Shown here: piece by piece, positions 1-32,572 of the stretch
Layout of the letters: each line of letters begins with the position of its first letter
Numbering within the stretch: position 1 is the stretch's first letter
DNA from: Myxococcota bacterium
GTDB lineage: Bacteria; Myxococcota_C; UBA6777
NCBI GenBank assembly: GCA_023150835.1
Contig: JAKLKB010000069.1
Coordinates: 1-32,572, forward strand
Reading direction: 5' to 3'
Length of the DNA stretch: 32,572 nt
Made by a program: the position numbers and the translations under genes
The notes under the pieces: generated by a model
The model's input: only the letters and a program-made list of their open reading frames with translations
Told to the model about the DNA's origin: nothing
The model's database searches: none

Positions 1-198
1 ACTTTCCGTACTTTCCGTACTTTCCGTACTTTCCGTACTTTCCGTACTTTCCGTACTTTCCGTACTTTCCGTACTTTCCGTACTTTCCGTACTTTCCGTA
101 CTTTCCGTGCTTTCCGTACTTTCCGTACTTTCCGTACTTTCCGTACTTTCCGTACTTTCCGTACTTTCCGTGCTTTCCGTGCTTTCCGTGCTTTCCGT
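1..198. repeat. 9-bp tandem array, 22 copies, cut by the window edge
   Basis: The unit ACTTTCCGT is repeated head to tail 22 times without indels. Copies starting at 109, 172, 181 and 190 carry G in place of the first A. The array starts at base 1, so it probably continues to the left. The unit is a multiple of three and has no stop codon in any of the six frames, so every frame stays open (for example LSV, TFR or FPY on +, TES on -). Open frames here are therefore no evidence of coding. It could be an intergenic minisatellite or the repeat region of a gene lying outside the window. Variants cluster at the right end, as expected if the interior is homogenised by slippage. Confidence 0.97.
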
Positions 199-213
199 GG
201 ACTCTTCTTTTCG

Positions 214-333
214 ATATACTCTGCGTGATGCCCGCGTTTTGTACCCATGTAAGAGGGGCCAGCTATGGCTTCACCTAACGCCTAGGTGGGCTGCCCCTAC
301 ATCTTCCGTGTACACAGCGAGCGTATTTCTTAC
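214..333 (-). repeat. Degraded copy of dispersed family B (MITE-like)
   Basis: The segment holds the family B core (a 'GGGCTGCCCCTACATCTTCCGTG' type block near 289-310) in the same orientation as the 20800-20919 copy. The ends are only weakly similar to the ATACGAAATCCG terminus of better copies, for example GCGTATTTCTTAC at its right side. It sits between the 9-bp array and the 3' end of the substrate-binding lipoprotein gene. I read it as an old, decayed copy; the exact ends are approximate. Confidence 0.5.
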
Positions 334-428
334 AACACACAACCTCGCCCACGCGTTCCGTCCGTTCCGAGACTGTATGTTTCCGCAAACAAGCCACCCC
401 ACAAGACGATCGCTCCCGCCCCGCGCTC

Positions 429-1760
429 TCACCAACCCAACCAATCCCCCCATGATTCGGGAACAGGCTTGAACTCTACGCTGGTTTTGTACTCCAACGT
501 CCCGCCGACAAAGTTATAGATCAGCGTCCCCTTGCTTGGTCGATGGTCCGAAGGCGTAAAGCTGATCGGGAAGGTCAACCCGCCCGTCGAAAAGTCACGC
601 ATCTTCTCTAACTGCCGCTTGATGTTGTAGCCCGTGATCTCCAACTCGTCGGCAAACAACTGCTCAACAGCCGCTTTCCATAGCAAAAGGCTCACATAAC
701 CTTGGACATAACGGACATTGCGGTGCAATTTAACATCTTCTTTGGCGGCTTCCCTCGATTTTTTGTGTAAGATCACCACCTCTTTCATCGCGGGATAGTT
801 CAGATCCCCAAAAGCCGCAAACGGCATCAAACCAAAGAGACGGCCCTCACAGCGGTTTTCGCCGTTGGCCTCTTTGCAGCGCTCGGGGATGCTCTCGTCA
901 AAGCCCCACACATTCGCGATCAACTGAGCTTCGGGCGCAAACTTCGCAGCAGCTTTCGTGATCAACACCGCTGTTCGCGTCGTGTTGCCGATCCACAACC
1001 AATCCCCTTTGGCGGGGGGATTTGCTTGAAAGTACTTTTCGACCTTCGAGGCGATGTCGGCTTCGTTCGCATCAAGCGAGATATCCAGATCAGGCAAGAT
1101 ATCTACACTTTGACTTTTCGCGTAGGTTTTTCCCGCAGGGATCGGTCCTTTACAATCCTCGGTCGCACAATACACAAATCCAACGCGCTTTCCACCAGAT
1201 TCTTTGACATATTTCAACGCAAGGCGGATCGATGTCGAAGAGTCTGTGCCCGGGAAAAAGCTGTACGGCGCGCCTTTGGTGTTGGCTTGAAACTTCGATC
1301 CGTCGGGAAGTTCGACCTCGCGCTTCACGTCGCTTGGACTGCTCAAAGAAGCCGAGTACGACGCCGAGATATAAGGCAACAGATCGCCCGCAACTTTTTG
1401 GTTCAACAGCGTGGAGTCTTCCGTTCCCCAGCCAAAGATCGCCGCCACCTTGGACCAGTTCGGCCCCTGTTTCCATTTCTCGTAGATCTTGAGTCCTTCT
1501 TGCGGATCGTTTTTGAAGTCCTCCCACGCAAAAACCAGTTTGTGCTTATTAATCCCGCCGTTGGCGTTGATCTCATTCACAAAATCGATGATCGCCTGAC
1601 TGTAAGGCGTACTCACATCCGCAGTCGGCCCCGAACGATCAAACAAACCATGAATAAACAGTTCTTTTTGATACTCCACATTGCCTTTGGGAGGTTGGCA
1701 AGCCACCACCCAAAAAGCACAAAACAAAACCACCCAATAAAACAAACAATCCTTCTTCAT
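429..1760 (-). CDS. Branched-chain-amino-acid-type substrate-binding lipoprotein (LivJ/K-like, Peripla_BP_6)
   Basis: A 443-residue protein. The ATG at 1760 is chosen because GGAGG lies about 7 nt upstream; the longer frame to 1787 has no such site. Residues 1-21 are a lipoprotein signal ending VVAC with Cys21 as the lipidation site. The mature part has the periplasmic type-1 binding fold: an early 'FDRSGPTADVSTPYSQAI' segment followed by NEINANGGINKHKL, typical of LivJ/K-like receptors, then alternating Rossmann-like segments and a C-terminal 'YVQGYVSLLLWKAAVEQ' helix. Family members bind amino acids, amides or related small molecules for an ABC importer or a sensor. No LivH/M/G/F permease or ATPase genes lie in the window, so the partner is elsewhere or this is a stand-alone receptor. 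It lies 78 bp downstream of the BMP-type lipoprotein gene on the same strand, probably one transcript. The ligand cannot be told from sequence. Confidence 0.88.
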   Translation of the reverse strand: MKKDCLFYWVVLFCAFWVVACQPPKGNVEYQKELFIHGLFDRSGPTADVSTPYSQAIIDFVNEINANGGINKHKLVFAWEDFKNDPQEGLKIYEKWKQGPNWSKVAAIFGWGTEDSTLLNQKVAGDLLPYISASYSASLSSPSDVKREVELPDGSKFQANTKGAPYSFFPGTDSSTSIRLALKYVKESGGKRVGFVYCATEDCKGPIPAGKTYAKSQSVDILPDLDISLDANEADIASKVEKYFQANPPAKGDWLWIGNTTRTAVLITKAAAKFAPEAQLIANVWGFDESIPERCKEANGENRCEGRLFGLMPFAAFGDLNYPAMKEVVILHKKSREAAKEDVKLHRNVRYVQGYVSLLLWKAAVEQLFADELEITGYNIKRQLEKMRDFSTGGLTFPISFTPSDHRPSKGTLIYNFVGGTLEYKTSVEFKPVPESWGDWLGW

Positions 1761-1838
1761 ACACACCTCCAACTCTCCAATTCGCAAGAGTTTTCTATCG
1801 TTCCCCCCCCGTTCAGAACACCCTTGTGCCCTGAAAAC

Positions 1839-2870
1839 TCAGGGAGTGTTGAGATCGACCTTTACCTTGATATCGCCGCTTTCCAGTTTCTTCTGTGCAT
1901 CAGTCAATTTGTCTTTTACCGCTTGTTCGATCTTTGCGTCGAAGTCGTGGAACGGTGCAAGGCCAATCTTTCCTGTAAAGTTTCCTCCTTTGGGGAAGGA
2001 GCCTGCGTTTGCTTTGCTGATCAGTTCGGCCACGCCTTCCGTGATCTTTTTGACCGCGCTTGAAACCAAACAGGGGCGAGCAGATTTGACCGTTTCGTAC
2101 TGATCGACATCCACGCCAATACAGAATAATTCTTTTTGCTTATCGGTACGCTCTCCCGCAAAAAGCTCCAACGCACCATTGCCTGTCTGTCCGCCTGCAC
2201 CAAACACCACATCCGCGCCGTCCGTCAAAAACTTTTGCGCTTGTTGTGCCCCCCAAGGAGCGTCGACAAAAGCGTTGTCTCCAGCCGGATGAAAGATCGA
2301 GAACACGGTCATCGCGGCATCCACAGACTTCGCACCTTGTTCGTAGCCTTGTTTAAACCGAATGACGGGAGGGATCGCCAGTCCGTACACACCGCCGATC
2401 TTTTTGGTCTTGCTCAACGAACCCGCCAAGATCCCCGCCAAGTAGCCTGCTTGGGCTTCGTCGAAGATCAATCCGACATAGTTCGGCCCAGAAGTATCGC
2501 TTGGATCGCGAAACTGATCTACCCCAACAAATCGAACGTTCGGGTACTTTTTTGCAGCCGCCAACGTCGCTTCAGCCAGCGAAAATCCGACGGTAACAAT
2601 GATCGTCACTCCATCGGCCACCAACTTGTCGATGTTTCCTGCATAGTCACCAGCAGTCTTACTCTCGACGTATCGGTATCCATCTCCTTCTTTCAAGCTG
2701 AGTGTCTTTCCTGCACTCTCCACTCCCTTCCAAGCCGATTCGTTAAACCCCCGATCTTGGATGCTTCCTGTGTCGGTCACCAAACCAATCCGCACACCTC
2801 CACATCCATAAAGCCAAAACACGCTCAGCGCACAAAGCACCATCCGCGTCGCCATACTCAACCGTTTCAT
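1839..2870 (-). CDS. BMP/PnrA-family nucleoside-type substrate-binding lipoprotein
   Basis: A 343-residue protein. The ATG at 2870 follows GAGGAGA at good distance; the frame extends to 2987 without a better site. The signal peptide ends LYGC (Cys23), a clear lipobox. Directly after it comes the BMP-family signature GLVTDTGSIQDRGFNESAWKG, then GFSLAEA, VGVDQF and GVDVDQYETVKSA blocks spread through the two lobes. This family (PnrA/TmpC, Med, BmpA) binds purine nucleosides or similar ligands for BmpA-type ABC importers (NupABC/RnsBACD style). No permease or ATPase is adjacent. It is followed by a second, unrelated receptor of the LivJ/K type, an unusual pairing. Length is normal for the family. 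The family call is firm; ligand specificity is inferred only. Confidence 0.9.
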   Translation of the reverse strand: MKRLSMATRMVLCALSVFWLYGCGGVRIGLVTDTGSIQDRGFNESAWKGVESAGKTLSLKEGDGYRYVESKTAGDYAGNIDKLVADGVTIIVTVGFSLAEATLAAAKKYPNVRFVGVDQFRDPSDTSGPNYVGLIFDEAQAGYLAGILAGSLSKTKKIGGVYGLAIPPVIRFKQGYEQGAKSVDAAMTVFSIFHPAGDNAFVDAPWGAQQAQKFLTDGADVVFGAGGQTGNGALELFAGERTDKQKELFCIGVDVDQYETVKSARPCLVSSAVKKITEGVAELISKANAGSFPKGGNFTGKIGLAPFHDFDAKIEQAVKDKLTDAQKKLESGDIKVKVDLNTP

Positions 2871-3299
2871 CGCCGTCTCCTCACGTTGAATTCCCTCTAT
2901 GGCGTGGTGATTTCCCGCACAGCATACCCTCACGCTGTTTTGGTTCAGATGCGCAACACCTCCAAACCACCGCCATGCTTTTTCCAAACTCTCTCAAAAA
3001 CAAAGAGAGACCCAGATCACACTCTATCGCCTTGCCTAGCACACAATCCGCAACGAAAGCAAGCCAGCCAGCCACATTTTACGCCACTCCCCTGATTACC
3101 AAGGACCAAACAGTTGTATGCTTCTAGCATTGCCTTTTGCTGTGTTCTCTGCCACCTTTGCAAAGAACTGTGCGGACTCTTTTCGATGCAGGCAGTACCC
3201 AGCCACACGAAGGCGATCTCGTTCATTCGATAAATTCTTCACTGGTCTCACATCGTTTCTTTATGATCCTGTGTATTTCTCTCTCGACGGAGTCTAAAG
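2871..3299. other. 429-bp divergent intergenic region, no recognisable element
   Basis: It lies between the leftward BMP lipoprotein gene and the rightward PI-PLC-like gene, so it should hold both promoters. I see no convincing -35/-10 pair, no family A or B repeat and no credible small gene. A weak inverted repeat of CTCTCT and AGAGAG lies at 2989-3009. Confidence 0.5.
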
Positions 3300-4274
3300 A
3301 TGCTTTTCCAAAAATCATCGTTTCCTCGAAGCGAATTTCTGTTTTTCTTTATCTTCACTTTCACTTTCTCTTTTGCCTTAACTTTTGTTTTCGCTTTGCC
3401 CGCTTGCCAGCCCACCACGACACCAGAACCACACGACGCTCAAGAAGCCCCAACACCCGACCATCTCGCCGATTCCTCCAGCAACAAGACTTGTTCTGGA
3501 AGTCTTTCCTTTTGCAACCTACGTTTCGATCAGATGATCTTCCCGATGGCCCATAACGCGATGTCCAACGCCGAAGAAAAATGGGAACTGCCTTTGCAAA
3601 ACTGGTCGATGACACGGCAGATGCAAAATGGCGTACGCGGCTTGATGTTGGATACTTACGAAAAAGATGGAAAGCTTGTGCTTTGTCATGGATTCTGCGA
3701 ACTCGGTCAAAAATCCCTCAAAGATGGGCTTCTTGAGATCAAGCGCTTTTTGGATGACAACCCACGCGAGATCATCACCCTCGAATTCCAAGATGACGCG
3801 CCTCCCGACAAAACAGTCCAAGTGTTTCGGGAGATCGGACTTGATGCGCTCGCCCATACCCAGTCCAAACAAGCCGCTTGGCCGACGCTTCTTTCGATGA
3901 TCCAAAACAACAAACGTCTCGTTGTCCTCGCGGATACGCACGGCGGCAAAGTTTCTGATGCGCCTTGGTATCACAAGACATGGGAACTCGCTTGGGACAA
4001 TCCCTATGCAGCCAAGAAAATAGAGGACTTTAGCTGTTCTGTTGGACGAGGCCAAGCCGCCAATCCTCTGTTTATCCTCAACCACTTTTTAACGGCCCCG
4101 CTCGGTCTTCCCGAACTTGCCAAACAAGCCAACACCCAAGCCTCCCTCAACGACCACATCCAGCGCTGCCAAAAAGAACACAACCGACTCCCCAACTTTG
4201 TCGCTGTGGATTTTGTCGATATCGGCGCTGTTTTTGACATCGTTTTTGCGTTGCGCACCACCCTTGCCCCTTGA
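3300..4274 (+). CDS. PI-PLC X-domain-like phosphodiesterase lipoprotein
   Basis: A 324-residue protein whose ATG follows GGAG. The N-terminus is a long Phe-rich signal (residues 13-33) ending LPAC, predicting lipidation at Cys36, then a Pro/Thr/Asp linker to about residue 62. The catalytic-type pattern of the PI-PLC X superfamily is present: His85 in MAHNAM, Arg113 in NGVRGLMLD with Asp118, and His130 in LCHGFC. The later ITLEFQD and FVAVDF strands fit the TIM barrel. The family cleaves phosphoinositides or glycosyl-PI by general acid-base catalysis with two His residues; many bacterial relatives are uncharacterised. Paired Cys residues (65/72, 129/133) suggest disulfides. The antiporter gene starts 64 bp downstream on the same strand. 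Fold and active-site call are good; the natural substrate is unknown. Confidence 0.85.
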   Translation: MLFQKSSFPRSEFLFFFIFTFTFSFALTFVFALPACQPTTTPEPHDAQEAPTPDHLADSSSNKTCSGSLSFCNLRFDQMIFPMAHNAMSNAEEKWELPLQNWSMTRQMQNGVRGLMLDTYEKDGKLVLCHGFCELGQKSLKDGLLEIKRFLDDNPREIITLEFQDDAPPDKTVQVFREIGLDALAHTQSKQAAWPTLLSMIQNNKRLVVLADTHGGKVSDAPWYHKTWELAWDNPYAAKKIEDFSCSVGRGQAANPLFILNHFLTAPLGLPELAKQANTQASLNDHIQRCQKEHNRLPNFVAVDFVDIGAVFDIVFALRTTLAP

Positions 4275-4338
4275 TCTTTTCCCGTCCTTTCGTCATCTTG
4301 GCTAGGCTTTCGACCACAACGAACCAAGGAAATGCACG

Positions 4339-6333
4339 ATGGCAAAAGGATTTCTCTTTCTCTCCCAAACCCACTCCGCCAGCGCTTTCAATTTCCAAGA
4401 TCTGCGTCTCCTCCTTGTGGCGCTTTGTGCTTTCGTTCTCCTTGCTCTCTCTGCAAAACAAATCGGCGAAGTTTTCTCAAAGATCGGACTTCCACGTATC
4501 ACAGGGTTTCTCTTTGCAGGAATTCTGATCGGGCCTTTTGTGCTCAATCTCCTCCCGAAACAAAGCATCGCCCAACTTCAATTTCTCGATCAGATATCAC
4601 TCGCCATGATCGCCCTTGTTGCGGGCAGCGAGCTTCAACTCCATGAACTGCGAAGCAAATTCAAAAGCATTCTTTTGATTACATCTTTTCAATTTCTCGC
4701 AGTATTCGGACTAGGCAGCATCGCGATCTACTTTGCCTCCCAACACATCAGCTTTATGGCGCAGATGCCTACTCCCGCAAAGATCGCGGCGTCGATGTTG
4801 ATGGCTGCGATCATGGTGACGCGCTCTCCAAGCTCCGCTGTCGCGCTGATCACAGAACTTCGTGCCAAAGGCCCTTTCACGTTGACCCTTCTTGGGGTGA
4901 CGATGCTCTCCGATGTTGCAGTGATTGTTCTTTTTGCGATCTGCCTTTCTGTCGCCAAAACGTTGATGAGTGGCCGCAGCTTCAACAGCTTTTCTATTTT
5001 TCTGATTCTTTTTGAACTCGCTCTAGCTGTCGGGTTGGGATACTTGTTTAGCCGCATCTTTCAATTTCTTTTTTCCTTTCATTTCCACCGTTATCTCAAA
5101 CGCGGCTTGATCTTGCTTGTCGGTTATTCTGTCTTCCTTCTTGATCAGGCAGTCCACCAAGTCAGTCAAATCCATCTCTCTTTTTCTCTGCATATCGAGC
5201 CTCTCTTGACTTGCGTGATTACTGGTTTTTTTCTAACTAATTTTAATCCATATCGCGCTGAATTCACACAGACCCTTCATAAATTAACGCCTCCTGTTTT
5301 TCTTGCCTTTTTTACACTTACGGGCGCTTCTCTGGGCCTTGATGTCCTCTCTCGGATGTGGGCCATCACACTTTTTCTTGTCTTCTTGCGCATGGGCCTG
5401 ATGTTTGTGGGGTCTTGGGTGGGGGGCGTGCTTGCGGGCGAGCCGCCGCTTTGCAATCGTTTGCGTTGGATGGTCTTCATTACGCAGGCGGGCGTTGGTT
5501 TGGGACTGACCAAACAGATGACCGCCGCTTTTCCCGCGTGGGGGACGACCTTCGCAGCCTTGTTGATCTCGATGATTATCGTCGACGAGATCATCGGCCC
5601 TCCGCTATTTAAGTGGGCGATCCATCGCGTGGGTGAAGCCCACACTCGCGCAGAAACCCCTGAGTTCGATGGTGTTCGGGATGCTTTGATCTTTGGCCTC
5701 GATGGTCGGACGGTTGCTCTGGCTCGTTCGCTCAAAAAACACGGATGGAACGTCAAGATCGCCACCCTCAAAACGCAAGCCCCCGAAGAACAACCCATCG
5801 AAGATATCCTGATCTGCCGCCTGCCCAATCTTTCGTTCGAAAGCTTTCGCTGCCTTGAGATCGAAAAGGTCGAATCTGTCGTCATGATGCTCCAAGATGA
5901 CGAAAACTACCAAGCCGCCGAGATCATCTACGAACACTTTGGCACAAAGTCGATCGTCGTATTGCTTCACGATCACAAAAACTTTGAACGATTTAAAGAA
6001 CTTGGGACGCTGATCGTCGAACCCGGAACAGCCATCATCAATCTCTTCGACAACTTTGTCCGTTCTCCCCTTGGTACCTCCTTCTTGCTTGGCCTTGATG
6101 AACGCCAAGACGTGCTCGACCTCGAAGTCCGCGATCCACAACTCGATGGACTCTTCTTGCGCGAACTCACCCTCCCCCCCGATGTCTTGGTGCTTTCCGT
6201 CACCCACAAAGGCAAACAACTGATCTCTCACGGCTATACACAACTCGAGATCGGCGATCAAGTCTCGGTGATCGGTTCCCCTGAAAGCTTGGAAAAAGTC
6301 TCTTTGATGTTTGAACAACCCAAAAGCACCTAA
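4339..6333 (+). CDS. CPA2-family monovalent cation:proton antiporter with RCK (TrkA-N/TrkA-C) domains
   Basis: A 664-residue inner-membrane protein. The ATG at 4339 is preceded by AAGGA. Residues about 22-410 contain roughly 12-13 hydrophobic segments, including the GFLFAGILIGP segment early on and the MVTRSPSSAVALI segment followed by LLGVTMLSDVAVIVL that marks the exchanger core (KefB/C, RosB and similar). Residues about 425-545 look like a TrkA-N domain: ALIFGLDGRTVALARSL is a degenerate Rossmann loop, followed by VVMMLQDDENYQAAEI. Residues about 580-660 are a TrkA-C domain (REL-PPDVLVLSV ... LEIGDQVSVIGSPESL). Family members exchange K+ or Na+ for H+ and are gated by ligand binding to the RCK domains. 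No KefF/G-like partner gene is next to it. Which cation it moves cannot be told. Confidence 0.92.
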   Translation: MAKGFLFLSQTHSASAFNFQDLRLLLVALCAFVLLALSAKQIGEVFSKIGLPRITGFLFAGILIGPFVLNLLPKQSIAQLQFLDQISLAMIALVAGSELQLHELRSKFKSILLITSFQFLAVFGLGSIAIYFASQHISFMAQMPTPAKIAASMLMAAIMVTRSPSSAVALITELRAKGPFTLTLLGVTMLSDVAVIVLFAICLSVAKTLMSGRSFNSFSIFLILFELALAVGLGYLFSRIFQFLFSFHFHRYLKRGLILLVGYSVFLLDQAVHQVSQIHLSFSLHIEPLLTCVITGFFLTNFNPYRAEFTQTLHKLTPPVFLAFFTLTGASLGLDVLSRMWAITLFLVFLRMGLMFVGSWVGGVLAGEPPLCNRLRWMVFITQAGVGLGLTKQMTAAFPAWGTTFAALLISMIIVDEIIGPPLFKWAIHRVGEAHTRAETPEFDGVRDALIFGLDGRTVALARSLKKHGWNVKIATLKTQAPEEQPIEDILICRLPNLSFESFRCLEIEKVESVVMMLQDDENYQAAEIIYEHFGTKSIVVLLHDHKNFERFKELGTLIVEPGTAIINLFDNFVRSPLGTSFLLGLDERQDVLDLEVRDPQLDGLFLRELTLPPDVLVLSVTHKGKQLISHGYTQLEIGDQVSVIGSPESLEKVSLMFEQPKST

Positions 6334-6347
6334 ACATCTGATATTTC

Positions 6348-6359
6348 GAGGATATCCTC
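6348..6359. other. 12-bp perfect palindrome between two genes
   Basis: GAGGATATCCTC is perfectly self-complementary and sits in the 77-bp gap between the antiporter and the following membrane-protein gene. It could be a regulator site or chance. It has no loop or T-run, so it is not a terminator. Confidence 0.3.
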
Positions 6360-6410
6360 AATCATACGTCCCCCCACTCTTTCGCCATCTTTTTAACATG
6401 GAGTCCACAC

Positions 6411-7601
6411 ATGGAAAAACGCTACAACCTGATCCTCACGGGATTACAAGCCCCAAGCATCGATCCGCAAGACCTGATCGACGCCTTGCGCGCTCATCTG
6501 CGCTTTGAAGTGATGACCGCACGTCTGGCTGTTTCACGCACACCTTTTACGCTTGTGCGCGATATCTCCTTGGACGAGGCGCTCCAACTCCAAGAACACC
6601 TTGTGCCTCACGGCGCGGTCCTCGAATTCCAAGACGCCAGCCTCCCCGCTCCCCTATCCGATCCCTTTGCCTCCTCTCAATCCCCAGCGCCGCTGCTTGG
6701 GCAGTGGGATAGCAAGTGGGAAAGCGCCCCTCCCCCCACAGCTTACGAGATATCGTTTACGACGGACGTGGGGCTTGCACCGAACAAGTCCTCCCCTGCT
6801 CAAGCCGATATCCCGATGGCTCCGATGCTCCATCCGAGCGCCCCCGAGATGGGCTTTTTTGAAGCCCTCCCCTCCGCCTTTTTGATGCCTCTTCGTGGGC
6901 GCGGGATCTCGTGGATGCTGCTGATCGGCGTGTTCACCTTCGTTGCACTCTTTGCCATGATCGGCATCACCCTTGTCTTGCTTCTGATCCCGTTCGCTTC
7001 TTTCCTTATCAATCTCCTACTTTTTGGTGTCTTGCTTACGCTCAATGCGCGATTTTTCTTCGCTACTTTTTCTGCGGCGATCCAACACGAAGAACAACCC
7101 GAACCCTTCCCCGAATTCAGCGAAAGCCGAAGCGAACTGATCATGGGTGGAGTCGTTCTTTTGGGCTGGTTTGCGACGGCTTTTCTTCCTCTTTATCTGT
7201 GGATCAGTCGCCTTGGTGGAAACCCACGCAGCGGCTTATTTTCGTTGACTTTCTTTTTCTTTCTGCTTTTTTTGCCATTCTTTTTTTGGCCGATCTCTCT
7301 GGTGCGCATGGCCTCCGGCTCGATCTCAAGGATGTGGTACTTTCACGAAAGCGTCCGCGCTATCACCCAGACTCCGCTCAAATACTCCTTGGTTGTTCTT
7401 CTCGGATTTCTCGCGGGCGTAGTTCCTGTGCTGCTTTCCAATCTGCTCCAGTCCGCCAAACTTGGCTTCTTTGTGGGTCTGTTGGCGCTATTTGTCTCTT
7501 GCTTGCCGCTAAGCTACGCACATGGAGTCATGGGAGCCATGATGGGATACCTTGCCAATGAAACCCCCGAGATATTACCCGAAGGCACTCACGAAGGATA
7601 A
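6411..7601 (+). CDS. Membrane protein with N-terminal L7/L12-C-terminal-like domain
   Basis: A 396-residue protein with ATG after GGAG. Residues 1-75 form a small soluble domain. It ends in a segment (LDEALQLQEHLVPHGAVLEF) that closely follows the pattern of the ribosomal L7/L12 C-terminal domain end (EAEELKKKLEEAGATVEL), and the earlier 'FTLVRDISL' matches the preceding strand. This fold assignment is my inference from pattern. Residues 76-155 are a Pro/Ser/Ala-rich linker. Residues about 165-385 contain five to six strongly hydrophobic segments, resembling DUF4013-type membrane proteins, with a charged EEQPEPFPEFSESRSE loop. No catalytic motif is visible. It converges on the MORN lipoprotein gene, leaving 38 bp between the stops. 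Function is unknown; a role in membrane organisation or gating would be speculation. Confidence 0.8.
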   Translation: MEKRYNLILTGLQAPSIDPQDLIDALRAHLRFEVMTARLAVSRTPFTLVRDISLDEALQLQEHLVPHGAVLEFQDASLPAPLSDPFASSQSPAPLLGQWDSKWESAPPPTAYEISFTTDVGLAPNKSSPAQADIPMAPMLHPSAPEMGFFEALPSAFLMPLRGRGISWMLLIGVFTFVALFAMIGITLVLLLIPFASFLINLLLFGVLLTLNARFFFATFSAAIQHEEQPEPFPEFSESRSELIMGGVVLLGWFATAFLPLYLWISRLGGNPRSGLFSLTFFFFLLFLPFFFWPISLVRMASGSISRMWYFHESVRAITQTPLKYSLVVLLGFLAGVVPVLLSNLLQSAKLGFFVGLLALFVSCLPLSYAHGVMGAMMGYLANETPEILPEGTHEG

Positions 7602-7639
7602 GGTTTATAAGGTTTGATGCGGTGGGCTGGTTGAGGTGA

Positions 7640-8968
7640 TCAATCACGGGGAGGACCGAAGGATTCAGGGGTTTTGTGGGTTGGTTCTTCTACTTTTTCT
7701 CTCGCAGGACTTGGAAAGGCTGTCTTCTTTTGCAAACCAACGGGTGTGGAGGCTTGTGGATGGGTGCTTGTTGTTTTGGGTGCGCTGTTCTGTGTTGCGG
7801 ATCTTTGTGCTTTTGCTGGCAGACGGTTCTTGACTGTAGGTTTGCGTGCTTTTGCTGGCAGACGGTTCTTGACTGTAGGTTTGCGTGCTTTTTTGGCCTT
7901 CGATACTTTTTTGGCCTTCGGTGCGCGCCAAACGCTCCAATCGCCGTGCTTTTTGCCTTCGCGGTATTCGCCTTCCATCGACCATGTGCCGCTTTCATTC
8001 CAGCACTTCCACTTTCCGTGCAGGTTTCCTGATTCGTAATGTGCCTCGCGTTTTTTCTGACCGTTTGCAAACCATTCAAGCTCGACTCCGTGGCGTTTTC
8101 CCTTGATCTCTTGATAATCTCTTTTCTTTTTTCCATTGGGGTAAAAAGCGATCCATCGGTTCATTTCTTTTTCCAGATCGCGTTCTAGAAGTGTTTGTTT
8201 TTTCCCTTTTTTGTAGATCACCGTCTGCTGGCGCTTGCGCTTCCCTTCGGCGAAAAAGACTGTGGTTTCGCGATCATTCAAGAAGCGCTTCGAGGGTCCG
8301 TGAAGCTTTCCTTTTGCGTAATGGCGTTCCCACAACAACTTGCCTTGTTTATCCCATACTTTCCAGATACCGTCTCGCTTTCCATGCAGAAAAGATTGCT
8401 CTGTCTGCGCCTTACCGTTTGCAAAGAAGGCTGTGGTGAGTCCGTGTAACCGGCCTTCTTTGTAGTGTCGAACAAGCCGTGTCTGGCCGTTTTTGTAGAA
8501 GCTCGCCCACTGGCCCTCTCGCTTTCCGCTGCGGAAGCTATACACGAGGCGTTTTTGCCCGTTGCGGAAGAGCAGCGTACCCTCTCGGTATGAAGGACGT
8601 TTGGCCGACGAAGAAAGCGCGGTACGAGTCTGTTCTTTGGAGCGCTGTGTGGTGGCATCAAGGCGCGTGGCGCGGTCTTTCGTTTGAGTCGGGTGCTGTG
8701 GGATATCCGTTGCGCGTGGGTTCGGCTTGGGCGCGTTGTTTGCGGGCGTTGTCATGGGCGCTTGAGATGGTCGCGCAGCAGGCGATTGGAGCGTGGCTTT
8801 GGACGAAAGCAGGTCTGCAACGTCTGCTTTTTCTTGGTGTGCTTGGGCCTTGGCGCTTTCGGACGTGTCTGTTTGTGGCTTGCAACCTTGCAAGGCCACT
8901 CCGTGAACTCCGACAAAGCTCATCAGTCCCCATGCCATCCATTGATGAAGTGTTTTCTTGGATCTCAT
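7640..8968 (-). CDS. MORN-repeat lipoprotein (YwqK-like repeats)
   Basis: A 442-residue protein. The ATG at 8968 is preceded by AGGAGA; the frame runs open to 9226 but upstream starts lack a site and would bury the signal peptide. The lipobox is LQGC with Cys29. Residues 30-126 are an Ala/Thr/Lys linker. Residues about 127-345 carry seven to eight MORN_2-type repeats of the form NGqkr...y.sGkrhG, for example NGQTRLVRHYKEGRLHG and NGQKKREAHYESGNLHG; the middle repeat near FAEGKRKR is irregular. The C-terminus is a very basic Lys/Arg/Ala tail containing a 13-residue unit repeated exactly twice. MORN_2 proteins are often labelled 'antitoxin' by homology to YwqK, but a lipidated repeat protein with no toxin neighbour is more likely a surface or periplasmic binding scaffold. 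The partner is unknown. Confidence 0.88.
   Translation of the reverse strand: MRSKKTLHQWMAWGLMSFVGVHGVALQGCKPQTDTSESAKAQAHQEKADVADLLSSKATLQSPAARPSQAPMTTPANNAPKPNPRATDIPQHPTQTKDRATRLDATTQRSKEQTRTALSSSAKRPSYREGTLLFRNGQKRLVYSFRSGKREGQWASFYKNGQTRLVRHYKEGRLHGLTTAFFANGKAQTEQSFLHGKRDGIWKVWDKQGKLLWERHYAKGKLHGPSKRFLNDRETTVFFAEGKRKRQQTVIYKKGKKQTLLERDLEKEMNRWIAFYPNGKKKRDYQEIKGKRHGVELEWFANGQKKREAHYESGNLHGKWKCWNESGTWSMEGEYREGKKHGDWSVWRAPKAKKVSKAKKARKPTVKNRLPAKARKPTVKNRLPAKAQRSATQNSAPKTTSTHPQASTPVGLQKKTAFPSPAREKVEEPTHKTPESFGPPRD
7808..7885 (-). repeat. 39-bp exact tandem duplication inside the MORN lipoprotein gene
   Basis: Two adjacent identical 39-bp units encode the 13-residue block KARKPTVKNRLPA twice in the basic C-terminal tail. 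The unit keeps the frame. Exact identity points to a recent duplication. Confidence 0.95.
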
Positions 8969-9510
8969 CGCACTTCTCCTTTTGTCGTTTCCGACTTTAC
9001 GGCTCTTTGCTCTCATCTTTCTTGCGTCTCTTTCAGAAAGACCCGATCCATCCGACCCACATACACTTTCCACAAGCGCCTCTTTGAGAGGAGAGAGACA
9101 CAACCTTTGTGCCTCTCCAAACAAGCCAGCCGAGCCTTTTTTCAAGCCACCTGCGGCCTGACACCCACCAAGAAACACCCTTTTCGCGAATCGCGTTTGC
9201 GCTGGAGATGAATTGACCTCGAACACTCGATGAACACGGTCTGCTGTTCCCGCCCTCCCTGTTCATGGGATCTTCACAGATCGCCGCGTTCGCCGCATCA
9301 TTCGTGCGCCACGTCACAGCCGCCCTTTGCGTTTCCGCACAGATCACCAAGCCTCCCCCGTGATCCGCCCCGCAGCCCCCACCACCCATCCACTAGGCAA
9401 CGCCTTGAAAAACAAAGAAGAAACAACCCGCTCCTTTGTAAACGCGCCTCTCGTTCACGGATCTTTCGCCATCCACGACGAGCGCACCAAACGATCCCCT
9501 CCGCCACCCG
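8969..9510. other. 542-bp intergenic region without a convincing gene
   Basis: It lies between two leftward genes. Short open frames on both strands here lack ribosome sites and recognisable protein character. It presumably holds the MORN gene promoter, which I could not place. The right end contains part of a short direct duplication described separately. No family A or B repeat was seen. Confidence 0.5.
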
Positions 9511-9538
9511 CTATGGACGCACCAAACGATCCCCTTCG
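9482..9538. repeat. Short direct duplication at the 3' end of the PH-protein gene
   Basis: An 18-bp block (CGCACCAAACGATCCCCT) occurs at 9483-9500 and 9518-9535, a period of 35 bp. The right copy encodes the last residues (GDRLVRP) of the PH-domain protein. The left copy lies just past its stop codon and is out of frame, as after a small tandem duplication that moved or created the stop. Confidence 0.75.
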
Positions 9539-9960
9539 CGGCGTAGATGGGGGCATCGCGCCAACAGCTCCGTCAAAAAGCGCTCCCGCTCCAAAGGAGA
9601 GATCATCACGCCAAATCGGCCTTCTACATGGATGTGCAGTCGATCCAAAGACAAAGCCGGACTCGATAAGGGATTGTTGGTGGGTTCGACCTTGGTGATC
9701 TCTCTGTAAGGGATGCGGTATCGCAATACACCGCTGCGCACAAGCAAGAGATCTTTTTCGAGCGCATAATACAACGGAAACAACACTGTCACACACAACA
9801 GCACCACAAATCCAAGCCCACCAACGCCCGTCCACCGAGACCATCCCGGAACAAACCACCAAACAAACACCGCGCTCGTCAACGACAAAGCCAACGCTGC
9901 GCACAACACCACCGCCAACCAAGTATCCACCTTCGACGCGAAACGAACTTCTTCTAACAT
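9511..9960 (-). CDS. Small membrane protein with bacterial PH domain (bPH_4/YyaB-like)
   Basis: A 149-residue protein. The ATG at 9960 is chosen for its ideal AGGAGG site; the frame runs open to 10053, but that part overlaps the upstream gene. Residues about 17-37 and 45-66 are two transmembrane segments. After them, 'LLVRSGVLRYRIPYREITKVEPTNN' leads into a compact beta-rich domain ending with a helix, 'SPLERERFLTELLARCP'. This layout is characteristic of YyaB-type bacterial PH domains, whose role is not established. The gene starts 52 bp after the stop of the phosphatidyltransferase gene on the same strand, so co-transcription is likely. A lipid-membrane context is suggestive but unproven. 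The C-terminus is abrupt, next to a short duplication. Confidence 0.8.
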   Translation of the reverse strand: MLEEVRFASKVDTWLAVVLCAALALSLTSAVFVWWFVPGWSRWTGVGGLGFVVLLCVTVLFPLYYALEKDLLLVRSGVLRYRIPYREITKVEPTNNPLSSPALSLDRLHIHVEGRFGVMISPLERERFLTELLARCPHLRREGDRLVRP

Positions 9961-10012
9961 CTTGACCTCCTTGAAGAACCGACCCAAAAGCCCAACACCC
10001 CGACCTATCCGA

Positions 10013-10648
10013 TCAGCGGCTCTCTGAATGGCTTGTCTTGGCTGCTTGCACAAGACGAAGTTGAAAAAACAAGTAATCCAACATCGCCCACAGCGACGTC
10101 GGGTACAGCAACAAAAACGGGAGATGCCACCACTGCAAGGTTAGGGCGGTTTGCATCCACAATGTGCGAGGCGTCAACACAAACGAAACCACACACAAAA
10201 ATTGAATGGAAGTCACGATCTTCCCCGAAAGTCGGGCTTTAAATCGCGTTCGGATCTGGCTCATCTCGACATCACGACGAAAAAACAACAAAAACAACGG
10301 AATCGCCACAAGCACAAACACATCGCGCAACACCAACCCCACGATCATCCAAGGCCACAACATCCCACGCCACAACGCTGCAACCAAGAAAAAAAACACA
10401 AACAGCTTGTCGGCGATCGGATCAAGCGCCACACCGATCCCCGACTCTTGTTTCAAAAAGCGTGCAATCAAGCCGTCCAAAAAGTCCGTGACCGCTGCAA
10501 AAACCCCCAACACCAACAAAAACGGCAGCGAATCAAACGTCACCAACACCAACGGACTCACCACAATCCGCGAAAGAGTCAACAAGTTGGGGATCTGAAA
10601 GATCTCTTTCCACAAAACAACCTCCACATCGCCCGATAATAGGGGCAT
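10013..10648 (-). CDS. CDP-alcohol phosphatidyltransferase (PgsA-like)
   Basis: A 211-residue integral membrane enzyme. The full family motif is intact: Asp55, Asp58, Gly59, Ala62, Arg63, Gly72, Asp76 and Asp80 in the D-x2-DG-x2-AR-x8-G-x3-D-x3-D pattern. The segment IPNLLTLSRI before it is typical of PgsA. About five to six hydrophobic helices follow. Such enzymes move a phosphatidyl group from CDP-diacylglycerol to an alcohol such as glycerol-3-phosphate at the inner membrane. Which alcohol is used cannot be told: PgsA is the closest pattern, and a cardiolipin-type role is possible. The start is uncertain. ATG at 10648 has AGAGG about 10 nt upstream; TTG at 10615 has GGAGG 5 nt upstream and would give an N-terminus more like PgsA. 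The PH-domain gene follows. Confidence 0.9.
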   Translation of the reverse strand: MPLLSGDVEVVLWKEIFQIPNLLTLSRIVVSPLVLVTFDSLPFLLVLGVFAAVTDFLDGLIARFLKQESGIGVALDPIADKLFVFFFLVAALWRGMLWPWMIVGLVLRDVFVLVAIPLFLLFFRRDVEMSQIRTRFKARLSGKIVTSIQFLCVVSFVLTPRTLWMQTALTLQWWHLPFLLLYPTSLWAMLDYLFFQLRLVQAAKTSHSESR

Positions 10649-10680
10649 TCAACATCTGCCTCTTTTTCAAAACATCCCCG

Positions 10681-10710
10681 ATACTAGGCCGAGTCCTACA
10701 TCGAAAACAA
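10681..10710 (-). promoter_or_regulatory. Possible sigma70 promoter of the phosphatidyltransferase gene
   Basis: On the minus strand TTGTTT (10710-10705) is separated by 18 bp from TAGTAT (10686-10681), about 35 bp upstream of the ATG at 10648. Match to consensus is partial, so this is a candidate only. Confidence 0.3.
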
Positions 10711-10740
10711 GCCCCTCTAACCACACATCCATCCGTTGAA

Positions 10741-10862
10741 TGGGGCGCTGCCCCAAACCCCGCCATAGAGCGCGGCTCCCTTGACCCCGTATAGGCGAAG
10801 AGATCACCGTTTTTCAAACCAACGATGCTGTCGCTTGAACTGCCGCGAACACGGGTTTTTTT
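10741..10862 (+). repeat. Dispersed repeat family A, copy 1
   Basis: A 122-bp element: it begins TGGGGCGCTGCCCCAAACCC, has a central arm block CGGCTCCCTTGACCCCGTAT, then TTTTTCAAACCAACGA, and ends CGAACACGGG with a T-run. It has the same length and order as the copy at 13661-13782. The central palindrome is partly decayed here. The T-run end falls about 190 bp upstream of the aminopeptidase start. Confidence 0.88.
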
Positions 10863-11050
10863 GAAAAAAGTGCCAACCCTATCACAATTCACTCAGCCTT
10901 TTTGCGCCTCTCGTTTTTCCAACCCAGCTTCTTTTCGCAACCCCTCCACACGGCCTTGCCCCACGCCACAAGATCCGCTACCGTTTTGCCCGCAGTTCCT
11001 CGACGCTCCCTCAAGCGCAAACCGTTTTTCCCCCAACCAAGAGGCCCACG

Positions 11051-13636
11051 ATGCTCCGACGATGGCTTTCCCTTTTCCTACCCGCGTTGCTCCTTGCTTC
11101 CCAAGCCAACGCAGACCACACCCAGCACAAGGTCAAACACGCACGCCTCGCTCCGTTCGCCCCCAAAAGCACTCCACCCCGTTATGCACGCGATCTCCCC
11201 TACCTGATCCAGCACCTCCGACTCGATCTCACCATCCACCCCCGCACGAAACGCATCCAAGGCGAAGCTCAATTGCGCATGAGCGCCAACGCTCGCCCCC
11301 TCTCCGAGATATCTCTTGACGCTGCCGAACTCCAGATTCAACAGATCTGGGTCAATCAACGGCTCGTCCGATGGGTCGGTCAAGATCACAAACTACACAT
11401 TCAACTCGGCGCAACATTTGGCCCAAAACAACCTTTTATCGTACGAATCACCTACCACGCTACTCCACGCACCGGGCTTCATTTCGTACACCCTGATAAA
11501 GATTACCCAAACAAACCTATGGTTGTTTTTTCTCAAGGAGAAAGCCAATACAATCGCTTTTGGTATCCTTCTTTTGATACAACAAATATGCGCTTTACTT
11601 CCGAAACTCGTTTTACTGTTCCCAAGGGCCTCGATGTCATCACCAATGGCCGCCTGATCTCGCGCACAACACAAGGCGAATGGACGACCGTCCATCACCT
11701 GATGGAACAAACCCATGTGAACTACCTTCTGTCTGTGGTTATCGGAAAATTCGCTGTGTACGCTCAATCATGGGACGGGATCCCGATTCGTAGCTTTGTC
11801 CATCCAAATGACCTCCACAAAGCACTTCGCTCTTTCCAAAATACACCTGACATGATGAAGTTTTTTTCTGAAAAACTTGCCTTTCGTTATCCTTATGCAA
11901 AGTACGATCAAGTGACGGTCCCTGATTTTGTGGCCGGTGGAATGGAGAATATCAGCGCCACGACGCTTACAGACGGAACCCTTCACGATGAGCGCGCTCA
12001 CCTTGACCGCCGCAGCGATGATCTTGTCGCTCACGAACTCGCGCACCAATGGTTCGGCGACCTGTTGACCTGCAAAGACTGGAGCCACATCTGGCTGAAC
12101 GAAAGCTTTGCCACTTACTTTAACCACCTCTACACCGAACACAGATTCGGGCGCGATGAATTTGACGCCCAGCGCTTGTTTTCACGCGAACGCTACCTGC
12201 ATCACTCCCCCTACCAACGGCCCATCGTCACACGGCGCTACTTCCATCCAAGCGATGTTTTCGATGGACACTCTTATCCCAAAGGAGCCGCTGTCTTGCA
12301 CATGATCCGCCGCCGCCTCGGTGAGGCGCTTTGGTGGAAAGCCATCCAACACTACGTCAGACGCCATGCCTTCGGACTGGTCGAAACGGATGATCTTCGT
12401 CGTGCTCTTGAAGATATCAGCGGAGACAATTGGGAACCTTTTTTTGACCAATGGATCTATCGTGCAGGGCACCCAGTCCTTGATTTTTCTTGGAAATACG
12501 ATGCAAAAAACAAGACCGTCACCGCAACCATTCAACAAAAAACCAAGCAGCCTTATACCCTTGAAACCGCGCTGACGATCTTCAATGCGGCCCAAGCCCG
12601 CCGCATCCTCCCCATCTCGCTGCATAAACCCAACGAAACCATCACCTTCCCCGCCCATCAACGCCCGCAGCTCATCGAGTTCGACGCCTCCTCCGACCTG
12701 CTCGCCGTGATCACTGCCCAAAAAAGCTGGCAAGAATCGCTCTTTCAGCTTCAACACGGCTCAAGCCTTCTCAGTCGCCTGCGTGCAGCGCGCTCCTTGC
12801 GCAAGCACCCCAACCAAGAGACCGTGCGCACGGCCTTAAAGCAGACGATTCTCCAAGAAAACCTCCATTGGAGCCTACGCAGCGAAGCCGCCCACACCCT
12901 CGCTCACCTACGCCAAGAGGCCGATTGCATCATCCTCCAAACCGCACTCCACGTCAAAGAAGCCCGAACACGCGCCGCCATCGCTCACGCCTTGGGCCGC
13001 TGCAAACAGATCGCCGATTCTTCCTTTCCTTTGCTTGCAAACCTCCTACGAAACGATATCGGATACTCGGTGCGCTCCGCAGCCACCGCATCCATCGCAG
13101 CCCTTCGCCACGCCTCAACATGGAAACTGCTTCTCGAAGCCTACGCCCAAACACTCGACAACGGAAGTATCCGCATCGCCGCCCTCCAAGGAATGATCGC
13201 GATCGAAGATCCCCGTGCGCTTCCCATCCTCCAACGCTCTCTTCAACGTGGACAACCCCGATTTGTCCGCCTCACCGCACTCACAGGCTTTGCAAAACTC
13301 GCCAAGTTCTTCCGTCACACCCCCCAAGCCGCTGATCTCGACACCCTTTTACCTCACCTCCAAGATCCCGATTCTTTTGTCCGAAATACCACCGTCTATG
13401 CCCTCGGAATCCTCGCCGATACACGAGCCATCCCCCACCTCCGCCGCTTTGCCGAACATGCCCCCACCGCCAATCGCTCCCGCGATACACAGCGCGCCAT
13501 CAAGGCCATCACCCAACAAGACGCTCTCAAACAACGCCTCCAAAGCCTCGGCAGCAGCCTCGAAGCCATCCGAAAAGAACAACGCAAATTGATCCAACGC
13601 CTCAAGAAAATGGAAGGTATTCGCTATCAAAAATAG
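11051..13636 (+). CDS. Secreted M1-family zinc aminopeptidase with C-terminal HEAT repeats
   Basis: An 861-residue protein; the ATG follows AAGAGG at 6-nt spacing. Residues 1-21 are a type I signal peptide (ANA|D). The N-terminal beta domain (about 45-240) leads to the M1 catalytic domain. It has the exopeptidase motif GGMEN at 296-300, HELAH with His328 and His332, Glu329 as the base and Glu351 as the third zinc ligand (HExxH-x18-E), and Tyr409 in SYPKGA, the usual transition-state Tyr. All catalytic residues are intact. Residues about 545-815 are HEAT/PBS-lyase-like helical repeats (for example LPHLQDPDSFVRNTTVYALG), ending in a charged coiled-coil tail. M1 enzymes remove N-terminal residues from peptides. 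The export signal suggests a periplasmic or extracellular nutritional or processing role. The gene stands alone between two family A repeats. Confidence 0.95.
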   Translation: MLRRWLSLFLPALLLASQANADHTQHKVKHARLAPFAPKSTPPRYARDLPYLIQHLRLDLTIHPRTKRIQGEAQLRMSANARPLSEISLDAAELQIQQIWVNQRLVRWVGQDHKLHIQLGATFGPKQPFIVRITYHATPRTGLHFVHPDKDYPNKPMVVFSQGESQYNRFWYPSFDTTNMRFTSETRFTVPKGLDVITNGRLISRTTQGEWTTVHHLMEQTHVNYLLSVVIGKFAVYAQSWDGIPIRSFVHPNDLHKALRSFQNTPDMMKFFSEKLAFRYPYAKYDQVTVPDFVAGGMENISATTLTDGTLHDERAHLDRRSDDLVAHELAHQWFGDLLTCKDWSHIWLNESFATYFNHLYTEHRFGRDEFDAQRLFSRERYLHHSPYQRPIVTRRYFHPSDVFDGHSYPKGAAVLHMIRRRLGEALWWKAIQHYVRRHAFGLVETDDLRRALEDISGDNWEPFFDQWIYRAGHPVLDFSWKYDAKNKTVTATIQQKTKQPYTLETALTIFNAAQARRILPISLHKPNETITFPAHQRPQLIEFDASSDLLAVITAQKSWQESLFQLQHGSSLLSRLRAARSLRKHPNQETVRTALKQTILQENLHWSLRSEAAHTLAHLRQEADCIILQTALHVKEARTRAAIAHALGRCKQIADSSFPLLANLLRNDIGYSVRSAATASIAALRHASTWKLLLEAYAQTLDNGSIRIAALQGMIAIEDPRALPILQRSLQRGQPRFVRLTALTGFAKLAKFFRHTPQAADLDTLLPHLQDPDSFVRNTTVYALGILADTRAIPHLRRFAEHAPTANRSRDTQRAIKAITQQDALKQRLQSLGSSLEAIRKEQRKLIQRLKKMEGIRYQK

Positions 13637-13660
13637 GTGTCAATTGTTGGATAAGTTCGG

Positions 13661-13782
13661 TGGGGCGCTGTCCCATACCCCGCAAGGGAGCGCCGCTCCC
13701 TTGACCCTGTATTGGCGAACAGATCACTGTTTTTCAAACCAACGAAGCTCTCGCTTGAGGCGGCACGAACGCGGGATTTTTT
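13661..13782 (+). repeat. Dispersed repeat family A, copy 2 (best preserved)
   Basis: A 122-bp element colinear with copy 1. It contains the most regular central hairpin, AAGGGAGCG-C-CGCTCCCTT, then TTGACCCTGTATTGGCGAAC, TTTTTCAAACCAACGAAG and a CGAACGCGGG end with a T-run. It begins 24 bp after the aminopeptidase stop codon, so it could act in 3'-end formation of that mRNA, although a terminator role is not shown. Confidence 0.9.
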
Positions 13783-13986
13783 AGGCCAACTACGTCGCTC
13801 CAATATCACCATCGCGAAGAAACGGGCGGTAGGCGCAATCAAGCCGTCATAAAGCTTGACACAAGCTTCTCCTTTCGAGTAAGACTATCGCCGCCCGCGC
13901 TTTGACTCACAACGATCAAACAGGTGTTTTCGTGTGGACGCAACGCAAAGGTTTGGTCGTCTGTTTATGTTTGGAGGTTTTTTCCG

Positions 13987-14382
13987 ATGTCTGTTGGTAC
14001 AAAAAATCGTTCCTTTGTTTCCTTTGTGAAAATGGCTCTTTGGCTTGGTTTGATCGTTTGGATCGCCTCTGCTTGCGTGGGCGTTGATCCGATCTGCACA
14101 AGCGGCGGATGTACACAAAACTGTGTGGGTTCCTCCTGTCCATATACTTGCAAGGGCGGAAATTGCACGCAAAACTGCACGTCAGGAGCCAACTGCAACT
14201 TCTCATGCGAAGGCGGCAACTGCACGCAAAACTGCGCTCCCGGCGCAACCTGCAATATCTCTTGTGCGGGCGGAAACTGCAAGCAAAACTGCGACGCCAC
14301 CAGCACAAACTGCCAAATGCTTTGCACGGGTTCCAACTGCACGCAAAACTGCGCAAGCAACCCTTCCTGCACAGCCGCCTAA
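13987..14382 (+). CDS. Cys-rich repeat lipoprotein
   Basis: A 131-residue protein. The ATG at 13987 has GGAGG 9 nt upstream; a start at 13924 is possible but has no site. The signal ends ASAC, placing the lipidated Cys at residue 30. The mature part is almost wholly five repeats of about 19 residues, of the form C-x-GGNCTQNC-x(4-6)-C-x3-C; CTQNC occurs four times, plus one CKQNC. Cys, Asn, Gly and Thr dominate, and all Cys spacings are regular, which suggests a rigid disulfide-knotted stalk or a metal- or ligand-binding rod. I do not recognise a named family with confidence. The GH114-like lipoprotein gene starts 60 bp downstream with its own strong ribosome site, so both may be made together. 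Function is unknown. Confidence 0.85.
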   Translation: MSVGTKNRSFVSFVKMALWLGLIVWIASACVGVDPICTSGGCTQNCVGSSCPYTCKGGNCTQNCTSGANCNFSCEGGNCTQNCAPGATCNISCAGGNCKQNCDATSTNCQMLCTGSNCTQNCASNPSCTAA

Positions 14383-14442
14383 CAAAAAGCTGACCCCTTG
14401 GGCTGGTTTCTGCTACACTTGCACCATCCAAAGGAGGTCGCG

Positions 14443-15546
14443 ATGAGTTCCATTCTCCCATCCCATCGATCAAATCGCTTGTTCTCGAAGGCTTTTCTTG
14501 CGCTTTGTTTGTTGTTTTGCACTGTGGCCTTCTCTGCTTGTCCCGAAGGTTCGGCCCAAGAGCCAAGCACCGAGAAAACCAACCCCCAAGAGATCGCCAA
14601 CGAGCCACACGAATCTCCCCATCCCATCGAGCTATCCAACGAGACGATCCAAGAAACGTCTCCCCCCGATGCAACGCTCCCCGATCCGCTCCCCGAAGAA
14701 CTCCCCCCCGAGTCCGTCGCAGAAGCCCTTCCGCCCGAAAGATCCACGCCCGAAGAGGCAGTCCCAGAAGCCACCCCCGACAGCTTTTGTGGTGACAAGC
14801 GCTGCGATCCCACCGAAACGCCGCAATCTTGCCCTCAAGATTGCCCTCGCTCGCTCTGGCAACCCAAGCCCGGCACAACGTGGCACTGGCAACTCTCGGG
14901 AAGCCTCGATATGAACGTCAATGCCCAAATGTACGATATCGATCTATTCGATACATCGGCCCAAACCATCGCCCAACTCCAAGCCAAAGGCCGTATCGTA
15001 ATCTGCTATTTTAGCGCGGGTTCTTACGAAGACTGGCGGCCTGACAAAGCCGCCTTTCCTGCCGCCGCCAAGGGCCTCAAAATGGACGGATGGGACGAGC
15101 TTTGGCTCGATATCCGTGCTGCGAGCGTGCGCGATATTATGCGAAAACGTCTCGATCTCGCGCAGCAAAAAGGCTGCAACGGTGTCGAACCTGATAACGT
15201 CGACGGCTACCAAAACAAGACGGGCTTTCCCTTGACCGCCCAAGATCAGCTCGACTTTAACCGCTTTCTCGCCAAAGAATCCCACCAACGCGGCCTATCG
15301 ATCGGCCTCAAAAACGATCTCGACCAAGTAAAACAGCTTGTGGGCGACTTTGATTGGGCCCTCAACGAAGAATGTCTCAGCTACAACGAGTGCAGCCTGC
15401 TCCAACCTTTCCTCGACGCAGGAAAAGCCGTCTTTCATGTCGAATATGATAAGACAAAGTCGCAAGTATGCCCCAAAGTCCCCACAGGATTCAGCAGCAT
15501 GATCAAACATTGGGATCTCGACGCTTGGGCGACCGTCTGTTGGTGA
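14443..15546 (+). CDS. GH114-like (endo-alpha-1,4-polygalactosaminidase-type) lipoprotein
   Basis: A 367-residue protein. The ATG at 14443 follows AAAGGAGG at optimal spacing; the frame opens at 14398 but lacks a site there. The signal ends FSAC with Cys33. Residues 34-115 are a Pro/Glu/Ser-rich linker. A short Cys block, FCGDKRCDPTETPQSCPQDC, comes next, a motif common in myxobacterial exported proteins. Residues about 135-367 form a TIM-barrel hydrolase of the GH114/DUF297 type: WHWQLSG, then YDIDLFDT, GRIVICYFSAGSYEDWRPD, WLDIRA, and GVEPDNVDGY with Glu249, Asp251 and Asp254, then LKND and NEECLSYNEC. Known members cut alpha-1,4-galactosamine polymers in exopolysaccharide or fungal wall material. 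The role here is probably polysaccharide or biofilm degradation. The family call is good; the substrate is inferred. Confidence 0.9.
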   Translation: MSSILPSHRSNRLFSKAFLALCLLFCTVAFSACPEGSAQEPSTEKTNPQEIANEPHESPHPIELSNETIQETSPPDATLPDPLPEELPPESVAEALPPERSTPEEAVPEATPDSFCGDKRCDPTETPQSCPQDCPRSLWQPKPGTTWHWQLSGSLDMNVNAQMYDIDLFDTSAQTIAQLQAKGRIVICYFSAGSYEDWRPDKAAFPAAAKGLKMDGWDELWLDIRAASVRDIMRKRLDLAQQKGCNGVEPDNVDGYQNKTGFPLTAQDQLDFNRFLAKESHQRGLSIGLKNDLDQVKQLVGDFDWALNEECLSYNECSLLQPFLDAGKAVFHVEYDKTKSQVCPKVPTGFSSMIKHWDLDAWATVCW

Positions 15547-15579
15547 GCCTTCGATGTGTGAGGCTTTGCCCCATGCTTC

Positions 15580-15623
15580 ACTTATCAGAGGATCTCGCAA
15601 AACTTATCAGAGGATCTCGCAAA
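15580..15623. repeat. 22-bp exact tandem duplication
   Basis: Two adjacent identical 22-bp units starting ACTTATCAGAGG lie 34 bp after the GH114-like stop codon. Exact identity suggests recent slippage. No function is apparent. Confidence 0.95.
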
Positions 15624-15646
15624 GGCTCTTGAGCAAAGTGCCTTGC

Positions 15647-15834
15647 AAAAAAACACGTGTTCGCGCCCGACCAAGCGGCGCTGTTGTTTCGAGCTGTCCT
15701 GCGGTTACGATCTGCTTGAACGGTCCGCGCCCGACCAAGCGGCGCTGTTGTTGGTTTGAAAAACGTCGGATCTCTCCGCCGATACGGGGTCCAGAGAGCC
15801 GCGCTAAGGAAGTGGGGTTTGGGGCAACGCCCCA
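15647..15834 (-). repeat. Dispersed repeat family A, copy 3 (inverted, internally duplicated)
   Basis: Read on the minus strand it runs TGGGGCGTTGCCCCAAACCC, GACCCCGTATCGGCGG, TTTTTCAAACCAACAACAGC, and ends GAACACGTG with a T-run, in the order of the other copies. It is about 65 bp longer because the distal part is duplicated: the 27-bp block at 15662-15688 recurs at 15726-15752, a period of 64 bp. The central palindrome is degenerate. Confidence 0.85.
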
Positions 15835-15879
15835 TTCAAGAGATTTGAGACAACGCCCCATGCCAAGGGATTTGAGATC

Positions 15880-15994
15880 ATACGAGATCCGCAGGGCGTG
15901 TGATCGCAAAGCGTAGGGGCAGACAGGTGTGGCTGCCCAACAATCGGGTGTCTACGCACGACTCTTCGATCACACATCACACGGATACCGTATA
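15880..15994 (+). repeat. Dispersed repeat family B copy (MITE-like)
   Basis: An element of about 115 bp with the imperfect terminal inverted repeats TACGAGATCCG and CGGATACCGTA, and the palindromic core GTAGGGGCAG...GGCTGCCC at about 15914-15938. Its right part (CACACATCACACGGAT) matches the copy at 26059-26175. It starts about 45 bp from the end of family A copy 3, so the two elements lie almost side by side. Confidence 0.85.
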
Positions 15995-16165
15995 ACGCCT
16001 GCTCAACAATTCAACACATCGCTGCCTAATCTCCAAACATTTGTTTTGTCTTGATTTTTTGCGGGGGTGCTTGTGTGTGTTGGTGCTTCCGAGTAGCGTA
16101 TCGGGCGAAGTGGCTGATATCCCGAGAAGATGGGCAAAAAAAGCCAAAAAGCGGAGGGTTTGTTA

Positions 16166-17689
16166 ATGAAGCGTATCAAATTGGTGCTGTTTTGGGCCGC
16201 CGCCATCGCGTTGGTGGGCATCCTGATCTGGCAGTGGCGCAAGCCTGAGTCCAAGTCCAAGCGCGGACGTCGCGGAGGGAGTGTCGTCGTCGAAGTGGCC
16301 GACATCAAGCAAGGCGAGATCGTCGACGAGGGCCAATACATCGGCTCGTTGCTACCGCGTTATCAGTACACCGTAGCTCCGCAGATCGGCGGACGCCTCA
16401 GTCTGTTGAAGGTGCGCGTGGGCGACCAAGTGACGCCCAACCAACTGCTCGCAACCATCGAAAACAACGAAGTGATCCAACAAGTCGAGCAAGCTCTCGC
16501 CGAAGTCCGCGTCGCCAACGCCCAAGTGGACGAGCAAAAAAGCCGCTTGTCACGCGCCCACAAAGAATACCAACGAACAAGAGAACTGAGCCAAAAAAAG
16601 CTGGTCTCCCAAACCGACCGAGAAGCCGCTGAATCCAACTACAGGATCGAAGCAGCCAAGCTCAAAGTCGCGGAAGCGACACTGTCTCAAAAAAGTGCGC
16701 TGTTGCGTGCAGCCCGCGTCCGCTTGTCTTACACCCGCATCACTGCCCAATGGGTTCGCCGCCCACTCAGTTTACAGCAGCGCCGCGAATTGATGGAGGC
16801 AAGCGAACGGTTGGAAAGCAAAGAAGAAGCCAAAGCAGAAAACAAAGAAAACGGAATAGCGAAAAAAGAACCGAAAAAAAGTAAAAAGAAAGCCTCAAAA
16901 AAGGCATCCAAAAAAGCCTCAAAAAAATCTCCTGCGGCCTCCGTCAATCAAAAAAAGAACAGCAAAAACAACAAAAACAACGCAACGGCCAAGGCCGAAG
17001 AAAGCGATGGCTTTCGCTTGGTTGGTGAGCGTCTTGTGGATGAAGGGTCGCTGGTACAGCCGAATGCACCGATGCTGACATTGCTCGATATCCGATCTGT
17101 GATCGCCGTGATCTATGTGACAGAGAAAGACTACATCCGACTTCGTGTTGGGCAACCCGCGCACGCAACGACCTACGTCTACAAGAACCGCAGCTTTACA
17201 GGGCGCGTCGCCCGTGTCGCTCCATTGCTCAAAGATACATCACGCCTCGCCCGCGTCGAGATCGAGATCCCCAACCAAGATCTTTCACTCAAACCCGGGA
17301 TGTTTGTGCGGCTGCGCGTCGAATATGCCCGTCATACCAAAGCCACGCTCGTTCCTCGCATCGCACTGGTGCAACGTGAAACAGGTTTAGGTGTTTTTCG
17401 CATCGATCCAAAGAAAAAAACGGCGCACTTTATCCCTGTTCAATTGGGCGTCCAAACCCCCCAATTCAGCCAGTTATTGACGCCGCTGACGGGCCAAGTG
17501 GTCACGATGGGTTATCACTTGTTGCGCGAAGGCTCCAAGATCCAACTCGCCTCGGAAGTGGCCAAGCAAGGCAAAAAAGGCGGTAAGGGCAGTAAAAAAA
17601 GCAGAAAAGGCGGTAAAAAAGACGGAAAAGACACCGGGCAAGACAAACGCCAAAAAGACGGATCCAACCGCCCGCAAAAAGGAGGCTGA
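16166..17689 (+). CDS. RND efflux periplasmic adaptor (membrane fusion protein) with Lys-rich insert
   Basis: A 507-residue protein. The ATG at 16166 follows GGAGG at 8 nt; the frame is open from 16130. Residues 5-22 are a membrane anchor. Residues about 65-105 form the first half of the lipoyl/barrel-sandwich domain (VAPQIGGRLSLLKVRVGDQV), and 105-190 an alpha-hairpin. After YTRITA (to residue 194) a block of about 88 residues rich in Lys, Ala, Ser and Asn interrupts the barrel, which resumes as DGFRLVGERLVDEGSLV near residue 282. A beta-barrel domain follows (IAVIYVTEKDYIRLRVGQPA), then a membrane-proximal domain and a Lys/Gly-rich tail from about residue 455. Adaptors link an inner-membrane RND pump to an outer-membrane channel. 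The pump gene follows after 2 bp. No TolC-like gene is adjacent. The insert and tail are unusual for the family. Confidence 0.92.
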   Translation: MKRIKLVLFWAAAIALVGILIWQWRKPESKSKRGRRGGSVVVEVADIKQGEIVDEGQYIGSLLPRYQYTVAPQIGGRLSLLKVRVGDQVTPNQLLATIENNEVIQQVEQALAEVRVANAQVDEQKSRLSRAHKEYQRTRELSQKKLVSQTDREAAESNYRIEAAKLKVAEATLSQKSALLRAARVRLSYTRITAQWVRRPLSLQQRRELMEASERLESKEEAKAENKENGIAKKEPKKSKKKASKKASKKASKKSPAASVNQKKNSKNNKNNATAKAEESDGFRLVGERLVDEGSLVQPNAPMLTLLDIRSVIAVIYVTEKDYIRLRVGQPAHATTYVYKNRSFTGRVARVAPLLKDTSRLARVEIEIPNQDLSLKPGMFVRLRVEYARHTKATLVPRIALVQRETGLGVFRIDPKKKTAHFIPVQLGVQTPQFSQLLTPLTGQVVTMGYHLLREGSKIQLASEVAKQGKKGGKGSKKSRKGGKKDGKDTGQDKRQKDGSNRPQKGG

Positions 17690-17691
17690 GT

Positions 17692-20600
17692 ATGTCGCTC
17701 GCAGGTCTTTCGGTTCGCCGTCCAGTTCTGGTGTCCATGGTGACCTTGATCGCCGTGTTGCTTGGCGGGGTGGCCTTTTTTCGCCTTCCAGTAGACTTGA
17801 TGCCTGACGTGAGCTTTCCAACGCTCTCGGTGTCTTCGACGTATGAAAACGCAAGCCCCGAAGAGATCGAGCAATTGCTAACACGCCCTCTCGAAGAAGC
17901 CTTGAATGCCGTTCCCGGGGTTCAAGAAGTCTCCTCTGTTTCAATGGAAGGGAACTGCCAGATCCGTGTGACTTTTTCTTGGGGGATCGATCTCGAAGCA
18001 GCCGCCAACGATATACGAGATCGGATGGATCGGGTAATCGCAAAACTGCCCGAGCAAGCGACGCGCCCGACCATGCGCAAGTTTGACCCTGCCAGCCAAC
18101 CGATCCTGATCCTTGGCGTCTCAAGCGAGATCCCGATGATGCAAGCCAAACGCATCATCGAAGATCAAGTCAAACAACGCATCGAGCGAGTCCCCGGGGT
18201 CGCTTCCCTTGATATCCTTGGAGGCGATGAGCGCGAAGTCCATGTGGATATCTACACAGGCAAGATGCGTTCGCTTGGCTTGTCTCTCGATCAATTGCTG
18301 CAACGCCTGAAAGCCGAGAACTTAAATTCGCCCGCAGGACCGATCGAACGTGGAAATATTGAGGTCAACCTTCGTACGGTCGGGCAATATCAAAAACTCG
18401 AAGACCTTGAAAATACGGTGGTGTTTGTGCGCGATGGCGCACCGATCTATCTCAAGACGATCGCTCGCGTTTCCGACACGCGAAAAAAGCGCGCCCAAGT
18501 CGTGCGCGTCGATCGCAAACCCGGCATCCGCCTTGCGATCCAAAAACAAGCAGGGACCAACACCGTCGAAGTAGCGCGGCGCGTCTTAAAAGAACTCGAA
18601 GGCGTCAACCGCGATATCACGGCCCTATCGATCATCCCGATCACCGACAACTCCAAGTACATCGAACGCTCGATTAACAACATCGGAGAGTCCGTGTACT
18701 CGGGGGGCTTGTTGGCTGTTCTGGTGATCCTGTTATTTTTAAGAAACTTTCGCAGCACCATCGTTATCGCACTCTCGATCCCGATCTCGATTATTTGTAC
18801 CTTTGCGCTGGTGTATTTTGCGGGGTACACGCTGAACTTGATGACGCTTGGTGGATTGGCCCTTGGTGTCGGGATGTTGGTGGACAACTCGATCGTTGTT
18901 CTCGAAAATATCTACCGCCATCGCGAAGAAGGCGCATCGCCTATAGATGCGGCGATCCGAGGAGGCGATGAACTCACCGCCTCGGTTATCGCAAGCACAC
19001 TGACCACATTGGTGGTGTTTTTGCCGCTGATCTTTGCACGAGGCGTCTCGGGAGCCTTGTTTAAGCAACTTGCTTATGTGGTTGCCTTTGCGCTGGTTTG
19101 TTCGTTGGTGGTGGCGTTGACCTTGGTTCCGATGTTTGCGGCTCGCTTGTTGACGCAGGATGCCGACGCCCCAAAAGATCCGAAAAGCTGGAGTGTTCGG
19201 CTTTTTGCATTAAGCGAAAAAGTTTTAACAAGCATCGAGTCTTGGTATGGAAGAAGCCTTGGAAAAACCCTGAGCGCTCCCGGGACACTAATGGGCTCGG
19301 TGTTGTTGATGATGTTGGCGTCTTTGTTGTGCTTGAGGGGGATTGGTTTTGAGTTGATGCCCGCAGCCGACGAAGGCGAACTTCGGTTGAGTATCAAGAT
19401 GGAGCCCGGGATCCGCATCCCGATCATCGAAGAAAAAGTGCGGCAACTCGAAGAGATCGTGGCCAAGCGCGTTCCCGAACTGGTGAATATGGAGACACGA
19501 GTCGGCGGTGGGGGTTGGCGCGGGGGTGGAACCAACACGGGCGAGATCCGCATGGTGTTGTCACCACGCACGCAGCGCAAACGCTCATCGGAACAAGTGG
19601 CGGCCTCCTTGCTCCGAGATGTACAGAAGATCCCGGGGTTGACGGTGCGCGTGCGCGTCAGCAAAGGTCTGTTTGTGCTTCAACGTGCGATGGGCGGAGG
19701 TGATGAAAAGATCCAGCTTGAGGTGCGAGGATTTGACCTGAAAAAGACCAGCGAGATCGCCCGCAAGATCCAAGCGCTTGCAGAAGATATCCCGGGAGTG
19801 ACAGACGCACAGCTTAGTCAAACCGCCGAGTCGACCAATCCCGAACGATTCTTACAGATCGATCGCCAAAAAGCAGGCGAATTGAACCTGAGTGTCACAC
19901 AGATCGCCAACCTTCTCCAGACCGTATTCACAGGAACTGTCGTAGGCTACTACCGCGAAGACGGAAAAGAATATCCGATTCGTGTGCAGTTTCGCGATGC
20001 AAACAAGCTGTCGCTCGCCGAGATCGAGACCTTGACGCTCACAAGCAGCACCAACCAAGTCGTGCAGCTAGGAAGCATCTTGCGCAGCGAAAGCCGCCAA
20101 GGTCCCGGGCGGATCGAGCGGCGCGCCCAACAGCGCATCGTGACGCTCGCTGTCAACGTCGTCGGGCGCGACAACAGCGCGGTCGTCGAAGAACTTCGCC
20201 GCGCTATCGACACCCTGCCCAAACAGCCGGGGGTGTACGTTGCTTTTACAGGCGATCTAGAAGAGCAACAAAAAGCCTTTGTGGAGCTGATCTTTAGTAT
20301 CCTTCTGTCGCTGCTTTTGGTGTACATGGTGATGGCCAGTTTGTACGAAAACTTCTCTGATCCCTTTATCGTCATGGGTTCGGTTCCGTTGGCGGCCATC
20401 GGTGTGCTGGTCACGCTGTATTTGACCGATACTACGCTGAATATGCAGTCGATGATCGGTTGTATGATGCTCGGCGGGATCGTGGTCAACAACGCCATCC
20501 TCCTAGTGGACACCAGCAACCAGATGCGCCAAGAACACCCAAATATCGGCCTCAGCACCGTCCTTCAAGATGCTGCCACGCGCCGCTTGCGCCCGATCTT

Positions 20601-20799
20601 GATGACCTCGCTCACCACGATCCTTGGTCTGTTGCCGATGGCGATCGGTGCAGGAGAAGGCGGCGAGGCCCAAGCGCCCCTTGCACGCGCCGTGATCGGC
20701 GGCCTCTTGAGTTCAACGATCATCACACTCTACTTTGTTCCTGCCTTCTACCAACTCTATTACCAACGATTCTCCGCCCCCACCCCACCAAGCGCATAA
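17692..20799 (+). CDS. RND-family efflux transporter permease (HAE1/AcrB-type)
   Basis: A 1035-residue protein, standard length for the family, with ATG preceded by GGAGG inside the adaptor's 3' end. The N-terminus [38 protein letters not shown] is the classic TM1 and first periplasmic entry. Two repeats of the RND layout are visible: TM2-6 around residues 335-475 and TM8-12 around 865-1025, with large periplasmic loops between. TM4 reads [24 protein letters not shown]; the usual Asp pair of AcrB (407/408) is here Asp-Asn, a variant also common in other RND subgroups. The second-half counterpart is [18 protein letters not shown]. These pumps use the proton gradient to export drugs, bile-like compounds, lipids or metabolites. 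Start and stop overlap tightly with the adaptor, so the two are one operon. The substrate is unknown. Confidence 0.96.
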
Positions 20800-20919
20800 C
20801 AACGAAATCCGAGAGAAGTGTGCATGAAGGGAGGGTGCGCTCTGCTGTAGACGCCCTGTCCTTGGGCAGCCACATCTTGCCCCTACATCTTTCGTGTACG
20901 CGATGAGCGGATTTCGTAT
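20800..20919 (-). repeat. Dispersed repeat family B copy (inverted)
   Basis: A 120-bp element with inverted ends AACGAAATCCG and CGGATTTCGTAT and the core GGGCAGCCACATCTTGCCCC, in the opposite orientation to the 26059 copy. It begins directly at the last base of the pump stop codon region, so the pump mRNA must read into it. The rest of the gap to 21043 shows nothing further. Confidence 0.85.
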
Positions 20920-21043
20920 GGCTCCTCTTCGCACAAGGCTACCGCCCGAAAGTATCGCATTCGTATCACGCCCTAGCCCGAAAGCCTTGTGTGGAGTAGA
21001 GTGGCAGGGGAAGCTACGTGTTGGCTTGGAATGGAGGTGATTC

Positions 21044-23272
21044 ATGCAAAAGGCGCGATGGTTCGGGGTGTTTCTGTGTGTATGGGTTTGGACCCAATAC
21101 TCAGTTCAGGCGTGGGGCTATGGCGAAGACAAAGGGGCTTATCCCAACGTACAAGAGCGGATCAATCACTATCTGGTCAACCGCGCTCGCGTCGATCCGA
21201 ACCCTTACAAGGGGCAAAGCGACACCCAAACCTACACCATCCCCTACCGACCGCCCTATCGCTGGCACGAAAAACTCAACCACGTAGCGCGCTTTCAGGC
21301 GCAACACATCGGCGGTTATATGGGCGCAGGAAAAAACAGCGGCAAAGGCTGTTGGTGTAGTGACCACAGCTCTTGTTGCAAGCTGGGGGTAGTCAACAAC
21401 GAAGTCCAATGCACCGATGCCAACTGGGCTTGTGGTGCGACCACATGGGGAGCGCGTTGCCAGCTTTTTGGTGTGGGCTGTTCGGGCGAGAATATGTATT
21501 CTGGGGCGGGTGGGATATCTTCTTTTAAAGCGTGGGCGAATTCGTCAGGCCACTGGAAAAATATGATGGGCGGCTCGACTCACCTCGGCGTGGGGATCGC
21601 GAGTGGATCGGTCCAAAACTTCAGCGGCGGGGATCGTGGAACCTTTCCATTGTTTTCGGGGATGCACTTCAAGGAAACGGCGGCTTCCACAGGCCAGACA
21701 ACGACCTTTGGGATCGTCTTTTATCACGCCACCGAGGCCGTCGCGATCAGTCGCGTCGTATTTGCCAACGAATGCTACACAATGTACCGAAAACACGGCG
21801 TGGATGACAAACACGGAGCCTTTGAAACACAGCTTATTCTTCCATCCACAGGCTGCCAACGTTATGTGTTTCATGTACAAACCACCACAGGCCAGAGTTA
21901 TACGTATCCAAGCACAGGCTCTTTCGCGTTCAACGACGACGAGAAGTCTTGCCCATTTTGGTCCTCTCAAGCCCTCACACTGCCTGCCGCCTGCCAACAA
22001 GTCCCGCCGCCTTGTCAAGAGGGCGCAACACAGCCCTGTTATCCGGGGCCTGCGACGATCGCCGATGTAGGGATCTGCAAAAAAGGAACGCAAGTTTGCA
22101 AGGGCGGTCGATGGGGGGCTTGCACAGGCTTTGTGGCTCCAAGCAACGAGGTATGCGGAGACAACCTCGACAACAACTGCAACGGACAAGTCGACGAAAA
22201 TCCGCCATGCGAGTGCAAAACACAAGGCGAAAAGCGTAACTGTTATACAGGCCCCCCAAATACCCGAGGCATCGGCATCTGCAAAGATGGAACGCAAACC
22301 TGTTCCAACTTTCGTTGGGGAGCTTGCAGTGGAGAAACCAAGCCGCTGGCAACGGATTATTGCGGAAACAGCAAAGACGACAACTGCGACGGAACGGTCG
22401 ATGACGGATGTACGGGCTGCACAGATGGAGACAAGCGCCCTTGCGTCGATGGAGCCCCAACCAACGTGATCGGGATCGGCGAATGCAAGCCGGGCAGCCA
22501 GACCTGCACAGGCGGCGCATGGGGTCTTTGCCAAGGCATCACGCTGCCCAAGACAGAAGTCTGCAACGACAACAAAGACAACAACTGCAACGGCGTCCTC
22601 GATGAAAACTGCGCTTGCACCAAACAAGGCGAGACACGGCCTTGTTATGGGGGTCTTCCCAAGACCCAAGGCGTGGGGCCGTGTAAAGCGGGCGTACAAA
22701 CCTGCAATTCCCGATGGAGCACGTGCCAAGGACAAGTGCTCCCACGCAGCGAGATCTGCGGCAACCAAATCGACGACGACTGCGACGGCGTAATCGACAA
22801 CGGCTGCCCCACCGAGCCGACCACCGAAGTCACCACCGAACCCCAAAAAGAAGCCGCCACCGAGCCGATCGCGGAGCCTCCGCAAGAAAGCGTAGACGCG
22901 GATGCTTCCCCCCAAGAATCGGCTCCTTCCGACGAGACCACCCTCAACGACACCCTGCCGCTGCCCGATCCTGTGTCGGCGGAAGAAGACACCGAATCGC
23001 CACAACAAGACCAACCTCCACAAGACAACGGATCCGCTGACACGACGCAAACAACCGATACAACGCAACAAGACGCCTCCACAAACGAGGCCCCGTCCTC
23101 TGATCAAGGCGTACCCTCCGCTGGTTGTGGATGTCAAACATCGCCCTCTTCGTTTTCTTGGTTTACGTTGTGCCTACTGCTAGTTCTGTTTCGGCGTCGC
23201 GGCTTGCGTAGAAAGACCAAAACCAACAACCCAACGAACTCCAATCCACCCATCGGGACTTTCACGGCTTGA
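21044..23272 (+). CDS. Secreted CAP/SCP-domain protein with MopE-type repeats and MYXO-CTERM-like tail
   Basis: A 742-residue protein; the ATG follows GGAGG at 6 nt. A signal peptide ends near VQA (residue 23). Residues about 36-230 are a CAP (SCP/PR1) domain: ERINHYLVNRARVDPNPY, SGENMYSG with Glu149, and SGHWKNMM with His170; extra Cys residues form a CWC-CC loop. Residues about 324-600 hold four copies of a module: a C-x(4-8)-CY-GP/G-G...GxCK-GxQ-C block, then the MopE putative metal-binding motif (E-x-CGDNLDNNCNG-x-DE type). A Pro/Glu/Thr/Gln linker follows, then a tail from residue 694: GCGC, a hydrophobic stretch FTLCLLLVLF and RRRGLRRK, as in MYXO-CTERM sorting signals. An extra 19 residues follow the Arg cluster. 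CAP proteins have varied, often lipid- or protease-related roles. The 3' end overlaps the protease gene by 139 bp. Confidence 0.92.
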   Translation: MQKARWFGVFLCVWVWTQYSVQAWGYGEDKGAYPNVQERINHYLVNRARVDPNPYKGQSDTQTYTIPYRPPYRWHEKLNHVARFQAQHIGGYMGAGKNSGKGCWCSDHSSCCKLGVVNNEVQCTDANWACGATTWGARCQLFGVGCSGENMYSGAGGISSFKAWANSSGHWKNMMGGSTHLGVGIASGSVQNFSGGDRGTFPLFSGMHFKETAASTGQTTTFGIVFYHATEAVAISRVVFANECYTMYRKHGVDDKHGAFETQLILPSTGCQRYVFHVQTTTGQSYTYPSTGSFAFNDDEKSCPFWSSQALTLPAACQQVPPPCQEGATQPCYPGPATIADVGICKKGTQVCKGGRWGACTGFVAPSNEVCGDNLDNNCNGQVDENPPCECKTQGEKRNCYTGPPNTRGIGICKDGTQTCSNFRWGACSGETKPLATDYCGNSKDDNCDGTVDDGCTGCTDGDKRPCVDGAPTNVIGIGECKPGSQTCTGGAWGLCQGITLPKTEVCNDNKDNNCNGVLDENCACTKQGETRPCYGGLPKTQGVGPCKAGVQTCNSRWSTCQGQVLPRSEICGNQIDDDCDGVIDNGCPTEPTTEVTTEPQKEAATEPIAEPPQESVDADASPQESAPSDETTLNDTLPLPDPVSAEEDTESPQQDQPPQDNGSADTTQTTDTTQQDASTNEAPSSDQGVPSAGCGCQTSPSSFSWFTLCLLLVLFRRRGLRRKTKTNNPTNSNPPIGTFTA

Positions 23273-25731
23273 CAGCCTGCACGTTGAACTTGAGTCGGAC
23301 AATTCGCTCCTTCGCAAAGCGGTTGTGTAGAAGAGCAAGCGTTGTCTTTCCCGCAAGTGGCGGGTTGGAGGGCTTTTGATGTTTCAAGCCACGAAGTCAT
23401 CCCACCCTCTTGACAAACGCCTTGGTAACAAAGCGCTCCCTCCGAACAACCGCAATCTGTCGGGCAACTCTCGCAATCTTCGCCATAGGTACAGACGCCA
23501 TCCCCGCAGCGCGGCCCCTGCTCTTTTTGCAAACAGTAGCCCAAGCCGCCCGCTAAACCGCCTTGACAATGTTTTCCCTGCGGGCATCCATGCACCGTAG
23601 AGCACCCACAATACCCTTCTCCAACCCGTTCTCCCGCGATCACACAAGCCCCGCCTGTTTGTGCGCACCCGTCCGACGCTCCCCAAACACACGGTTCCAA
23701 GCACAACGAGCCTCGGCTGGTCGTCGCGCATTTGAGTCCTTGCGCGCATCCATACAATCCCCCACACGTTTCTCCGACTTCGCGGGGGCGGCGACAAACA
23801 CAGGCGAGACTATTGACATGGCAATCAACCTCTTTGTTTGCGTCTTTGCAGACGCTGCCTGCCAAACAGCCCACTTCGCCAAGAGACGGCGGCGGCGGCG
23901 CACAAGCTCCCAGTTCTTTGCGAAAGACACGTCGAAACAGATCTTTTTCGCAATGGCCTGTCTTACAGTCTTTGTCTTGATTGCATACGCAAGATCTTCC
24001 AACTCCTTTGATCTCAGCGCAACGCCCGCCTTGCGAACAATCCTGATCTGAGATACAGGTTTGTGCGAAACAAATAGGTGTCTGGTATCCCGCAACTTCG
24101 CGACAAAAACCGCCCAAAGCACAAGCCCCGTCTCGACAAAACGATCCCGGGATCCCCAACGATCGCTCCATCTCCTTTTTTGCAGGCAAGCCACACAACC
24201 GCTGGCAGATACGTTGGTTGTTGTGATCGTAAGCGCAGCGCAAACCGGGAGAACAAGGATGTTGATCGTCACAAGGCTGATCCAAATCTCGCCCTTTGCT
24301 GCGCTCGCAACGCCCAAAGCGACAGATCTGTGTGGCGGGGCAATCCCGATCGCTTTGGCAGCCGCACATCCCGTCGTTGGGTACACAAGAACGCCCACCC
24401 GCGATATCTTGGCAGCGAAAGCCCATCGGGCAATAAACATCTGCAACGCAATCCTGCAAACAGCGGGATGCTTCTTTGCCCAAACGCACGCACCGCTGCC
24501 CAACACCACACACTCCCCCTTCGCACGCTGCACACACCCCGACTTGAACGCTTAGAACGGGTGCAACACAACGCCCTTTCTCGCATCGCTCAACCGCACC
24601 ACAATCTGCATCTTTCTTACATACTTCTTCTTTACATAAGCCAGATATAGGGATACATTGGCGAACGCCGAAAAGCACACCACAAGCATAGTCTCGCGGA
24701 CACTCGTCTGCACCGCCGCAAGCCTGCAAACAACGCCGTCCTTCCGCCATGCGCGCACAGAGATTGCTGCCGCCACCACACTGCTGCGAGACACTACAAG
24801 GCCGACACAACGAAGGATGCGGAGCATCCATCACAAGCTCACAACGCCCCTGCGCGCAACGTGCGCCCGCGCCACATTCCGCATCTTGCTTGCAGGGTAG
24901 AACGGATTGCGCTTGCGTTTGCGTGATCCACGCTCGGTAAGTGTCGACACGAAACGCCACAGATGTCCCGTCACAACGAGCCTGCCCCCACTCGGTTCGT
25001 GTTCCCATCCCGTACGAAGCCACCGCGACCACTCGCCATCCGCCCTTTTCTTCCAACAAAACGCTACCACCCGAATCCCCATGACATGCACTTTTTCCCA
25101 CAGCATACCCCTCCAATCGATCCGAGGAAAGCTGTGTCATCGGCAAGAAGATCTCGTATCTTCGCAACGCATGAACTGGAAAAGGTTCCGTTTGCAACCA
25201 ACCAAACCCGATCCACCGCGTCTGCGTCCCCAACGCCACCCCATCCAACGAGCGAGACGACAACAACAACGGCGGTGTGTGCCGCACCATACGCTCCAAA
25301 AACAACAAGCCGATATCGTCTTGTGGGATCTTTCCGTCTTCGGCTGACCACGTCGGATAATTCACCGCCTTTTTCACCCGATAAAAAGCCTCCACACTCT
25401 CCTCGCCGACGTGTACACTCACCCGCCACTCCACCACATTTCCTGCTTTGTGCAAGCGCTGAACTTCTTCTGCGCAATGCGCTGCCGTCAGGATCGTTCT
25501 CGCTTCGATCAATGTACCCGAGCAAAAAGCCTGTTGGCGATGAACCACCAAAGCCCCCACCGCTTGATGCTCTCGTTCAAGCGTTCCTCCCAACAACCCA
25601 AACGATCGCTGCGCGGGTTCGCCCTCTTCCACCAAGGCCGAGCACCCCATCTGAAGCCCGATCGCACACCACAACCATGCCCAACACGCAAAAGTACCCA
25701 TGCGTCTCATGACACTTTTTGTACGCCCCAT
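23134..25731 (-). CDS. Trypsin-like (S1) serine protease with Dickkopf-like Cys modules and C-terminal sorting-like tail
   Basis: An 865-residue protein. The start at 25731 has a weak AAGAGA site; ATG at 25710 or 25701 is possible. The N-terminal signal ends around QMGC (Cys30), a poor lipobox, so lipidation is uncertain. Residues 48-272 are an S1 protease with intact triad: His85 in LTAAHC, Asp139 in QDDIGLL and Ser220 in CHGDSGG. Residues about 280-800 hold many Cys modules of the C-x3-D-x-(D/E)CG...C-x3-(G)RC type, resembling Dickkopf N-terminal modules found in myxobacterial exported proteins, ending with a CGDGVCTYGEDCESCPTDCGC block. The tail has Cys820, a hydrophobic LEFVGLLVLVFL and RKPRRR, then 18 extra residues. 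It is probably a surface-anchored protease. It converges on, and overlaps, the CAP/MopE gene. Confidence 0.92.
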   Translation of the reverse strand: MGRTKSVMRRMGTFACWAWLWCAIGLQMGCSALVEEGEPAQRSFGLLGGTLEREHQAVGALVVHRQQAFCSGTLIEARTILTAAHCAEEVQRLHKAGNVVEWRVSVHVGEESVEAFYRVKKAVNYPTWSAEDGKIPQDDIGLLFLERMVRHTPPLLLSSRSLDGVALGTQTRWIGFGWLQTEPFPVHALRRYEIFLPMTQLSSDRLEGYAVGKSACHGDSGGSVLLEEKGGWRVVAVASYGMGTRTEWGQARCDGTSVAFRVDTYRAWITQTQAQSVLPCKQDAECGAGARCAQGRCELVMDAPHPSLCRPCSVSQQCGGGSNLCARMAEGRRCLQACGGADECPRDYACGVLFGVRQCIPISGLCKEEVCKKDADCGAVERCEKGRCVAPVLSVQVGVCAACEGGVCGVGQRCVRLGKEASRCLQDCVADVYCPMGFRCQDIAGGRSCVPNDGMCGCQSDRDCPATQICRFGRCERSKGRDLDQPCDDQHPCSPGLRCAYDHNNQRICQRLCGLPAKKEMERSLGIPGSFCRDGACALGGFCREVAGYQTPICFAQTCISDQDCSQGGRCAEIKGVGRSCVCNQDKDCKTGHCEKDLFRRVFRKELGACAPPPPSLGEVGCLAGSVCKDANKEVDCHVNSLACVCRRPREVGETCGGLYGCAQGLKCATTSRGSLCLEPCVWGASDGCAQTGGACVIAGERVGEGYCGCSTVHGCPQGKHCQGGLAGGLGYCLQKEQGPRCGDGVCTYGEDCESCPTDCGCSEGALCYQGVCQEGGMTSWLETSKALQPATCGKDNACSSTQPLCEGANCPTQVQRAGCQAVKVPMGGLEFVGLLVLVFLRKPRRRNRTSSRHNVNQENEEGDV

Positions 25732-25801
25732 GACGCAATTCTCTTTCTACGCTTTTTTGCGATTTTTGACTGGATAGAGGCCCCTTGCCGACGCGGGTTT
25801 T

Positions 25802-25925
25802 GTGGGGTTTGACCCCACACCCCACAAGGGAGCTTTGCCCCCTTGACCCCGTATCGGCGGGGTGATCATTGGTTTTTCAAACAAACACCTCTGCCGCTTG
25901 AAGTGTCACGAACACGGCTTTTTTT
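25802..25925 (+). repeat. Dispersed repeat family A, copy 4
   Basis: A 124-bp copy: TGGGGTTTGACCCCACACCC, the central arm pair CAAGGGAGC and GCCCCCTTG, then GACCCCGTATCGGCGG, GGTTTTTCAAACAAAC, and the CGAACACGGC end with a T-run. It starts about 70 bp upstream of the protease start, pointing away from it, and may lie in that gene's leader or promoter region. Confidence 0.88.
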
Positions 25926-25930
25926 GGCTA

Positions 25931-26019
25931 CTGCGTAATACGAATAGGACTTACGCAGTTCGATACGAAAAAGGCCCCTGTTCGGGCGCGGGCGGTTCGC
26001 GAACCGCCCCTACAACAGG
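25931..26019. repeat. Nested inverted repeats between family A and family B copies
   Basis: Two perfect inverted repeats lie in series. CTGCGTAA (25931-25938) pairs with TTACGCAG (25951-25958). A 20-nt perfect palindrome built from GGGCGGTTCG and its complement lies at 25990-26009, with outer arms CCTGTT (25977-25982) and AACAGG (26014-26019). The second resembles the family B core (ends CCCCTAC). These may be remains of further small mobile elements. Confidence 0.75.
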
Positions 26020-26058
26020 TTGAGTCTTCACGGTTTCCTTTTTCAACCGCGTCACTCC

Positions 26059-26175
26059 TATACGAAATCCGCCCGTTGTCTGATCGTAAAGATGTAGGGG
26101 CAGCCCCCTGTGGCTGCCCAAGAATAGGGCACCTACGTACTCTCCGTTGTGCACACATCACACGGATCTCGTATA
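26059..26175 (+). repeat. Dispersed repeat family B copy (best preserved)
   Basis: A 117-bp element with 13-bp terminal inverted repeats (TATACGAAATCCG and CGGATCTCGTATA, 12 of 13 pairing) and the core GATGTAGGGGCAG...GGCTGCCC. It carries no gene. The flanking TA at each end would fit a TA target duplication, as made by IS630/Tc1-type transposases, but other copies do not show this. It lies 22 bp from the stop codon of the GGDEF/EAL gene. Confidence 0.9.
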
Positions 26176-26197
26176 AGTCTTACAAAAAGAGAAATAA

Positions 26198-28390
26198 TTA
26201 AACAGAACTTCTCGATAAACAAGGCAGATCCGAACCCGTAGGAGAAAGGCTGCTGGTCTGTAAAGCTTCAAAAGAGGCCACCTGTTCGGCAAGATAGGTT
26301 TCGGCCCGAACCAGCACGGAAGCATCGCCAACCGCCAAGGGGCGCGAGAAATAATAACCCTGCCCTGCGGTGCAACCATCTCTCAAAAGCAAACGTCGCT
26401 GATGTTCGGTTTCGATGCCTTCTGCGATCACGCCCATCTCCAGATGTTGCGCAAGAGACAAGATCATCCGCACGATCGAGCGCCCACCCTGCTCCTCCAA
26501 ACGATTCACAAAGGAACGATCAATTTTGATCACATCAACAGGGAATTGGTGGAGATAACTCAACGAAGAATAGCCCGTACCAAAGTCGTCCATACAGATC
26601 TCGATCCCGAACGCTCGCAAGCCCTTCAATATCTCCATCGCAAGCGCCATGTCCTCCATCAAGATGCTCTCTGTGATCTCGATCTTTAACCAATCGGGCG
26701 ATATCTCGGTCTCTTGAAGCAATCGCCGCATACGTTCGAGAAGATGGGGCGTCGCAAGCTGCTTGCTCGAAAAATTCACATGAACAGCCAAGTCTTTTCC
26801 TTGTTCTCTGCCTTGGTTCCAGAACGCGATCTGACGACAAGCCTGCTCCAACACCCACCAGCCGATCTTGATGATCGCCCCCGACGACTCCGCAAGCGGG
26901 ATGAATTCGACAGGCGACACAAACCCCCTTGAGGGGTGCATCCAACGCAGCAACACCTCAAATCCTTGCAACAACCCGCTTTGCAACGAAACCAAGGGCT
27001 GGTACACCAACGAGAGTTCTCCTCGTTCGCATGCTTCCCAAAGATCACGTTCCAACTGCAAGCGCGCACGCAGTTTTTGCTCCGCCATGAAGTCGAACAG
27101 ATGAAAGCCCCCGTTGCGTTCTTTTTGTGCTTGACGCAACGCAAGGTCTGCACATCCCAACAGATCCTCGGCAGTACGGCATTTTTCGTGGTGCTGCGCG
27201 ATTCCGAAACTCACGCTTGGATGGGCATGGCAAGATTCGATCTGGAAAGGTTCGGACAAGGCTTTTGACCATTCTCTTGCGGTCTGCAAAAGAGCTTCTT
27301 GCGAAGCAACATCACGCACGAGCACCGCAAACTCATCGCTGCCGACACGGCCAAGCAATGCCCCCGTCTGTGCGCTCTTTCCCAAGCGGCTGGCGATCTC
27401 CTGCAAAAAGCGATCACCCACCGAAAATCCGTAACTATCGTTGATTTGAGAAAAACGATCGATATCGAACAGAAAAAGCGCGATCTGTCTTCCAACAAGA
27501 ACGGCCTCGCGCCATTCTTCACGCAATGCCTCCAAAAATGCCTCGCGATGCAAAAAGCCCGTCAGCACATCGCAACGTGCGCGGAATGTCAAATGTTGCT
27601 CCGTTGGCATCCGACGCACCATCGCCATCATCGTCCCGATCATCCGAAGCGGTTGCTGCTGCGCATCGCGAAGACACATCCCTCGCATCTGAACCCACAC
27701 ACGCCGCCCGTCTTTGCGCAAAAACCGCGTTTCGTAAAAGAAAGAAGGCTCCTTGGCTTCCCATGCCCCCCACATCACATGCTGCAACGACTGCCGCTCA
27801 TCTGGATGCACCAACAACAACCATTGTTGCCAAGTCAACCCACTCAACTCTCCCGTTTCATACCCGAGCAGGCGCTCGCAACCTGTATGTAAGCTTAATT
27901 TCCCTGAAACGCAGTCCCATTCCCACAAATTGTCTTCTGCGCTTTGTGACAAAAGTTCTCTTGTTTGTTTGATCTTTTTTTGATCGCCTTCTAGGGCATG
28001 GTATCGCACCAAAGAATCCAACAACAAGCGCATCGAGTCTTCGGTCATCCGCTCCAGCGACACTCCCACCGCTACCTTTGACCACACAGAGCGCGGAATA
28101 TGCTCGGCTTCTGACAAGTCCAACAAAACCAACGATATCGCGCCACGATGGGCTGCGCAAAACGTATGAAGGCGGGCATAATCAAACAAAGCATCCGGCC
28201 ACAAAAAAATCGCCAAATGATGCGCTTCTCTCCACTTTTCTTCTCTTTCCAAACGATCCAGATCGCAAAAAAGAACCTCGCGACCACTCTCTTTGGGCCA
28301 CAATACCATCAATTTTCGGAAATGTGCTGCGTCTCTCCCCAAAAACACGGATGGAAATCGCGCTGTATGACTCTGATGTGCCTTGGACAT
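26198..28390 (-). CDS. PAS-GGDEF-EAL c-di-GMP signalling protein
   Basis: A 730-residue cytoplasmic protein; the ATG at 28390 follows GGAG at 9 nt. Residues 1-130 lack a clear family; the alternating hydrophobic strands (AIFLWPD, SLVLLDLSE, KVAVGVS) look like a degenerate receiver. A short helical linker leads to a PAS/PAC domain (about 150-258, WEWDCVSGKLSLHTGCERLLGYE). The GGDEF domain (about 275-430) has Asp309 in FDIDRF, but the signature reads GSDEF (350-354) and there is no RxxD inhibitory site five residues before it. The EAL domain (about 445-690) keeps all catalytic ligands: Glu478 (EVL), Asn539, Glu571, Asp601, Asp602, Lys622, Glu657 and Gln677. It is therefore very likely an active c-di-GMP phosphodiesterase; cyclase activity is uncertain. 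It is divergent from a PilZ receptor gene. Confidence 0.95.
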   Translation of the reverse strand: MSKAHQSHTARFPSVFLGRDAAHFRKLMVLWPKESGREVLFCDLDRLEREEKWREAHHLAIFLWPDALFDYARLHTFCAAHRGAISLVLLDLSEAEHIPRSVWSKVAVGVSLERMTEDSMRLLLDSLVRYHALEGDQKKIKQTRELLSQSAEDNLWEWDCVSGKLSLHTGCERLLGYETGELSGLTWQQWLLLVHPDERQSLQHVMWGAWEAKEPSFFYETRFLRKDGRRVWVQMRGMCLRDAQQQPLRMIGTMMAMVRRMPTEQHLTFRARCDVLTGFLHREAFLEALREEWREAVLVGRQIALFLFDIDRFSQINDSYGFSVGDRFLQEIASRLGKSAQTGALLGRVGSDEFAVLVRDVASQEALLQTAREWSKALSEPFQIESCHAHPSVSFGIAQHHEKCRTAEDLLGCADLALRQAQKERNGGFHLFDFMAEQKLRARLQLERDLWEACERGELSLVYQPLVSLQSGLLQGFEVLLRWMHPSRGFVSPVEFIPLAESSGAIIKIGWWVLEQACRQIAFWNQGREQGKDLAVHVNFSSKQLATPHLLERMRRLLQETEISPDWLKIEITESILMEDMALAMEILKGLRAFGIEICMDDFGTGYSSLSYLHQFPVDVIKIDRSFVNRLEEQGGRSIVRMILSLAQHLEMGVIAEGIETEHQRRLLLRDGCTAGQGYYFSRPLAVGDASVLVRAETYLAEQVASFEALQTSSLSPTGSDLPCLSRSSV

Positions 28391-28449
28391 GATCGAACAC
28401 TCCTACCTTTCCGTTCCTTGTGAAGGCAAAATATTGTAACGATTGATAA

Positions 28450-28466
28450 ACACACGATCTGTGTGT
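28450..28466. promoter_or_regulatory. Inverted repeat in the divergent c-di-GMP promoter region
   Basis: ACACAC and GTGTGT are separated by GATCT, about 60 bp upstream of the GGDEF/EAL start. Its place between divergent genes makes it an operator candidate for one or both. The pattern is low in complexity, so chance is possible. Confidence 0.3.
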
Positions 28467-28610
28467 CGTGCAACTTTCTTCATCGCTTACAACTATACGC
28501 CCACTTCGTACCAACCTTGAGACCTTTACCTTTTTTTTGCTGCCCCCTTTAGGTTTTGTGATGGCTTCCGTTTCCCTTTGGTTGAGATGCTCAAGATCAT
28601 ACGACCCAGA

Positions 28611-28650
28611 AAAGAAAGTCTCTTTATTCTTCAACAAAGAAACTTTCTTT
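28611..28650 (+). promoter_or_regulatory. Leader hairpin just upstream of the PilZ gene ribosome site
   Basis: AAAGAAAGT (28611-28619) pairs perfectly with ACTTTCTTT (28642-28650). After one C/A mismatch, TCTTT (28621-28625) pairs with AAAGA (28636-28640), leaving a 10-nt loop. The AAAGGA ribosome site at 28655-28660 follows after 4 nt. It is not followed by a T-run, so a terminator is unlikely. It could tune translation or mRNA stability. Confidence 0.5.
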
Positions 28651-28671
28651 ATTCAAAGGAAAGATACGATC

Positions 28672-29991
28672 ATGAACGCCATGTTATCGATTCCTCATTC
28701 GTCGGCTTCCGAAATGATTGAGAATGCAAAAGAAAACGAAAAGATCACCCCCTTTGCGCTGGGGTGGTTGCTTGAACGTGCAGCATCCTTGCAAGAACCA
28801 AAAGAAAAAATCTCTACTTTTTCGGCTCAAAGACGCCAATTTTACGATCGTTACCGCAGCCTTGAAAGCTACCCGTCGCTTGATCCATTGGGTATGCAAA
28901 CGATGCACAATATGCTTTTGCGGGTCTTTGCGGAACCCCACAATTTGCCCGATCAATACACGCATCTCGAAGCGATGTACCAAGAAGAACTTAAGCGACT
29001 CCAAGGTCAATTTGAAAAGACAGTTCAATGCCTCGCCCGCTGGGCAGAAGTCAGCGATGAGTTCCGTCACCGCGTCCACCTGCTCGACTCCCTCGACATC
29101 CGCTTGGCTCTATTGGAACAAAAACGTGCTGTTACCGAAAAAGCCCAAGCTGCTGAAAAAGCCCAAGCTGCTGAAAAAGCCCAAGCTGCTGAAAAAGCCC
29201 AAGCTGCTGAAAAAGCCCAAGCTGCTGAAAAAGCCCAAACTGCTGAAAAAGCCCAAACTGCTGAAAAAGCCCAAACTGCTGAAAAAGCCCAAGCTGCCGA
29301 GCGCATTCGATTGCAATTTCCCCCGTTGCAGCGCCCCCCAAACGAAAACAACGTCGTGGAGTTGTGGAATAGCCAACCGCAGGATACGTTGCCCGATCTT
29401 CCTGCTGTGCCGACGATCATTATGAAAAACCCCTTGACAGCGCGCCAAAGAACGCCCTTCCCGAACGCAGCCGCCCCTTCGTTGCCTCATGTTCAGCCGC
29501 TCCATCCTCCCAATGCCCCGCATCGCATTGTGGAAGAGGCCCCAAAGCCGATGTCTTGCGCCGCTCAAGAAGCCTCAAAGCTGATGCCTCGTGCTGCTCA
29601 AGGAGCGACAGAAGCGACCGCTGCAGCAAACCGACGAACCGCACCGCGTTTGCGCCTTGCAACCGATATCATCGTCGGCCAAGAAGACCACTGCTTTTTT
29701 ACGGGTTTTTCTGAAAACATCAGTTCGGGCGGGATCTTTATCGCGACTTATGAGCAACTGCCCCAAAGAGGCTCGACTTTTGAGCTACGGTTTGCCCTTG
29801 CAACGGGCGAAAACATCCACAGCGAAGTCGAAGTGATGTGGATTCGAGACTTTAACGAGCAAACACCGGATATCTCACCCGGTTTTGGCTGCCGTTTCCT
29901 TCGACTTTCCCCAGAGGATCAAGAACATATCGACCGCTATATCGCCAAGGAAGGCTCCCTCTTTATGCTTCAAGACGAAGACCTCGCTTAA
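28672..29991 (+). CDS. PilZ-domain protein with a nine-fold hexapeptide repeat
   Basis: A 439-residue protein. The ATG at 28672 is preceded by AAAGGA at 11 nt; the frame opens at 28468, but that part would encode the leader hairpin. Residues 1-155 are helical and charged, without a family I recognise. Residues 156-209 are nine EKAQ(A/T)A units, predicted as a long, highly regular charged helix or coiled coil. A Pro-rich linker (about 215-318) follows. Residues about 320-432 are a PilZ domain of the myxobacterial TIGR02266 type: Arg322 and Arg326 (RxxxR), and Asn349, Ser351 and Gly354 (NxSxxG), so c-di-GMP contacts are intact. It is probably a c-di-GMP effector. It is divergent from the GGDEF/EAL gene and 32 bp ahead of a small companion gene. 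The output partner is unknown. Confidence 0.92.
   Translation: MNAMLSIPHSSASEMIENAKENEKITPFALGWLLERAASLQEPKEKISTFSAQRRQFYDRYRSLESYPSLDPLGMQTMHNMLLRVFAEPHNLPDQYTHLEAMYQEELKRLQGQFEKTVQCLARWAEVSDEFRHRVHLLDSLDIRLALLEQKRAVTEKAQAAEKAQAAEKAQAAEKAQAAEKAQAAEKAQTAEKAQTAEKAQTAEKAQAAERIRLQFPPLQRPPNENNVVELWNSQPQDTLPDLPAVPTIIMKNPLTARQRTPFPNAAAPSLPHVQPLHPPNAPHRIVEEAPKPMSCAAQEASKLMPRAAQGATEATAAANRRTAPRLRLATDIIVGQEDHCFFTGFSENISSGGIFIATYEQLPQRGSTFELRFALATGENIHSEVEVMWIRDFNEQTPDISPGFGCRFLRLSPEDQEHIDRYIAKEGSLFMLQDEDLA
29137..29298 (+). repeat. 18-bp in-frame tandem repeat, 9 copies
   Basis: Nine contiguous 18-bp units (GAAAAAGCCCAAGCTGCT type) encode EKAQAA. Units 1-5 are identical, units 6-8 share one change (GCT to ACT, giving EKAQTA), and unit 9 ends GCC. 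The near identity suggests recent copy-number change that keeps frame and lengthens a helix. Confidence 0.98.
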
Positions 29992-30023
29992 AGAGAACAC
30001 AACACACCGAAAGGACAACCACC

Positions 30024-30467
30024 ATGAATCACCTTTCCGAATCTCCCAACGCGATGCAAGTTCTCTTTTTTGAAGAAGAATCCTTGACGCCATCTCAAGA
30101 GCTTTTCTCCAACAACGAGTCGGACACTCAACACGCCGCCCACTCGCAAGAGGGCGATCCCGCTCAAGACGACGAACAAGCGCGTGCGCTGAATCGAAGC
30201 TATCACCCTCAATTTGTGCGAAAAACCTCTGTTCGTGTCCGTGTTCTTCTTGTGAACGGAAAGAAGTGCATCGGAAACTGCCATGTGCTTTGGCCAGATG
30301 GTCGTGTCAGCGACGTCGTGAACGATGATCGACAATTCTTGATCATCACCGATGCTTCGATCGAAGGCGAAAACCAATCCTACAGCGTCCTCACCCTGAA
30401 CAAGTCCCAGATCGCCATGCTCTTTGAGATCCACAACAAAGCCAACGTGATCCAAGAACTCGCTTAA
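30024..30467 (+). CDS. Small conserved-looking protein co-transcribed with the PilZ gene
   Basis: A 147-residue protein; the ATG follows AAAGGA at 8 nt and lies 32 bp after the PilZ gene stop. Residues 1-62 are acidic and look disordered. Residues about 66-140 form a compact beta-rich domain: VRVRVLLVNGKKCIGNCHVLWPDGRVSDVVNDDRQFLIITDASI. This follows the pattern of small proteins with a 'G-x-RLSD-x-LN...F-x-x-LTDA' core (DUF6812-like); that link is by pattern memory only. No membrane segment, signal peptide or catalytic motif is seen. Context suggests a partner or output element of the c-di-GMP block. It converges with the beta-lactamase-fold gene, leaving 16 bp between stops and no visible terminator. 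Confidence 0.82.
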   Translation: MNHLSESPNAMQVLFFEEESLTPSQELFSNNESDTQHAAHSQEGDPAQDDEQARALNRSYHPQFVRKTSVRVRVLLVNGKKCIGNCHVLWPDGRVSDVVNDDRQFLIITDASIEGENQSYSVLTLNKSQIAMLFEIHNKANVIQELA

Positions 30468-30483
30468 CGCCCAAGCAGAAAGC

Positions 30484-32154
30484 TCAATAACACATCGCAG
30501 GGATCGCCTTGTCCACGTTGTCGTGTGCGATGTACGTCATCCCATCGCGCCGATAGAGATAGACGCCGTTTCCAGTCCCCGAGCGCGCATCAAAAAACAC
30601 CCGAACCTGCCGCCCGCCAAGGATCATCAAGCGCCCTGCTTCGGTATGCTTTGCAGGAAGCTCCGCCACCACGCGCAACGTCTGCGCATTTTGGACGACC
30701 AAAAACGCGCCTTGTGTGCGCTGCTCGATGCGATAGGCAAAGGGACCATGCCCATGTTCAGGCAAGCTCCGACACCGCAAGACCGCGCCGTGAGGCTCGA
30801 TCGGAAGTGCGCTCGGTGCAGGAGTTTCGGTGTGAAGCCCTGTCGCAAAGATCGAAAACAGCCGTTGCAAAGCCAAATAAGCGCGCTGCCCGCCATACTC
30901 GCCTTTTCCTAGCACAAAGAACGAAAACTCTCGTCCCCCCTTGAAATGAGGCAAGCAGACATAACCGCCATACGCCCAATCCCCGTCTCCCGCGCCGATC
31001 TTCCCATAGATCCGCCATCTTCCTTGGGTCCAACCATCCAACTGCTGTTGCGTCGGCAAAGCCTCCGTAAACACCGAGCGGATCCCAAGGTCGTACATCA
31101 TCCCTCCGATTTTTTTACTTTCTTGATCCGTATCCCCATAAAACATCATCAACAGATCTTCGGTTTGGACGGTCGGCAACCATGTGTGGTGCTGTGCGCT
31201 GCGATACGAATTCCCCAAGGCTGCGCCTTCTGCGCGATAGCCGTAGCTTTCCACCTCTGCGCCTTGCTTGCGCCCCTGCGGCAACAGGCGGATATCTCGG
31301 TAATTGACGCCGATCCGTTTCCAAAACTCCGCCATCGCCAACGGTGTCAGATGGTTGGGCGTGATGTGCATCGCCGAGGTATCGAGTTCCACCGACGCTC
31401 CCCCATCCAACCGAGGGATCCGATAATAAGGATCGAAGCCGCGATCTCCGTAGTACCCGTTAAACTCCTCGGTCGGCAAGGACAACCAGCCGCGTACAAA
31501 CGAGGTCGCGTTGAGCGAGCCACCGTCTGGAGCGCCCAACCCCGCAAGATGTTTGAACAGGCCGCCCGAAGTGTTGCTGCTGCTTTCATGCAACGCATGG
31601 ATATGATGCCCAAACGGATAACGCCCCAACAGATCATCGCTGATCATCGACGAGGCCCCAACCAAGCCTTCGGACAACAACCGCATACGATGCAACGCTG
31701 CAAAGGCCGCCAACACCTTTGTCGAAGACCAGTTTTGCCCCTTGGTGTGTTGCGTTCCGTTTCCATAATAATGGTAGTGCGGTACGCCTCCCACATTGCG
31801 CACATCCACCACCACCGCGCTTAACAACGAAGCGGGTGACCCCAACAAGCCATCCAACGCCGTCCACGAAAAGCCCTTTTGTCGCGGCCAATCCGTACGA
31901 CTGTAGTCGATTTCCTTCGAAGAATAGTACTCACGCGCAGCCCCTCTCAACCAACCTTCTCGAAACATCCGCGTCTTGGACTGATCAGGCAAAACACACT
32001 GCACGCTCCGCGTCCCCATCGCATCCCGAGGCACAGGAAAGCTCTCCACCGCACGCACTTGCACGCCCGATTCTTCGGCTTGGCCGCACGCCAACACGCC
32101 CACCCACAAACCTACACACCACAACCACACACACCGATTCTTGCTTTGTCTCAT
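30484..32154 (-). CDS. Lipoprotein with beta-lactamase/penicillin-binding-protein fold motifs
   Basis: A 556-residue protein. The ATG at 32154 has GAGGGG just upstream; a GTG at 32178 is possible but less likely. The signal ends VLAC with Cys23. The three motifs of serine beta-lactamase/DD-peptidase folds are present in order and at plausible spacing: SSTK (Ser143, Lys146), SSN (Ser192, Asn194) in ESSSNTSGG, and KIG (Lys385) in IYGKIGAGDGDWAYGGYV, a variant of the usual KTG. The stretch between the second and third motifs is long and rich in Tyr and Gly. The final 100 residues are beta-rich and lie outside the fold. It may be a peptidase, esterase or lactamase-like hydrolase at the envelope. 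Antibiotic resistance should not be assumed. A strong promoter and an inverted repeat lie upstream. Confidence 0.82.
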   Translation of the reverse strand: MRQSKNRCVWLWCVGLWVGVLACGQAEESGVQVRAVESFPVPRDAMGTRSVQCVLPDQSKTRMFREGWLRGAAREYYSSKEIDYSRTDWPRQKGFSWTALDGLLGSPASLLSAVVVDVRNVGGVPHYHYYGNGTQHTKGQNWSSTKVLAAFAALHRMRLLSEGLVGASSMISDDLLGRYPFGHHIHALHESSSNTSGGLFKHLAGLGAPDGGSLNATSFVRGWLSLPTEEFNGYYGDRGFDPYYRIPRLDGGASVELDTSAMHITPNHLTPLAMAEFWKRIGVNYRDIRLLPQGRKQGAEVESYGYRAEGAALGNSYRSAQHHTWLPTVQTEDLLMMFYGDTDQESKKIGGMMYDLGIRSVFTEALPTQQQLDGWTQGRWRIYGKIGAGDGDWAYGGYVCLPHFKGGREFSFFVLGKGEYGGQRAYLALQRLFSIFATGLHTETPAPSALPIEPHGAVLRCRSLPEHGHGPFAYRIEQRTQGAFLVVQNAQTLRVVAELPAKHTEAGRLMILGGRQVRVFFDARSGTGNGVYLYRRDGMTYIAHDNVDKAIPAMCY

Positions 32155-32216
32155 CTCGGACCCCTCACAGCAGAACACCCACCCCCCTTCCTTGACTGCT
32201 TGAAAAAGAGCGGCTT

Positions 32217-32235
32217 GTTCAATGAACGATTGTTC
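32217..32235 (-). promoter_or_regulatory. Overlapping inverted repeats, operator candidate
   Basis: Two inverted repeats share the half-site GAAC: GTTCAATGAAC (32217-32227) and GAACGATTGTTC (32224-32235). They sit just downstream of the predicted -10 box and upstream of the beta-lactamase-fold gene, where a repressor could block transcription. GAAC-N4-GTTC matches the Gram-positive/actinobacterial LexA box form, but the regulator here is unknown. Confidence 0.5.
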
Positions 32236-32249
32236 TAAAAACGTGGGGG

Positions 32250-32278
32250 CATATAAAGCGAGAGCAAAAAGATGTCAA
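32250..32278 (-). promoter_or_regulatory. Sigma70-type promoter of the beta-lactamase-fold gene
   Basis: On the minus strand a perfect TTGACA (32278-32273) is separated by 17 bp from TATATG (32255-32250). Transcription would start near 32243, leaving a leader of about 90 nt to the ATG at 32154. This is the best promoter match in the window. Confidence 0.65.
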
Positions 32279-32404
32279 GCAAAAAAACAACATAAGTCAG
32301 TATCGCTTGATTTTTGTAACTTTGGTGCTTGAGCAGCAAGGTTCTTCGGGGTCCGTTCAAACCAACGCCATGAGAGAGGTATCAAGATGCAACACATTTC
32401 AGCC

Positions 32405-32481
32405 AGGGCAACCACACCTAGTTGCCCCTACATGTTGGAAATCACACGGTGTTTCGTAGGGGCAGGCCCCCGTGCCTGCCC
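32405..32481. repeat. Two family B-like palindromic cores, head to head
   Basis: AGGGCAACCACACCTAGTTG followed by CCCCTA (32405-32430) and GTAGGGGCAGG...GTGCCTGCCC (32456-32481) are two palindromic cores in opposite orientation. The long terminal repeats of family B are not evident. The remaining bases to the window end hold no recognised gene. Confidence 0.65.
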
Positions 32482-32572
32482 TCGATCTGTTGCGTCGGTG
32501 ACCTCTTCATCGCCATCTTTTTTGAACGAACCCGTTCTTCGGGCGCGAAAGTTGAAGAAACTTAGTGATACT

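Follow-up and report, generated by a model that had tools for sequence, protein, structure and literature searches.

Convergent genes and their C-terminal tails

The window (the whole analysed stretch of DNA, 32,572 bp, from genome G000) carries two convergent genes with overlapping 3′ ends. The plus-strand gene (positions 21044–23272; 742 aa) encodes a CAP/SCP-like and MopE-repeat surface protein, with a CAP-like N-terminal part, MopE metal-binding motifs and a MYXO-CTERM tail; the minus-strand gene (23134–25731; 865 aa) encodes a trypsin-like protease with Cys-rich repeats and a tail that, as judged from the tails of its homologues, is MYXO-CTERM-like and divergent. Both ORFs and their translations were checked by frame, and the overlap of 139 bp (23134–23272) given in the initial annotation was found again on both strands. 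It exceeds 60 bp, and both proteins have homologues and Pfam domains. When the overlap sequence was searched in genomes G000 to G004, no further copies were found.

The two frames are in phase 123:213, in which codon position 1 lies opposite position 2 of the other strand's codon, and a Cys codon of each tail stands at the bounds of the overlap. As annotated before, the plus-strand stop codon TGA (23270–23272) has base 23272 in common with the Cys820 codon of the protease (23272–23274). A second shared base, absent from that annotation, lies at the other end: base 23134 belongs to the minus-strand stop codon TGA (23134–23136) and to the Cys697 codon (23132–23134) of the plus-strand motif Cys695-Gly-Cys697 (23126–23134), and this stop is read over Cys697-Gln698 (TGT CAA). 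The overlap thus spans exactly from signature cysteine to signature cysteine.

The Arg clusters RRRGLRRK of the plus-strand protein (23192–23215) and RKPRRR of the protease (23191–23208, minus strand) had been placed on the same bases, which is correct for 23192–23208. Both proteins run 18 residues past their clusters (about 18–19 in the first count). A hydrophobic stretch had also been described for each frame of the overlap; both are present, but not on common bases, each being antisense to the post-Arg extension of the other gene. That of the protease tail (GGLEFVGLLVLVFL; 23209–23250, minus strand) is antisense to the plus-strand extension.

The C-terminus of the plus-strand protein contains a Cys motif, a helix and an Arg cluster (AGCGCQTSPSSFSWFTLCLLLVLFRRR) and continues for 23 residues beyond the HMM match. 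It is a MYXO-CTERM tail by the curated cut-off of TIGR03382 (15.85 bits), against which 18.0–19.0 bits were obtained. With TIGR03901, the model proposed earlier as a check on both tails, the cut-off of 20 bits was narrowly missed (18.1–18.9 bits); the G001 orthologue scores 21.6 bits, above that cut-off, and dozens of tails in G000 are matched by the same model. The minus-strand tail was matched by neither TIGR03901 nor TIGR03382 at E 10, with or without its extension, so that of the two window tails only the plus-strand one reaches a curated MYXO-CTERM cut-off. On a local profile made from 52 local tails (lowest own score 30.8 bits) the minus-strand tail scored 7.6 bits, and the best of 2000 shuffles 8.5 bits.

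Other features of the minus-strand tail point to the family. Its spacing from Cys to Arg (ca. 21 residues) is like that of real tails, and it aligns to the MYXO-CTERM tail of the closest paralogue, L014, with a Z score of 7.2. All 17 protease homologues with complete tails that were inspected end in MYXO-CTERM, and homologues of this gene normally end just beyond RRR; an orthologue, sought for its native stop codon, was not found in five genomes of the phylum. From these similarities the tail is taken as a divergent, perhaps decaying, MYXO-CTERM, which, given both HMM failures and the low score on the local profile, may not be a working tag.

The Cys motif, the single hydrophobic helix and the Arg cluster are shared with the MYXO-CTERM/MrtX tag (TIGR03901, TIGR03382; PMC11980579), of which G000 has many members. 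The window differs from it in the 18 residues beyond the Arg cluster on both proteins and, in the protease tail, in the single Cys, the Glu within the helix and the missing HMM match. That such tails normally end at the Arg cluster, as had been assumed, is true of the median (3 residues after the HMM match in 39 other MYXO-CTERM tails of G000), although extensions of 12, 16, 22 and 69 residues also occur; a long post-Arg extension is unusual, not unique. The lack of a stop codon after the tag also recalls internal MYXO-CTERM in fused ORFs, for example, Myxococcus xanthus MXAN_5598 (PMC11980579); there the fusion is to a second protein on the same strand, whereas the extension in the window is antisense. 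Fusions resembling the MXAN_5598 type, in which the ORF runs on from an internal MYXO-CTERM into a signal-peptide or lipoprotein-like segment and a second protein, were seen at L110 (G000:C81; conserved in G001), L097 (G000:C70:54000-55000), L064 (G001:C358) and L093:12573-14201.

Comparison with the sister genome

The locus was compared with that of G001 (MAG KLAP109; same genus, 86 % complete), the sole other genome found with an orthologue of the plus-strand gene; a CAP-domain search of genome contigs for a third species returned KLAP109 only. The plus-strand gene is 93 % and its hydrolase neighbour 98 % identical between the two genomes, and among the phylum genomes compared both genes are limited to this genus. 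About 90 bases before the plus-strand tail (23048–23139) are identical to G001, and their flanks differ by several percent.

DNA identity to G001 is about 95 % through position 23199 and is gone from 23200, within the third Arg codon (junction 23199–23200; similarity past this point is not significant, though a junction as far as ca. 23211 is possible). A match past 23199 (TTGCGTAG/TTCGTAG), which would have meant stop loss by frameshift, was rejected, since 93 of 400 random segments aligned equally well. The G001 protein ends in LLLVLFRRRSS*, a canonical tail with the stop codon right after the Arg cluster. Beyond the junction, G001 has a spacer of about 115 bp with a dispersed repeat, and then the hydrolase gene, which corresponds to window position ca. 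30486. In place of this spacer the window carries a segment of about 7.3 kb (23200–30485) with the genes for the protease, a GGDEF/EAL protein, PilZ1 and PilZ2 (23134–30467), all missing from the G001 site. Save for the dispersed repeat, no DNA match to the segment genes was found elsewhere in G001 among the matches listed, and a search of the G001 spacer for remnants of the segment gave only short matches to that repeat.

Because homology to G001 ends inside the Arg cluster and resumes at ca. 30486, the overlap sits, as judged from this alignment, on a rearrangement junction that one of the sister genomes has and the other lacks. The initial annotation had suggested the loss of a spacer and of both stop codons between convergent genes. 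Its account of the stop codons agrees with the comparison, in which the plus-strand gene of G001 stops normally after its Arg cluster and the protease homologues stop after RRR; the difference between the genomes, however, is a four-gene segment and not a small spacer deletion. Relatives with one frame broken and the other conserved had been named as evidence against a tail sequence serving both genes. G001 comes close to this: there the plus-strand frame is unbroken, whereas the antisense frame is part of no gene.

It is very improbable that a sequencing or assembly artefact (an indel or a chimeric join) took out the stop codons. The window is a contig of a 239-contig assembly, and published long overlaps are mostly prediction or sequencing errors: of 178 convergent overlaps longer than 60 bp, 124 were judged to be errors and 54 possibly real (PMC2478687). 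A chimera would, however, need two false joins back to the same locus. Both edges of the segment return to sequence that is adjacent in G001, which makes a chimeric contig or misassembly appear unlikely, and de Bruijn assemblers are not known to join on a match as short as the one of about 8 bp. The Arg tract could still contain a small indel.

Three further observations concern the neighbourhood. A dispersed, partly palindromic intergenic element (25790–26175) has more than 40 matching places in G001; Rfam gave no match over the window, this element included. In the linker of the PilZ-like gene PilZ1 (28468–29991) the hexapeptide EKAQAA is repeated in tandem. At the site corresponding to 32293–32294, G001 has one gene more than the window, a trypsin/MYXO-CTERM fusion (L064:1811-5198); members of this protease family thus turn over near the locus.

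With the plus-strand gene and the hydrolase confined to the genus, the junction has no outgroup; with one relative carrying the locus, either state may be ancestral. PilZ2 is present in one copy in G002 and G003 and is missing from G001 and G004, and in G003 relatives of PilZ1, EAL and PilZ2 all lie within 9 kb of one another. This copy number and clustering suggest that the ancestor of the genus probably had EAL, PilZ1 and PilZ2 somewhere, not necessarily at this locus. Either the segment was gained or re-joined in G000, or it was deleted in G001, or a longer spacer lost one part in G000 and another in G001; whichever route was taken, one sister genome has the overlap and the other does not.

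An overlap ancestral to the genus, followed in G001 by deletion of about 7.3 kb from the Arg cluster to the hydrolase stop codon with gain of a new stop codon and spacer, is conceivable, if rather unlikely. The closeness of the three relatives in G003 is in its favour, and a single-copy PilZ2 that is absent from G001 fits a deletion there, though in a genome 86 % complete the gene may have gone unassembled. The G001 ending RRRSS* has every appearance of a canonical tail, although the edge of a random deletion would not have to produce one, and the lack of a segment remnant in the G001 spacer also speaks against it.

Coding geometry of the overlap

In phase 123:213 an Arg codon CGN lies opposite an Arg codon CGN, and codons for Leu, Val and Phe lie opposite codons for Ser, Arg, Thr, Asn and Lys. 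The latter pairing accounts for the polar post-Arg extensions of the two proteins (KTNNPTNSNPP and NRTSSRHNVNQ), and, given the former, no special selection has to be invoked for the twin Arg clusters. Tails were joined in silico by using the 39 native MYXO-CTERM tails of G000, which were paired tail-to-tail and joined at a point within the first three codons of the Arg cluster; a twin cluster was scored where at least four of eight residues were K or R on both strands. Such clusters arose in 74 % of the joins in phase 123:213; for the two remaining phases the values were 0.9 % and 5.1 %. Both extensions were 30 residues or shorter in 10.7 % of the joins in the observed phase. In these joins a twin Arg cluster comes almost automatically with phase 123:213.

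The stop codons follow from similar geometry. In this phase TGT-CAA (Cys-Gln) gives TGA on the opposite strand, so that each frame ends at the Cys-Gln of the other tail. An antisense TGA over TGT-CAR at the signature Cys was found in five of the 39 native tails as well as in both window tails; its occurrence in both is a modest coincidence. If the G001 form of the plus-strand tail is the older, the RRR part of the protease cluster (23191–23199), which lies on bases conserved with the plus-strand gene of G001, would be the antisense of that gene's own Arg codons, and GLRRK of the plus-strand protein would derive from sequence beyond the junction.

Selection might be thought to keep the overlap, either by a common tail that couples both surface proteins or by antisense RNA from the convergent transcripts that co-regulates them. 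The symmetry of the Cys-to-Cys geometry is suggestive of this, as are the missing intergenic spacer and an overlap free of terminator-like sites on the plus strand. The symmetry is, however, explained by phase and codon choice, terminator-like sites are confined to the minus strand and near shuffle expectation, and the overlap is not conserved in G001; we therefore give selection very little credence. The earlier proposal of a constraint that one tail, under selection, would place on the other is weak as well: the Cys and helix of each tail are antisense only to the post-Arg extension of the other, which has no known role, and Arg-on-Arg is a property of the phase. Nothing was found to indicate that the overlap has a function of its own.

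Proposed origin and significance

The pair is probably a young, lineage-specific convergent overlap that arose by rearrangement and was tolerated since the residues after the cysteine are discarded. According to the published model, MYXO-CTERM proteins are lipidated at the Cys, after which MrtX cleaves off the helix and the Arg region (PMC11980579); MrtX cleavage and surface display of both window proteins are putative, by analogy. The junction would have fallen where the 3′ end of the CAP/MopE gene encodes Arg, so joining the protease gene to it tail-to-tail. Both genes would then have lost their own stop codons and been read antisense through the other's tail, up to the TGA over the other's Cys-Gln codons, and CGN read as CGN on both strands would have left each tail an Arg cluster for free. 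As the part after the cysteine would be a disposable membrane anchor, 18 extra residues, presumably cytoplasmic and discarded with it, should cost little, and the Arg cluster would be about the least harmful place for a tail-to-tail fusion. We infer that both tails are processed, that their extensions are tolerated and that the overlap as such has no function.

The window pair belongs to the known class of long convergent overlaps; its geometry is unusually tidy. For most of the possibly real members of this class, conservation does not reach beyond very close species, and cases of stop loss with 3′ extension are known among them (PMC2478687); convergent overlaps are often in phase 123:213, long ones even more often (PMC2174442). 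The pair resembles these (PMC2478687, PMC2174442) in its length above 60 bp, its 3′ extension, its presence in one of two close relatives and its phase. It differs in that both genes are extended and both ends are sorting-type tails.

The locus is a clear example of the way in which two convergent genes may come to overlap at length in one step and harmlessly, where the ends are disposable and the codons read well both ways. The rule of Arg on Arg and Cys-Gln over stop is also a caution against inferring selection from symmetry between antisense motifs. Among the matches listed in G000 to G004, no further tail-to-tail MYXO-CTERM pairs were seen by eye, and none of 11 G000 tails inspected had a second, antisense sorting tail. 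A broader reading, which we consider doubtful, is that MYXO-CTERM tails are "self-complementary" in phase 123:213: any two genes with such tails, once joined tail-to-tail, could give each other an Arg cluster and a stop codon, so that rearrangements between tails would be unusually survivable and may recur. If this holds, recurrent tail-to-tail joins would be a route by which the genes for surface proteins are shuffled.
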